Origin: Methanofollis liminatans DSM 4140 | GTDB taxonomy: Archaea; Halobacteriota; Methanomicrobia; Methanomicrobiales; Methanofollaceae | Assembly: GCF_000275865.1 (NCBI RefSeq) | Contig: NZ_CM001555.1 | Location: 62,001 to 126,000 of the forward strand | DNA: 64,000 bases | Reading direction: 5' to 3' | Shown here: positions 1 to 64,000 of the stretch, piece by piece | Position numbering within the stretch: the first letter of the stretch is position 1 | How the letters are laid out: every line of letters begins with the position of its first letter | The notes under the pieces: model-generated | What the model was told of the DNA's origin: nothing | Database searches by the model: none | The model's input: the letters and a program-made list of their open reading frames with translations, nothing else | Made by a program: the position numbers and the translations under genes

Positions 1-2412
1 TATGTCACCGTCGGTGACTTCAAACTCCTCGGGACTGGAGCAGTTTTCATCAAGAACGCAAAGCACATCACGGCCGAGCGGATCTATGCGTACGACATCT
101 CCAATGTCCAGTGGGGCGCCTTCCAGGTAAGAGCGGACAGCTATGTCACCGAAGACATCAAGCTGATCGACTGCACCGCCGATTACATTGCACGTCACGG
201 ATTTGTTAACGACGGAACCAACGGTGGCCTGATAAAAGATATGCAGTTTATACGCTGCAAGGCGCTCAGCTGTGGTCTTCACAACAGGATCACGGCAGAG
301 TGGGGAACCTGGGTGACCGGTTTCGATATCACGGAGACCGTCGATATCGAGAATGTCCTGCTTGACTCCTGCGTCGCGGACAACAACTGGGAATCGGGCT
401 TCCACATCGAGTACTTCCCCAAAAAGACAAATGTAACATTCATAAACTGCCTTTCCACAAACAACGGCAGGGTCAAGCAGTACTCAAACGATGAGAAGAT
501 CTGGATGGCCGGCTACACCGTTTCCGGTGACGTCACCCTGATCAACTGCACGGCCGAGAACAACATGAAGGGGATCTTCTTCAACACCGGCCACTGGGCA
601 GCTGGCGGCGTATTTGTCGACGTCCCCGGCACTCCGAAGTTCATCAACTTCCATGATGACGGCTCCAACATCGGCCTCTACATGCTGGGTGCACGCAGAG
701 GCGTGCTGGAAAACTGTGTATTTGAAAACTCGGAGACCTACGCGATCTATGACTACAAGTCGTGGGACATCACGTTCGACAACTGCGATTTCGTGAACCC
801 TGCGGGGGTCAACGGCGTCTACATCCAGAATGTTGTCGCAAACTCACAGGACTGGAGCGGCGTGAACCTCATCTTCGATGAGAATTACCAGTACAACCCG
901 GTTCAGGAGCCAACGCCGGAACCAACCCCTGTGCCAACACCGGAACCAACGCCGGTTCCGACCGAGCCCCTGGCAGTGCCGGGGATCGTCGCGATCGAGC
1001 AGTATGACGCCGGCGGCGAGGGCGTCGCATACCACGACACCACCGCAGGCAACCAGGAAAACACCCTCGGAACCGATGACGTCGATATCGTCACCCGTTC
1101 ATGGTACGACGGCTACCTGATCGGATACATCGACGAGGGCGAATGGATCAACTACACCGTGAACGTCGAGGAGGCAGGGGTCTATGACGTCGAGCTCCTC
1201 GTCTACGCAAAGAACGCAGGAAGGACCCTCTCCCTTGCAATCGACGGGGAAGAGGCATGCACCATTGAGGTCCCGGCAGGAGGCGACTGGACGACACCCC
1301 TGAACCCGACCGCACAGGTGACCTTCCCGACCGCAGGCGAGCACGTCGTCACGCTGACATTCGCAGGCGGGGACATGAACGTCGGGCCCATGTCGTTCGC
1401 ACTCGCAGGACCGATACCGGAGCCGATACCGGAGCCGACACCTGAACCGACGCCTGAACCGACGCCGGTGCCAAAAGACGAACCGGTTTATCTTTCGACA
1501 CCGCTGCCCGGCATCATTGCAGTCGAGCAGTATGACGCCGGCGGCGAGGGCGTCGCATACCACGACACCACCGCAGGCAACCAGGAAAACACCCTCGGAG
1601 ACGATGACGTCGATATCGTCACCCGTCCATGGTACGACGGCTACCTCATCGGATACATCGCCGAGGGCGAATGGATCAACTACACCGTAAACGTCGAGGA
1701 GGCAGGCGTCTATAACGTCGAGTTCCTTTTCTACGCAAAGAGCGCAGGAAGGACCCTCACCCTTGCGATCGACGGGGAAGAGGCATGTAGCGTCGTGGCC
1801 CCGGCAGAAGGGTCCTGGACAACACCCCTGAACCCGACCACACAGGTGACCTTCCCGACCGCAGGCGAGCACGTCGTCACGCTGACATTCACAGGCGGGG
1901 ACATGAACGTCGGGCCCATATCGTTTGCACTCGCAGGGCCGGTCCCCGAACCGGCGCCAGAAGGTATGATGGTACTGCCCGGCATCGTCGCGGTCGAGCA
2001 GTATGACGCTGGCGGCGAGGGCGTCGCATACCACGACACCACCGCAGGCAACCAGGAAAACACCCTCAGAGACGATGACGTCGATATCGTCACCCGCTCC
2101 TGGAACGACGGCTACCTCATCGGATACATCGCCGAGGGCGAGTGGATCAACTACACCGTATATGTCGAGGCGGCCGGAACATATGACGTCGAGTTCCTCG
2201 TCTACACGAAGATCGGGGGCAGAACGCTCAGCCTTGCGATCGACGGAGAAGAGGCATGCACCGTCGAAATCCCGGCTGGAGGAAGCTGGACGACACCGCT
2301 GAACCCGACCGCACAGGTGACCTTCCCGACTGCAGGCGAGCATGTCCTCACCATGGCGTTTGCAGGCGGGGACATGAACGTCGGTCCCCTGACATTCGAA
2401 CGCAGCAATTAA
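1..2412 (+). CDS. Surface protein fragment: parallel beta-helix followed by three carbohydrate-binding modules (5' end outside window)
   Basis: The frame is open from the first base, so this is the 3' part (803 codons) of a larger gene. Visible residues ~1-300 carry repeated short strands with NC/DC steps (LIDCTA, LINCTA, FENCVF-like), typical of a right-handed parallel beta-helix of the NosD/pectate-lyase kind. A Pro-Glu-Pro-Thr linker follows, then three modules of about 145 residues (~326-470, ~501-648, ~658-803), each beginning PGI(V/I)A(I/V)EQYDAGGEG and ending in a GGDMNVGP strand, resembling CBM6-type jelly-roll domains. No membrane helix or sorting tail follows the last module, so the protein is either secreted or anchored through its unseen N-terminus. 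The modules are nearly identical at DNA level, which points to recent duplication. Likely role (inferred): binding or modifying a cell-surface or environmental polysaccharide. Confidence 0.8.
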   Translation, partial: YVTVGDFKLLGTGAVFIKNAKHITAERIYAYDISNVQWGAFQVRADSYVTEDIKLIDCTADYIARHGFVNDGTNGGLIKDMQFIRCKALSCGLHNRITAEWGTWVTGFDITETVDIENVLLDSCVADNNWESGFHIEYFPKKTNVTFINCLSTNNGRVKQYSNDEKIWMAGYTVSGDVTLINCTAENNMKGIFFNTGHWAAGGVFVDVPGTPKFINFHDDGSNIGLYMLGARRGVLENCVFENSETYAIYDYKSWDITFDNCDFVNPAGVNGVYIQNVVANSQDWSGVNLIFDENYQYNPVQEPTPEPTPVPTPEPTPVPTEPLAVPGIVAIEQYDAGGEGVAYHDTTAGNQENTLGTDDVDIVTRSWYDGYLIGYIDEGEWINYTVNVEEAGVYDVELLVYAKNAGRTLSLAIDGEEACTIEVPAGGDWTTPLNPTAQVTFPTAGEHVVTLTFAGGDMNVGPMSFALAGPIPEPIPEPTPEPTPEPTPVPKDEPVYLSTPLPGIIAVEQYDAGGEGVAYHDTTAGNQENTLGDDDVDIVTRPWYDGYLIGYIAEGEWINYTVNVEEAGVYNVEFLFYAKSAGRTLTLAIDGEEACSVVAPAEGSWTTPLNPTTQVTFPTAGEHVVTLTFTGGDMNVGPISFALAGPVPEPAPEGMMVLPGIVAVEQYDAGGEGVAYHDTTAGNQENTLRDDDVDIVTRSWNDGYLIGYIAEGEWINYTVYVEAAGTYDVEFLVYTKIGGRTLSLAIDGEEACTVEIPAGGSWTTPLNPTAQVTFPTAGEHVLTMAFAGGDMNVGPLTFERSN
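976..2409 (+). repeat. Three tandem copies of a ~435-bp CBM-like module
   Basis: Copies lie at about 976-1410, 1504-1940 and 1975-2409. Long stretches are identical between copies, for instance the segment encoding YHDTTAGNQENTL, including at silent positions. They are separated by Pro/Glu/Thr-rich linkers of different length; the third linker is the shortest. The similarity suggests recent duplication or ongoing gene conversion. Confidence 0.9.
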
Positions 2413-2888
2413 AGCATCATACCGGCCTGCACCGGGGACCCGGAACAACAGGCCGGCCAAGACCTATTTTTTCTGCCTGAGAGGGCCGGGCATGACTGCA
2501 GAGCCAGGATGCCGGGAGCAGGTACGCCCCGAAATCATGGCCAGACCGACTTTTCTCCATTATTCTTCTGATTTTCCCCGGATACCGGGAATATATCCTG
2601 ACTATAATCCGGCACATGAGAAACCTATATATATTGATTGCATATTACTGCTCATCGCCTGGCGGGGGGACGCGGGGCCCGGGGGTATGAGAGCGTGCCG
2701 AACGCATCTCTGCCGACGGGCGGCAGGTGCGAGCACGGCCGGACATGCCCTGAAACGGCAGAAGATATCGTCCTGAAAGACCCAAAAGAAACCATTCCAG
2801 GTGATGCCGACACGGACGTTCGGCGCAGGACGGTTTTCCCCCCACCACGCAATCCCAGCGGCATTGGAGCCGGGAAGAGGTGATCAGC
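2413..2888. other. Intergenic region with promoter and long leader
   Basis: No gene seen in 476 bp. An imperfect inverted repeat near 2574-2591 (TTCCCCGG/CCGGGAA) lies after the surface-protein gene and could aid termination. A strong TATA-like block sits at 2625-2635. If it is used, the transcript of the next gene would carry about 230 nt of untranslated leader with short GC-rich inverted repeats such as CTGCC/GGCAG near 2712-2728. Confidence 0.5.
2625..2635 (+). promoter_or_regulatory. Candidate TATA box upstream of the PaaK-like gene
   Basis: CTATATATATT preceded by AAAC, matching archaeal BRE/TATA composition in an otherwise GC-rich region. It lies about 255 bp before the chosen start codon, which implies a long leader. 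Confidence 0.5.
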
Positions 2889-4181
2889 GTGAGCAATGTC
2901 AGAAAACTCCTGTATCTCAGACAGGCGATGCGGAACCAGTGGCTGAAAAAGAAGGAGATCGAAGAGATCCAGAGACGCATGATGCGGGGGATGATCGTGC
3001 ACGCCTACGACAACGTGCCCTTCTACCACAGGAAGTTCAGAGAGGCAGGAGTTACGCCCGATGATATCCGGACCGTTGAAGATCTCCGGAAAATACCGAT
3101 AACCACAAAAAAAGAACTCAAAGAGAATTTTTCCGACCTGATCGCCCGCGGGGTCGATCCCTCCTCGTGCTGGATGCCGAGGACCAGCGGATCGACGGGG
3201 ATACCGCTCAAAGCGGCCTATGGGAGGAGAGACGAAGATTATCAGAAGGCGATCGCACTCAGGCCGAACCTTGCGTGCGGCCAGCACCTCCGGGATCCCT
3301 GGGCGGTGCTCACGGCGCCCCACCACATCCTGGACAAAAAACACTGGTTCCAGAAGCTCAGGTTTCTCTCACCCACCTTCATCAATATATTCGCCGACCT
3401 GCAGGAGCAGATCAGGCTTCTCGAAGAGATGCAGCCGCGGGTCATCGACGGATATCCCTCGGCGCTCTACCTGCTGGCACGGGAGATGAAGCGGACCGGC
3501 AGAAAGACGATCAACCCGGAGATCATCTTCAGCACGGCCGAACACCTCTCGCCCGAGATGCGGGAGGGCATCGAATCCACATTCGGGATCAGGATGTACG
3601 ACCAGTTCGGGTGCGTCGAGATGGGGCGGACGGCCTGGGAATGTCCCGAACATGCGGGCTACCATATGGACATCGATGCGGTGGTGATGGAGTTTCTCCG
3701 GGACGGCGAGCCGGTCGCTTCGGGCGAGCGCGGGGAGATCGTGTACACCGGGCTCTACCATTATGCGATGCCGCGTATCAGGTACGCCGTCGGCGATGTC
3801 GGGGTCCCGACCGACGAGGAGTGCCCCTGCGGGCGGGGGCTGCCCCTGATGAAAGAGGTCGAGGGGCGATCTGACTCGTTCATCCAGACCCCGGACGGGA
3901 GGATCTATCCCCAGATGACCTTCTGGGCGATCATGAGGACGTTTGCGCACGCCGAAGAGATCGCACAGTTCAGGGTGATACAGGAGAGAACGGACGCCAT
4001 CACCGTCCCGGTCGTCAGGGGCAAAAATTACCGGGAGGGGATCGACGAGGAGATCAGGAGGCACATCATCGGCGTGCTGGGCGAAGACGTGAAGATCACG
4101 GTCAGCCCGGTCGACGAACTCCCGCGCGATCCCACCGGCAAGGTGAGAACGGTGATCTCCAATGCGCAGATCCAGTGGTGA
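2889..4181 (+). CDS. Phenylacetate-CoA ligase (PaaK)/CapK/F390-synthetase family adenylate-forming enzyme
   Basis: About 430 residues, the usual length of this family. The ATP-binding motif is visible as TSGSTGIPL (~100), followed by a YDQFGCVEMG-type substrate-loop motif, an RIRYAVGD segment and a lysine-bearing PRDPTGKVRTV C-terminal loop. The family activates carboxylates as acyl-adenylates and thioesters; methanogen members include coenzyme F390 synthetases and exopolysaccharide-linked CapK proteins, and sequence alone does not separate these. I chose GTG at 2889 over GTG at 2880 because GAGGTGATC at 2876-2884 is an almost perfect Shine-Dalgarno site overlapping the earlier codon. No operon partner; preceded by a long leader. 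Substrate unknown. Confidence 0.75.
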   Translation: MSNVRKLLYLRQAMRNQWLKKKEIEEIQRRMMRGMIVHAYDNVPFYHRKFREAGVTPDDIRTVEDLRKIPITTKKELKENFSDLIARGVDPSSCWMPRTSGSTGIPLKAAYGRRDEDYQKAIALRPNLACGQHLRDPWAVLTAPHHILDKKHWFQKLRFLSPTFINIFADLQEQIRLLEEMQPRVIDGYPSALYLLAREMKRTGRKTINPEIIFSTAEHLSPEMREGIESTFGIRMYDQFGCVEMGRTAWECPEHAGYHMDIDAVVMEFLRDGEPVASGERGEIVYTGLYHYAMPRIRYAVGDVGVPTDEECPCGRGLPLMKEVEGRSDSFIQTPDGRIYPQMTFWAIMRTFAHAEEIAQFRVIQERTDAITVPVVRGKNYREGIDEEIRRHIIGVLGEDVKITVSPVDELPRDPTGKVRTVISNAQIQW

Positions 4182-4585
4182 CTATCCACACCCCATTTTG
4201 TGAATTAAATCACATCAGAGACCATTAATACGCCCAAATAACCAGGCCAGGATATCCCGAAGCCGGCAGCGGTGCAATTCGGCGTCAGCACCCGAGAGAT
4301 GGGGGAGAGAAACGCCCTATCTGAGGAGTCGGGGACCGACTGACCCGTACCAGGAGGCTCTGGAGGGGCATCATCGACGCCAGCCGACCTCTCCTGTCAC
4401 CCGGGAACAGGAGGCGTACAGAAAGATGTGGCAAGAACCGCGTGATTTTCATCTCTCTTTGCTTCAATCCCCGGGACCGTCTGCAAACCCACCATATGAC
4501 CGGCAGTGTCCGATAAATGAGAATAGAAACCAATAAACGGTTGATCGGCGACTATGGCTTTAGAGCAGAAAAAGGAGAGCCCGGA
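4182..4585. other. Intergenic region with no recognised gene
   Basis: About 400 bp. Open frames here are short and lack ribosome sites. An upstream in-frame ATG at 4517 exists for the next gene but has no Shine-Dalgarno sequence. Confidence 0.5.
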
Positions 4586-5539
4586 ATGAAGCAGGACAGG
4601 ACAGACACATCTGAGAAAGCCGACGAAAATCGGATCGAAATATTGAAGGACGCGTATATCTCCCCGGAGCTCATCGAAACCCGCCTTGGAAAGGTGGAGA
4701 TAGATATCACCCGGGGCGACGGGCCTGTTCTGATGGGCAGTCACGGAGGTCTCGGCGGCGTCGATCAGTGCCGTGCGGCCATTGATTTTGCCGGCAACGA
4801 TTTCAGGCTTCTTTCTCTCTCCCGCCCGGGATATCTGGGAACACCCCTCGAGAGCGGGAAGTCACTCGAGGAGCAGGCCGATCTCTTTGCCGCCGTCCTC
4901 GACGAGCTGGGGATCGAGAAGGTGGCGATGTTTTCCATCTCCGCAGGCGGACCGTTCGCATACACCTTCGCCATACGCCATCCCGACCGGATCTGGGCAC
5001 TGATCGCCGCAGACGCCGTCAGCGGGTATTACGATCTCCCCGAGACCGCAGGGCCGGTCACCCAGATGATGTTCCTCTCCGATATCGGCCAGAGCCTTCT
5101 TCAGAAGATGACGAAATCCAAACCCGATGCATTCATAAAAGAGATCTTCAAGAGCGAGGCCTATTACACGAAGAAGCAGATGAAGGAGCACCTCGATTTC
5201 GTCCTGAACGATCCGTACGCACACGGGTTCGCAACGGCCTTCATGAATACGATGTACCCCTACAAACCCAGAAGAGCGGGAACGGAGAACGATCTGAAGA
5301 TCACCCGCAAGCTCACCCATCTGCCCGTAGAAAAGATCACATGCCCGACCCTGGTGATCCACGGCACGCACGATGCGGACGTCAAGTTCTATGACGGCGT
5401 CTATGCATACGAGCACATCGAGAATGCAGAGCGGATCTGGATCGAGGAGGGCTCGCACCTCTGTTTCTGGATCAACCCGAAGTCAAAAGAGGCGCAGCGG
5501 TATGCCCTTGACTTTTTGAAGAGGAACATGCCAGAATGA
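4586..5539 (+). CDS. Alpha/beta-hydrolase fold protein
   Basis: 317 residues. The nucleophile elbow is FSISAGGPF (around residue 120), the acid is probably the Asp in HGTHDADV, and the catalytic His is in EEGSHLCFW near the C-terminus; HGGLGG near residue 54 fits the oxyanion-hole region. A lid-like insertion (residues ~150-235) lies between strand 6 and the acid. Start at ATG 4586 is preferred over ATG 4517 because AAGGAG lies 8 bp upstream. No signal peptide, so cytoplasmic. Family members hydrolyse esters, lactones or C-C bonds; the substrate cannot be told here. Confidence 0.8.
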   Translation: MKQDRTDTSEKADENRIEILKDAYISPELIETRLGKVEIDITRGDGPVLMGSHGGLGGVDQCRAAIDFAGNDFRLLSLSRPGYLGTPLESGKSLEEQADLFAAVLDELGIEKVAMFSISAGGPFAYTFAIRHPDRIWALIAADAVSGYYDLPETAGPVTQMMFLSDIGQSLLQKMTKSKPDAFIKEIFKSEAYYTKKQMKEHLDFVLNDPYAHGFATAFMNTMYPYKPRRAGTENDLKITRKLTHLPVEKITCPTLVIHGTHDADVKFYDGVYAYEHIENAERIWIEEGSHLCFWINPKSKEAQRYALDFLKRNMPE

Positions 5540-5646
5540 TTTCCGGGGTTTCCGGATCTTTTGAACCGCCCATGAACCGGGCACGCGGGTTCGCGGCGCT
5601 CAGCAGGCCCTCGCCCTCTTCCCGGGGCTCGATCAAAAAAAAGAGA

Positions 5647-5874
5647 TCAAATCTTCTTTAATTTTTCAGTAAGTTCTGCAGCACGCTCTTTTCCGATCAG
5701 GAGGCCCGCCGAGATGTTCACCCATTTGATCAGATCGGGCATGTCAGAGCGCTGGATCGCCGAAAATTCAACTCCGTCCATATGAGAGCGGGTCTGGCGC
5801 TCCAGAAAGCGCTCGGCCCCCGGCCCGAGGTACTCGGTCGTGATATCCAGAACACGTTTGGAAAGGAGGTTCAT
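5647..5874 (-). CDS. Small uncharacterised protein paired with HAMP sensor
   Basis: 75 residues, starting MNLLSKRVLDI, probably all-helical, with a YLGPGAERFLERQ segment. It starts 5 bp after the stop of the HAMP sensor gene; an alternative GTG at 5886 would overlap that stop by 8 bp. I do not recognise a named family with confidence. Because the upstream sensor ends at its HAMP domain with no output module, this protein is a candidate signalling partner (inference from adjacency only). No transmembrane segment. Confidence 0.6.
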   Translation of the reverse strand: MNLLSKRVLDITTEYLGPGAERFLERQTRSHMDGVEFSAIQRSDMPDLIKWVNISAGLLIGKERAAELTEKLKKI

Positions 5875-5878
5875 GGTA

Positions 5879-6700
5879 TCACTCACGTTTCGTCTCTTCG
5901 TCAGTGTCCATGAAGATCTTGAGACTTGCAACCATCCGGGAGAACGAATCCGCGAGTTCGCCGATTTCGTCCTTTCTCCGTACATCCACCGTCACCGAGA
6001 GGTCGCCCATGCTGATGGCGCGGGCGGTCGCGTTCAGTTTCCTGATGTCCCGAATGATCGTCAGGGAGAAAATGCCGATGATAAACGCTGCGACGAGAGA
6101 GGCAATGCCGATGATGAGGTATATCGTGTTCCCGATGAAGTTCTGCCGCTCAATGACGTCCGAACTGTCCATGTCGATCCCGACGATGCCGACGACCTCG
6201 CCCGCGCTGTTTCTGATCGGTGCATAGCCTGAGAGGACGGTACCCCACTGGTCGGTGGTAAATTCGTCGTCCGCAGACAGGCCTTCAAAGCCGTCGAGCA
6301 TATTTTCGGTGACGCCCTCATAGATCTCCCCGATCCCGGCAACGTCCTCGTCGTAGCCATAGTCGGCATCGACAACAAATACGATCTCATTCCCGGATTT
6401 TCGCATCGAATAGACGTATAATACATCCGGGTTGGTCTGCTGGACCGATTTGAAGTCATCGCGTATCCGTATGAATGCCTGCGTGCTTTCATCGCCGGGC
6501 TTCAATGACGCGAATGCATCCCCGTCCACCTGAACAGCAACCGCCCCGGCAACGGCCATCAGTTCGCTCTGCGTCGACTCCTTGAGGGCGTTTTTCGTCT
6601 CTCCATAGGTATAGAAGAACGTGAGCCCCGATGTGATGAGGATGAGAACGACAAAACTCGCGATCAGCTTTGTCGAGAGGCTATGAAGCACCTTAACCAT
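5879..6700 (-). CDS. Membrane sensor: extracytoplasmic Cache-like domain plus HAMP, no output domain
   Basis: 273 residues. Transmembrane helix 1 at ~8-30, an extracellular PAS/Cache-like domain of ~150 residues (YVYSMRK, VVDADYGYDE and YAPIRNSAGEVVGIVGIDMD motifs), transmembrane helix 2 at ~170-192, then a HAMP segment (IRDIRKLNATARAISMGDLSV...KDEIGELADSF). The protein stops ~25 residues after HAMP, so there is no kinase, MCP or cyclase module. The start at ATG 6700 gives a sensible N-terminus; upstream codons fall in an A/T-rich promoter-like block. It probably signals through a partner, most simply the 75-residue product of the next gene. Confidence 0.8.
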   Translation of the reverse strand: MVKVLHSLSTKLIASFVVLILITSGLTFFYTYGETKNALKESTQSELMAVAGAVAVQVDGDAFASLKPGDESTQAFIRIRDDFKSVQQTNPDVLYVYSMRKSGNEIVFVVDADYGYDEDVAGIGEIYEGVTENMLDGFEGLSADDEFTTDQWGTVLSGYAPIRNSAGEVVGIVGIDMDSSDVIERQNFIGNTIYLIIGIASLVAAFIIGIFSLTIIRDIRKLNATARAISMGDLSVTVDVRRKDEIGELADSFSRMVASLKIFMDTDEETKRE

Positions 6701-6845
6701 GTTATAATATAAATAAATATCCCATATAAAACTTCTCAAATTATACTATAATATAGATATAGAGATAAAATATCGGATTTTAACCAAAGATAACGACCAT
6801 AAAGAGATAAAAGAGATAAGGCGCCCTCTCATGAAAAAGAGGGTT
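6701..6845. promoter_or_regulatory. A/T-rich promoter region before the HAMP sensor
   Basis: The block 6701-6830 is strikingly rich in A and T against the GC-rich background and holds several TATA-like runs (around 6701-6720 and 6743-6760). It separates the sensor gene from the 3' end of the trp operon, so it probably contains the sensor promoter and perhaps the trp terminator. Confidence 0.55.
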
Positions 6846-7652
6846 TCACCTGGAGGCCGTCCCACGGGCCGCCGCAGCCATTCCAGCCACATACGCCCTC
6901 AGCGCCGCCTGCATCGCCGCCACGTCGCCGCCGTGCGCCCCGACGATCCTGACGACGGCGCTCCCCACGATCGCGGCATCGGCCCCGGCATCGGCGATCT
7001 CCCGCACGTGCTCGGGCCTGGAGATCCCGAAGCCGACGGCGACCGGAAGGGAGGCGGACGAGCGGACGGCAGCGATCCGCCGGGCGATCGCCGGGTCGAG
7101 GCTCTCCCGCACGCCGGTGACCCCCTGCACCGAGACCAGGTAGAGGAACCCGCTCGCCAGACCGGCGATGAGGGGGAGGCGCTCGGGCGGGGTGTTGGGA
7201 GCGACCAGGAAGATCCGGTCCAGACCGTGCTCCCGGGCGGCGGCGTCGAAGGGACCGGACTCCTCGGGTGGGAGGTCGGTGACCAGGACGGCGTCCGCCC
7301 CGGCATCCCGCGCCTCGCGGCAGAAGCGTGCGTCGCCGCGGACATAGACCGGGTTGTAAGAGGTCATCAGCACGATCGGGACCTGAACGCGCTCCCTGAT
7401 CGCCCGCACCAGCGCAAATAGTCTCTCGGTCGTCATCCCGCCGGCGAGCGCCCGCACATTCGCCTCCTGGATCACCGGGCCGTCGGCGATCGGGTCGGTG
7501 AACGGGATCCCGATCTCCAGGATATCGGCCCCGCCCTCGACGATCGCCATCGCCGCCGCAAGGGAGGTCGCAGGGTCGGGGTCGCCGCCGACGAGATAGG
7601 CGACCAGGAGGGGGCGCTTCGCCCCGGCGAAGGCCTCCGCGATCCTGCTCAT
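6846..7652 (-). CDS. trpA: Tryptophan synthase alpha subunit
   Basis: 268 residues, full length. TIM-barrel landmarks: [18 protein letters not shown], with the catalytic Asp in the DPIADGP loop, [34 protein letters not shown] and [13 protein letters not shown] phosphate-binding loop. The alpha subunit cleaves indole-3-glycerol phosphate to indole and passes indole to TrpB. The start codon overlaps the trpB stop by 4 bp (ATGA), showing tight coupling. Last gene of the operon. Confidence 0.96.
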
Positions 7653-8821
7653 CGCCGGCCCCCCATGATCGCCGCCACTCCTTCGACGTCCTTGTCCCCC
7701 CGGCCCGAGAGGTTGACGATGAGAATGTCGTCCCTCTCCATCTCCTCCGCCGCCTTCACCGCCTGCGCCACCGCATGCGACGATTCCAGCGCCGGGACGA
7801 TCCCCTCGCGCCTGGAGAGGAGGGAGAACGCCGCCAGGGCTTCGTCGTCGGTGACGGCGGTATACGCCACCCGGCCCGCCTCTTTGAGCATGCTGTGCTC
7901 CGGCCCCACGCCCGGATAGTCGAGGCCGGCCGAGACCGAATGCGTCTCCAGCACCTGGCCGTCGGCGTCCTGCAGGAGATAGGAGAGCGCCCCGTGGAGC
8001 ACTCCTTTCGTACCGGCGCAGAGGGTCGCCCCGTGCTCTCCGCTCTCCAGCCCCCGCCCGCCGGCCTCGACCCCGATCAGCCTCACCCGATCGTTCAAGA
8101 AGGGGTGGAAGATCCCGATGGCGTTCGACCCGCCGCCGACGCAGGCAATGACGGCGTCGGGCAGGCGCCCTTCGGCGCGGAGGATCTGCGATCTCGTCTC
8201 CTCCCCGATCACCCGCTGGAAGTCCCTGACGATCGTCGGGTACGGGTGCGGCCCGACCACCGAACCCAGGCAGTAATAGGTCTCCCCGGCGTTCGTCACC
8301 CAGTCGCGGAGGGCCTCGTTGACGGCGTCCTTCAGGGTCCGCTGCCCGGTCGCAACCGGGATCACCCGCGCCCCCAGCAGCTCCATCCTGAAGACGTTCA
8401 GCCGCTGCCGCGCCATATCGGTCTCCCCCATGTAGACCTCGACCGGGATCCCGAGAACGGCCCCGGCGATCGCTGTGGCGACGCCGTGCTGCCCTGCCCC
8501 GGTCTCGGCGATGATCCGCCGCTTTCCCATATGCTTCGCAAGCAGGGCCTGCCCCAGGGCGTTGTTGGTCTTGTGCGCCCCGCCGTGGAGGAGGTCCTCG
8601 CGCTTCAGGTAGAGCCGGCACCCCAGGTCGGCAGAGAGGTTTCTGCAGAAGGTGAGCGGGGTCGGCCTCCCGGCAAACTCCGCAAGGTAGGTCTGCAGCT
8701 CCTCCTGAAACCCGGGATCAGCCTTTGCCGCTTCGTACGCCGACGCCAGTTCCTCCAGGGGGGCCATCAGGGTCTCCGGGACGAACTGCCCGCCGAACCC
8801 GCCGAACGATCCTGCGTTCAC
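7649..8821 (-). CDS. trpB: Tryptophan synthase beta subunit, TrpB1 type
   Basis: 390 residues. The PLP lysine lies in HKTNNALGQ, with GGGSNAIG as phosphate cup and the usual FGGQFVPE N-terminus. Start taken as GTG 8821 because it overlaps the trpF stop (GTGA) and gives the canonical N-terminus; a longer frame exists but runs into trpF. It condenses indole from TrpA with serine to tryptophan. Being next to trpA and of TrpB1 type, it should form the alpha2beta2 channelling complex, in contrast to the TrpB2 at the head of the operon. Confidence 0.95.
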
Positions 8822-9390
8822 GGGGTGATCCCCCTGCACGCCATGACACACGCCTTCATTTTATCAATGTTTTTTATGCCGGGGCTGTCCTCGACACCGG
8901 AGGAGACGTCGACGGCGTACGGCCTGACCACCGCAACCGCCGCCCCGATGTTCTCCGGGCCAAGCCCGCCGGAGAGAATGACCGGGACGGGCGAGGCCCG
9001 CACCAGGGCCTCTGCCTCCCGGAGATCGCAGTGCATGCCAGAACCCCTGCTCGCATCGAGGAGGAGGGCGTCGAACCGGCTTTCGGGGATTTTGCCGTCC
9101 CCGACCCCCCTGATCACCCGCACCCCGGGGGGCACGTCGAGGTCGCAATAGACCTGGACGGCGGTCGGATGGAGGGCGAGCATCCCGGCAAGGTCGTCCG
9201 GGTCGTCGGTGGCCGAAACGCAGACGCGCCCGGTGAAGGGGCCGAGGGAGGCGAAGATCGCCGCCGCCTCCGCCGGCGTGACCGAGCGGGGCGAGTCCGA
9301 GAACATGACGACGCCCACGGCGTCCGCACCCGCGGCCTCGGCGGCGAGGGCGTCACGGACGCGCGTGATCCCGCAGATCTTCAGGCGCAT
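8818..9390 (-). CDS. trpF: Phosphoribosylanthranilate isomerase
   Basis: 190 residues, a little short for the family. It begins [10 protein letters not shown], with the catalytic Cys in KICGI; the general-acid Asp is probably in ALLLDASRG, and [12 protein letters not shown] is the phosphate loop. It performs the Amadori rearrangement that follows TrpD. It overlaps the trpB start by 4 bp and the trpC stop by 10 bp. Confidence 0.94.
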
Positions 9391-10145
9391 ACCAGCCTCC
9401 CGAGCCGCCGCGCCGGGTCGCCCGAACCCATCACCGAGGAGCCGATCAGGAAGGCGTCGCAGTGGTCCTTGAGCGCCCTGATATCGCAGGGCCAGACGAC
9501 CCCGCTCTCCGAGACCACCAGCCGGCCCTCGCCAGCAAACAGGGGGGAGAGACGGACGGTGGTCTTCAGGTCGATCGTCATCGTGGCGAGGTCGCGGTTG
9601 TTGATCCCGATCAGCCCGGCCCCGGTGGCGAGCGCCGATCTCGCCTCGGCGGCGTTGTGAACCTCGACGAGGGGTTCAAGCCCCAGGTCGGAGGAGAGGT
9701 CGATGAACCTCCCCAGTTCTGGCCCGAGCACCCCGGCGATCAGGAGGACAGCGTCGGCGCCCAGGGCGGCCGTCTCGTAGACCTGTCGCTCGTCGACGAT
9801 GAAGTCTTTCCTGAGGATCGGGACGTCTGCGATCGGCCTGATCCGCTCGATGTTCTCCGTGCTCCCGCCGAAATAAAAGGGCTCGGTCAGCACCGAGAGG
9901 GCGACGCAACCCCCCCGGATCAGTTCCCCGGCGAGCGTCTCCGGCGGGTCAAAACGCCGGATCGCACCGCGGGAGGGCGAGGCGTATTTCACCTCGGCGA
10001 TGATGGCGTTTTGCTCGCCCGCCGACCTGATCGCCCCGGAGAGGCTGTGGTGCGTGCGGTGCCGGGGAAGAAGGTCCATCTCCTCCACCGGCCGCAGGGC
10101 GGCGACCCGGTGGCGGGTGCAGGCGACGATCTCGTCCAGGATCAT
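9381..10145 (-). CDS. trpC: Indole-3-glycerol-phosphate synthase
   Basis: 254 residues, single-domain enzyme. Signature IIAEVKYASPSRGAI carries the catalytic Lys; PILRKDFIVDERQVYE carries the second Lys; GINNRDLATM and VVSESGV loops are intact. It closes the indole ring from carboxyphenylamino-deoxyribulose phosphate. Start at ATG 10145, overlapping the trpD stop by 4 bp. A longer upstream frame runs through trpD in another frame and is not used. Confidence 0.95.
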   Translation of the reverse strand: MILDEIVACTRHRVAALRPVEEMDLLPRHRTHHSLSGAIRSAGEQNAIIAEVKYASPSRGAIRRFDPPETLAGELIRGGCVALSVLTEPFYFGGSTENIERIRPIADVPILRKDFIVDERQVYETAALGADAVLLIAGVLGPELGRFIDLSSDLGLEPLVEVHNAAEARSALATGAGLIGINNRDLATMTIDLKTTVRLSPLFAGEGRLVVSESGVVWPCDIRALKDHCDAFLIGSSVMGSGDPARRLGRLVCA

Positions 10146-11158
10146 AGAGCGCCCCCGCTCGCCTGCACCAGCGATTCGAGTTTCCCAAACGCCCTTCCCG
10201 AGTCGATCGAGCGCTCCGCAGCGCTGACGCCGTCGATCAGCGTCCGGCTCTTTCCGCCGAGATATATCGCCGCTCCGGCATTGAGGAGGACGATATCGCG
10301 GGCAGGGCCAGGTGCCCCGGCCAGCACCTCCCTGAGAATCGCCGCATTCACGGCGGCGTCCCCGCCCCGCAGGTCGTGCAGGGAGGCCGGGCGAAACCCG
10401 AAGTCCTCGCACCTGATATCAAAGGTCCGGACCGTCCCGTCCCGCAGTTCGGCGACGGTCGTCGGTCCCGTGGTGCTGATCTCGTCGAGCCCGCCGCCGT
10501 GGACGGCCATCGCCCGTTCCACGCCGAGATCTCTGAGCACCCCGGCCACCGTCGTTACCAGCTCAGGGGCGTACACCCCCACGATCTGCGCCTGCGCCCC
10601 GGCGGGGTTTGCGAGCGGTCCGAGGAGGTTGAAGATCGTCCTGATCCCGATCTCGCCCCTGGGCCCGGCCGCCCGGCGGAGGGCCGGGTGGTAGGTGGGG
10701 GCGTAGAGGAAGACAATCCCGATCTCCTCCAGGACTGCCTGCGCCCGCGCCGGCGGGAGGGCGAGGTCGATGCCGAGCGCCGCAAGGACGTCGGCGGAGC
10801 CGCACCCGCTCGATACGCCCCGGTTGCCGTGCTTGACGACCGGGACGCCGGCGCCGGCGGCGACAAAGGCGGCTGCCGTGCTGATGTTGAAGGTCCCGGC
10901 CCGGTCGCCGCCGGTGCCGCAGGTGTCGACGAGGGGAGAGGCGACCCGCGGGGCGATGGCGACCGAAGCCGCCCGCATCGCCTGCACGCAGCCTGCGATC
11001 TCGGGCACCGTCTCGCCTTTCATCCGCATCGCCGTGAGAAAACTCCCGATCTGCGCCGGGGTCGCACCGCCCTCAAGGATCTCGCGCATCACCGCACCGG
11101 CCTCTTCGGCCGTGAGATCGCGGTGACCGACCAGCGCCGTGATCGCTTCGGCGATCAT
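10142..11158 (-). CDS. trpD: Anthranilate phosphoribosyltransferase
   Basis: 338 residues. Motifs: VDTCGTGGDRAGTFNIST (diphosphate and anthranilate binding), VKHGNRGVSSGCGSADVLAALG, and the FNLLGPLANPAGA segment. It transfers phosphoribose from PRPP to anthranilate. Start ATG 11158 overlaps the trpG stop by 4 bp. Not fused to TrpG, unlike many bacteria. Confidence 0.96.
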   Translation of the reverse strand: MIAEAITALVGHRDLTAEEAGAVMREILEGGATPAQIGSFLTAMRMKGETVPEIAGCVQAMRAASVAIAPRVASPLVDTCGTGGDRAGTFNISTAAAFVAAGAGVPVVKHGNRGVSSGCGSADVLAALGIDLALPPARAQAVLEEIGIVFLYAPTYHPALRRAAGPRGEIGIRTIFNLLGPLANPAGAQAQIVGVYAPELVTTVAGVLRDLGVERAMAVHGGGLDEISTTGPTTVAELRDGTVRTFDIRCEDFGFRPASLHDLRGGDAAVNAAILREVLAGAPGPARDIVLLNAGAAIYLGGKSRTLIDGVSAAERSIDSGRAFGKLESLVQASGGAL

Positions 11159-11736
11159 TGGGCGACCCCCCCTTCTGAGAGGAAATTTCCAATGATCCGG
11201 TCCCCCTCCCTGGAGAGGATGCTCTCCGGGTGGAACTGGATCCCCTCGATGGGGTAGTCCTGGTGGCGCACCCCCATCACGTAGCCGTCGTCCAGGCTCG
11301 TCGCCGTCACGGCGAGAGCGTCGGGCAGGCTCGCCTGGTCGGCGATCAGGGAATGATAGCGTGTCGCCTCAAACGGGTTCTCGACGCCGCTGAAGATCCC
11401 CTGACCGTCGTGGCCGATCAGCGAGGTCTTGCCGTGCATCAGCCGGTCGGCCCGCACGACCCTGCCCCCGAAGGCGGTGCAGATCGCCTGATGGCCGAGG
11501 CAGACCCCGAGGGTCGGGATATCCCGGCAGACCGTCCTGAGCGCTTCGAGGCAGAGCCCTGACTCCTCAGGAGTGCCCGGACCGGGCGAGAGGATGATCC
11601 GGTCGCATTCGATCTCGCGGAGCACTGATACCGGGGCGTCGTTCTTGACGACGACCGGCTTTGCTCCGAGCATTCCGACCTGCTGGAAGAGGTTGAAGGT
11701 GAAACTGTCGTAACAGTCGATGATCATGACGTTCAT
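11155..11736 (-). CDS. trpG: Anthranilate synthase glutamine amidotransferase subunit
   Basis: 193 residues, class I glutamine amidotransferase. DCYDSFTFNL N-terminus, ILSPGPGTPEESG, nucleophile Cys in LGVCLGHQAI, and the His/Glu pair in IQFHPESI. It supplies ammonia from glutamine to TrpE. ATG 11736 overlaps the trpE stop by 4 bp. The related PabA would look very similar, but the trp context settles the call. Confidence 0.95.
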   Translation of the reverse strand: MNVMIIDCYDSFTFNLFQQVGMLGAKPVVVKNDAPVSVLREIECDRIILSPGPGTPEESGLCLEALRTVCRDIPTLGVCLGHQAICTAFGGRVVRADRLMHGKTSLIGHDGQGIFSGVENPFEATRYHSLIADQASLPDALAVTATSLDDGYVMGVRHQDYPIEGIQFHPESILSREGDRIIGNFLSEGGVAQ

Positions 11737-13238
11737 GGCGATTGCCTCCCGATCTCGATCGCCCTGAGCATGGCCCGGGCCTTGTTCTCTGTCTCTTCCC
11801 ATTCCCTTTCGGGGACGGAGTCGGCGACGATCCCGGCCCCGACCTGCACGGAGGCGGTGCCGTCCTCTACGACCACCGTCCTGATCGCAATGGCGCATTC
11901 GAGGCTCCCGTCAACGCCCGCATACCCCACCGCACCGGCATAGACGCCGCGGGGAGAGGGCTCCACCGCCTCGATGATCTGCATCGCCCGGATCTTCGGG
12001 GCGCCCGAGACCGTCCCTGCGGGAAAGCAGGAGGCGAAGGCGTCGAAGCAGTCGTAACGGCTGTCAAGCTCCCCCTCGACGACCGAGACGATGTGCTGGA
12101 CATGGGAGTATTTCTCGACGTCCATGAACGAGACAGGCCGCACCGAGCCGTACCTGCAGACTCTGCCGAGATCGTTTCGCGCCAGGTCGACGAGCATCGT
12201 GTGCTCGGCCCGCTCCTTCTCGTCGGCGAGGAGTTCCCGGCCCAGTCGGTCGTCCTCCTCCGGCGTCCGCCCCCGCGGTCGGGTGCCGGCGATCGGCACC
12301 GTCGTAACAATCCCCTTCTCCACCCGGACGAGCATCTCCGGGCTTGCGCCGGCGATCTGCATCCCGCCGAAGTCGAGGTAGTACAGGTACGGCCCGGGGT
12401 TCATCGCCCGCAGGGCGGTGTAGATCGCAAACGGATCGGCCGGGTAGTCGCAGTCGATCCGCCGCGAGACGACGCCCTGGAAGATCTCGCCGGCGGCGAT
12501 CTCCTCTTTCACCCGGAGAACGGCAGCCTCGAACGCCGCCTGCGTCATCGAGGACGAGAAGACCGGAACAGCGCCAGGGATGGAGAGAGGGGGAGGATGG
12601 GGCGAGCGGTCCCGGGCATCGATCGCCGAGGCGATCCTCCGGATCCGCTCCAGCCCCTCCCGGTACGCATCGGCCGGTTCCCGGCCCCCGCCCGCGATCA
12701 GATGCGAGACGATGAACATCCTGCCCTCCAGGTGATCGAAGACGATGGTGTCCCGCGCGAGCATGCACCTGATCGCCGGGGCTGACCTGCCCCGGCGGCG
12801 CTTCACCTGCGGGTAGAGGTCACAGACGAGATCGTAGGTGAAGCAGCCGACAAAACCGCAGGCGTAGCGCGGGACGGCGACAGGCAGCGGGGAGAGCCGT
12901 TTCAGGACCGAACGCACCTTCTCGAGGGGCGTCGATCCTTCGGGGGATCCGGCGATCCGGAGATAGGGCTCATCCCCCCGGATCACGTCCTCCTCCCCGA
13001 GCGAGAGGGAGAGGACGGGATCGATCCCGATCACCGAGGAGCGTGCGGTCCGCTCGCTCCCTTCCATCGACTCCAGAAGAAATCCCCGCCCTTTGCAGAG
13101 CCTCGAATAGAGATCGGGGGGAGATATTCCAGGGAGGGGGTGTTCGCAGCAGAGCGGTACGAGAACCGGGCCGTCCTGACGCTCTGCAGTGGCGCAGAAC
13201 TCCTCAAAAGAGGGGGTTATGGTGAAGGCAGCATCCAT
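11733..13238 (-). CDS. trpE: Anthranilate synthase component I
   Basis: 501 residues. Chorismate-binding core motifs are visible: AGASPEMLVR, IAGTRPRGRTPEEDD, EHTMLVDLARNDLGRV, FPAGTVSGAPKIRAMQII and GAVGYAGVDG. The N-terminal half carries the usual regulatory domain, with LLESMEGSERTARSS likely to contain the Ser-type tryptophan-feedback site. It converts chorismate to anthranilate with TrpG. Starts 10 bp after the trpB2 stop. Confidence 0.95.
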   Translation of the reverse strand: MDAAFTITPSFEEFCATAERQDGPVLVPLCCEHPLPGISPPDLYSRLCKGRGFLLESMEGSERTARSSVIGIDPVLSLSLGEEDVIRGDEPYLRIAGSPEGSTPLEKVRSVLKRLSPLPVAVPRYACGFVGCFTYDLVCDLYPQVKRRRGRSAPAIRCMLARDTIVFDHLEGRMFIVSHLIAGGGREPADAYREGLERIRRIASAIDARDRSPHPPPLSIPGAVPVFSSSMTQAAFEAAVLRVKEEIAAGEIFQGVVSRRIDCDYPADPFAIYTALRAMNPGPYLYYLDFGGMQIAGASPEMLVRVEKGIVTTVPIAGTRPRGRTPEEDDRLGRELLADEKERAEHTMLVDLARNDLGRVCRYGSVRPVSFMDVEKYSHVQHIVSVVEGELDSRYDCFDAFASCFPAGTVSGAPKIRAMQIIEAVEPSPRGVYAGAVGYAGVDGSLECAIAIRTVVVEDGTASVQVGAGIVADSVPEREWEETENKARAMLRAIEIGRQSP

Positions 13239-13248
13239 TCCACCGGCA

Positions 13249-14607
13249 TCACCCCACCTTCGGCAGATGTGAGAGCGATTCCCGGATCAGGTCGGCCGGG
13301 TATTCGTAATCGATGAGACGCCCTGCAAAGTACGCCTCGTAGCTGGAGAAGTCGAAGTTGCCGTGGCCGGAGTTGTTGAAGAGGATCACCCGCTCCTCGC
13401 CGGTGCGCCGGCACTCGAGGGCGGCGTCGATCGCCGCTTTGACGGCGTGGGCCGATTCAGGGGCGACGATGATCCCCTCGGTCCGCGCAAAGGTGACGGC
13501 GGCCTCGAAGACCTCGTTCTGGTGGTAGGATGATGCGCCGACAACGCCGTCGTGGATGAGTTTCGCCACGAGGGGCGAGACCCCGTGGTACCGGAGGCCG
13601 CCAGCGTGGATCGCCGGCGGGACGAAGTCGTGGCCGAGGGTGAACATCCGCATCAGCGGCGTTAAGCCGGCCACATCGCCGTAATCGTAGGCATAGAGCC
13701 CCTTCGTCATCGTCGGGCATGCGGTGGGTTCGACGCCTAGGATCTCGGTCTCAGGGTGCTTCCCGGTGATCTTGTCCCCGGCAAAGGGGAAGGCGATCCC
13801 GGCGAAGTTGGACCCGCCGCCGACGCAGCCGATGACGGTGTCCGGGTATTCGTCGACCATCGCCAGCTGCTCGCGGGCCTCGAGCCCGATCACCGTCTGG
13901 TGGAGGCAGACGTGGTTGAGCACGGAACCGAGGGCATAGTTGGTGTCAGACCGTCCCGCGGCGTCCTCCACCGCCTCTGAGATGGCGATGCCCAGGGAGC
14001 CCGGGGTGTCGGGATGCTCCGCCAGCACCTTACTGCCCGCGGCGGTGCGGGGGCTCGGCGAGGGGATGCACTCGGCGCCGTAGACCTGCATCATGCTCTT
14101 CCGGTAGGGCTTCTGGTCATAGCTCGACCTGACCATGTAGACGGTGCACTCCATGTCGAAGAGGGCGGTGGCGAACGCAAGGGACGAGCCCCACTGCCCG
14201 GCCCCGGTCTCGGTGGCGAGACGCTCCACGCCCGCCTTCATGTTGTAGTAGGCCTGCGGGATGGCGGTGTTGGGCTTGTGGCTGCCCGGCGGGGAGACGC
14301 CCTCCCACTTGAAGTAGATCCGCGCCGGCGTCTTGAGGTGCTGCTCCAGCCTTCTCGCACGGTAGAGCGGGCTCGGCCTCCAGAGACGAAGGATATCCCG
14401 CACTTCGTCCGGGATCGGGATCGAGCGCTGCGTGCTCATCTCCTGCCTGATCAACTCCATCGGAAAGATCGGAGCGAGATCCCCGGGCACCACCGGCTTT
14501 CCGGTCCCGGGGTGGAGCGGCGGGTCGAGAGGCGAGGGCAAATCTGCCTGAATATTGTACCACGCCTTCGGGATGGCATCCTCGTCGAGGAGGATCTTGG
14601 TCTGCAT
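13249..14607 (-). CDS. trpB2: Tryptophan synthase beta-like protein, TrpB2 type
   Basis: 452 residues, longer than TrpB1, with the N-terminal extension typical of TrpB2. PLP-lysine region [14 protein letters not shown], phosphate cup [10 protein letters not shown], and [14 protein letters not shown] are visible. TrpB2 proteins make tryptophan from indole and serine but do not form a tight complex with TrpA; they are thought to salvage indole. First gene of the trp operon, with a TATA box about 27 bp upstream of ATG 14607, so the message is probably leaderless or nearly so. An upstream in-frame ATG at 14658 lies beyond the TATA box and is rejected. Confidence 0.92.
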
Positions 14608-14627
14608 ACCATAGCATGGGTGTTGTC

Positions 14628-14640
14628 TAAATATATACAT
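14628..14640 (-). promoter_or_regulatory. trp operon TATA box
   Basis: On the minus strand ATGTATATATTTA lies centred about 27 bp before ATG 14607 of trpB2. That is the archaeal TATA-to-start distance of a leaderless message. The region is divergent with the ATPase operon. Confidence 0.65.
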
Positions 14641-14691
14641 TGTTGCATCATATAGCACATCGAAGATCGCAGAATGTCGTGCGTGGAGAAG

Positions 14692-14706
14692 AGAAACACA
14701 TAAATT
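14692..14706 (+). promoter_or_regulatory. ATPase operon BRE/TATA
   Basis: GAAACACATAAATTA, a BRE-like purine run followed by an A/T-rich TATA element, about 40 bp before ATG 14742. A GGTGGT ribosome site follows at 14730-14735. Confidence 0.6.
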
Positions 14707-14741
14707 ACCTGACAGTTCAGGCTCGTTCAGGTGGTATAGGG

Positions 14742-15051
14742 ATGCCCTTCCATGAGATCGAACTCGTGAAGCGGGCTGAAGAGGAGGCCTTCGCCCGCAT
14801 CGCCAGGGCGCGGGAGGAGGCCGGCGTCAGGCTGGAGCGGGGGCGCGAACGGGCGGCGGCGGCAGCGGCAGCAGAGCGCCGCCACGCCGAGGCCGAGGCC
14901 GTCGCCCTCGTCGCTGCCGCCAGGGCCGGGGCCGCGGAGGAGGCCGGGCGGATCAGGGCCGGGGCGGAGCAGGAGGCGACGAGGATCCAGAGGGCGGCGG
15001 CCGGACGCCTCGACGACGCCGTCGCCTTCCTGGTGCGGGAGGTGACCGGCG

Positions 15052-15077
<26 letters not shown>
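14742..15077 (+). CDS. ahaH: A-type ATPase subunit H (peripheral stalk)
   Basis: 111 residues, almost entirely charged Ala/Glu/Arg helix ([20 protein letters not shown]...), the long coiled coil expected of AhaH, which pairs with subunit E to form the peripheral stalk. First gene of the aha operon, preceded by a TATA element and GGTGGT. Its stop overlaps the start of ahaI. Composition alone is weak evidence; operon position is what makes the call firm. Confidence 0.88.
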
Positions 15078-18467
<3,390 letters not shown>

Positions 18468-18473
18468 ACAGGA

Positions 18474-19073
18474 ATGGGCGTGGACGAGATCATCGAACGT
18501 ATCGGCGCCGACGCCGCCGCGGAGGCGGAGGCGATCCGCAGGGAGGCCGAAGCCGGGGAAGAGCAGATCCTCAGGGACGGGCGGGCGGCATCTGAGAGAG
18601 AGGCCGCAGAGATCATGGCCGAAGGAAGGCGTGAGGCGGCCAGACAGCGACGAAAGGCGATCGCACAGGCGCGCCTCTCGGCCCGCGCCCGCCTCAGGGC
18701 GTGCAGGGAGGCGGGCCTCGACCGCGCCTTCGAGGAGGCCGAACGGCGGATCGCCGCCCTCAAAGACTCAGACGAGTACCCGGCCGTCCTCAGGAGGCTC
18801 ATCCTCGAAGGGCGCGAGGTCGTGGGCGGCGGCCCCATCACCGTCCTCTGCCGTGAAGAGGAGAGGGGGGCCGTCGTCGTCGCCTGCAGCCGGATCGAAG
18901 GGGTCACCATCGCACCGCTCAAGGACGACGGCCCGGGCGGCGGCGTTGTCGTGCTTGCCGGACGGTCCAGGTGCGACCAGCGTTTTTCTTCCAGGATCGC
19001 ACGGATGCGGGAGGGCCTGACCGGAAGGACCGCTGCAATCCTCTTCGGGGAGGAGCGTCATGACCGCCCTTGA
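18474..19073 (+). CDS. ahaE: A-type ATPase subunit E (peripheral stalk)
   Basis: 199 residues. The N-terminal half is a charged coiled coil (EAEAIRREAEAGEEQIL...), and the C-terminal half is the globular head that binds the catalytic A3B3 ring (RRLILEGREVVGGGPITVLCREEE). Starts 6 bp after the ahaK stop and overlaps ahaC by 14 bp. Pairs with AhaH. Confidence 0.9.
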   Translation: MGVDEIIERIGADAAAEAEAIRREAEAGEEQILRDGRAASEREAAEIMAEGRREAARQRRKAIAQARLSARARLRACREAGLDRAFEEAERRIAALKDSDEYPAVLRRLILEGREVVGGGPITVLCREEERGAVVVACSRIEGVTIAPLKDDGPGGGVVVLAGRSRCDQRFSSRIARMREGLTGRTAAILFGEERHDRP

Positions 19074-20244
19074 GGAGATCGCCGTCGCCGTCCTCTCCGG
19101 GGCCGACGGGAAGGCCATGCTCGTCGCCGGGCTCTCCATCGCCGTCATGGTGGCGGTGATCCTGGCGGCGTCGGCCGGATATTTCAGGATGATCCTGAAC
19201 ATCGCTCTCTTTGCCCAGCCCGACGCACGGGTCCGGGCGATCGGCAACCCCATGATCGGCAGGGAAGGGGTGAGGGAGGCGCTGGAGGCCGGAAATCTCC
19301 ACGACCTCTTCGAACGGTTTGCCGCCCTCGGGCACCGGATGCCGGCCGGTGCGGGTCTCGACGGCCAGGAGGCGGACCGGCTCGTCAGGGTGCACCACTA
19401 CGAGGCCGTCATGCGCCTGATCGAGAGCGTGCCCGACGGGGTCAGACATTTCTTCGTGGCATACGCGGCGATGATCGGCACCGGGGAGGCGGCGGCGATC
19501 GTGGCGGGGAAGGGGCGCGGCCTCTCACCCGCCGCCATCGAAGAGCGTGCCGTCCCTATCGGGGCCCTCACGCCCGAGCGCGTGAGAAAGGCGGCGCATG
19601 CCGGGAGCGAGGAGGAGGCGATCAGGAGGATGGCGAAGGCGCCGTTCGGCCCCGCCCTCGCCCGCGCCCATGCCGCCGCCGCAGGAGACACCGCCGCATT
19701 TTCGGCACTTTCTCTCGCCGCCGCCCTCACCGAGATGGGCGTGGCCGCACGCGGGGTGGACATCTCTCTCTCCCCGCCGGTGGTGGAGACCGCCGGCAGA
19801 ATGGTCGACGCCGCCAATCTCCGCGCCCTCGTGCGGGCCAGGGCATCCGGCACCGGGCGAGAAGCGGCGGCACGCCACCTGATCAGACAGGGCGGCTTCG
19901 AAATCACCGGGGAGCGGCTGCTCCATGCCGAACGGGCGGGAAACCTCGCCGACCTGGTCGCCGCCGTCGAGGGGACGCGCTACCACCGGTATCTCGCCGC
20001 CCTTCCCGGGGCGGTGCAGGAAGGCGACGCCGCCGCACTGGAGACGGCCCTCGACCGGTGCATCCTGGACGCCGCCCGGGGGATCGCCAGCCAGTACCAC
20101 CTGGAGAGCGGCCCCCTGCTCCGCCACCTCGTCGCACTCGGCTACGAGGCGCGGAATATGAGAGCGATCGCCGTCGGCGTGGCGGCCGGGGCGCCGACCG
20201 AAGAGATCGAACGGGTGCTCATCGTGGAGGAGACAGAGGCATGA
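19060..20244 (+). CDS. ahaC: A-type ATPase subunit C with an added N-terminal membrane helix
   Basis: 394 residues. From about residue 50 (AQPDARVRAIGNPMIGREGVREAL) it follows the ordinary AhaC/V-type d subunit, which sits as a socket between the K ring and the central stalk; LESGPLLRHLVALGYEARNMRAI is the conserved C-terminal block. The first ~48 residues are extra and hold a strongly hydrophobic stretch (AMLVAGLSIAVMVAVILAASAGYF, split here as residues ~19-42). Ordinary family members are about 345-360 residues and soluble. The ATG at 19060 has no competing internal start with a good ribosome site before the conserved part, so the extension looks genuine. It may anchor C inside or beside the rotor ring. 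Confidence 0.88.
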   Translation: MTALEEIAVAVLSGADGKAMLVAGLSIAVMVAVILAASAGYFRMILNIALFAQPDARVRAIGNPMIGREGVREALEAGNLHDLFERFAALGHRMPAGAGLDGQEADRLVRVHHYEAVMRLIESVPDGVRHFFVAYAAMIGTGEAAAIVAGKGRGLSPAAIEERAVPIGALTPERVRKAAHAGSEEEAIRRMAKAPFGPALARAHAAAAGDTAAFSALSLAAALTEMGVAARGVDISLSPPVVETAGRMVDAANLRALVRARASGTGREAAARHLIRQGGFEITGERLLHAERAGNLADLVAAVEGTRYHRYLAALPGAVQEGDAAALETALDRCILDAARGIASQYHLESGPLLRHLVALGYEARNMRAIAVGVAAGAPTEEIERVLIVEETEA

Positions 20245-20552
20245 GGATTACAGCAATCGGAGACCGCTCCATGGCACTGGCATGCAGGGCCGGCGGGATC
20301 GCCCGGGCGGTCGCCTGCGCCGATGCAGAGGAGGCCGAACACGCACTGACAGGAGCGCTCGCAGAGAAAGATATCGGCGTGATCCTTGTGCTCGACCGAT
20401 ACCTCGCCGCCATCCCGGGGCCGCAGATCCCCGGGGTCTACCCGGTGGTGATCGGGGTTCCCGGGCCTTCGGGCCCGGTGCACGGGGAGGACACCGTCGC
20501 CAGAGCGGTGAGGAGAGTGGCAGGCAGGGGTCTACCCGGGGTGAGCGGGTGA
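20241..20552 (+). CDS. ahaF: A-type ATPase subunit F
   Basis: 103 residues, the usual length. IGDRSMALACRAGG at the start and KDIGVILVLDRYLAAIPG match the CheY-like fold of AhaF, part of the central stalk with subunit D. Overlaps ahaC by 4 bp (ATGA) and ahaA by 4 bp (GTGA). Confidence 0.92.
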   Translation: MRITAIGDRSMALACRAGGIARAVACADAEEAEHALTGALAEKDIGVILVLDRYLAAIPGPQIPGVYPVVIGVPGPSGPVHGEDTVARAVRRVAGRGLPGVSG

Positions 20553-22306
20553 CCGGGCGGATCGTCAGGATCACGGGCCCGGTGATCGAGGCCGACGGGA
20601 TGCGGGGCGGACGGATGTACGAGGTGGTCAGGGCGGGAAACGCCGCCCTTATCGGGGAGATCATCGGGCTTTCCGAGGACGTCGCAACGATCCAGGTCTA
20701 CGAGGACACCACCGGGATCGCACCCGGAGAACCGGTCGAGCGGACCGGCGCCTCTCTCTCGGTCGAACTCGGCCCCGGCCTGCTCGGCAGGGTCTATGAC
20801 GGCATCCAGCGCCCCCTTCAGGTGATAAGGGACGAGATGGGCGATTTCATCATCAGGGGGGCCTCCCTGCCCGCACTGGACAGAACGCGGCGGCACGAAT
20901 TCACCCCGCAGGCACAGGCCGGAGGGACGGCGACGCCGGGCACCCGGATCGGGACGGTCCCAGAGGGGCGGTTCGCCCATGCCGTCCTGGTGCCCCCGGG
21001 GGTCGAGGGGCGGTTTCTCAGGATCGCACCGCCCGGCGCCTACACCATCGACGAGGGGATCGCATGCGTCAGGACCGCAGGAGGCGAAGAGGTGACCCTT
21101 TCCATGCTCCAGCACTGGCCGGTGCGGGTGGCGCGGCCGATCCGGGAGAAGCTCCCCCCCACAGAGCCCCTGATCACCGGGCAGCGGGTGATCGACTCGT
21201 TCTTCCCGATGGCCAAAGGAGGGGCGGCCGCGGTGCCCGGACCCTTTGGAGCCGGAAAGACCGTTGTCCAGCACCAGCTCGCCAAATGGTCTGATGCCGA
21301 CATCATCGTCTATGTGGGCTGCGGGGAGCGGGGGAACGAACTCGCGGACGTGCTGCGCCAGTTCCCGGCCCTCGAAGACCCCAGGACCGGCGAGCCCCTG
21401 ATGGGGCGGACGGTGCTCATCGGAAACACCTCGAACATGCCGGTGGCCGCCCGCGAGGCCTCGGTGTACACCGGGATCACCATCGCCGAGTACTACCGGG
21501 ACATGGGCTACGACGTCGCCCTGATGGCCGACTCCACCTCCCGCTGGGCCGAGGCGATGCGGGAGATCTCAGGGCGCCTCGAGGAGATGCCGGGGGAACA
21601 CGGTTATCCGGCCTATCTGGCCTCCAGGCTTGCGGAGTTCTACGAGCGGGCCGGAAGGGTGCGGCCCCTCGGCTCCGCAGAGACGACCGGATCGATCTCG
21701 GTGATCGGGGCGGTCTCGCCGCCGGGCGGCGATTTTTCAGAGCCGGTCACCCAGAACACCCTCAGGATCGTCAAGGTCTTCTGGGCCCTCGACGCCGATC
21801 TCGCCCACGAACGGCATTTCCCGGCGGTGAACTGGCTTCTGTCCTATTCCCTCTACCTCGACGCCGTCCGGGAGTGGTGGGAGGAGCACGGCGGGCCTGA
21901 CTGGGAGCGGGTGAGAGCCGACCTGATGGCGATCCTCCAGAAAGAGAGCGAACTCGAGGAGATCGTCCATCTCGTCGGCCCGGACGTCCTGCCCGAGGAG
22001 GACAAACTCACCCTCCTCGTCGCCGGGATCGTCAGGGAGTCGTTTTTGATCCAGTACGCCTTCGACCCGGTCGACACCTACTGCCCGCCGCAGAAGCAGT
22101 ACCTGATGATGAGACTGATCATGGATTATGCGGCGGCAGGACGGGCGGCGGTGGGGAGGGGCGCCTCAGCCGCAGAGGTGGCGGCGCTGGCCGTGACCGG
22201 CATGCTCTCCCGCCTGGGTTCGGTCCCGGCCGCCGATTTCCCGGCGTTCTTCGGCGAGGTGGAGCGGCACATCGAGGAGGAGTTCGGCAGGGGTGGGAGA
22301 CCATGA
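20549..22306 (+). CDS. ahaA: A-type ATPase catalytic subunit A
   Basis: 585 residues from GTG 20549. P-loop GPFGAGKTV, catalytic Glu in [44 protein letters not shown], and the non-homologous region (residues ~110-190) characteristic of V/A-type A subunits. It hydrolyses or makes ATP in the A3B3 head. No intein. Overlaps ahaF and ahaB by 4 bp each. Confidence 0.96.
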
Positions 22307-23691
22307 CCTCGCCGGCACGGGAGTACACCTCCGTCACCACGGTCGCCGGGCCCCTGATGGCCGTCTCGGGCGTGGGTGACGCCGCCTACGGCGAGGTGGT
22401 GGAGATCCGCCTCCCTGATGGGGAACGGCGCCTGGGGCAGGTGCTCGAAAGCCGCCTGGACCTCGCCGTCGTGCAGGTCTTCGGGGGGACGCGGGACCTG
22501 GACACCGAGGCGACCTCGGTCAGGTTCACCGGCGAACCCCTGCGCATGGCCGTCTCGCCCGAGATCCTCGGGCGGGTCTTCGACGGCGCCGGAAGGCCGG
22601 CGGACGGCGGCGGCGCCGTCATCCCTGAGGAGGTGCGGGAGATATCGGGCGCCTCCATCAACCCCACGGCGCGCGCTTTCCCGCAGGACTGCATCGAGAC
22701 CGGGATCTCGGCGATCGACGGGATGAACACCCTGGTGCGGGGGCAGAAACTCCCGATCTTCTCGGGCGCCGGTCTCCCCCACTCCCGCCTCGCCGCCCAG
22801 ATCGCCAGGCAGGCGCGGGTGCTCGGCGATGCCGAGGAGTTTGCGATCGTCTTCGGGGCGATGGGGATCACGAGCGAGGAGTCCAGGTTCTTCCTGGAGG
22901 CGTTCGAGGAGACCGGGGCCCTGGAGCACGCCGTGATCTTCGCCAACCTCGCCGACGATCCCGCCATCGAGCGGATCGTCACCCCGCGCTGCGCCCTGAC
23001 GGCGGCCGAATACCTCGCCTTCTCGGAGGGGATGCACGTCCTCGTGATCCTCCAGGACATCACGGCCTACTGCGAGGCGCTGCGGGAGGTCTCGGCGGCC
23101 AGGGAAGAGGTGCCGGCCCGGCGGGGATACCCCGGCTACATGTACACCGACCTCGCCTCGATCTTCGAGCGGGCAGGGCGGATCAAGGGAAAGAAGGGCT
23201 CCATCACCCAGCTCCCGATCATCTCCATGCCGGACGACGACATCACCCACCCGGTGCCCGACCTCACCGGCTACATCACCGAGGGGCAGATCGTCCTCTC
23301 GCGCGACCTCCACCGGAAGAGCGTGTACCCGCCGATCGACGTCCTTCCAAGCCTGTCCCGCCTGATGCCCGGCGGCATCGGAAAGGAGAAGACGCGCGAG
23401 GACCACGGCGCCGTTTCCGACCAGATGTATGCGGCGTATGCACGGGGCAGGCGGCTCGAAAGCCTGGTGGCGGTGATCGGGGAGGAGGGGCTCACGCCAA
23501 CAGACCGCCTCTACCTCGACTTCGCCGCACGCTTCGAGCGGGAATTCGTCGGGCAGGGGGCGGCGGCCGGGCGGACGATCACCGAAACCCTGGACCTTGC
23601 ATGGGGTCTGCTCTCCCGGTTCCCGGACGACGAACTCAAACGGATCGACCCGGCCCTGATCGCCGCCCATGCGCGGAGGGAGAAGACGTGA
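22303..23691 (+). CDS. ahaB: A-type ATPase regulatory subunit B
   Basis: 462 residues. It shows [26 protein letters not shown], where the P-loop position lacks the GKT lysine as expected for the non-catalytic subunit; [30 protein letters not shown] and [18 protein letters not shown] are intact. Binds nucleotide at the non-catalytic interfaces. Overlaps ahaD by 4 bp. Confidence 0.96.
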
Positions 23692-24338
23692 GCCGGCGGA
23701 TCATACCGGGGACCCGCCCCACCCGGATCGAACTGCTGAAGATCAGGAAGCGGATCGTCGTCGCAGAGAAAGGGCACGAACTCCTCCAGGAGAAACTCGA
23801 CGCCATGGTGCTGGAGTTTTTCCGGCTGCAGGAGGAGCGGGAGAGACTGAGGACAGCCGCAGAAACAGCATTTGCAGACGCGTACCGGCCGCTTCTCCGG
23901 GCAGAGATGACCATGGGGGCCAGAGACCTCGAAGACGCCCTCGCCCTCACCGCCTCCATCGGCGAGATTGCGATGGAGCGGCGGACGGTGATGGGCACGG
24001 CGGTGCCGGCGATCCCTCTCCCTGAGCGCCTGCGCACGGCCGAAGAGCCGGGTTATCCCCTTGCTGCGCCGGGCGCCTCCCTGGACGAGGCCTGCCGCCG
24101 CTGCGAGGAGGCGGTCAGGGCTGCCCTGGTCTGCGCCGAAGCAGAAGGGGCGATGGCCCGGCTTGCAGACCAGATCGTCACGGTCAGGAGGAGGACGAAC
24201 GCCCTCGCCTATATGCTCATCCCATCGCTCCGCGATACGGCCGCCTATATCGAGGACTACCTGGAGGAGATGGAGCGGGAGGACCTCTACCGGCGGAAAC
24301 ATACCAAATCCCTCCGCAGGGAGGAGACGAAGGCATGA
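23688..24338 (+). CDS. ahaD: A-type ATPase central-stalk subunit D
   Basis: 216 residues from GTG 23688. It begins [34 protein letters not shown], the canonical start of subunit D, and ends in a second long helix ([22 protein letters not shown]). The two helices form the rotating axle inside A3B3. Overlaps the following small gene by 4 bp. Confidence 0.95.
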
Positions 24339-24451
24339 GCGGGGAGGACCTCTCGCGCATCTTCCTGCTGGTCCAGGCCGCCGGGGCGATCGCCCTGATC
24401 GCGGGAGCGATCGTCCTCCTTTTCGTCTGGATCTTCGGGATCCAGGGGTGA
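24335..24451 (+). CDS. Small single-helix membrane peptide at the end of the ATPase operon (AhaG-like position)
   Basis: 38 residues: a short polar N-terminus ([10 protein letters not shown]) and one hydrophobic helix (LLVQAAGAIALIAGAIVLLFVWIF), ending IQG. Its ATG overlaps the ahaD stop (ATGA), like every other junction in the operon, which is strong evidence that it is translated. In Methanosarcina an unexplained small gene, ahaG, lies at the same place after ahaD; homology cannot be shown at this length. It could be an assembly factor or a small structural component of the membrane sector. Confidence 0.7.
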   Translation: MSGEDLSRIFLLVQAAGAIALIAGAIVLLFVWIFGIQG

Positions 24452-24500
24452 AGGGCGACCATCCCCTTCTCTTATCACCTTTACCGTCCCATACATACCG

Positions 24501-25118
24501 ATGGACGGCATCATCCCGGCCCTGATCATCGGGTTTGTCATCGGCCTCTCCGGAGCCCTGGCCCCGGGCCCGACCCTGGTGGCGACGATCAGGGGCTCGC
24601 TCGATCACGGGTGGACGGCCGGCCCGCGCCTCGCCGCGGGTCATGCGGCCGTCGAGGCGGTCCTCGCTCTCGCGATCGTCGCCGGGCTTGCCGCCGCGGC
24701 CGATAGCGTGGCCGTGCCGGTCGCCGTCGTCGGAGGAGCGGCCCTGATCCTCTTCGGCGGGCTCACGGTGCGGGAGAGCCGGACCGCCGTGCTCGACGCC
24801 CCCGTAGAAGCGGCATCGGGAAGCCCCTTCCTTGCCGGGGTCGTCACGAGCGCCGCAAACCCGTATTTCTGGCTCTGGTGGCTCTCGGTGGGGAGCGGGC
24901 TGTTGCTGGAGGGGCTGGCGGCCGGAGCGGCGGTCGCCGTCGCCTTCATGATCGGCCACTGGGCCTCGGACTTCGGGTGGTTCGGGCTGGTCGCCGCCGG
25001 GACGGCGGGCGGAAAGACCGTCCTCTCGGTCAGGCAGTACCGCCTCGTCCTTGCCGCATGCGGGGTGTTCCTGATCTTCTTCGGGGCCTCGTACCTCTGG
25101 CGGGCCCTTCCGGCGTGA
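24501..25118 (+). CDS. LysE/RhtB-type amino-acid exporter family protein
   Basis: 205 residues, about six membrane helices. The N-terminal signature ALAPGPTLVATIRGSLDHGWTAG and the SAANPYFWLWWLSVG segment are typical of the LysE family, which exports amino acids or small molecules with ion exchange. Lies 49 bp after the ATPase operon on the same strand and convergent with S24e, the two stops being adjacent. Substrate unknown. Confidence 0.82.
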   Translation: MDGIIPALIIGFVIGLSGALAPGPTLVATIRGSLDHGWTAGPRLAAGHAAVEAVLALAIVAGLAAAADSVAVPVAVVGGAALILFGGLTVRESRTAVLDAPVEAASGSPFLAGVVTSAANPYFWLWWLSVGSGLLLEGLAAGAAVAVAFMIGHWASDFGWFGLVAAGTAGGKTVLSVRQYRLVLAACGVFLIFFGASYLWRALPA

Positions 25119-25367
25119 TCACCGCTCCGCGGCCTTCATCGCGGTCGGGTCGTCGTATATCCTTCCCTTTCCCCGGATCTCACCTTTTTTCGCCCGCGGG
25201 CTCAGGCGGTCGAGGGCGATCGCCGCCGGGTCGGCGCCCGAGATCAGGGCCAGCTCTGCACGCACCTCCTCCCGCGACGGGATGGCGCCTGAGAAGCGGG
25301 CGACGAACTCCAGATCGATCCTCCTGCATGCCTCGTTGCGCTCGTAGCGCGGGAACTCGATGTCCAT
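25119..25367 (-). CDS. rps24e: Ribosomal protein S24e
   Basis: 82 residues from ATG 25367. PSREEVRAELALISGADPAAIALDRL and the KGEIRGKGRIYDDPT tail match archaeal S24e of the small ribosomal subunit; the N-terminal strand is divergent (the usual NPLL-R motif is not obvious) and the C-terminal tail is short. A longer upstream frame exists but the S24e similarity starts at MDIEF. Stands apart from other ribosomal genes. A pseudogene-like or divergent paralogue cannot be excluded. Confidence 0.75.
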   Translation of the reverse strand: MDIEFPRYERNEACRRIDLEFVARFSGAIPSREEVRAELALISGADPAAIALDRLSPRAKKGEIRGKGRIYDDPTAMKAAER

Positions 25368-25434
25368 GCTCTCCTCTCGGCGGGAGTGGGGAAGAGCGTT
25401 GGGGCGAGAGGCAGAGGAGAAAAAAGAGATCTGA

Positions 25435-26982
25435 TTATCCGGCAACGGCCGGGAGGATCGAGACCTGGTCCACGCCCCGCACCGAGGTCCCTGCAGCCGA
25501 AGGGTACTGGACGCCGCCGGTCCAGTAGTAGACCCATGCCTCCTCCGCGAGGCAGGTCCGCATGTTCTCGTTCCCGAAGGTGTGGTCCGGGGCGAGGTAA
25601 AAGAGCCGCGGGCCGTCGTTGTAGGCCGGGGCGTAACCCTCCCGCGCACTCCACCAGGAGAGGACCGCCTCGCCCTGCTCGGGCCGCGGGGCATAGATGT
25701 TCTCGTAGCGCAGTTCGGTGGCGTAACCGTCTGAGGCGGAGAGCAGCACCCGGTCGCCGGGGTTCATTCCGCCTACGAGGTCGCAGAGATCCCGGATCGC
25801 CGTTCCGAGCACGGCGTCCTCGACCTTCGCCGGGTTCTTATCCTCTGCGGGGTTCCAGAGGTCGTCTCTGTCGAAGGTCGGGCCCTGGATGCGGTAGGGC
25901 ACGGTCTCGTTCCCGAGCACCGGGAGGTTCGCCTCCATCCAGACGGTGTCCACCGTCGTCTCGTTCAGGACGGTCTGCCCGTCGGGCGCATACCGCCTGA
26001 CGGCGATCGCCGGGGCGGCCGGGGGCCGGTCGTAGCCGGAGAGGGAGAGGGAGACGATCCCTTCAACGGTGCGCTCACCCATCCCCGGTCCGACGAGGAC
26101 GAAGGGTCCGGCAGGACCGTCGAGGAGAGGAGCGCCGTCCTCCATGTACGCGATCAGGTAATCGTTGTTCCGGACGAGAACGGTGCTGTTCAGCGTATAG
26201 TCGGCGCCGTCCCTCCCGGTGAAGGTGACGTTATACCCGGTCGACGCAAGGCTCGAACTGAGCATCGGGTGGTGCGGGGACTCGCGACCGTCGACGCAGC
26301 CGATGAAGAACCAGACCGGGACGCCGCTCCAGAGGGATCCGTCAGGATCGGTATAACTCCGGCCGTGGCAGAGAAGGGCCGCACGGTAGATCTCAGGGGT
26401 GACCGCGTACTCAGAGAGACCCGAGAGGGCAAGCGATCCGCTTGCAGGTGCGCTCTCCTTCCCTTCCTCCAGGTGCAGAACGGTGCGGATCACCGCCGAG
26501 GCCTCATCGGGGCCGCAGCCTTCGGGCCCGTAGAAAAATACCACCCGGTCGCCATCGGCGGCGCAACGGGTGAGCACCCCGTCTTCAGCCGAACTGAGGA
26601 GGACGGGCGCCCCGTTCACGGTGCAGTTCCACACCGTCCCGTTCGCTTCGCAAAATCCGCCGACCCCCTCCACCACCTGCGAGTGGAGGCGCGGGTTCCA
26701 GTCCCGGTCAGAAACCGTGCAGGAAAGACCTTCCTTCTCGCAGACCGCCATTAAGATACCATAGAGGCTGCTGTTGTCCACCGTGTACTGGACGTTCGAT
26801 CCTGCAGCGGTGAATACGGTCGTCCCGCTGCTGATGTTCACGGAGCCCTCATAGAGCACCGCAGGGCCGGAGAGTCCGCCGGCCCCCGCGAGGGCGAGCA
26901 CGGCGGCGAGCGCACCGACGAGTGCGAGAACCGCCGCAGCGGATATGATAACAACCGTTTTTCTATCCAAAGAGATCACCAC
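25435..26982 (-). CDS. Membrane-anchored secreted protein with DUF4430-like and sulfite-oxidase-like modules
   Basis: 515 residues. N-terminal signal anchor (residues ~8-30), then a DUF4430/ubiquitin-like module to about residue 165 (TVDNSSLYGILMAVCEKEGLSCTV...VVFFYGPEG). Two segments follow that resemble the molybdopterin-binding fold of sulfite oxidases: residues ~185-320 (LWSGVPVWFFIGCVDG... FVLVGPGMGERTVEGIVSL) and ~370-500. I see no clear cofactor cysteine in the expected position, so they may be binding rather than redox modules. Pairs of Cys in the DUF4430 part could form disulfides outside the cell. Stands alone. Function unknown. Confidence 0.65.
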   Translation of the reverse strand: MVISLDRKTVVIISAAAVLALVGALAAVLALAGAGGLSGPAVLYEGSVNISSGTTVFTAAGSNVQYTVDNSSLYGILMAVCEKEGLSCTVSDRDWNPRLHSQVVEGVGGFCEANGTVWNCTVNGAPVLLSSAEDGVLTRCAADGDRVVFFYGPEGCGPDEASAVIRTVLHLEEGKESAPASGSLALSGLSEYAVTPEIYRAALLCHGRSYTDPDGSLWSGVPVWFFIGCVDGRESPHHPMLSSSLASTGYNVTFTGRDGADYTLNSTVLVRNNDYLIAYMEDGAPLLDGPAGPFVLVGPGMGERTVEGIVSLSLSGYDRPPAAPAIAVRRYAPDGQTVLNETTVDTVWMEANLPVLGNETVPYRIQGPTFDRDDLWNPAEDKNPAKVEDAVLGTAIRDLCDLVGGMNPGDRVLLSASDGYATELRYENIYAPRPEQGEAVLSWWSAREGYAPAYNDGPRLFYLAPDHTFGNENMRTCLAEEAWVYYWTGGVQYPSAAGTSVRGVDQVSILPAVAG

Positions 26983-27066
26983 ACGCCCCGGATACCAGGC
27001 CGGGGCCGTTCAGGAGCAAATTAAGATATCATTGACACGGCCAGAAAATAAAAGATATCGCACATA

Positions 27067-27774
27067 CTATCGCGGCGCAAGGAGGCGGGCGGCCCGTGCC
27101 ACCCCTTTGAGCCCGCACTGGAGGAAGACGATCCCGAGCACGGCCTCGACCAGGGTGCCCTTCACGTGATCGCAATCGCCCTTCTCCACCGGCGGGTCGA
27201 AATGGACGCGGTGCTCGTACAGCCCCCAGCGGTCGCAGAGCCGCGCCATATTCACATTGCTCTCGTAGGCCTTCCGGCGCTCTGAGAGCAGCCCGGCATC
27301 GGCGAGGCGCGGGCTCCAGATCTGGGGCAGGACCCCGATCTTCAGGGCCGCATCCCCGATCCAGGCGAGGGTCTCAGCCGCTTCAGGGAGGCGGGCCATC
27401 TCTGCGAGCGCAGTCGGGGAGAGGGCGCATCTGCCGTCCCTGAAATGGGCGTTGATCTCGGAGAAGAGGTTTTTCGTGGAGGGCTGGAAGAGGGCGAGGA
27501 GGAAGATCTCGTCGTTCTCGATGGAAAAGCCGAGGTCGCGCTCGACGGCGGGCATGACCACCAACCGGACCGAACCGATCTGCCGCAGGATCTCCTCCAC
27601 CGAGGAGAGCCAGCGTGCGGTCAGGGCCTGCTCTCTCCCATCGGGGAGGGCGGCCGCCTTCCGGGCGAGCCCGTCCCTGAGGGCGGCGAGGTTCTCTTCG
27701 ACACCGACCCGGTGCCAGCGGAGCGTCTGGTGCATACGCCTTCTTCTGGACGGAAAGGGCATATCTCTTCCCAT
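27067..27774 (-). CDS. RNase III-like domain protein
   Basis: 235 residues; the start may lie slightly downstream, for example at the Met preceding HQTLRWHRV. The C-terminal half has RNase III-type blocks: AETLAWIGDAALKI (compare the family ERLEFLGDAVL), LLSERRKAYESNVNMARLCDRWGL, and KGTLVEAVLGIVFLQCGLKGVARAARLL (compare ADVFEALIGAIYLD). The Asp of GDA and the Glu of VEA are kept, while the positions of the second Glu and of the Asp before VEA are substituted (Ala and Thr). There is no double-stranded RNA-binding domain; the N-terminal ~90 residues are helical. RNA cleavage is therefore possible but uncertain. Confidence 0.6.
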   Translation of the reverse strand: MGRDMPFPSRRRRMHQTLRWHRVGVEENLAALRDGLARKAAALPDGREQALTARWLSSVEEILRQIGSVRLVVMPAVERDLGFSIENDEIFLLALFQPSTKNLFSEINAHFRDGRCALSPTALAEMARLPEAAETLAWIGDAALKIGVLPQIWSPRLADAGLLSERRKAYESNVNMARLCDRWGLYEHRVHFDPPVEKGDCDHVKGTLVEAVLGIVFLQCGLKGVARAARLLAPR

Positions 27775-28554
27775 TCGCCCTCCAGGGAAGTGCCGGGCAA
27801 AATTATTTTATAGTACATGCACAATAAAAATCTGCCTCGGGGGGGATCGTGACCGGACAGATGCTGCCAGGGTGCGATCAGCCCGACGGTCGAAACGGCT
27901 GAAGACCGAACGGGCGAAAACGAGAGCGCATCAGGGGGCCGAACAGACACCCGCTGAAGATAGGGCCGCAAAGACCAGAGCCACAGATCTTCTCCGGCAA
28001 AAGAGATGTGGCGGCAGAGAAGGCCTTTGGACGGCGCCGGCCTATCTTCACAGGGTTCGATGCCATGAGGGCCCGGTTCCGGGGCCGAAACGGCTGAAGG
28101 CCAGGGGACAGAGAGGGCGTATCACGGGGCCGAACAGAATACCGGGGACCGCCCCGGGGCACGTTTTTCAACCGGGATCTTTCGGCTCTTCGCGAAATTT
28201 CTCTGCGGGGAGCCATTGACACCTCAGCCCGACGCCCCCGGCCGGATCTTTCATCCAGGAGGGGTGAGAGCATCGGATCGGGATCAGGTCTCGATGGCAG
28301 CCCTTCGGAATCCCGGCGGGAGGAAGGAAAGCGGTTTCTTTCAGGCTCCCCGACGCGACCTATCGACCGGTTGAATTTCCTGCACGATTTTTCGCGAGAG
28401 ATAGCCGGCATAAATATCGGGGCAGATAAAAATCCCTGTCAATCTACCGTTTTCTTCCATGACCGAGAGAGACTCCCGGCGGTCGGCCATCAAGAGCAAT
28501 TTCATCGACGGTCCGGTATGTTCTCCCTCTTCATGACAAAAGAGGGACGACTCG
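27775..28554. other. Gene-poor region with a degenerate direct repeat
   Basis: About 780 bp with no convincing gene. Frames here are rich in Arg/Pro and lack ribosome sites. Related segments lie at 27891-27950 and 28086-28141, both containing CGAAACGGCTGAAG and GGGGCCGAACAGA. Otherwise nothing recognised. Confidence 0.5.
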
Positions 28555-28725
28555 ATGTCGCTTGCCATCGTGCCGGTCACCGCCATTGCCGTAACATACG
28601 GCAATATCTTCTTTGCCTTCGGATGTGTGGTGTTCGTGCTCGCTCTGCCGTATCTTCTCGCGATCGTAAAGGAAAAGTACACCCTGCCTGAAGTAGCTCC
28701 AGGCAGCTCGAAACAGGAAACCTGA
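28555..28725 (+). CDS. Possible small membrane protein
   Basis: 56 residues: MSLAIVPVTAIAVTYGNIFF then a hydrophobic helix (FAFGCVVFVLALPYLLAIV) and a charged tail (KEKYTLPEVAPG). There is one membrane helix, possibly two. An AAGAGGGA purine run lies ~15 bp upstream. No neighbours in the same transcript unit are evident except the ferredoxin 135 bp downstream. It might be chance, but the hydrophobic-then-basic pattern is that of a real small membrane protein. Confidence 0.4.
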   Translation: MSLAIVPVTAIAVTYGNIFFAFGCVVFVLALPYLLAIVKEKYTLPEVAPGSSKQET

Positions 28726-28860
28726 TGCCCGATGAAAGACTTTTTGAGGGGATCTCACTCCCCTTATATCAGTCAACACAAACGATGTGAGACCGTAAGA
28801 GCCCGTTCCGGTTCATGGGGACGGACGCATCAAGAACATCAACAGTATGAATCGATAGTT

Positions 28861-29070
28861 ATGACGACCAGAGATCATCTTTCCGGCATGATTATCATCG
28901 ATCGTAGCCGGTGTTGTTATTGTGGAACCTGTGTAGCGACCTGTCCGAACTCAAATCTGGAATTAATCGATGCATGTCTCACGATGAACGCTGATTGCAA
29001 AAGGTGTGGGATATGTGCGAATATCTGTCCGGTCGGGGCATTGGAGGTAGTACATGAACACCGGTTATGA
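28861..29070 (+). CDS. 2[4Fe-4S] ferredoxin, probable electron donor to the adjacent reductase
   Basis: 69 residues. Two cluster motifs: [12 protein letters not shown] (with CxxCxxCxxxCP spacing) and [16 protein letters not shown]. Start at ATG 28861 or ATG 28888 (MIIIDRSRC); the second is closer to the usual ferredoxin start. Overlaps the geranylgeranyl reductase start by 17 bp. In Methanosarcina acetivorans a ferredoxin next to geranylgeranyl reductase was reported to be needed for full saturation of archaeal lipids, and the same pairing is seen here. Base composition is clearly lower in GC than the surrounding genes. Confidence 0.85.
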
Positions 29071-30277
29071 CGTGCTGGTAATCGGCGGTGGGCCCGGCGG
29101 TGCGATCGCTGCACGAACGGCTGCCGAACAGGGACTTCGAACCTGTTTAATCGAAAAAAGACCGGCTATCGGAACGCCGGTCCGGTGCGCAGAAGGAATT
29201 TGTAAACATGAGTTGTCAGAGTTCATCGAGCCCGATTATAAATGGATATCAGCAGAAATTTCACAGGCGGGGATCGTCTCACCAGATCAGACAATGATGG
29301 TTCTCGATTCATCGATAGCCGGCAGTAAAGTGGGGTATGTCCTTGAGAGAAAAATTTTCGACCGGGCTCTTGTTAACCAGGCCGCTGCTGCAGGTGCTGA
29401 CATATTCGTTAAAACCAGTGCAAAAGCTCCCATTATCACCGATGGCGTGATCAGGGGGGCCAGGATCGATGGAGGTGTCTCTCACATTCAGGCAGACGTC
29501 GTTATTGCTGCCGATGGGGTAGAGTCGCAATTCGCCAGACGGTGTGGAATCGACACTTCTGTTAAACCCGGCGATATGATGAGTTGCGCACAATATCTGC
29601 TCTCAAATATCGATATCAATCCTGCAATGAACGTATTCCACTTTGGAAACACGATCGCTCCGGGCGGATATATCTGGATCTTTCCAAAAGGTGAACGGTC
29701 AGCAAATGTCGGGGTCGGGATAGCAGGTTCTAAAAGCGGAGAGCATCATCGAGCAAAGGACTACCTTGACGCATTCGTTAAAGAAAAATTTCCAGACGGC
29801 AAAACTCTTGAACTGATTGCCGGAGGAATCCCGGTCTCCCGACCACTTGCAACAACCGTGAGCGATGGCCTGATGATCGTCGGTGATGCCGCCCGGGTCG
29901 CAGATCCCCTGACCGGAGGAGGGATCTATAATTCCATGTTTACCGGAAGGCTGGCAGGGGAAACGGCAGTCGAGTGTATTGCGAAAGGGGATTGCAGCAA
30001 GAACGCTCTTTCATCGTATGATAAAAAATGGAGAGTGTCTCCAATGGGGCAAGGATTAAACCTGAACTACAAAATCAAGGAATTTTTATACGCTCTTTCT
30101 GACGAAAAATTGAATAAACTGATGCAATCGGCGACGCGGTTAAATCTTAAAGAATTTAGCGTGCTTAATATCGTAAAGGAACTGGCTCTCAACAATCCCG
30201 GATTGCTCTGGGATATGAGGGAAATTATCCCGGAACTTTATCATCCGCCCCACCATGAGAAATCGGGGATCTCATAA
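29054..30277 (+). CDS. Digeranylgeranylglycerophospholipid reductase family (geranylgeranyl reductase)
   Basis: 407 residues. FAD-binding motif [21 protein letters not shown] with Glu at the end of strand 2, active-site [32 protein letters not shown] and [22 protein letters not shown]. The enzyme reduces the double bonds of archaeol precursors at the membrane. GGAGGT lies 6 bp before ATG 29054. Codon use (many AAA, AAT, TTA) differs from neighbours, suggesting a distinct origin for this two-gene unit. It could act on another polyprenyl group, since methanogens often have several paralogues. Confidence 0.88.
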
Positions 30278-30322
30278 AGGTCCTGACACCCGTCTTCGGA
30301 CACGCACATATCCTTTTTTTTC

Positions 30323-30909
30323 GGCTTTTGTAGAAATCATCACGTTTCCGGATGGGAGCGTGATTCATTCGCTTTCCCCCATCTTCGCGCCGGGGGTTCT
30401 TACCCACGGACCCCCGCGTGCGGTTGTCCTGGATAGGGGAGGAGAGTCCGAGCGGCGCATCTGTCGATGAAAAATGATGGACGGACATCCCAGCGAGGTT
30501 TGCCCATCCCTGCCCCAATCGCAACCGGCGGGGGGACCGGGGGCAGCAGGCCCCCCGGCAGAGGCGTACCCTGATATCCCATACGGTCACACAACGCCCA
30601 CACCGCGCCGGGTGGTTGGACCCCGGACCCCTGCATGCGATTGCCCTGGATATGCAGGAGCAGGGAGGTCAGATTATCTACCGGAAAAAATCCTGATGGC
30701 CTGGCTGGCGTATTTTTCCCGTTCCCGCCCCAACCGCAGTTTCGCGGGGCACTGATCCCGCATCTGCTCCCTGAAACTGCCGGGCGAATGGCTTTGTCCA
30801 GACCATCTCGTCGCCTGGTTCCACGATAAAGGGAAGATCTATCACACCCTCACCAAAGCACCTTCAAGCGATATCGATCGTTGTTGGAGGGGAGCTTTTC
30901 AACAAAGCC
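30323..30909. mobile_element. MITE-like element, copy 1 (IS5-type ends, no transposase)
   Basis: 587 bp, about 90% identical by eye to the reverse complement of 48763-49352. Ends are imperfect inverted repeats: GGCTTTTGTAGAAAT on the left and, read inward from the right, GGCTTTGTTGAAAA, which resemble IS5/IS903-type termini. Flanks are C-T8-C on the left and C-T6-C on the right, compatible with a target duplication in an oligo-T tract. No transposase-like frame inside. It sits just downstream of the geranylgeranyl reductase gene. Confidence 0.75.
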
Positions 30910-31057
30910 CTTTTTTCGGCTTTGTGGTAAACCCCCGGTCGATCCGGAGGGGGGAACCGGGCCCCGGAAGATCCTCCCCTCCCGGGTTTGTCGGTCTGGA
31001 GAATCGCACCTGCGTCATACTCCCGACTCATGCCTGATTCTCCAGGGCCATTTTTTC
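30910..31057. other. Intergenic region between MITE copy 1 and cupin gene
   Basis: No gene. A GGCTTTGTGGTAAA segment at 30918-30931 resembles the element terminus again and may be a remnant of another insertion. Confidence 0.35.
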
Positions 31058-31390
31058 TCACTCGTGGATCATCACGAGCAGCATCTTGAAGGGCACCCGG
31101 GCAAACAGGGCGTGCGGAATTGTTGCCGGCATGACGATCATCTCGCCGGCGGCGAGGGTGTACGGGCGGCCCCCGACGGTGATCTCCGCCTCGCCCTCCA
31201 GGACCTGGACCACCGCATCGTAGGGCGCCGTGTGCTCAGAAAGGCCCTCCCCGGCATCGAACGCAAAGGCCGTGATCGTCCCTGCCTTTTTCGTGACGAG
31301 GGCGCGGGAGACGACCGCCCCGTCCTGATAGGCCACGAGCGCCCGCGGATCGATCACCGACCCGGCGAACGCATTTTTCTTCCCTTCCAT
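31058..31390 (-). CDS. Cupin-domain protein
   Basis: 110 residues, single cupin barrel. Motif 1 is EGLSEHTAPYDAVVQVLEGEAEI; motif 2 is GEMIVMPATIPHALFARVPFKML. Of the usual metal ligands one His is seen in motif 1 (SEHTAPYD) and one in motif 2 (PHAL). Lies 72 bp downstream of the CooS homologue on the same strand, so the two may be co-transcribed. Such proteins bind small ligands or metals; the role here is unknown. Confidence 0.8.
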   Translation of the reverse strand: MEGKKNAFAGSVIDPRALVAYQDGAVVSRALVTKKAGTITAFAFDAGEGLSEHTAPYDAVVQVLEGEAEITVGGRPYTLAAGEMIVMPATIPHALFARVPFKMLLVMIHE

Positions 31391-31462
31391 ACTCAGCCTC
31401 TTCCCGGCGTGCGGATAATGCTTCCCCCCCCGAAAAAAAGAGGCCCGAAGCCTCCTTCCTCT

Positions 31463-33367
31463 TCAGATCCCGAGCCCATTCCTCTTTTCCTCGATATGGG
31501 CGAGGACGCCCTCCGCGGCGGCCGCCGGATCGGTTTCTAAGGCGAGCACGCCGCCGGTGATCCCCTTTAAGTCCTGCGTGAGCAGGCGGACCAGGGACGG
31601 GGCGCCGGTCACCGTCGGCACCGGGTTCACGTAGGTGTACAGCCCGTATGCCAGGGCGAAGATGGCATCGATCGTCGCCTTCTGCTCCATGTACTCGGGC
31701 GCCACGGCGGCGACCGGGAGGTCGGGGACGGCCACGCCGCCGAGCGCCTCGCCGACGGCGGCGATGAGGTCGGCAAGCCTGCCGGTGTCGGTGCAGGTGC
31801 CGAACGAGAGGACCGGCGGGACGCCGACGGCGGCGCAGACCTTCTTCAGCCCGGGCCCGGCCTTTGCGGCGGCGTCGAGGGTGCACAGCCCGGCCACCTG
31901 CATCGCCGCATTCCCGCAGCCGAGCGAGAGCACCAGGATGTCCCGTTTGATCAGCTCCTCTGCAACGGCGACCGAGTGGACGTCCTGCCCTGAGTCCCGC
32001 AGGGTCGTGCACGAGACAAGCCCGGCCACGCCCCTGATCGATCCCTCCTTTATCGCATCAAGCAGGGGGCCCAGGCTCCCCCCGAGCGCCGCCGTGATGC
32101 TCTCAGGGGAGAACCCGACCACCGCCTTCCCCACCGGCAGCCCGGCGATCGGGGTGACCCGCTCCCGGCGCTCCCTGAAGTTCGCGATGCCCATCTCCAG
32201 GAGGGCGACCGCCTGCTCCCTCGCAGATCCCGGGTCGTAGTCCATCCGGTCGGCGACGCCCTCGAAGGCGACGAGGTCTGAGACCGGGACGATCTTGAAC
32301 CCGAACCTCTCTGCATACACCGGGTCGAGCGGGAGCGAGCAGTTCATATCGGCCACGAAGACGTCGACGGCACCGGTGGCGAGCACGGCCTCCTGCATGA
32401 TCCAGTTGCCGGTGTAACCCCAGAAGACCTCGTCCATCTCCAGGCGCTGGACCATCTCCTGCCCGGTCTCGATGTTCGCGATCACCCTGATCCCCTTCGC
32501 CCCTGCTTCACGGGCCCGCTCCTGCCATTCGGGGTTCCGGGCCAGGTCCACCAGCGCGAACCCGAGGAAGGGCTCGTGGCCGTTGGGGAGGATGTTCACG
32601 TAGTCGGGGTCCAGGACGCCGAGGTCGACACGCATCCAGTGGGGCCTGGGCGTCCCGAAGAGGACGTCCTGCAGGCTTTCAAGCACCAGCTGGCTCTGGT
32701 AGGCCATCGCGATCGAAAGACGCATCGCCTTTTTCGCCAGGCTCACAAAATACCCGTCCACGTTGGTGAGAGACGACCCGGTGGCGAGCATCATCTCGCC
32801 GTAGATCCCGCCGGGAAAGATCCCGAGATTGCGCCAGACCTTCTTCCGCTCTGCCGGGGCGAGGAGATCGACGATCAGGCTCTCTTCATGGGACTTTCTG
32901 GCGAAGTCCTCCTCCAGGAATGCGCAGAGGTCCAGGGCCAGTTCGTCGGCGGGAACGGCGGTGTCGAGACCGAGGCGGGCGGCAAAATGTTTCAATTTCG
33001 CCAGATCGGCGATCCTGAAGGGCGAGGCGCCGAGGGCCGTCTCCCGCAGGGTGCGGACCGTCTGCTCGCAGTGATAGTGGTAGGTGGCCGAACCCATCAC
33101 GTTGCGCAACAGCATCATCCGCATCGCCATCCCGTCGGCCGAGATCCCGCAGACGCCGCGTTTGTCCTTCTCCGCATCGGCCCGGCAGGGGCCGTTCGAG
33201 CAGAAGTCGCACCGCACTCCCCCCATGCAGAAGCGGCAGCGCTGGTCGGGATCGGTGCCGAGGCCCTGCGCCTCGTACCGGTCCCAGACATTGGAGAGCC
33301 CCATCTCGTGGAGCTGCCTGTACACCCTCTTTACCGATTCATGGTGTGATATCCGTATATCTTCCAT
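31463..33367 (-). CDS. CooS-type carbon monoxide dehydrogenase homologue with altered C-cluster
   Basis: 634 residues from ATG 33367. B-cluster cysteines 53, 56, 61 and 73 (CDFCSNGPC...GVCG) are present. The D-cluster region is CRFC (Cys44, Cys47), with Arg where classic CooS has the second D-cluster Cys. C-cluster ligands: His in NGHEPFL, Cys in ADMNCSLP, SCTTLRDSG, SLGCGNAAM and SFGTCTDTGR are kept, as is the Lys in YMEQKA. The ICCTG motif that supplies a further C-cluster Cys reads NIETG here, with Glu300. No CooF, CooC, CooA or acetyl-CoA synthase subunit is adjacent. It may therefore be a CooS-V-like protein with another redox activity, and not a true CO dehydrogenase. Confidence 0.88.
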   Translation of the reverse strand: MEDIRISHHESVKRVYRQLHEMGLSNVWDRYEAQGLGTDPDQRCRFCMGGVRCDFCSNGPCRADAEKDKRGVCGISADGMAMRMMLLRNVMGSATYHYHCEQTVRTLRETALGASPFRIADLAKLKHFAARLGLDTAVPADELALDLCAFLEEDFARKSHEESLIVDLLAPAERKKVWRNLGIFPGGIYGEMMLATGSSLTNVDGYFVSLAKKAMRLSIAMAYQSQLVLESLQDVLFGTPRPHWMRVDLGVLDPDYVNILPNGHEPFLGFALVDLARNPEWQERAREAGAKGIRVIANIETGQEMVQRLEMDEVFWGYTGNWIMQEAVLATGAVDVFVADMNCSLPLDPVYAERFGFKIVPVSDLVAFEGVADRMDYDPGSAREQAVALLEMGIANFRERRERVTPIAGLPVGKAVVGFSPESITAALGGSLGPLLDAIKEGSIRGVAGLVSCTTLRDSGQDVHSVAVAEELIKRDILVLSLGCGNAAMQVAGLCTLDAAAKAGPGLKKVCAAVGVPPVLSFGTCTDTGRLADLIAAVGEALGGVAVPDLPVAAVAPEYMEQKATIDAIFALAYGLYTYVNPVPTVTGAPSLVRLLTQDLKGITGGVLALETDPAAAAEGVLAHIEEKRNGLGI

Positions 33368-33435
33368 GCCATTCACCCCGGAGCGGGATACCGGCGACGG
33401 CCAGACCCCTCCGGCATCAGCCTCACGGCAGGAGA

Positions 33436-33443
33436 AGATAAAT
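33436..33443 (+). promoter_or_regulatory. TATA-like element before the TrmB-type regulator
   Basis: AGATAAAT centred 28 bp before ATG 33468 in the 100-bp divergent region between the regulator and the CooS homologue; this fits a leaderless or very short-leader message. Binding of the regulator in this region is plausible but no clear palindrome stands out. Confidence 0.4.
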
Positions 33444-33467
33444 CTGTCGTCCCCACAATAGTGACAT

Positions 33468-34298
33468 ATGGACCAGATCGTCCGGGACCTTGTCGCCCTC
33501 GGCATGAAGGAGTACGAAGCAAAGGTGTACGCGGCCCTCGTCGGGATCGGGGAGGGGAACGCCCGTGAGATCCACATCGCAAGCGGCGTCCCCCGCCCCC
33601 GCGTCTACGACATCCTGGAGGGGCTTGCCGGGAGGGGTTTTGTCGAGGTGCGGCAGGGCTCCCCCCTCCGCTACCGCCCGGAAGAGCCCGGCGTCGTGAC
33701 GGCGAAACTCAGGGGGGCGCTCGAAGGAGCGGCCGACCGGGCGCTTGCCGGCCTCGACGAGTTGCGCCTTGAGGCGAGGCCGACGCCCGCCCCGATCTGG
33801 TACCTCGACGGGGAGTGGAGCATCCGCCGCCATCTCGAATCCCTCGTCCACGGCGACTACGCCGCCCTCACGGTCATCTGCATGCTCAGGTCAGGGCCCG
33901 GCGAGTACGCCGCCCTCCTGTCTGAGGCGGCCGGGCGGCATACCGTCGACGTGGTCGTCCCCGAAGGAGCGGCGCAGGCGTGCCCCGAAGGCGTCAGGGT
34001 CACGGTTGCCGGGGAGTTCTGCCCCTTTTTCCAGGAGAAGATCTACGGGAAGGTCTTTTCGCGCCCGATCGATCACGAGGGCTCGGTCTTCTCCCTCGAG
34101 TACATCTTCATGGCCGACGACGAGGAATCGCTGATCGTCTATACCGAGAACGGGAGGCGCAAAGGCGTGATCATCACCCTCCCGTTCATCACCTGCGTCC
34201 AGCACCAGCTCGCACGGAAGATGATCGCCGGCGGCCGTGATGCCGCCGCAGCCCCGGGCCAGAAGATATACACGGGAGAAGAGAGAGTTCACACGTAG
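33468..34298 (+). CDS. TrmB-family transcriptional regulator
   Basis: 276 residues. The N-terminal winged helix (LVALGMKEYEAKVYAALVGIGEGNAREIHIASGVPRPRVYDIL is the conserved TrmB head) is followed by a linker helix and a PLD-like effector domain from about residue 105. It diverges from the CooS homologue and is followed at 9 bp by a cupin gene, so it probably controls one or both. The inducer is unknown. Confidence 0.87.
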   Translation: MDQIVRDLVALGMKEYEAKVYAALVGIGEGNAREIHIASGVPRPRVYDILEGLAGRGFVEVRQGSPLRYRPEEPGVVTAKLRGALEGAADRALAGLDELRLEARPTPAPIWYLDGEWSIRRHLESLVHGDYAALTVICMLRSGPGEYAALLSEAAGRHTVDVVVPEGAAQACPEGVRVTVAGEFCPFFQEKIYGKVFSRPIDHEGSVFSLEYIFMADDEESLIVYTENGRRKGVIITLPFITCVQHQLARKMIAGGRDAAAAPGQKIYTGEERVHT

Positions 34299-34307
34299 GT
34301 GAGAGAA

Positions 34308-34646
34308 ATGGATGCCAGAACTGTCGGCGAACTGCCGAAGGAGAAAAACCCGCACGGCGTGGACGTCAGGAAACTTTACGACACGGAGAACGCCGTGATC
34401 GTCCACATCACCCTGCAGCCCGGCGAAGGGCTCAAACGGCACATAACCCCGGTGGACGTCGCCTTTTACGTCCTCGAAGGGCGGGGCGTCGTCGAGATCG
34501 GGGAGGAGCGGCAGGAGTGCGGCCCCGATACCCTCATCGAGAGCCCGGCCCGCATCCCGCACCGCTGGACAAACGAGAGCGACGCCCCCTTCAGGGTGCT
34601 CGTGATCAAGGTGCCGCGGCCGACCGAGTCGACGCGGCTGCTGTGA
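34308..34646 (+). CDS. Cupin-domain protein
   Basis: 112 residues. Motif 1 is GEGLKRHITPVDVAFYVLEGRGVVEIG, motif 2 is IESPARIPHRWTNESDAPFRVLVIK. ATG 34308 is chosen because GGTGAG lies just upstream; a GTG at 34299 would add three residues. Follows the TrmB-type gene by 9 bp and is presumably co-transcribed. A second cupin flanks the CooS homologue on its other side. Confidence 0.82.
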   Translation: MDARTVGELPKEKNPHGVDVRKLYDTENAVIVHITLQPGEGLKRHITPVDVAFYVLEGRGVVEIGEERQECGPDTLIESPARIPHRWTNESDAPFRVLVIKVPRPTESTRLL

Positions 34647-34727
34647 CCGGGTCCCACCGGCAAAATCTGCCCGGACGGCACCACGTATTTATAGGGGCGC
34701 GGTCAATCAGGCACACTGGTGAGATAG

Positions 34728-35153
34728 ATGACAGGCGATGAGATGATCAGGGCAACAGCGGAGGAGCTCCGCAACTTCATCAGCGCAAAGGCGATCATCG
34801 GCGACCCCCTCGACCTCGGGGACAAGGTGATCTTCTCGATAGCAACCTTCGGCTTCGGCTTCGGTGCCGCATCAGGGCGCGGGAAGGCAGAAGAGGGCGA
34901 GGGCGGCGGTGAGGGCGGCGGCGCAGGCGGCGGGGTCACGCCGATCGCCCTCCTGGTCGTCCACAAAGACGTCAAAGGGCCCGAAGGCGTGCAGATCTAC
35001 TCCATGACCAAAAAAGGGCAGCTCTCCGAGATCATCGAGACCATCGGGGAGACGCTGCCGTCCGTGGTGGAGCGGGTCGGCGGCAAGGTGCTCGAGATGA
35101 GGAAGGCCTGCACCGAAGAGGGGGAGAAGACGCCGGAAGAGCCCGAGAAATAA
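34728..35153 (+). CDS. GerW/YtfJ family protein
   Basis: 141 residues. MIRATAEELRNFISAKAIIGDPLDLGDKVIFSIATFGFGFGAASG followed by a Gly/Glu-rich loop (~45-65) and VTPIALLVVHKDVKGPEGVQIYSM is the GerW (YtfJ) pattern known from Bacillus spore formers but also found in archaea. No membrane helix. It starts a three-gene unit with a DUF2953 membrane protein and a small protein; the GerW-DUF2953 pair is also adjacent in Bacillus (ytfJ-ytfI). Molecular role in archaea unknown. Confidence 0.82.
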   Translation: MTGDEMIRATAEELRNFISAKAIIGDPLDLGDKVIFSIATFGFGFGAASGRGKAEEGEGGGEGGGAGGGVTPIALLVVHKDVKGPEGVQIYSMTKKGQLSEIIETIGETLPSVVERVGGKVLEMRKACTEEGEKTPEEPEK

Positions 35154-35162
35154 CCGGAGATC

Positions 35163-35825
35163 ATGGGCGGCGGCGACCTCCCGGTACTCCTTTTTTTCCT
35201 CGCACTCCTAGCCCTGCCTCTGTACGCCCTGCTCCTCGTCCCGTTCGAGATCCGTTTTTCGGGGGGGTATGAAGCCGGGGAGGTGCGGGGGTTCTGCGCC
35301 TTCTGCTGGGCGGTCGTCTCCTTGAGATTATTATGGACGGAGGGCGCTCCCTGTGCGGAGGTCGCCCTCGGCAGGAGCGTGCTCTTCTCCACGCCCCTCG
35401 GCGGTGAGGAAGAGGAAGAAGAGATCGAAGAGAAGACCGGGGAAGAGAAACCCGCCGCCGGGCCCGGGGCCAGGGAGGTGCTCGCCGCCGCCAGGGCCGT
35501 GCTCCCGGGAGCCCTCAACCTGCTGGGATATACCCTTGCACGCTGCCGGATCGCCTGCGGGCGGATCCGGTTCAGGGCCGGGCTGGACAACGCCGCCGAT
35601 ACCGGGATACTCTTCGGGATCGTCCAGGCGATAAACGGCGTCCTGGCACCGACACCCTTCCGGGTCGATATGACACCGCTCTTCGACGGCGGCGAGGCCG
35701 CCGGGCGGGCCGAAGGACGGGTGCTGATCGAGCGCCCCCTCACGATCCTGATTGCGGCGGCGCTCTTTGCGGTCTCGGCACCGGTGCGGACCGCCGTATG
35801 GCCATTGATCCGGGGTGAAGCATGA
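35163..35825 (+). CDS. DUF2953-type membrane protein
   Basis: 220 residues. N-terminal membrane helix (LLFFLALLALPLYALLLVPF), beta-rich middle, an acidic insertion (EEEEEEIEEKTGEE, ~80-95), an amphipathic C-terminal half with a membrane helix near 195-210. Starts 9 bp after the GerW-like gene. Its Bacillus counterpart YtfI is encoded next to YtfJ, supporting a joint function at the membrane. The family assignment comes from context plus the N-terminal pattern. Confidence 0.65.
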   Translation: MGGGDLPVLLFFLALLALPLYALLLVPFEIRFSGGYEAGEVRGFCAFCWAVVSLRLLWTEGAPCAEVALGRSVLFSTPLGGEEEEEEIEEKTGEEKPAAGPGAREVLAAARAVLPGALNLLGYTLARCRIACGRIRFRAGLDNAADTGILFGIVQAINGVLAPTPFRVDMTPLFDGGEAAGRAEGRVLIERPLTILIAAALFAVSAPVRTAVWPLIRGEA

Positions 35826-36085
35826 GGGAGGAGACGGTCGTCGAAGCGGGCGGGGCGCGGGTCGCGGCCGGGCGGGCGATCGTCCCGATCGTGAGGACGC
35901 AGACGATCGTCGCCGGACCGGGACTGTTTCTCACGGCCGAGCCGATCGGCCTCGTGATCGCCGGCGAGGGCTGGGCGTACCTGCTCTCCGCTGAGGGTGC
36001 GGAGATCCCGGGCGACATCGTCGCCGGGGCGGCCGTGAGGGCACGGGAGGCCCTTTCGAGCCCGTCTCCCGGCCCCCAGGAGTGA
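35822..36085 (+). CDS. Small uncharacterised protein, third gene of the GerW unit
   Basis: 87 residues. Beta-strand-rich (EETVVEAGGARVAAGRAIVPIVRTQTIVAG...GLVIAGEGWAYLLSAEG), no membrane helix or Cys. Overlaps the DUF2953 gene by 4 bp (ATGA), so translation is coupled. I do not recognise the family. Confidence 0.7.
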   Translation: MREETVVEAGGARVAAGRAIVPIVRTQTIVAGPGLFLTAEPIGLVIAGEGWAYLLSAEGAEIPGDIVAGAAVRAREALSSPSPGPQE

Positions 36086-36137
36086 GAGACGATTTTTTTC
36101 TCGTGAACTACCCCGGCACCTGTCCGGGCCTGATAGT

Positions 36138-36968
36138 TCACCGTTCTTCTTTTTTCCACCAGATATGGGCAAAGCGGGAACGGCCCCGCATGACCGGGCC
36201 CTCCTCCCCGAATTCAAGCCAGCCCTCAAGGGCGTGTGCAAGGACCTGCCGTTGCCGCTCGTCCACCGCCGAGAACCGCGGCGCATAATACGAGAGGGCG
36301 TCCTCCAGACGCGAAAAGCGCCGCTCTTCGGTGAAGGCGTGCAGCGTGATCTCAGGACGGCGCCCCATCCCCCGAAGGAGGCAAAAGACCACCCCGGCCT
36401 TCGGCACCGGCCTGTACCGGGCGCCGTGGAGGGCCGGCCAGAGGGCCATATACTGCCGCTCCCATGCCGGCGTCCCCACATGCCAGAAGATATGCACCGA
36501 TCCCGCGGCGACCCCTTCCATCTTTTCCAGGGCGGCGGCGAGATCGGGCATCGCAAGCGAGAAGGAGGAGACGACCACGTCGTACGGGGGATCGAGGTCC
36601 AGGCCGGGATCCTCCCACCGCCCCTCCACGACCCTGATATTTTCAAGCCCCGCCTCGGCCGCCCGCTCCCGGAGCACCGCCGCCATCCCCGCGGCCGGTT
36701 CGACGGCATCGACCCGCCGCACCAGCCGCGCCATCGGGAGGGTGAGAGTGCCGGGCCCAGCGCCGATATCGAGCACCGCGTGTTCCGGCCCGAGGGGGAG
36801 GGCGGCCAGAGACTGCTCCACCCGGTCGCCCTCTCCGACGCCCCGGTCATAGCGGCGGGCGGTCTCTTTCTCCTTCCAGAGTACGCCGCCGCTCACGAAG
36901 CCCGGGCTCGACCGGTGCGCCGCCAGCCGCACCCGCCACACCCTGTTCCAGTCGATCCCGGCATCCAT
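36138..36968 (-). CDS. SAM-dependent methyltransferase, class I
   Basis: 276 residues from ATG 36968. Motif I is VLDIGAGPGTLTLPMA, with acidic residue in VDAVEPAAGM, and YDVVVSSFSLAMPDL for the post-II region. The C-terminal part (residues ~160-276) is specific and probably binds the substrate. Stands alone, convergent with the GerW unit. Substrate unknown. Confidence 0.8.
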   Translation of the reverse strand: MDAGIDWNRVWRVRLAAHRSSPGFVSGGVLWKEKETARRYDRGVGEGDRVEQSLAALPLGPEHAVLDIGAGPGTLTLPMARLVRRVDAVEPAAGMAAVLRERAAEAGLENIRVVEGRWEDPGLDLDPPYDVVVSSFSLAMPDLAAALEKMEGVAAGSVHIFWHVGTPAWERQYMALWPALHGARYRPVPKAGVVFCLLRGMGRRPEITLHAFTEERRFSRLEDALSYYAPRFSAVDERQRQVLAHALEGWLEFGEEGPVMRGRSRFAHIWWKKEER

Positions 36969-37050
36969 GAGAGAACAATCGTCCCGGAGGCAGAAAAAAC
37001 CGACCGTGCCTGCCGGGGACGGGCGCAACGCTCATATGGTGCTTCGAACA

Positions 37051-37254
37051 ATGGAACCCCTGGTGAAAAAGTCCATGGACAGGACAGGTATTGGAATGGT
37101 CGTCGCAGGGCTGGTGCTTGCCGCCATCGGCATATACGGCATTATGCTCCTCCCGTCTGAAGTGGTCGCTTTCCTCGTCGGCCTCGTCGAAATCGCCGTC
37201 GTCATCGTCGGCCTCGGGCTGATCGTGATCGGGGCGGTCATGGCAAAAGACTGA
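37051..37254 (+). CDS. Small two-helix membrane protein
   Basis: 67 residues. Short basic N-terminus (MEPLVKKSMDRTG), helix 1 ~14-33, a short turn LLPSEVV, helix 2 ~40-62, ending AKD. A GGTG lies ~10 bp before ATG 37051; ATG 37036 is an alternative start. No family recognised beyond small archaeal membrane proteins. Confidence 0.6.
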   Translation: MEPLVKKSMDRTGIGMVVAGLVLAAIGIYGIMLLPSEVVAFLVGLVEIAVVIVGLGLIVIGAVMAKD

Positions 37255-37374
37255 TCGTCCGGGCGGTACGGGAGGATGAGGGCCTCTCCTGCACCACCTC
37301 TATGAAAAAATCGGTTCTTCGTCCTTAGACAGAGGGGAGCCCCCCGGCACACAGGAGCAAAGAGCAAAAAAAAG

Positions 37375-38529
37375 TTATTCGGAGTTCTGTTTTGCCTTCT
37401 TCCACGAATAGACGATGACGCCCCCGACCGCCACGACCGCGAGAAGGATCAGGGCGATCGCCCATACCGGGAACGATTCACCCTCCTCGGGGGCCACCGT
37501 GCCGCTGGACCCGATCGAGATCTGAACGGTTGAACGGTAGGCGTTCCCGTCCTCATCCTTGTATTCGATGACGAGCGGGACCGAGTCCGTATCTTCAGCC
37601 GTGAAGGTGACGTCGAAGCTCGAGAGGTCGTCGGGGTCGAGAGAAGCGACCGGATAGACCCGGTTCGGCTCGACCGGGACGGCCGGAGCGCCGACGGTGA
37701 TCACGACGGCCTTCGCCACCTCAAGGCCGGCATTGGTGACGTCCCCGCTCACCCGGTAGACGCCGCCCTCTCTCGTCACCTCGATCCCGGAGACGACGAT
37801 CTCGGCCTGTTTCTTGTCCTCAGAGAAGGTGATCGGGAGGCGAACAGAGGTGCTCCTCTGGTTGTTCCCGTTGCGGTAATCCACGTTTAAGACCAGATCG
37901 GTCTCCCTGGACGGCGTGATCTCAAAGGAGACCTCAGCCATACCGTCAGGGGCGAGGGCCCCGATAAAGACGCTCGTCGGGGTGCTCTCGATCCCATCTC
38001 CCCGGGGCACAACGGTGACGCCGTTGATCTCGCCTGAGCGCGGGTTGCTGACCTTGACCTTTATCGTCGCCTTTTTCCCCTCAGCGAAGGAGTCGGGGCG
38101 CTCCATGATCGAGATCCGCGGTTCGGTGCTCTCCACCTTCACCGTGACCGGGGACCGGAGCGATCCGGCGTCCCTGAAGTCGATCACAAACGGCGGGTAG
38201 AAGATCCCGTCCCCTGTGGACGCCTGCACCGTAAACGTGAAGGAGACCTCGTTGCCCGGGCCGATGGAGCCGAAGGTCTGGTAGGGGTTGTCCAGAATCA
38301 CGATGTTTTTCTCCGTGAACATCCTGGCGCTTCTGAGGGCGACGCTCTCGTCGGCGGTGTTTTTCACCGTCACCGTCACCGTCGCCGCATCGCCGGGCAT
38401 GAGCACGGCAGGGTCGACCGAGAACCCGGTGACCGTGACGCGTGCGGCGTTCTCCTGGGGGGTGGCGCCGGAGACGACCCCTGCAACCAGGAGGACGAAG
38501 ACCGCACAGAACAGCAGACATCTTTTCAT
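37375..38529 (-). CDS. Secreted COG1361/CARDB-type surface protein with C-terminal membrane anchor
   Basis: 384 residues. Signal peptide 1-21, two or three Ig-like domains (VDPAVLMPGDAATVTVTVKNTADE, ATIKVKVSNPRSGEINGV, and VSGDVTNAGLEVAKAVVITV), then a membrane helix at ~352-374 with a basic KKAKQ tail. Such proteins are displayed on the outer face, often next to transport systems. Starts one base after the stop of the Yip1-type gene, forming a two-gene unit with it. Confidence 0.8.
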   Translation of the reverse strand: MKRCLLFCAVFVLLVAGVVSGATPQENAARVTVTGFSVDPAVLMPGDAATVTVTVKNTADESVALRSARMFTEKNIVILDNPYQTFGSIGPGNEVSFTFTVQASTGDGIFYPPFVIDFRDAGSLRSPVTVKVESTEPRISIMERPDSFAEGKKATIKVKVSNPRSGEINGVTVVPRGDGIESTPTSVFIGALAPDGMAEVSFEITPSRETDLVLNVDYRNGNNQRSTSVRLPITFSEDKKQAEIVVSGIEVTREGGVYRVSGDVTNAGLEVAKAVVITVGAPAVPVEPNRVYPVASLDPDDLSSFDVTFTAEDTDSVPLVIEYKDEDGNAYRSTVQISIGSSGTVAPEEGESFPVWAIALILLAVVAVGGVIVYSWKKAKQNSE

Positions 38530-39177
38530 TTATATAACTCCCAGAGAAACTATCTGATAGATAATATATATCCCCACCGGCACGCCCACCGTGATCGCCG
38601 CGTTTTTCAGCGTGAGATTTCTCGCATGCTTCATGCCGAAGATCCAGATGTTCGCGCTCCAGAGGAGGAAGACGATCGTGATCCCAACGACTGCCATCAT
38701 CATCGGAGAGTGCGTGATCGTCGCCTGGAACGCCGTCACCGCCGCCGGATCGGTGAAATCGATCTGCGGGAGGGGGACCGACGAAACGAACTGCGCCGTC
38801 AGGACGAGGGAGATCGCGGAGGAGAGGATCGTCGGGACATAGCCGTAACCGGTGAACTCAAGGGTTTTTTTCAGGCTCCCGCGCCCTTTGAACACGGACG
38901 AAATCGCGTAGAAGATAATGGCGACGACCACCCAGCCGATCAGGGAGAAGATCGGCGTGGCGACCGCTCCTGCGACGGCGATGATCCCCAGGATCCCCTG
39001 CGCCTCCGCGGGGAAGGCCGGGGTGAGCATGTTCGTGATCAGGTATGCGGCGATCCCGCCGATGATCCCGGTCACCAGCACGAGGGCTGCCGGCAGCATC
39101 AGTTCAGGCGCACGATCGGCCATTTTCCGAAAGAAGGCGTCAGGATTGAGGAGGACCTCAACGATCGGATGACTCAT
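38530..39177 (-). CDS. Yip1-family integral membrane protein
   Basis: 215 residues, five membrane helices. The N-terminus PIVEVLLNPDAFFRKMADR is typical of archaeal Yip1-domain proteins; helices at about 28-50, 65-95, 110-130, 155-175 and 185-210. First gene of a unit with the surface protein immediately downstream. Function in archaea unknown. Confidence 0.75.
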   Translation of the reverse strand: MSHPIVEVLLNPDAFFRKMADRAPELMLPAALVLVTGIIGGIAAYLITNMLTPAFPAEAQGILGIIAVAGAVATPIFSLIGWVVVAIIFYAISSVFKGRGSLKKTLEFTGYGYVPTILSSAISLVLTAQFVSSVPLPQIDFTDPAAVTAFQATITHSPMMMAVVGITIVFLLWSANIWIFGMKHARNLTLKNAAITVGVPVGIYIIYQIVSLGVI

Positions 39178-39219
39178 GAAGATAACTCGCGCGGCCCGCG
39201 CATATATACCATCGGGTCG

Positions 39220-39585
39220 TCAGTCCTCGAGGGCGAGCAGCACCGCCTTTCTAAAGATGATCTCGGGCACGACATAGCCGGATCGCACCTCCTCCTCATA
39301 CGCGCACTCAGGGCGGCCGAGTTCCTCCATCCGGGACGGCCCGGTGCAGTAGCGCTGGGCCCCGGCGGCCTCGTCGATCAGGTCGGCAAGAGGGGCGCCG
39401 TTGAACCAGACGCCTGCGCCTTCATCGACCGTTTCCACCGTTACCTCCACCGAGACGCCGTTCTCCTTCAGGAGGGGGACGATCTCCCTGAGGAGATCGG
39501 GGAGCGAACGGTCGGTGTCTGAGGAGCGGTACGGGCAGGGCGATCTTCCGGTCCGGCGCCAGAGCACCGTGAACCGTTCCTTCAT
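39220..39585 (-). CDS. DUF2703-like protein
   Basis: 121 residues from ATG 39585. FTVLWRRTGRSPCPYRSSDTDRSLPDLLREIVPLLKENGVSVEVTVETVD and the later GVWFNGAPLADLIDEA resemble DUF2703, thioredoxin-like proteins found near arsenic or metal genes. Two possible redox Cys (SPCP and QRYC). The sensor gene lies 67 bp upstream on the same strand. No further clue to function. Confidence 0.6.
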   Translation of the reverse strand: MKERFTVLWRRTGRSPCPYRSSDTDRSLPDLLREIVPLLKENGVSVEVTVETVDEGAGVWFNGAPLADLIDEAAGAQRYCTGPSRMEELGRPECAYEEEVRSGYVVPEIIFRKAVLLALED

Positions 39586-39652
39586 CCCCGCACCCCGGTC
39601 GATCTCGTTCTCATGAGGAGGTGTTGTCCGGCGTCCAGATGAACCGATCCCT

Positions 39653-41428
39653 TCAATGTTTGCGGAGGAACTCGCGCACCTTCTCGGACTCGATCCAGCC
39701 GCGGTCGAGCTGCGTGATGATCCCGTCGATGATCTCTGCCTGCTCCAGGATCCGCTCCTTTTGCTCCTCCTCGCAGTAGAGGTCGGCGACACCGACGATC
39801 ACGGCGAGCGGGTTTCTGATCTCGTCGCCCAGGGTGGCGAACTGCCCGATGTTCCGGTCGATCTGCGCAAACGCCTCGGAACGCATCCTCTCCATCTGTT
39901 TGCGCTCGGTGATCTCGCGCGCCGCCCCCTGCAACCCGATCACCGTGCCGTCCGCATAGAGGGGGGCGGCGTTGATCTCCAGGTAGCCGCTGGTACCGTC
40001 ATTTTTCAGGAAGAGTACCTCCAGCCCCTCCAGGCTCCCCCCACCGGCGACAGCGGAGATGGCTTCGGCGTATTTCCCATGATCCGCTGGATCGGTCAGG
40101 TCAATGGGCGATCTCCCGAGAAGGTCCGCGGGCTCGTAGCCGGTCACCCGGAGGACCGAGGGGGAGAGATAGGTGAAGCGGCCCCCGGTATCCATAGAAA
40201 AAATGATGTCGAAGGAACTCTCGGCAATGCGCCTGAACTTCTCCTCGCTCTCCTGCAGGATCTGCTCAGAGCGCCGCCTCAGCCTGATGTGGACGGCCAG
40301 GAAGACGACGACGATCGCAAGGGTGGCGATCGCAAACACCCCGGCAACCGCCACGCTCCGGTCGATCTCGATCAGCTGCGACGGCCTGTTGATCACGGCG
40401 CTCCCCCCTGGCAGCGTGGAGCCCTCAAGACCATAGCGCTGGAGCTGGCGATAGTCAAAGACATAGCGCCCCTGCAGATCGGTCTTCACCGGGATCGCCG
40501 AAGCCGGTTCCCCGTCGAGGATGCGCAGCCCCATTGCGGCGGCCGCCTCTCCCTGGTCTCTGCTGAAGAGGATCTTTCCACCGACGATCCCGCGGCCCAT
40601 ATGGACGTCCCAGACACCATAGACCGGTACCGCCGAGGCGGCGGAGATCGGACCGGCGACGTCGGCATGTTCGTAGTAGACACCGTCGGGGCTGCGGTAG
40701 TAGGTCATCAACAGGACGATCGTGTCGTCATGAAGGTTCCGCACCGTCTCCTCGATCTGGGCGAGGGTCGCATTGCCCGAGTGGGTGAAGGTCAGGCGAC
40801 CGGCATAGCGGCCCGCGGCGCCCTGGATGACCCGCAGGTTCGAGATCCCGGTCTCGGTGGCGTCGTTCACCACAAAGACATTCTTTATCCCGGGGCTGAG
40901 GAGGAGGGCGGCGTCAAGGGTGCCGTCCACGTCATAGACCTCGACGATCCCGGTGCAGTTCTCCCAGCCTTCGAGATCGGCCTCGTCAAAATAGTTCAGG
41001 CCGCAGAATACGACCGGGACACCGGGAAAAAGGGAGGCGTGACGGTCCTGGAGGAAATGAAAGGCGTAGTCGTCCAGACAGATGACGAGATCGAACGTGA
41101 CTCCTGCAAACTTCTGTCCCAGAATGGCCTCCTCCCGGTCCCCGTAGCCCGCATCGCCGAGACGGAGGGTGTCCATGTACTCGACATAGAGGTCGACCGG
41201 CGTTTCGGCGGTATCGAAGACCGACCTGGCCCCGGCCGTCATCTCGTCGGTCCAGGCGAGGCCCTGGTGGTAGGAGTGGAGAAGAAGCACTCGTTTTTCA
41301 GGCGATTCTACGGCGAGAGCGGGGGAGACAAGGGTAAAAGAGAGGAGCAAGAAGGTGAGAAGAAGAACGGCATATCCATATCTTCGTACAGACGCCCGTT
41401 TCGTCCTCATCCACCACCCTCTGTTCAT
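39653..41428 (-). CDS. Sensor protein with periplasmic-binding-type domain and PAS, lacking an intact kinase
   Basis: 591 residues. Signal/anchor helix ~19-40, an ABC-type periplasmic-binding-like domain ~45-340 (VLLLHSYHQGLAWTDEM start), membrane helix ~356-380, PAS ~398-503, then ~90 residues with ATLGDEIRNPLAVIVG, where a histidine-kinase H-box would have His-Glu-Ile-Arg-Asn-Pro; Asp replaces the His. No HATPase domain follows. ATG 41428 overlaps the aminotransferase stop (ATGA). The extracellular domain is homologous to that of the hybrid kinase at 50017-53151. Probably senses a small ligand and passes the signal by protein contact. Confidence 0.82.
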   Translation of the reverse strand: MNRGWWMRTKRASVRRYGYAVLLLTFLLLSFTLVSPALAVESPEKRVLLLHSYHQGLAWTDEMTAGARSVFDTAETPVDLYVEYMDTLRLGDAGYGDREEAILGQKFAGVTFDLVICLDDYAFHFLQDRHASLFPGVPVVFCGLNYFDEADLEGWENCTGIVEVYDVDGTLDAALLLSPGIKNVFVVNDATETGISNLRVIQGAAGRYAGRLTFTHSGNATLAQIEETVRNLHDDTIVLLMTYYRSPDGVYYEHADVAGPISAASAVPVYGVWDVHMGRGIVGGKILFSRDQGEAAAAMGLRILDGEPASAIPVKTDLQGRYVFDYRQLQRYGLEGSTLPGGSAVINRPSQLIEIDRSVAVAGVFAIATLAIVVVFLAVHIRLRRRSEQILQESEEKFRRIAESSFDIIFSMDTGGRFTYLSPSVLRVTGYEPADLLGRSPIDLTDPADHGKYAEAISAVAGGGSLEGLEVLFLKNDGTSGYLEINAAPLYADGTVIGLQGAAREITERKQMERMRSEAFAQIDRNIGQFATLGDEIRNPLAVIVGVADLYCEEEQKERILEQAEIIDGIITQLDRGWIESEKVREFLRKH

Positions 41429-42567
41429 CCGCTCTTTTTCCAGGCGCGTATCCGCCTCATCGCCTCTTTCAGCGTCGGCAGGGAGGCGGCATAGCTGACC
41501 CGGATCCAGCCGGGCGCATTGAACGCCGCCCCCGGTGTCGCCGCCACATGGGCATCGTTCAGCCATGAACGGGCGATCTCGAGGTCGTCGCCCTCCACCC
41601 GCACGAAGGCGTAGAAGGCGCCGTCGGGCGGGGCGACCGCATAGCCCATCGAGGTGAACTCGTCGAGCATGTACATCCGCCTGGCCTCGAACTCTTTGCG
41701 CATCGCCTCGACGCAGGACTGGTCGCCTTTCAGGGCCGCGACACCGCCCCACATCACGAAGGTCGCCGGGTGGGAGACCGAGTGCTGCTGCACCTTCGCC
41801 ATCTGGCGGAGGACCGGGAGCGGGGCCACGGCATAGCCGAGCCGCCAGCCGGTCATCGCATAGGCCTTGGAAAAGCCGTTGACCGTGATCGTCCGACCGG
41901 CCATATCGCCGATCGAGGCGAGGGAGATGTGCTCTTTCCCGTAGATCAGTTTCTCATAGATCTCGTCGGAAAGGGCGAGGAGGTCGTAGTCCTCGCAGAT
42001 GTCGGCGACGAGTTTGAAGGACGCCTTCGAGAGCACCGTCCCGGTGGGGTTCGAGGGGCTGTTGACGACGATCATCTTCGTCCGCGGCCCCACCCGCTCC
42101 AGGATCCGATCGTCGATCTGGAACGAGGGCTCCCTGAGGAGATGGTGGACGACCCGGCCGCCGGCCATCTGGACGCAGGGCTCGTAGGAGACCCAGGACG
42201 GGTCGGGGAGGACCACCTCGTCGCCCGGGTTCAGGCAGGCCTGCATCGCCTGAAAGATTGCGTCCTTCGCTCCGCAGGTGGCGATGACGTTTTCAGGGGC
42301 GCAGGGGATGTGGTTCTCGGTCCGGCATTTTTCGGCCACGGCGTGCAGGAGTTCGGGGATGCCGTTCGAGGGCGCGTAATGGGTCTCGCCGCGGGCGAGG
42401 GCGTCGCAGCAGGCCTGCACGATGTGCGCGGGCGTCGCAAAGTCGGGTTCGCCGATCGAGAGGCCGATCACGTCGATCCCCTCCCGCTTCATCCTCTTTG
42501 CGGCGTCCGAGATCTCGATCGTCGCCGAGGGGGCGACGGCGCTGACCTTCTCCGAGAGGGCCTTCAT
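41425..42567 (-). CDS. Class I PLP aminotransferase, aspartate-aminotransferase-like
   Basis: 380 residues. PLP lysine in [44 protein letters not shown], and Arg in [10 protein letters not shown] for the substrate carboxylate. Family members use aspartate, aromatic or branched amino acids; the exact substrate is open. Overlaps ribH by 4 bp upstream and the sensor gene by 4 bp downstream, so it belongs to one transcription unit with riboflavin genes. Confidence 0.88.
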
Positions 42568-42971
42568 TCCAATCTCTGCACCATTTTTACGGCTGATTCA
42601 ACGGCGCGCTTTGCGTAGTCGATCCGCTCGGTGGCCTCGAGGCGGGTCATGCCCGGACCCGAGATCCCGAGGGCGACGGGCTTGCCGTACTCCAGGGAGA
42701 GGTCGATGATCTTCCGGGCGGCGTGCTGGACCACGATCTCGTCGTGCTGGGTCGCCCCCTCGATGACGCAGCCGATGGTGACGACGGCGTCGATACCGTC
42801 CTGCTTGAGCAGTTTCTTGATCGCAAGCGGCATGTCGTAGGCGCCGGGCACATAGATGCAATCCGCCACCTCGGCGCCGAGAAACTTCGCGTGCTCCCGC
42901 GCCTCGATCTCCATCATATAGGTGATGTCGCGGTTGAACTCCGCGACCACAAATCCCAGTGTGATTGCCAT
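42564..42971 (-). CDS. ribH: 6,7-dimethyl-8-ribityllumazine synthase
   Basis: 135 residues. [43 protein letters not shown], and [17 protein letters not shown], with catalytic His in the latter, are the lumazine-synthase motifs. It condenses the aminouracil with dihydroxybutanone phosphate. Follows ribC by 53 bp in the same unit, giving the last two steps of riboflavin synthesis, the source of FAD and, by related precursors, of F420. Confidence 0.94.
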
Positions 42972-43024
42972 GATATAACTCCTCGAATTGATCCTGTTTC
43001 TGTTCTTTCTTTATTCTGCCGGTT

Positions 43025-44616
<1,592 letters not shown>

Positions 44617-44741
44617 AAAGATCAGCGTGTACTGGTGCATCTTCCGGGGCAATGTAGGTTTTCATGGTGGGGGGGGCGGGCGTACGCGCTGGCCCTGACA
44701 GAAGACCTAATCCCACGACCGCACAATACTACAGATCAGTT

Positions 44742-45131
44742 ATGCCCGATGTTGCAGTGATCACAGGCTCGAACTCAGACAGTGCGATTGCCGAAAAGGC
44801 GGTAAGAGTGCTCGAAACCTACGGTCTCTCCTATGACGTCCAGGTGATCTCGGCCCACCGCGACCCCGACCGTCTCGACGACTATATGCGCACCTCCGAC
44901 GCGAAGGTCTTCATCGCCATCGCCGGGATGGCGGCCGCCCTCCCCGGCGTCGTCGCCTCGAAGACGAAACGCCCGGTGATCGGGGTCCCGGTCTCGGGCA
45001 AACTGATGGGCGGGCTCGACGCCCTCCTCTCCATCGTCCAGATGCCCAAAGGCGTGCCGGTCGCCTGCGTCGCCGTGGACGGCGGCGAGAACGCAGCGCA
45101 CCTTGCCGCCCGCATCCTGGGCGTCGCATGA
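44742..45131 (+). CDS. purE: N5-carboxyaminoimidazole ribonucleotide mutase / AIR carboxylase catalytic subunit
   Basis: 129 residues, short form. [42 protein letters not shown], with SAHR signature, and [29 protein letters not shown] are intact. It performs the carboxylation step of purine synthesis. ATG 44742 is the first codon with the family N-terminus; there is almost no leader. Overlaps the acetyltransferase by 4 bp. Confidence 0.94.
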
Positions 45132-45742
45132 AGACCCAGCCGACCATCAGGAGCGGTCCCGTGCTCCTCGCCCCGCTGTGCCCGGAAGATGCCGGGCGCA
45201 TCTCTCTCCTTGCAGGAGACAACGCTGTCGCCGACACGGCGGTCCTCATGCCCCATCCCTATTCCGAGGGAGCGGCAGAGGCCTGGATCGCGGAGAGCAC
45301 GGCAGGATGGAAGGCCGGGTGGGGCGCGGCCTGGAAGATTACGAGGGCAACTGACGGCCTTCTCGTAGGAGAGGTCGGAATAACGATGGAGCCGGAAAAC
45401 CTGAGCGCCGAACTCGGGTACTGGATCGGGAAGGACTACTGGGGCAGGGGCTATGCCACGGCGGCGGCGTGGGCAGCGGTGCAGTTCGGTTTTGAGGAGA
45501 TGGGAGTCCACCGCGTCCACGCCTCCTGCCTCAGGCGGAACGCCGGGTCGGCGCGGGTGCTGGAGCGGGCCGGGCTGCAGTACGAGGGGTGCCTGCGGGA
45601 GCATCTCCTCCACCGGGGACGTTTCGAGGACCTGCTGCTCTTCGGGGCGGTGCGGGACGGGGACATGAACCCCGGAGAGAAGGAGGGCGGAGCCTGCTCC
45701 TCCCGGGTTTGCCATGAAAAACACCTGCGGTGTGTTTCGTAG
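45128..45742 (+). CDS. GNAT-family N-acetyltransferase, RimJ/RimL type
   Basis: 204 residues. [22 protein letters not shown] head and [63 protein letters not shown] tail, which contains the acetyl-CoA loop (GRGYAT) and the typical N-terminal-residue acetylase arrangement. Coupled to purE by a 4-bp overlap, with no obvious functional link. The C-terminal ~25 residues are unusual and may be poorly conserved. Confidence 0.85.
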
Positions 45743-45799
45743 AGTGCCCTGAAAAAAAGAGATCGTCAGGCTCCCCGGCGGCGAGGCCGGGCGGCCGCA

Positions 45800-47071
45800 C
45801 TATTTTTCCCGTTCCCCGAGGATATCCCGCACCATCTTCACGGCGCAGAGGTCGCCGCACATCGAGCAGGTCTCCAGGTCGCCGTCGCGCTGATGGATCG
45901 TTCGGGCGTGTTCGCCGTACATCGCCGCCTTAAACTGCTCCTCCCAGTTGAGCCGCCGTCTGGCCTCGGCCATCTTCAGGTCGGCCCTCGCATGGGCGCC
46001 TGCGCCGAAGCGGACGATGTCGCCCGCATGGGCGGTGATCTTCGCCACCCGCGTTCCCTCCACGATGTCGTCGATGTCGGGGAGGGCCAGGTGCTCGGCC
46101 GGCGAGACCATGCAGAAGAAATCGGCGCCGTGCATGGCGGCGACCGCGAAACCCATCGCCCCGACGACATGGTCGTAGCCGGGGGCGACGTCGGTCACCA
46201 GGGGCCCGAGCAGGTAGAGGGGGGCACCGTCCGAGATCTCCTTGAGCATCTGCACGTTGTAGCCGACCTGGTCGAGGGGCATATGCCCGGGCCCCTCGAT
46301 GAAGCGCTGGACGCCGGCCGCGAGGGCCCGTTTCGCGAGGCCCCCCAGGGTCACGTACTCGGTCACCTTCGCAAGCCGTTCGGCGTCGTACAGGCAGCCG
46401 GGGCGCATCCCGTCCCCGAGGGAGGCGACGACATCGGCCTCAGAGAGGATCTCGAGGAGGTAGTCGTACTCGCTGTAGAGCGGGTTCTCCTCGCCGGTCG
46501 CCGCCATCATCGCCACGTGGAAGGCCCCGCCCCGCGAGACCACGCCCATCACCCGCGGGTCGAGGCGGAGGGCCGAAAAGGCGGCCTGGTTCACGCCGCA
46601 GTGGAGGGTGAGGAAGTCCACGCCCTGCCGGCAGTGCTCCCGGATCACGTTAAAGAGGAGATCGGAGGTGACGTCGGCCGCATTCCCGGCCCGTCGCACC
46701 GCCTCGTAGATCGGGACCGTGCCCACGGGAACGTCGAGGGCAAGGATCTCCTTTCTCATCGCCGGGAGATCCCCGCCGGTGGAGAGATCCATCAGGGTGT
46801 CGGCACCGTTCTCCAGGGCCGCCTGCGCCTTCCTGATCTCGAGGGCAGGGTCGCAGCGCTCCCCTGAGGTGCCGATGTTCACGTTCACCTTGATCCGGCA
46901 GCCCTCGCCGATGGCAGAGAGGCGGTGCGGACGGCGGGGGTTGGCTGCGACCGTGATCCGCCCCCTCGTTATCGCACGGGCGGCCTGCCGCGGCGAGAGC
47001 CCCTCGTCCCTCGCCACCACCTCCACCTCGGGAGGGACGCCTTTGAGGCACTCCTTGATCAGGGTTTGCAT
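45800..47071 (-). CDS. thiC: Phosphomethylpyrimidine synthase
   Basis: 423 residues, the shorter archaeal-type form. NVNIGTSGERCDP, EGPGHMPLDQVGYN, LVTDVAPGYDHVVGAMGFAVAAMHGADFFCMVSPAEHL, and the C-terminal radical-SAM cluster motif CSMCGDLCAVKM (CxxCxxxxC) are present. It rearranges AIR to hydroxymethylpyrimidine phosphate for thiamine. ATG 47071 lies ~26 bp from a TATA element, so the mRNA appears leaderless and cannot carry a TPP riboswitch. Confidence 0.95.
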   Translation of the reverse strand: MQTLIKECLKGVPPEVEVVARDEGLSPRQAARAITRGRITVAANPRRPHRLSAIGEGCRIKVNVNIGTSGERCDPALEIRKAQAALENGADTLMDLSTGGDLPAMRKEILALDVPVGTVPIYEAVRRAGNAADVTSDLLFNVIREHCRQGVDFLTLHCGVNQAAFSALRLDPRVMGVVSRGGAFHVAMMAATGEENPLYSEYDYLLEILSEADVVASLGDGMRPGCLYDAERLAKVTEYVTLGGLAKRALAAGVQRFIEGPGHMPLDQVGYNVQMLKEISDGAPLYLLGPLVTDVAPGYDHVVGAMGFAVAAMHGADFFCMVSPAEHLALPDIDDIVEGTRVAKITAHAGDIVRFGAGAHARADLKMAEARRRLNWEEQFKAAMYGEHARTIHQRDGDLETCSMCGDLCAVKMVRDILGEREK

Positions 47072-47091
47072 AACACACATCTATCGGGAAT

Positions 47092-47103
47092 CCTTATTAT
47101 TCT
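47092..47103 (-). promoter_or_regulatory. thiC TATA element
   Basis: On the minus strand AGAATAATAAGG, centred about 26 bp before ATG 47071. The whole divergent region is only 34 bp, and the element touches the start of the metallo-beta-lactamase gene. Confidence 0.55.
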
Positions 47104-47105
47104 GC

Positions 47106-47705
47106 ATGCCAGTCGTGTGGTTGCCTGGAGAAGGATATTTCGCGAACAGTTATATCTTCGGCGGGGTGCTCGTCGACGCCGGGGTGACGCCGCTTGTGCT
47201 CGCCAGGCACGCCGACCGGATCGAGAGCGTCGTGCTCACCCATACGCACTACGATCACATCGCATACCTCAAGGAGATCAAGGCGCTCACCGGGGCCGAG
47301 GTCTGCGTCCACGCCTTCGACGCCGCCGGGCTCTCCGGGGATAGGACCAGCCTCGCGCCCGTCTTCGGCGCCCGCCCCCCGATGACCGTCCCGGACCGTA
47401 TCCTCGAAGGCGGGGAGCGGATCGGCGGCCTGGAGGTGATCCACACCCCGGGCCACACGCCGGGCGGCATCTCCCTGTACAGCCCCGAGGAGCGGGCGCT
47501 CTTCTGCGGCGACACCGTCTTTCCCGGCGGATCCTTCGGACGGTTCGATTTCCCGGGCGGCGACCTCGAGGCGCTCACCGGCTCGATCGACCGTCTCGCC
47601 GCCCTGGACGTCGAGGCGCTCTACCCCGGCCACGGCGAGCCGGTCAGGACCGGCGGGACCCGCCACATCAGGGCGGCGGCCATGGCCGTGCGGGAGATGC
47701 GATGA
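47106..47705 (+). CDS. Metallo-beta-lactamase fold hydrolase
   Basis: 199 residues. Metal motifs: LTHTHYDHIA (HxHxDH), TPGHTPGG, FCGDTVF and YPGHGEP. Resembles glyoxalase II-type hydrolases. ATG 47106 gives the usual start (VWLPGEGYFANSYIFGG). Overlaps the DUF123 gene by 4 bp; three genes 47106-48705 form one unit. Substrate unknown. Confidence 0.86.
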   Translation: MPVVWLPGEGYFANSYIFGGVLVDAGVTPLVLARHADRIESVVLTHTHYDHIAYLKEIKALTGAEVCVHAFDAAGLSGDRTSLAPVFGARPPMTVPDRILEGGERIGGLEVIHTPGHTPGGISLYSPEERALFCGDTVFPGGSFGRFDFPGGDLEALTGSIDRLAALDVEALYPGHGEPVRTGGTRHIRAAAMAVREMR

Positions 47706-48157
47706 AAGGCATCTACTGCCTGGTCCTCAGAAACGGGGCATGCGACCTCGAGGTGGGAAGGCTCGGACCGGTCCATTTCAGAGAGGGCTGGCACATCTAC
47801 GTCGGTTCGGCCCTCGGGCCCGGCGGGCTTGCCGCCCGCGTCGGCAGGCATTTCAAGCTCGCCGCCGCACAGGACCGGCGGCCGCGGTGGCACATCGACC
47901 GCCTCCTCCTCTCGCCGGCCTTCAGCCTCGAAGGGGCGGTCTGCGGCGGCACCGAAGAGAGGCTCGAGTGCCGCCTCGCCGGTGCGATCGGCCGGGAGGG
48001 GGTGCCGGGCTTCGGGTGCACCGACTGCGCCTGCGATTCGCACCTCTTTTACCGTTCTGACGACCCATTTGATGAGATAACACGGGCCTTCACCGCGATT
48101 GGCATCTCTGCCGTAACCAGAAAGACCAATAAGGGGGAGAGTGATCTCCTGATATGA
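47702..48157 (+). CDS. DUF123 (GIY-YIG superfamily) protein
   Basis: 151 residues. KGIYCLVLRN, EGWHIYVGSALGPGGLAARVGRHF and RWHIDRLLLSP are the DUF123 pattern; a Cys/His-bearing end (GFGCTDCACDSHLF) may bind metal. In archaea this domain also occurs fused to or near endonuclease III-type proteins, hinting at DNA repair. Here it lies between the MBL-fold and flavoprotein genes with 4-bp overlaps. Confidence 0.8.
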   Translation: MKGIYCLVLRNGACDLEVGRLGPVHFREGWHIYVGSALGPGGLAARVGRHFKLAAAQDRRPRWHIDRLLLSPAFSLEGAVCGGTEERLECRLAGAIGREGVPGFGCTDCACDSHLFYRSDDPFDEITRAFTAIGISAVTRKTNKGESDLLI

Positions 48158-48705
48158 AAGTGCTCGGCATTTCTGGGAGCATGAGAAAGGACGGCAACAC
48201 CGCCCAGATCGTGAGGTATATCCTCGCAAAGGTGCAGACGGCCGGGATCGAGACCGAGTTCGTCTCCCTTGCAGACCGGGAGATAAAACCGTGCACCGGC
48301 TGCGAAAAGTGCAAGGAGACGAAATGGTGCGTGATCGAGGGGGACGACTGGAGCGCCGTCGCTGAAAAGATGCTCGAGGCCGAGGTGGTGGTCCTGGGGT
48401 CGCCGACCTACTACTACGACATCAACGGCCAGATGAAGAACCTCATCGACCGGACCTATTCCTTCTACCACGACCGGAAGCTCGCCGGCAGAAACGCCGT
48501 CGCCGTGACGGTCTGCGCCGACCGGGGCTGCGAGCGCTCGCTTGAGACGATCGAAGGTTTCCTGAACACCCACCAGTTCTCCTATCTCGGGCATGTCTGC
48601 GGCAAGGCCTATCTCCCCGGCGAGATCATGACCGACGCCCGGGCGGTCAGAAAGTCCGACGAGGCCGCACGCAAGATCATCAACCTCCTCCAGCCTCACG
48701 ACTAA
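48154..48705 (+). CDS. Iron-sulfur flavoprotein / NADPH-dependent FMN reductase family
   Basis: 183 residues. FMN-binding start KVLGISGSMRKDGNTAQIVRYIL and GSPTYYYDINGQMKNLIDRTY; the compact cysteine motif CTGCEKCKETKWC (CxxCxxCxxxxxC form) marks the Isf-type [4Fe-4S] proteins common in methanogens, which reduce small oxidants such as O2 or H2O2. Overlaps DUF123 by 4 bp. The second MITE copy begins 57 bp downstream. Confidence 0.87.
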   Translation: MKVLGISGSMRKDGNTAQIVRYILAKVQTAGIETEFVSLADREIKPCTGCEKCKETKWCVIEGDDWSAVAEKMLEAEVVVLGSPTYYYDINGQMKNLIDRTYSFYHDRKLAGRNAVAVTVCADRGCERSLETIEGFLNTHQFSYLGHVCGKAYLPGEIMTDARAVRKSDEAARKIINLLQPHD

Positions 48706-49020
48706 AAAAGCACCCCGATCTACATCAAAATGCTGATCTGGCCCAAAAAAGCACCTTTTTTTGGCTTTGTTGAAAACCTCCCCTCCAACAACGATCGATA
48801 TCGCTTGAAGGTGCTCTGGTGAGGGTGTGATAGATCTTCCCTTTATCGTGGAACCAGGCTACGGGATGGTCTGGACGAAGCCATTCGCCCGGCAGTTTCA
48901 GGGAGCAGATGCGGGATCAGTGCCCCGCAAAACTGCGATTGGGGCGGGAACGGGAAAAATACGCCAACCAGGCCATCAGGATTTTTTCCGGTAGATAATC
49001 TGCCCTCCCGGCTCCTGCAT

Positions 49021-49070
49021 ATCCAGGGGCAATCCTCGCGCGGGGGTCCGGGGGTACAAACCCCCGGCGC
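49021..49070. repeat. Internal direct repeat A of MITE copy 2 with hairpin
   Basis: Shares about 48 bp with 49242-49290, differing by small indels. The core hairpin is CCGGGGG (49048-49054) and CCCCCGG (49061-49067) with a TACAAA loop. In copy 1 the matching repeats are diverged. Confidence 0.8.
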
Positions 49071-49241
49071 GGTGCGGGCGTTGTGTGACCGTATGGGATC
49101 TCAGGGTATGCCTCTGCCGGGGGGCCTGCTGCCCCCCGGTCCCCCCGCCGATTGCGATAGGGGCAGGGACGGAAAAACAACTGCGGCTTTTCCCTCCATC
49201 ATTTTTCATCGAGAGATGCTCCGCTCGGACTCTCCTTCCCT

Positions 49242-49290
49242 ATCCAGGGCAATCTCGCGCGGGGGTCCGGGGGTACAAACCCCCGGCGCG
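49242..49290. repeat. Internal direct repeat B of MITE copy 2 with hairpin
   Basis: Second instance of the hairpin-bearing repeat, lying ~220 bp from the first; the stem-loop is the same. Such stable hairpins in a downstream-of-gene position may act as transcription or RNA-processing signals. Confidence 0.8.
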
Positions 49291-49417
49291 AAGATGGGGG
49301 AAAGCGAATGAATCACGCTCGCATCTGGAAACGTGATGATTTCTACAAAGCCCTTTTTTTATTTTAAGGTCAGAAAATAGGTGGAGCAGAGAAAACTCCC
49401 GAAGGAGAGAAGAAAGC

Positions 49418-49888
49418 ATGGATCGAACCGCCCGCCCGGAGATACAGTACTGTGCCATTGCCCTTTCCGTCGTAGTTATCGCTCTCCTGATCGCTGCCAT
49501 CCTGCCTGACGGTATTTTTGCTGCATCACCCCCTGTGAATGGCGCAAGGACAAATCCATTGATATATGCCGGAGACTCATCCGAAGGTATGGAAGGCATC
49601 AGGATCCCCCTCACAGAGAAAGAGGCTGAAGGCTTTGTCGTCCCCCTCGGCCCGGCAAACCTCGTATTTGCAAAGACCGATATCGGGCTCGTCGGTTGCG
49701 GCGCCTTCGATGTGGCGGCGCTGGAGCGGTTCGGCTACCCGGCGGCACGGGTGCGACCGGCAGAGGGATCATCGATCCGCGACCTCGACGACCTCCTCGC
49801 CGGCATTATCGCCGTGGCAAACGAACCGGCGGCAAAGAGGGGTATCGCACCGGGCATGACCGGGAGAGAGGCCCTCGAACTCCTCTGA
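49418..49888 (+). CDS. DUF1805 domain protein with N-terminal membrane helix
   Basis: 156 residues. A membrane helix at ~12-33 precedes a DUF1805 domain (residues ~65-156): IPLTEKEAEGFVVPLGPANLVFAKTDIGLVGCGAFDVAALERFGYPAARVRP and the end VANEPAAKRGIAPGMTGREALELL. DUF1805 proteins are usually short and soluble; the membrane extension is unusual. Lies just after MITE copy 2 and before the hybrid kinase. Confidence 0.75.
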   Translation: MDRTARPEIQYCAIALSVVVIALLIAAILPDGIFAASPPVNGARTNPLIYAGDSSEGMEGIRIPLTEKEAEGFVVPLGPANLVFAKTDIGLVGCGAFDVAALERFGYPAARVRPAEGSSIRDLDDLLAGIIAVANEPAAKRGIAPGMTGREALELL

Positions 49889-50016
49889 GGGTGCAGGCCA
49901 TCGCACGGGAAGACCTGCGCCAATCGAATGAGAACAGATACATGGATCAAAGAGAAACCTGAACACGACCAGTCCAGCCGCGTGGAGGAGTTACTATCGA
50001 AGGTTCCGGGAAGAAG

Positions 50017-53000
50017 GTGTTCGTTGCCGCCCTCCTGCTGCTCTCTCTTGTCCTTTCGGCCTCCGCTGCAGGGCCCGACGATACCAGGAGCGTCATGCTC
50101 CTCCTCTCCTATAACCAGGGGTTTGCATGGACCGACGACGTGGTGGACGGCGTCGTCTCCGTCATCCCGTCGGACGCCGACACCGATCTCCGCATCGAGT
50201 ACATGGACGCGAAGCGGGCGAGCGGGGACGAGTACTTCGAGCGCCTCTTCAGGATCTACCAGACCAAATACCGGACGGACACGCCCGACGTGATCATCGC
50301 CGAGGAGGAGGACGCCTACCTCTTCTTAAAAAAATACCGGGACGAACTCTTCCCGGACACGCCGGTCGTGGTCGTCGGCCTGAACTGGCGGGAGGACCGG
50401 CAGGCCCCTGAACTCCATCACGCCACCGGGGTGATGGAGGACTACGAGATGGCGCGGACGATCGATCTCGCCCTCGCCCTCCACCCCGAGACCGGGCACC
50501 TCGTCGTCATCAACGACAACATCTCGACCGCCGGAAAGGAAAACGACCTCATACTCCAGACGGTCCTGCCCGCATACCGGGAGCGCCTCGAGGTGATCAT
50601 GCTCAGCGGCCTCGCCGCCGAAGACCTCTACCTCGCCCTGGAGCGCCTCCCCGCCGACAGCGTCGTCCTGCTCCTCACCTACAACCAGGACGCCGAAGGG
50701 CGGATCTTCACCTACGACGAGATGGTGGAACGCATCACCCGCATGACCGACGCCCCGGTCTACGGCATCTGGGACTTTTATCTCGGCAAAGGGATCGTCG
50801 GCGGCTACATGACGCGGGGGTTCGAGCAGGGCGCGGCGGCCGGCGAGATTGCAGAGGCGATCCTCAACGGCACCCCGGCGGCGGCGATCGCCCCGGTGGT
50901 GGCGCGGCCGCAGGCGGCGATCTTCGATTACCGTCAGCTCGAAGAGCACGGCATCCCGGCCTCAGCCCTGCCCGAGGGGAGCGTCGTGATAAACCGGCCG
51001 GAAACGAGCATCGAGGTTCCGATCCAGACGGTGTACCTCTCGGTCGTCGCTGCAACGCTGCTCACCGCCCTTCTCGCCGGCCTCGTCCTGACGAACAGGC
51101 GGCTCAAGGGCGCACAAACGAGGCTGAAGACAAGCGAAGAGCGGCTTTCCGCCGCACTCGCCGCCACCAACGACGGGGTGTGGGAGTGGGACCTCACCGA
51201 CAACCGGGCCTATTTCAGCCCATCGTATTACCGGATGCTCGGCTACGAGCCCGGCGCATTCCCGGCGTCCTATGCCTCATGGGAGGCGCTGCTCCATCCC
51301 GACGACAGGGACCGGGTCAGGAGCGAGATCAGCGCCGCCATCTCCACGAAAAACACCGATTTTCAGGTCGAGTTCCGCATGCTCACCCGTGAAGGCACAT
51401 GGAAGTGGGTCCTGGGCCGGGGGCGGGTCGCGGCGTGGGACGGCGACACCCCCCTCAGGATGGTCGGCACCCATGTGGACTTCACCGGGCACAAGCGGGT
51501 GGAGATCGAGCGGGAGGTCTCCCGCAAAACCCTCGAAGAGCAGGTCGCAAAACGCACCGCCGACCTCGACCGGGCGGTGAAAAACCTCAGCGACGAGGTC
51601 AGGGACCGGAAGGCCGCCGAGTCCAGGCTTGCAGACGGGAAAGAGCGCCTTGCAGTGACCCTGCGATCGATCGGGGACGGCGTGATCGCCACCGACACGG
51701 ACGGGCGGATCGAGATGATGAACCGGGCCGCAGAGGAGATCACCGGGTGGGCGATCGAGGAGGCGCGGGGAAAACACCTCGCCTCGGTCCTCAGGATCGT
51801 CGACGAACTCAGCCGGAAACCCCGTGATGACCTGGTGGCGCAGGTGATGAGGGAGAACGCCATCATCGAGCTCCCGCGAGAGACGGTCCTGATCCAGAAG
51901 GACGGGGGCGAGCGGGTCGTCGCCGACTCGGCCGCCCCGATCCGTGATGCAGAGAGCCGGATCATCGGCGTCGTCATCGTCTTCAGGGACGTGACCGCAG
52001 CCAGGCAGGCTGACGAAGAGCGGACCAGGGCGCAGAAACTCGAGTCCATCGGCCTTCTTGCAGGCGGGATCGCCCACGACTTCAACAACTTCCTGATGGG
52101 GATCCTGGGCAACATCCAGTTCGCCGCCGAGGGGATGGAGGAGAGCGATATCAGGCTGAAGTATCTCAAAGACGCAGAAGCGGCGCTCTTCAGGGCGCGG
52201 GACCTGACGGCGCAGCTCCTCACCTTTGCACGGGGCGGAGCGCCGGTCAGGCGCGCCCGCCACCTCGGGGAGATGATCAGGGAGACGGCCACCTTCACCC
52301 TGAGAGGGTCGCGGTCGAGACCGTCCTTCGATATCCCCGAAGACCTCCTGCCGGTGAACGTGGACCTCGGCCAGATCGCGCAGGTGATCGGAAACCTCGT
52401 CCTGAACGCCGCACAGGCGATGGAGGGCGGCGGCATTGTCACCCTCTCCGCGAGAAACGTCGATCTCGGCGAAGAGACGCCCGTGCTCAAGCCCGGGAAA
52501 TATGTCAGGATCGAGGTCGGCGACACCGGGAACGGCATCCCGCCCGCCGTCCTCCCGAAGATCTTCGACCCGTATTTCACCACAAAAGCCGGCGGGCGCG
52601 GGCTCGGCCTTCCCAGCTGCCTCTCCATCATCCAGAAACACGACGGCTGGATCGATGTGCGCTCCGAGGTGGGCGCCGGGACGACCTTCTCGGTCTACCT
52701 CCCCGCAGCCGAGGAAAAACCCGTCCCTGATGAGCATGGAGAGGCAGGGCCCGAAGAGACGGCATGCCCCGGCCGCGTCCTGATCATGGACGACGAGGAG
52801 GCGATCAGGGCGGTGATGAAGGCGATGCTCACCAGAAAAGGGTTCTCTGTGGACACCGCGGAGGACGGCGCCGCCACCCTCGAACGCTATAGAAATGCGA
52901 TGGAAGGGGGAGAGCCCTATGACGCCGTGGTGCTGGACATGACCATCCCCGGCGGCATGGGCGGGAAGGAGACGATGGAGCGGCTCAGAGAGATCGATCC

Positions 53001-53151
53001 GGCAGTGCAGGCGATCGTTTCGAGCGGCTACTCGCAGGACCCGGTGATGGCGTCCTATGCAGACTACGGGTTTTTGGCGGCGCTCCCGAAACCCTACCGG
53101 ATCCAGGACCTCGTCGACGCCCTCAACGAGATCTGCAGGAATAACCGATAG
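50017..53151 (+). CDS. Hybrid histidine kinase with extracytoplasmic binding-protein-like sensor
   Basis: 1044 residues. Signal sequence 1-20, periplasmic-binding-like domain ~25-325 (VMLLLSYNQGFAWTDDVV start), membrane helix ~338-360, PAS ~378-491, coiled coil ~500-545, PAS ~547-663, HisKA with phospho-His in GGIAHDFNNFLMGILGN (~688), HATPase ~788-900 (NLVLNAAQAM, DTGNGIPP, GGRGLGLPS), receiver ~921-1044 (IMDDEEAI, phospho-Asp in VVLDMTIP, Lys in ALPKPYR). GTG 50017 is the only plausible start, since no ATG precedes it in frame after the stop at 49960. No partner regulator adjacent. Paralogue of the kinase-less sensor at 39653-41428. Confidence 0.9.
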   Translation: MFVAALLLLSLVLSASAAGPDDTRSVMLLLSYNQGFAWTDDVVDGVVSVIPSDADTDLRIEYMDAKRASGDEYFERLFRIYQTKYRTDTPDVIIAEEEDAYLFLKKYRDELFPDTPVVVVGLNWREDRQAPELHHATGVMEDYEMARTIDLALALHPETGHLVVINDNISTAGKENDLILQTVLPAYRERLEVIMLSGLAAEDLYLALERLPADSVVLLLTYNQDAEGRIFTYDEMVERITRMTDAPVYGIWDFYLGKGIVGGYMTRGFEQGAAAGEIAEAILNGTPAAAIAPVVARPQAAIFDYRQLEEHGIPASALPEGSVVINRPETSIEVPIQTVYLSVVAATLLTALLAGLVLTNRRLKGAQTRLKTSEERLSAALAATNDGVWEWDLTDNRAYFSPSYYRMLGYEPGAFPASYASWEALLHPDDRDRVRSEISAAISTKNTDFQVEFRMLTREGTWKWVLGRGRVAAWDGDTPLRMVGTHVDFTGHKRVEIEREVSRKTLEEQVAKRTADLDRAVKNLSDEVRDRKAAESRLADGKERLAVTLRSIGDGVIATDTDGRIEMMNRAAEEITGWAIEEARGKHLASVLRIVDELSRKPRDDLVAQVMRENAIIELPRETVLIQKDGGERVVADSAAPIRDAESRIIGVVIVFRDVTAARQADEERTRAQKLESIGLLAGGIAHDFNNFLMGILGNIQFAAEGMEESDIRLKYLKDAEAALFRARDLTAQLLTFARGGAPVRRARHLGEMIRETATFTLRGSRSRPSFDIPEDLLPVNVDLGQIAQVIGNLVLNAAQAMEGGGIVTLSARNVDLGEETPVLKPGKYVRIEVGDTGNGIPPAVLPKIFDPYFTTKAGGRGLGLPSCLSIIQKHDGWIDVRSEVGAGTTFSVYLPAAEEKPVPDEHGEAGPEETACPGRVLIMDDEEAIRAVMKAMLTRKGFSVDTAEDGAATLERYRNAMEGGEPYDAVVLDMTIPGGMGGKETMERLREIDPAVQAIVSSGYSQDPVMASYADYGFLAALPKPYRIQDLVDALNEICRNNR

Positions 53152-53161
53152 GCAGGGCTCT

Positions 53162-54244
53162 TCACCGCACGGCCCGGTACAGGGTCGTGCGCTCCCTGAG
53201 GGGGCGGCCGAGATCCTCTGCGATCCGCCGCATCTCCGCGGGGTCCAGGTAATCGGTCCCGGTCGCCCCTGCCCCTTTCGATATGCTCTCTTCAAACATC
53301 GTCCCGCCGAGATCGTCGGCGCCGGCCATGAGCGCGATCTGCGCCATTTTTGTCCCGATCTTCACCCACGACGCCTGGATATGGACGATGTTGTCCAGGA
53401 AGAGGCGGGAGACCGCATACATCAGGAGGTCCTCCCGCCCGGTCGCACCGGCCCGCGCCCGCCCCGAGGTGTAGATGGGGGTGGTCCACGGGATGAACGA
53501 GAGCGGGACGAACTCGGTGAACCCGCCGGTCTCGTCCTGGATCTCCCTCAGGACCGCGAGGTGACGGGCGCGGTCGGCGGCGGTGTCGATATGGCCGTAC
53601 ATGATCGTCGCCGTCGAGGGGATGCCCATCAGGTGCGCCTCCCTGATGATCCTGACCCATTCTTCGGTCAGGATCTTGCCCGGACAGATCTCCCGGCGCA
53701 CATCGTCCACCAGGATCTCGGCGGCGGTGCCGCAGAGCGATCCAAGACCCGCCTCCTTCATCCGGTCCAGAACCTCGCGGGTCGAAAGCCCGCTCTGCCT
53801 GGCGGCATAGGCGACCTCCTGGGGGTTTGAGGCATGGATGTGCGCCGCCGGCGCCTCCTCCCTGATCCGCCGTATAAGACCGACATAATCCTCGACAGTA
53901 AAGTCGGGGTGGAGACCGCTCACCGTGCAGATCTCGGTGACCCCGCGTTCTCTGGCGGTCCGCAGGCGCGAGACCACCGCCGCCGGATCGTGAAGGTACG
54001 CGTCGGGGTCCCCGATCTTCCGGCAAAACCCGCAGAAACCGCAGGTGTTTATGCAGATGTTCGTCACGTTCAGGTTCTGGTTGCGCACGTAGGTGACCGC
54101 ATCGCCCGCCCGCTCCTGGCGCACCTGATCGGCGGCGGCGGCGATCGCCCACACATCCCGGCCCCTGGCGGAGAAAAGGGTCAGCGCTTCGGCCTCGGTC
54201 ATCCGGCGACCGGCGAGAATCTCGTCGAGCAGCGCCCGTATCAT
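53162..54244 (-). CDS. CofH-type FO synthase subunit 2, paralogue b
   Basis: 360 residues, radical SAM. Cluster motif CINTCGFCGF (CxxxCxxC), preceded by NQNLNVTNI; YGHIDTAADRARHLAVLREIQDETGGFTEFVPLSF and GGTMFEESISKGAGATG are the CofH/MqnC-type blocks. CofH joins the tyrosine-derived radical fragment to the aminouracil in making the F420 chromophore. An additional Cys follows the motif (GFCRK). Tandem to a second CofH-like gene; CofG is not in the window. Confidence 0.85.
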   Translation of the reverse strand: MIRALLDEILAGRRMTEAEALTLFSARGRDVWAIAAAADQVRQERAGDAVTYVRNQNLNVTNICINTCGFCGFCRKIGDPDAYLHDPAAVVSRLRTARERGVTEICTVSGLHPDFTVEDYVGLIRRIREEAPAAHIHASNPQEVAYAARQSGLSTREVLDRMKEAGLGSLCGTAAEILVDDVRREICPGKILTEEWVRIIREAHLMGIPSTATIMYGHIDTAADRARHLAVLREIQDETGGFTEFVPLSFIPWTTPIYTSGRARAGATGREDLLMYAVSRLFLDNIVHIQASWVKIGTKMAQIALMAGADDLGGTMFEESISKGAGATGTDYLDPAEMRRIAEDLGRPLRERTTLYRAVR

Positions 54245-54291
54245 GTACCAGGTGCTTCGGCACTCACCCTATAAAAGAGATGGGAAGGGGC

Positions 54292-55380
54292 TCAGGCCCG
54301 TCCGTAGGTGGTCGTCCGCTGCACGAGGGGGCGGCCGAGATCCTCTGCGATCCGCCGCATCGCCGCCGGGTCCAGGTAATCGGCCTCGTCGGCGCCGGCA
54401 GAGACCGTCACCGCATCGGCAAACATCGTCCCGCCGAGGTCGTTCGCCCCGGCGAGCAGGCAGGCCTGCGCCATCTTCGTCCCGACCTTGCCCCAGGAGA
54501 CCTGGACGTTCTGGAAGTTGTCCAGGAAGAGGCGCGATACGGCGATGAGCAGGACGTCCTCCCGCCCGGTCGAGCCCGGACGGGCGATCCCGGCCTGGTA
54601 GAGGGGGGTGTGCTGGTGGATGTACGGGAGGGTGACCAGCTCGGTGAAGCCGCCGGTCTCGTCCTGGATCTCCCTGAGGATCGCGAGGTGGCGGGCGCGG
54701 TCGGCGTCCGACTCGTACGAGCCGTACATGATCGTCCCTGACGACCTGATCCCCATCAGGTGCGCTTCTTTGATGATCCTGACCCAGTCGGCCGTCCGCA
54801 CCTTTTTCGGGCAGATCACGTCGCGCACCCCGTCCACCAGGATCTCCGCCGCCGTCCCCTGGAGGGTCCCGAGCCCGGCGGCCCGCAGGCGTTCCAGCGC
54901 TTCGACCGTCGATATGCCGCTCCTTTTTGCGGCATGGAGCACCTCGTCCGGGCTGCAGGCGTGGATGTCCACCCCGGGAAGAACGGCGGCGACCCACCGG
55001 ATCATCTCCTCGTAGGACTCCGTGGTGAAGGCCGGGTGGACGCCGGAGAGGAAACAGACCTCGGTGACCCCGCGCCCCCCTGCATTGCGGGCCTGCGCCT
55101 GCACCTGCTCTTTGCCCAGCATGTATGCGTCCGCATCGGTCGCTTTGCGGCCGAAACCGCAGAAGCCGCAGAGGTTCTTGCAGATGTTGGTGATATGGAG
55201 GTTCTGGTTCAAAACGAAGGTGACCGCATCGCCGGCCTTCTGCTCCCGCACCTCGTCGGCGGCGGCGGCGATCGCCCAGATCCGGCGATCCTTCACGCCG
55301 AGAAGCGTGACCGCCTCCTCCTCGGTCATCCGGTGTCCGGCCAGCGTGTCGGAGAGCAGCGTGCGTATTCTGTCTGTCAT
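54292..55380 (-). CDS. CofH-type FO synthase subunit 2, paralogue a
   Basis: 362 residues. Cluster motif CKNLCGFCGF, VLNQNLHITNI before it; YGSYESDADRARHLAILREIQDETGGFTELVTLPYIHQHTPLYQAG and LGGTMFADAVTVSAGADEADYLDP are intact. It differs from paralogue b mainly in the HIHASNP/DIHACSP region and the region after the radical SAM cluster. Overlaps the signal peptidase stop by 4 bp; paralogue b starts 47 bp downstream. One of the two probably makes FO and the other may have another substrate. Confidence 0.85.
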   Translation of the reverse strand: MTDRIRTLLSDTLAGHRMTEEEAVTLLGVKDRRIWAIAAAADEVREQKAGDAVTFVLNQNLHITNICKNLCGFCGFGRKATDADAYMLGKEQVQAQARNAGGRGVTEVCFLSGVHPAFTTESYEEMIRWVAAVLPGVDIHACSPDEVLHAAKRSGISTVEALERLRAAGLGTLQGTAAEILVDGVRDVICPKKVRTADWVRIIKEAHLMGIRSSGTIMYGSYESDADRARHLAILREIQDETGGFTELVTLPYIHQHTPLYQAGIARPGSTGREDVLLIAVSRLFLDNFQNVQVSWGKVGTKMAQACLLAGANDLGGTMFADAVTVSAGADEADYLDPAAMRRIAEDLGRPLVQRTTTYGRA

Positions 55381-56072
55381 GGTCGTCTCTTCCTGCTATC
55401 GCTCTTCGTCTCTTGTTTCCGTCTCTCGCTCAGGTAGTCCCAGAGGATCATCAGGGCGATCAGGGCGACCGCCACCTCGAGCAGGTGGAGGGGGAGGTAA
55501 CCGAGCACCGGGACCGCAAACAGGGCCTTGCCGACGATCCACTCCTCCTTCACCGGTTCGATCTGCCCGAGGCCCGGATAGGCGACCACCTGGTCGGGGA
55601 CCGGGTTGTTGTCGCCCCAGGTGATATACCCCTCATGCGGCGCCGTATAGCCGAGGTTGAGGCCGTTGAGGGTGTCCACCGTCTCGCCTCCCTCGACCCG
55701 CATCATGGCGCGGTGGATGATCGGGTGGACCGAATCGGCCCCGTTGGGCCGGTAGATGATCACGTCCCCGTATTCGTTGTATTTCATGTAGCCAGACGCC
55801 TGAGCGCCCTCGAAGGTCTGGAGAGCCCCGAAACGGTCGGGCGCCACGACGAAGACGAGGTCGCCGACATTCATGTTCGGGACCATGCTCTCGGACTCGA
55901 TCGCCACCACGGCGGGCCAGGTGCCTGAGACGAGGAAGAGGACGAGCGCGATCACCCCGACGACCGCCACCGCCCAGAGGACGTCGCGGGCGATGGAGAC
56001 GATGGGGTTCTGGCTCTCCCTGAACTGCTCGATCAGGCCGGGTTTCGGTTGGAGAGACGGTTTATCCGACAT
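55377..56072 (-). CDS. Signal peptidase I, archaeal (S26B) type
   Basis: 231 residues from ATG 56072. N-terminal membrane helix ~30-52, catalytic Ser in ESMVPNMNVGDLVFV, His in HPIIHRAMMRVEGG, Asp in ITWGDNNPVPDQ, and a C-terminal membrane helix ~195-215 with a basic tail. It removes signal peptides at the outer membrane face. First gene of a unit with the CofH paralogues, overlapping by 4 bp, an unrelated pairing. Confidence 0.93.
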   Translation of the reverse strand: MSDKPSLQPKPGLIEQFRESQNPIVSIARDVLWAVAVVGVIALVLFLVSGTWPAVVAIESESMVPNMNVGDLVFVVAPDRFGALQTFEGAQASGYMKYNEYGDVIIYRPNGADSVHPIIHRAMMRVEGGETVDTLNGLNLGYTAPHEGYITWGDNNPVPDQVVAYPGLGQIEPVKEEWIVGKALFAVPVLGYLPLHLLEVAVALIALMILWDYLSERRKQETKSDSRKRRP

Positions 56073-56100
56073 CTGTATGGTGATGGTGGGAACCTGGATC

Positions 56101-56113
56101 TGATATAAATATG
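56101..56113. promoter_or_regulatory. Divergent TATA region
   Basis: TGATATAAATATG; TATAAATA reads on the plus strand 59 bp before ATG 56170, and on the minus strand the complement lies about 30-40 bp before ATG 56072 of the signal peptidase. It probably serves the signal peptidase unit, the distance fitting a short leader. Confidence 0.5.
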
Positions 56114-56169
56114 GGAACGGCCCTGACCGGCGGGATGATAGGTCGGGAAGACGCACCTGACCAGAAGAG

Positions 56170-56781
56170 ATGCTGCATACGCCGGGAAGTTCAAGGAAAG
56201 GAGGGTCTATCGACCTGAACGGATATCGCAAAGACAGGACCATCGACGTTTCCGGAGAGACGTCCCTGCTCCTCACGGCCGCATCGTTCGTCCTGTTCTT
56301 TGTCTCTGCAGCCGCCGTCCTCCTCATATTCACGCTGGTCACCGGCACGGGCTCGTTCACCTTCACGGCGAGCGGCCCGACCGACCTCCTGCCCATCCTC
56401 GCCCTGGTCCTCCTGGTCCTCCTTGTCGGCGTCCTCCACGAAGGTCTCCACGCCCTCGCCTACCTCCTCCTGCACCGGCGCCCGGTCTTCGGTTGGGGGA
56501 GGAAAGTTCTGCTCCTCTACTGCTCCTGCTCGGCCGACGGGGCGTACACGCGAGACGAGAGCGTCTTCGTCCTCACGCTGCCGTTCGTCCTGATCACGGC
56601 CCTCGGGCTCGGGGCGATCGTCCTCGCCCCGGGATGGGGGATCGCCGCCCTCGTCCTGGTCCCCCTCAACGCCGCCGGATCGGCCGCCGACCTCTATGCG
56701 GCGGCAACACTTCTCCGCTCCCCGACCGAAAGCCTGGTGCTCGAGGAAGGAGGCGCCATGACGCTCTTTGTGCCCGAATGA
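56170..56781 (+). CDS. DUF3267-type membrane zincin-like protein
   Basis: 203 residues, four or five membrane helices. HEGLHALAYLLLHRRPVFGWG carries an HExxH-like motif (HEGLH) within a helix, the hallmark of the putative membrane metalloprotease family. Other helices at ~37-60, 78-95, ~130-160, 160-180. Stands alone. Start at ATG 56170; ATG usage upstream is absent. Protease function is a family prediction only. Confidence 0.75.
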   Translation: MLHTPGSSRKGGSIDLNGYRKDRTIDVSGETSLLLTAASFVLFFVSAAAVLLIFTLVTGTGSFTFTASGPTDLLPILALVLLVLLVGVLHEGLHALAYLLLHRRPVFGWGRKVLLLYCSCSADGAYTRDESVFVLTLPFVLITALGLGAIVLAPGWGIAALVLVPLNAAGSAADLYAAATLLRSPTESLVLEEGGAMTLFVPE

Positions 56782-56879
56782 ACAGAGGGGCCTTCGCACA
56801 TCCCCGGGGGGATAGCCCCGGGCGCGCCCGTCCACGCAGGCGAGAGGCCGATAAAGGCGATAAAAAAGGAGGGCGCCCC

Positions 56880-57689
56880 TCAATCACGGGGGAAGAGGGT
56901 CCGCGCCCCCATCACCGCCCCATAGACGCCGGCGGCGACCAGGATGATCGTCGCCCCCGACGGGACATTGAGGAGGTACGAGAGGACGATCCCGCTCACG
57001 GTGAAGACCGCCCCGAGGGCGACCGCAAGGGCCATCATCAGCCCCAGGCGGGAGGAGAACTCCCGCGCGATCGCCGCCGGGATCGTCAGCAGGGCGATCA
57101 CCAGGATGATCCCGACGACCTGGATGAGCATCACCACGGTCAGGGCGACGAGCACCAGGAGCAGGAGCGAGATCCGCTCCACCGGGAGGTTCATCACCCG
57201 CGCGTACTCCTCGTCGAAGGTGACCGCAAAGAGGTCCCTGAAGAAGAGGGCGACCACGAGGAGGATCACGGCGACGAGGGCGCCCATCAGGACGAGGTCT
57301 TCCCGCGGCACGAGCAGGATGTTCCCGAAGAGATAGCCGAAGAGGTCGGGCGCAAAGCCGGGCGTGAGATAGACGAAGAGGATGCCGAGCGCCATCCCCG
57401 CGGCCCAGACCGCCCCGATGATCGTGTCGAGGTTCTGCCGCTGCCGCAGGGAGAGTTCGCCCATGCCGAGGGCGACGGCGACGGTGAAGACGGTCGCCGA
57501 GAGGATCGGGTCGAGGCCGAGATAATAGCCGAGCCCGATCCCGCCGAAGGCGGCGTGCGAGACCCCGCCCGAGAGCGAGACCATCCGCCTGACCACCACA
57601 TAGGTGCCGATCACCCCGCAGGCGACGCTCGCAAGCAACCCGGCAATCAGGGCGTTTCTGAAAAACTCATAGGCGAATATAGAGATCAC
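56880..57689 (-). CDS. Metal ABC transporter permease (ZnuB/MntB family)
   Basis: 269 residues, eight or nine membrane helices. Family landmarks: GTYVVVRRMVSLSGGVSHAAFGGIGLGYYLG, ...LLVPREDLVLMGALVAVIL and VVGIILVIALLTIPAAIARE. Imports divalent metal (zinc or manganese) with the ATPase and binding protein just upstream. Overlaps the ATPase gene by 4 bp. Confidence 0.92.
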   Translation of the reverse strand: MISIFAYEFFRNALIAGLLASVACGVIGTYVVVRRMVSLSGGVSHAAFGGIGLGYYLGLDPILSATVFTVAVALGMGELSLRQRQNLDTIIGAVWAAGMALGILFVYLTPGFAPDLFGYLFGNILLVPREDLVLMGALVAVILLVVALFFRDLFAVTFDEEYARVMNLPVERISLLLLVLVALTVVMLIQVVGIILVIALLTIPAAIAREFSSRLGLMMALAVALGAVFTVSGIVLSYLLNVPSGATIILVAAGVYGAVMGARTLFPRD

Positions 57690-58462
57690 GGCCGCTCCTC
57701 CCCTTCGTGCTCTCCCAGCACCCGGTGGGGAAGACCGTGGGCGATCAGGTCCACCGGGCAGCCGTATGCCCCTGTAAGCATGTCGCCGGTGATCTCGGCC
57801 GTATCGTGGGTGAAGATCCGCCGGTTTAAGCAGGCGATCTTTGTCACGCGCGAGGAGAGGACGCCGACGTCGTGGGTGACCAGCAGGACGGTCATCTCAT
57901 CCCTGAGCCCGACGAGCAGGTCCATGAAGTGATCGCCGGTCGGAGCGTCGACATAGACGGTGGGCTCGTCCAGGATCAGCACCTCGGGCTCGCCCACCAG
58001 GGCGCGGGCGATGATCGCCCGCTGCTGCTGCCCCCCGGAAAGAGCGCCGATCTCCTGGCCCGCGAGATCGCCGATCCCCATCGTGGCCATCGCCCGGTCC
58101 GCAGCAGCGCGGTCTTCCTGCCCGTAACGGCGGGGGAAATTCCTGATGTGCCCGAGCCTGCCTGAAAGCACCATCTCGCCCACCGTGACCGGGTACGAGA
58201 AGTCGAAGGTGCGGTACTGCGGGACATAGCCGAGGAGGTGACGCCGCTCGACGGGCGTCCCGCCCAGCACCCTGACCGTCCCTGCGGACGGACGGATCAA
58301 CCCCAGGATCACCTTCAGAAGGGTGCTCTTCCCGCCCCCGTTCGGGCCGATCACCGCATAGAAATCGCCTTTCTCGACCCTGAAATCGACGTCCTCCAGC
58401 ACCGGGCGGCCGCCCAGGGTCACCGAAACGCCCCTGACGTCGATGACCGGATCCTCGCTCAT
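57686..58462 (-). CDS. Metal ABC transporter ATP-binding protein (ZnuC/MntA family)
   Basis: 258 residues. Walker A GPNGGGKSTLLK, signature SGGQQQR, Walker B VLILDEP, H-loop VTHD. It ends with a His/Glu-bearing tail (GLPHRVLGEHEGEE). Overlaps both neighbours by 4 bp. Confidence 0.94.
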   Translation of the reverse strand: MSEDPVIDVRGVSVTLGGRPVLEDVDFRVEKGDFYAVIGPNGGGKSTLLKVILGLIRPSAGTVRVLGGTPVERRHLLGYVPQYRTFDFSYPVTVGEMVLSGRLGHIRNFPRRYGQEDRAAADRAMATMGIGDLAGQEIGALSGGQQQRAIIARALVGEPEVLILDEPTVYVDAPTGDHFMDLLVGLRDEMTVLLVTHDVGVLSSRVTKIACLNRRIFTHDTAEITGDMLTGAYGCPVDLIAHGLPHRVLGEHEGEERP

Positions 58463-59331
58463 ACCGCCCCGCCGAACGCCGCGGCGACGTTCCTCATGTT
58501 CGCCGTATAATGTTCTTCAAGCGGGCTCACCAGGGCGACCCGGCCGCCGATCGCATCGGCGATCACCCGGGCGCTCTTCGTGGAGTACTCGGGCGAAGCA
58601 AAGACGACGGTGATATTCTCCGCCGCTGCCTGGAGGATCAGCCGTTCGATCCCCTGCGGGCCGGGCTCCTTTCCCTCGTCCTCGATCGGGATCTGCACGA
58701 GCCCGTAGTCCCGCACGAAATATGCCCAGGACGGGTGGTAGACCATGACCGCCTCGCCCTCGCGGCCCGCGAGAGAGGCGGCGATCCCGGTGTCGAGGGC
58801 CCGGAGTTCGTCGAGATACAGGTCGCGGTTCGCCTCGAAATAGGCGGCGTCGGCCGGGTCGATCGCCACCAGGCCGGCACAGATATTCTCGACCATCACC
58901 GCGGCGTTTCGCACCGAGAGCCAGACGTGCGGGTCTGTGCCGCCCTCCTCCTCGTCGCCGGCGAGGAAGGAAAGACCGGCCGAAGAGTTGACGACATGCA
59001 TCCCCGGGTTCACCCCGACGATCTTCGCCATCCAGGCGCGCTCGAACTCGATGCCGGAGCCGACGGCGGCATACATCCGCACCTCTCCGAGGGCCGCCAT
59101 CTGTCCGGGCGTCAGCTCGTAGGTATGCGGGTTTGCGCCGGGCGGGACGAGCACCATCACGTCCACCCGATCCCCCCCGATTGCCCTGACGAATTCGGCC
59201 TGGGGCGGGATCGTCACGGCGACCGGGATCGGTCCGTCTTCGGCCGGGGCCGCACCGTCGCCGAGGCAGCCCGCCGTCATCAGAAGAAAAAGCACACCCA
59301 TCGCGGGCAACAGCCATTGCGCCGTCCCCAT
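58459..59331 (-). CDS. Metal ABC transporter substrate-binding lipoprotein (ZnuA/TroA family)
   Basis: 290 residues from ATG 59331. Lipoprotein signal LLFLLMTAGCLGDG, with lipobox TAGC. Metal ligands in PGANPHTYEL, GTDPHVWLS, and YHPSWAYF; the metal-bridging Glu/Asp is probably in FASPEYSTK. The usual His-rich loop is replaced by an acidic one (DEEEGG), so a preference for Mn or Fe as well as Zn is possible. Start 59331 is preferred over 59346, since GGTGGG lies between and 59346 touches the operator. Confidence 0.9.
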   Translation of the reverse strand: MGTAQWLLPAMGVLFLLMTAGCLGDGAAPAEDGPIPVAVTIPPQAEFVRAIGGDRVDVMVLVPPGANPHTYELTPGQMAALGEVRMYAAVGSGIEFERAWMAKIVGVNPGMHVVNSSAGLSFLAGDEEEGGTDPHVWLSVRNAAVMVENICAGLVAIDPADAAYFEANRDLYLDELRALDTGIAASLAGREGEAVMVYHPSWAYFVRDYGLVQIPIEDEGKEPGPQGIERLILQAAAENITVVFASPEYSTKSARVIADAIGGRVALVSPLEEHYTANMRNVAAAFGGAV

Positions 59332-59346
59332 CTTCTTCCCACCCAT

Positions 59347-59367
59347 AATTTGGTACGTATCTAAATT
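59347..59367. promoter_or_regulatory. Candidate operator of the metal-uptake operon
   Basis: Imperfect 21-bp inverted repeat with arms AATTTGG and CTAAATT around a GTACGTAT-like centre. The arms resemble DtxR/MntR-family sites (TTTAGG...CCTAAA). It lies just before the ZnuA-type gene and between it and the DtxR-type regulator, which is transcribed in the same direction. Confidence 0.55.
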
Positions 59368-59404
59368 ATCCCTGCAACCCGTAAATAGGTTTTCGGGCCC
59401 ACAA

Positions 59405-59875
59405 TCAACCGGTATCGGGGCAGCAGGCGAGATCGTGCTCGATCGGGCCGCAGACGCTCTGGACCGGGTGCCCGAGGGATGCGCAGATCCGGTCGACGAG
59501 GTCCTTTGAGACCCGCCCTTCCAGCATGTTCGCCTCCCTGCACGCCTCCGCGGGCGTCAGCCCGAACTGGCTCAGGGCGAGGGAGAGGAGGCGGTGGCGG
59601 CGGAGGAGGAAGCGGGCGTATCGCTCGCCCTGTGTGGTGAGGGAGACGCCGCGGTACGGCGTATGCTCCAGATACCCTTCATCTGCAAGGGCGAGAAGCG
59701 TCTTCGTGGCCGTCGAGGGGGCGACGCCGACCCTCCGCGCGATCTCGTTTGTCCGGGCGCATCCGCCCATGATGCCGATGATCTTCAGGTATTCGGCCTT
59801 CCGGCCAGGGAGTTCGAAACCGCTGATCTCCTCCATGCGCCGTAGTGCGCCGGCCAGAGAGTTAAATTTTCCCAC
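59405..59875 (-). CDS. DtxR-family metal-dependent repressor
   Basis: 156 residues from GTG 59875. N-terminal winged helix (AEYLKIIGIMGGCARTNEIARRVGVAPSTATKTLLALADEGYLEHTPYRGVSLTTQGERYA), then the metal-binding and dimer domain (RHRLLSLALSQFGLTPAEACREANMLEGRVSKDLVDRI), with ligands in RHRLL, AACREAN/E-L-E. There is no SH3-like C-terminal domain, so it is MntR-like. It lies upstream of the metal importer in the same direction and probably represses it when metal is plentiful. Confidence 0.86.
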   Translation of the reverse strand: MGKFNSLAGALRRMEEISGFELPGRKAEYLKIIGIMGGCARTNEIARRVGVAPSTATKTLLALADEGYLEHTPYRGVSLTTQGERYARFLLRRHRLLSLALSQFGLTPAEACREANMLEGRVSKDLVDRICASLGHPVQSVCGPIEHDLACCPDTG

Positions 59876-59936
59876 ACCCCAAACCTCGCGCCCTCATCCG
59901 CAAGGATCATGAGGCTCGACCGCCAACCTGATCACA

Positions 59937-61349
59937 ATGCTCTGCGAGGATGAGATCGTCTCACGGTTCCTTGCCACCAGCCTCTTCGTCTCGCCCGAGG
60001 TGGTGGCCTACATAAAGGAGCAGGACGACCCCGGCCTCATCGACCGGATCATCGCCGGGACGCCCGAGGGCACCGTCGTCGTCTCGCCCGACTGCATTCC
60101 CGCCCTCAAGAAGGTGAGGGACGGCACCCGTTTTCTCGCAGACCCGGTCTGCGAGGTCCTCGCCGGAATGGAGAACTCGGCCGAGAGCATCAGGGACTTC
60201 GAGGAGTACATCACCTATTTCCGCAACCGTTTCACCCGCCTCTCCACCTTCATGCGGGGGCGGATCCAGCCGGTCCCGATCGAGGCGCTGGCCCGGACCG
60301 GGCGCTACCAGGAGGAAGAGGTCTCGTTCATCGGCATGGTCTCGAACGTGCGGAGCACGGCCAACGGCAATAAGATGGTCGAGGTGGAGGACCCCACGGG
60401 CACGATGCGGGTGCTCTTCAACAAGTCCAGGGAAGGGTTTTCTGAGGCCGAGAAGATCCTGCCCGACGAGGTGATCGGCGTGCGGGGCAAACTCTCGCAG
60501 GACGGCACCATCTTTTTCGCCAACACGCTGGTCCGCCCGGACATCCCGCTCTCGAACGCCCCGTACCGCTCGGAGCGTCCGGGCCGGGCCGTGCTGATCT
60601 CGGACATCCACGTCGGCTCAGACACCTTCCTCGAGGACGAATGGCACCGCTTTGCCGACTGGATCTCAGGCCAGGAGGATATCGGTTACCTGGTCATCGC
60701 CGGCGACCTCGTGGACGGGATCGGGATCTACCCGGGCCAGGAAAAAGAGCTCGTGATCAAGAACATCTACCAGCAGTACGCGGCGCTCGGCGAGATGCTC
60801 TCGGCCCTCCCGGAGCGGCTGACGATCGTCATCTCGCCGGGCAACCACGACGTGGTCAGGGGCGCCGAACCGCAGCCTGCGATCCCGCCGGCGTTCAGGA
60901 TAGGTTACCCGGCAAACTGCGTGTGGGTCGAGAACCCGGCGCTCGTCTCCCTGCAGGGCGTGCGGGTGCTCATCTACCACGGGCGTTCGTTCGACGACAT
61001 GATCGGGACGATCCCGGGCGCCTCATACAACCGTCCCGCGGAGATCATGGAGGAGATGCTGAAACGCCGGCACCTCGCCCCGATATTCGGGATGCGGACC
61101 CCGATCGCACCGGGAAAAAAGGACCCGCTCATCATCGACCCGGTCCCCGAGGTGCTCTTCACCGGCCATGTCCATATCAGCGGGATCAAACGCTACCGGG
61201 GCGTGCTGATGATCAATGCCGGGACCTGGCAGTCGCAGACCGCCTTCCAGAAACAGATGAACACCGTGCCGACACCCGCGCAGGCGGTCGTCCTGGACCT
61301 TCAGAGCCTTGAGACCGAGATCGTCGATTTTCTGACTCCCGGATCCTGA
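59937..61349 (+). CDS. polB: DNA polymerase D (PolII) small subunit
   Basis: 470 residues, DP1. An N-terminal helical region, OB fold ~118-200 (VSFIGMVSNVRSTANGNKMVEVEDPTGTMRVLF), then a calcineurin-type exonuclease: LISDIHVGSD, VIAGDLVDG, ISPGNHDVVR, IYHGRSFDD and TGHVHISGI, with all metal ligands. It proofreads for the replicative D-type polymerase of Euryarchaeota. Its large subunit is not in the window. Short divergent gap from the repressor gene. Confidence 0.95.
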   Translation: MLCEDEIVSRFLATSLFVSPEVVAYIKEQDDPGLIDRIIAGTPEGTVVVSPDCIPALKKVRDGTRFLADPVCEVLAGMENSAESIRDFEEYITYFRNRFTRLSTFMRGRIQPVPIEALARTGRYQEEEVSFIGMVSNVRSTANGNKMVEVEDPTGTMRVLFNKSREGFSEAEKILPDEVIGVRGKLSQDGTIFFANTLVRPDIPLSNAPYRSERPGRAVLISDIHVGSDTFLEDEWHRFADWISGQEDIGYLVIAGDLVDGIGIYPGQEKELVIKNIYQQYAALGEMLSALPERLTIVISPGNHDVVRGAEPQPAIPPAFRIGYPANCVWVENPALVSLQGVRVLIYHGRSFDDMIGTIPGASYNRPAEIMEEMLKRRHLAPIFGMRTPIAPGKKDPLIIDPVPEVLFTGHVHISGIKRYRGVLMINAGTWQSQTAFQKQMNTVPTPAQAVVLDLQSLETEIVDFLTPGS

Positions 61350-61433
61350 TCGCGCCGGCGCACCTCCTGGCAACGGAAACTTCCGGCATCCTGCGGCGAT
61401 GCGGGAGAAAACGATCAGATCATTCGAATCGCT

Positions 61434-61447
61434 CTATTTTTATTATT
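61434..61447 (+). promoter_or_regulatory. Membrane-pyrophosphatase promoter
   Basis: CTATTTTTATTATT, a TATA-like run ~80 bp before ATG 61523. The leader of ~50 nt includes a CCGGG (61478-61482)/CCCGG (61504-61508) stem. Confidence 0.5.
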
Positions 61448-61522
61448 GAAGGGGCACATAGATAGAGAATCAAAAAGCCGGGATCCGGTGCTGTCAACCA
61501 GAACCCGGGGGAAAGAAAAAAC

Positions 61523-63565
<2,043 letters not shown>

Positions 63566-63566
63566 T

Positions 63567-63583
63567 CTTTCTTTTTTTCTCTG
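63567..63583 (+). terminator. T-rich terminator after hppA
   Basis: A pyrimidine run dominated by T (CTTTCTTTTTTTCTC) starts 2 bp after the stop codon, the common archaeal oligo-T terminator form. Confidence 0.5.
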
Positions 63584-63637
63584 CGACCGCCGTCAGGCGC
63601 AAACACCTTCATCTCTGATCAGAACAGAACCCTATGC

Positions 63638-63656
63638 GCAGGAAACGCTTTCCTGC
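63638..63656 (+). promoter_or_regulatory. Perfect hairpin upstream of the CorA-type gene
   Basis: GCAGGAAA (63638-63645) and TTTCCTGC (63649-63656) form an 8-bp stem with CGC loop, 13 bp before ATG 63670. Its position would place it in the leader and next to the ribosome site. Confidence 0.4.
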
Positions 63657-63669
63657 AGGGGACACTTCC

Positions 63670-64000
63670 ATGCTTCAGATTTTCAAGACCCGGCAGAACG
63701 GAGGGGGGACATTTATCGAGGAGCTCGACACCGTCGAGCCCGGGGCATGGATCATCTGCACCGCACCTGACGAGACCGAGATCGCCCGTGCCGCCGGGAT
63801 CATGGGGATCCCGGCCGAAGACCTGCGGGCGGCGCTCGACGAGGAGGAGCGGCCCCGCATGGAGACCGAAGAGGGACGGACCTTCATCCTGATCGACATC
63901 CCGATGCGGATCGCGGGCGGGCCCACGGGGACCTACTCGACGATCCCGCTCGGCGTTGCGATCAACGACGACTATATCCTCACCATCTGCCTCCAGGAAA
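63670..64000 (+). CDS. CorA-type divalent cation transporter, N-terminal part (3' end outside window)
   Basis: 110 residues visible. MLQIFKTRQNGGGTFIEELDTVEPGAWIICTAPDETEIARAAGIMGIPAEDLRAALDEEERPRMETEEGRTFILIDIPMR is the N-terminal soluble domain of the Methanomicrobia CorA branch (compare EEERPRxE and the LxxxxLGI region). The membrane helices and GMN motif lie beyond the window. Imports Mg2+ or related cations. No sign of frame disruption. Confidence 0.82.
   Translation, partial: MLQIFKTRQNGGGTFIEELDTVEPGAWIICTAPDETEIARAAGIMGIPAEDLRAALDEEERPRMETEEGRTFILIDIPMRIAGGPTGTYSTIPLGVAINDDYILTICLQE

Follow-up and report, generated by a model that had tools for sequence, protein, structure and literature searches.

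The closest described relative of the protein studied here is CooS-V of Carboxydothermus hydrogenoformans. It holds an Fe/S/O cluster that rearranges on reduction, contains no Ni, and shows no activity with CO or CO2 (Jeoung et al. 2022, PMC9311411). Its Cys41 binds a subunit-bridging [2Fe-2S] cluster, and its channel opens on reduction only (PMC9311411). The purified protein reduces hydroxylamine very slowly, far below HCPs, and does not reduce NO above background (PMC9311411). Its midpoint potentials lie about 300 mV below those of the Escherichia coli HCP, from which the authors inferred a different role (PMC9311411). The exchange C295E in CODH-II resulted in a Ni-deficient enzyme that had lost CO oxidation (PMC9311411). 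Proteins of this type fall in structural group D-1 of Ni-CODH clade D, as defined by Inoue et al. 2019: the D-cluster is of type III, Glu replaces the first Cys, Tyr replaces the acid-base His, and the Lys is retained, with an additional Glu at the second residue upstream of it (PMC6344411). Genetic work on M. acetivorans, as cited in that article, suggests a contribution of D-1 enzymes to CO oxidation (PMC6344411). A 2026 study of the genomic context of CODH clades reported no clear pattern for clade D, suggested sensing or regulatory roles for it, and made no mention of cupins (PMC13056359).

The other relevant systems are those of HCP. Operons of hcp and frdX occur in delta-proteobacteria and clostridia (PMC1274295). 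In Clostridioides difficile, both genes are NO-induced direct targets of HcpR, and the knock-down of either leads to NO sensitivity (PMC12915319). In Desulfovibrio desulfuricans, the adjacent genes Ddes_1828 (cupin) and Ddes_1829 (hcp) make up one of the two clusters with the strongest induction by NO (PMC5701242); here Ddes_1828 is likened to our cupins by its description as a cupin, at a level above the subfamilies cupA and cupB. Methanogens have no known strong source of NO, a puzzle that has been discussed in the same terms for their HCPs (PMC10210160). We found no paper in the open-licence literature on a link between cupins and CooS-V.

The window is the whole stretch of 64,000 nucleotides that was analysed, from the methanogen Methanofollis liminatans DSM 4140. 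The locus of interest comprises four genes:

31058..31390, minus strand: cupA, encoding a small Cupin_2 protein; same strand as cooS-V and 72 bp downstream of it
31463..33367, minus strand: cooS-V type gene of structural group D-1, 634 aa, annotated as an anaerobic CO dehydrogenase
33468..34298, plus strand: TrmB-family regulator, divergent from cooS-V with 100 bp between them
34299..34646, plus strand: cupB, a small Cupin_2 protein of another subfamily than cupA, directly after the TrmB gene

A sequence-only reading of this DNA had given the same frame and length for the ORF at 31463-33367, and it had also placed two cupins and a TrmB regulator beside it. We recovered all of these. No CooF, CooC-type ATPase, or ACS was found among the flanking genes, as this reading had noted. 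This does not amount to a lack of partners: the cupins, which the reading had recorded but not drawn upon, belong to a recurring neighbour set that is common to HCP genes (see below). The COG1063 dehydrogenase and HypA/HypB genes reported around group D-1 (PMC6344411) were not seen in the window. Neither cupin has the full metal motif: each retains one His from the first cupin motif together with the second motif's His. We aligned the upstream regions of the genus in search of a TrmB operator and found no conserved palindrome in them; a TATA-like stretch (AGATTTAT and similar) is present in part of the genus. The genome encodes one full-length FrdX, which is not linked to cooS-V and is 60% identical to the HCP-linked FrdX of Methanocalculus.

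Some other genes of the region are worth recording. The minus-strand gene at 27067-27774 encodes, in a methanogen, a protein of 235 aa with a Ribonuclease III domain (PF00636, E-value 6.6e-11), homologues of which are also located close to cooS-V in further genomes of the genus. At 28732-30277 on the plus strand, a 4Fe-4S ferredoxin-like ORF overlaps the gene of a geranylgeranyl-reductase-family flavoprotein; it lies on the strand opposite to cooS-V, and nothing indicates that it is part of the CooS-V set. The plus-strand segment 34728-35825 encodes, in tandem, a YtfJ-like protein (PF09579) and a protein of the DUF2953 family, a pair that stays close to cooS-V in several genomes of the genus. 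These are sporulation-type or unknown families, here in an archaeon.

We then placed the 634-residue product among known families. It scores above the curated cut-off of TIGR01702 (the CODH model), also matches PF03063, and is below the cut-off of the HCP model TIGR01703 (25.2 bits for a cut-off of 360.8). Its top match among PDB structures is 7b7q, CooS-V of C. hydrogenoformans, with 681 bits, the next CODH having 365 bits, and the two proteins are 52% identical over the whole length. In a quick maximum likelihood tree of 66 proteins, the window-type clade has an SH-aLRT support of 100 and groups with 7b7q, itself on a long branch, with a support of 99, apart from the Ni-type CooS (98). This grouping bears out the likeness to Carboxydothermus CooS-V that the sequence-only reading had proposed. 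The same genome encodes a Ni-type CooS (C1:2002524-2004353), about 36-37% identical to the window protein, and a true HCP (C1:1025676-1027325). The search for CooS in a collection of plasmids returned two distant matches only.

The residues that matter for the metal clusters, as identified by alignment, are encoded on the minus strand at the following positions:

32468..32470, minus strand: Glu300 codon, equivalent to Glu295 of CooS-V and Cys295 of CODH-II
31685..31687, minus strand: Glu561 codon, equivalent to Glu556 of CooS-V, a hybrid-cluster ligand (PMC9311411)
32576..32578, minus strand: His264 codon, cluster ligand
32339..32341, minus strand: Cys343 codon, cluster ligand
32009..32011, minus strand: Cys453 codon, cluster ligand
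31916..31918, minus strand: Cys484 codon, cluster ligand
31793..31795, minus strand: Cys525 codon, cluster ligand, equivalent to the persulfide Cys521 in CooS-V
33227..33238, minus strand: Cys44-x-x-Cys47, type III D-cluster motif (PMC6344411, Table 2)
33149..33211, minus strand: B-cluster Cys 53, 56, 61, and 73

In the alignment, NIETG of the window protein falls opposite SIESG in CooS-V and opposite the CCTG block in true CODHs. Residues H264, E300, C343, and C453 correspond to His259, Glu295, Cys338, and Cys449 of CooS-V, residues C484, C525, E561, and K563 to Cys480, Cys521, Glu556, and Lys558, and the pair C44/C47 to Cys38/Cys41. The claims of the sequence-only reading on Glu300, the four B-cluster Cys, and five C-cluster ligands (H264, C343, C453, C484, C525) were thus correct. 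We looked in the alignment for a Cys at the C295 position. Instead, column 300 has a Glu in 93/93 window-type relatives, which come from many phyla, and a Cys in all 28 Ni-type CooS. Hence, Glu300 is a marker of the group and not an oddity of one genome. Three other columns separate the 93 window-type sequences, where they are invariant, from the 28 Ni-type ones: column 561 (Glu; Ser in 25/28), column 96, the site of the acid-base His (Tyr; His in 28/28), and column 342 (Asn; Gln in 28/28). The features at E561 and Tyr96 go beyond what had been noticed before. The pair Cys44/Cys47 is invariant in the 93 sequences, and so is Arg at position 52, where 7b7q has a Ser (Ser46). The account of the D-cluster as changed was right about these three residues but incomplete, because the CxxC pair is the type III motif, i.e., another type of D-cluster and not a lost one. 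A sequencing error or a chance origin of the Glu codon was considered and rejected, given the Glu in 93/93 relatives.

Judged by these residues, the window protein is of the CooS-V type and belongs to the published group D-1. All features of the group are present (type III D-cluster, Glu for the first Cys, Tyr96, K563, and Glu561), including the H/E/C/C/C/C ligands, the Tyr and Lys at the acid-base positions, and the Glu-x-Lys spacing, and we found no difference in the defining residues. All hybrid-cluster ligands of 7B7Q are shared, as are the B-cluster, the CxxC of the bridging D-cluster, and the Tyr in place of the acid-base His. The differences from 7B7Q are that the window protein is in a sister subclade, has Arg52 for Ser46, and is known from sequence alone. 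With the Ni-type CooS of the same genome and CODH-II, it shares the CODH fold, the B-cluster, and five of the six C-cluster ligands. These have a Cys at 300, a His at 96, and, in most cases, a Ser at 561, whereas the C-cluster set of Ni-CODHs (His and five Cys) is incomplete in the window protein, with Glu at 300, and their acid-base His is replaced by Tyr96. By homology with CooS-V, it is nearly certain that an Fe/S/O hybrid cluster replaces the Ni,Fe C-cluster. The family was described before (PMC9311411; group D-1 in PMC6344411), and the Glu itself is therefore not new. The core idea of the sequence-only reading, namely that this may be a redox enzyme but no CO dehydrogenase, is supported by the structure and biochemistry of CooS-V (PMC9311411). 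In view of the ligands, the tree, and this biochemistry, the idea is correct, and for the family as such it has been published before.

The genomic neighbourhood provides the new part. Within the genus, CooS-V occurs in 11 genomes, and in each of them a homologue of cupA or cupB adjoins it, upstream or downstream. Outside the genus, seven Actinomycetota loci have a cupB homologue immediately upstream of CooS-V, and cupA homologues are just downstream of it in Asgard archaea, Dehalococcoidia, Methanocalculus, and Methanoregulaceae. We compared 91 CooS-V, 26 HCP, and 25 Ni-type CooS loci, with genes called heuristically by codon usage and then clustered. A cupin cluster was found within 1.5 kb in 28/91 CooS-V, 6/26 HCP, and none of the 25 Ni-type loci. 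Conversely, a CooC-like ATPase is close to 13/25 Ni-type CooS, to none of the 91 CooS-V, and to none of the 26 HCP. The CooS-V loci over-represent the subclade of the window protein, since it was the query used to retrieve them, and the sample of neighbourhoods excludes the C. hydrogenoformans subclade.

We also searched with profiles of five module families within 1.8 kb: cupA, cupB, an FrdX-type ferredoxin, an 80-residue zinc ribbon, and an 88-residue CxxC protein. At least one of them is present in 44/89 CooS-V loci, 7/20 archaeal HCP loci, and 22/35 bacterial HCP loci (29/55 for HCP as a whole), and in 0/25 Ni-type loci. About half of the CooS-V loci have no module gene within this distance. 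Fisher tests of CooS-V or HCP against the Ni-type loci each give a p-value of about 1e-6, which is indicative only because loci are not statistically independent. A stronger argument than these p-values is that the association recurs across phyla, with both cupin subfamilies, and on either flank of the gene. When profiles are built from CooS-V neighbours only, they still recover FrdX (E-values down to 3e-92) at 21 and the zinc ribbon (down to 9e-17) at 17 of the 35 bacterial HCP loci, and give a single weak ferredoxin match at Ni-type loci.

The same pattern emerges from 119 genomes of Methanomicrobia, where the chance of cupA adjacency is about 0.2% per gene and the counts of adjacency are lower bounds. 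There, cupA is within 1.5 kb of at least 24 of the 86 HCP genes, with 22 downstream on the same strand. It is within 1.5 kb of at least 4 of the 33 CooS-V genes and within 5 kb of at least 14 of them, all downstream on the same strand. Among the cupA matches listed, none is within 1.5 kb of the 57 Ni-type CooS genes. Methanocalculus chunghsingensis has one cupA behind CooS-V (locus L037) and another behind HCP (locus L163). In the tree of cupins, those linked to HCP and those linked to CooS-V are intermixed in both subfamilies, and well-supported branches require at least three switches. We did not find this neighbourhood pattern common to CooS-V and HCP in the open-licence literature.

Other neighbours are more restricted. 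An HxlR-family regulator (PF01638) is beside 16/20 archaeal HCP genes, mostly divergent (L163, L166-L171, L173-L182), and is a candidate regulator of HCP in these methanogens. In four WOR-3 loci (L065, L076, L083, L111), FrdX comes directly after CooS-V and a Rrf2-type regulator gene is upstream. Eight Methanoculleus-type loci (L044, L048, L051, L067, L072, L096, L121, L123) encode a DUF488-like protein of 114 aa just upstream of CooS-V and in the same orientation. A large protein resembling heavy-metal P-type ATPases is found downstream of CooS-V in loci of Methanolobus and Methanomethylovorans (L058, L063, L077, L080, L086, L100, L110).

We propose, with a probability of about 0.58, that the window protein is a hybrid-cluster, HCP-like reductase of low potential that is fed by FrdX, acts probably against reactive nitrogen species, and has a cupin as accessory protein. 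Within the CODH fold, an Fe/S/O hybrid cluster that switches with redox state would have H264, E300, C343, C453, C484, C525, and E561 as its ligands. As this cluster would have no Ni, the protein would not be a CO dehydrogenase. Electrons would enter through the bridging D-cluster and the B-cluster, and their donor, given the genomic context, is probably an FrdX-type ferredoxin. The reduced cluster would then bind and reduce a small oxidised molecule, for which the context points to a reactive nitrogen species as the most likely substrate. The adjacent cupin would be an accessory protein of a kind common to CooS-V and HCP. Reductase chemistry at low potential, with entry via the D- and B-clusters, is the likely part of this scheme. 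What our analysis itself establishes is the family, the ligands, and the shared neighbours. The literature contributes the cluster chemistry of the homologue and the response to NO of cupin-hcp and frdX-hcp operons. HCP and the window protein have the same cluster residues in shared columns, including Glu561, and HCP has the same neighbour families as CooS-V (cupins, FrdX, zinc ribbon, CxxC protein), a likeness that concerns function rather than family membership. Yet, the window protein belongs to a separate family, with a full-length CODH scaffold carrying D- and B-clusters, and its homologue CooS-V has much lower potentials. The main difficulty for a role against reactive nitrogen is that purified CooS-V lacks NO reduction above background and turns over hydroxylamine poorly. 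This inactivity may be due to the lack of the partners; otherwise, the enzyme may act in vivo on some other small oxidised molecule. The half of the CooS-V loci that have no module gene nearby, the unlinked FrdX of this genome, and the M. acetivorans genetics as cited in PMC6344411 also speak against the proposal.

The latter option, a hybrid-cluster reductase that uses the electron supply of HCP on a small oxidised substrate suited to its low potential instead of nitrogen oxides, is in our view unlikely, if well worth keeping in mind. The potentials of the homologue, its poor activities, and the absence of a known strong NO source in methanogens (PMC10210160) speak for it, but NO is the known trigger of the operons in which FrdX and cupin neighbours occur, and the purified enzyme was assayed without either of them. 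We regard it as rather improbable that the hybrid cluster stands while the cupins have no bearing on function, being common small genes that drifted beside cooS-V. Homologues of cupA are indeed abundant (in at least 118 of the 119 Methanomicrobia genomes), and both cupins keep only part of the usual metal motif. However, they adjoin cooS-V far more often than expected by chance, do so with both subfamilies, on either flank of the gene, and in several phyla, and were not found next to Ni-type CooS. A slightly lower likelihood still attaches to a redox or stress sensor, where the rearrangement of the cluster would signal to a regulator such as the divergent TrmB. The redox-dependent rearrangement with little turnover (PMC9311411), the roles suggested for clade D (PMC13056359), and the TrmB, PadR, and Rrf2 regulators near CooS-V loci are consistent with a sensor, but these regulators differ between lineages, most HCP genes also have a regulator beside them, and a ferredoxin partner together with a gas channel that opens on reduction fits catalysis better. 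Finally, a working or weak Ni-CODH tolerating Glu for Cys, for which one could invoke the fold, the five of six ligands, and the M. acetivorans genetics as cited in PMC6344411, is rejected as very improbable on the ligands (with Tyr for the acid-base His in 93/93), the biochemistry of CooS-V and of the C295E variant (PMC9311411), and the absence of maturation genes such as the CooC-like ATPase (0/91 CooS-V loci).

Returning to the HCP-like reductase fed by FrdX, we tentatively suggest a broader scenario, itself more doubtful than probable, where CooS-V and HCP are hybrid-cluster enzymes that evolved separately and use one accessory module made of FrdX, the cupin, the zinc ribbon, and the CxxC protein, of which the cupin would be a required and so far unrecognised component. 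Proteins of the CooS-V type are widespread and carry the annotation of CO dehydrogenase, and the context surveys that we consulted revealed other links or no clear pattern. A partner set common to HCP leads to a concrete hypothesis for them, the FrdX-fed reduction of reactive nitrogen species with the participation of a cupin. The HCP-type neighbours would be the missing partners that may explain why purified CooS-V is nearly inactive. They also make a small cupin a candidate for a component of HCP systems, and in D. desulfuricans the cupin gene beside hcp is among the most NO-induced genes (PMC5701242).
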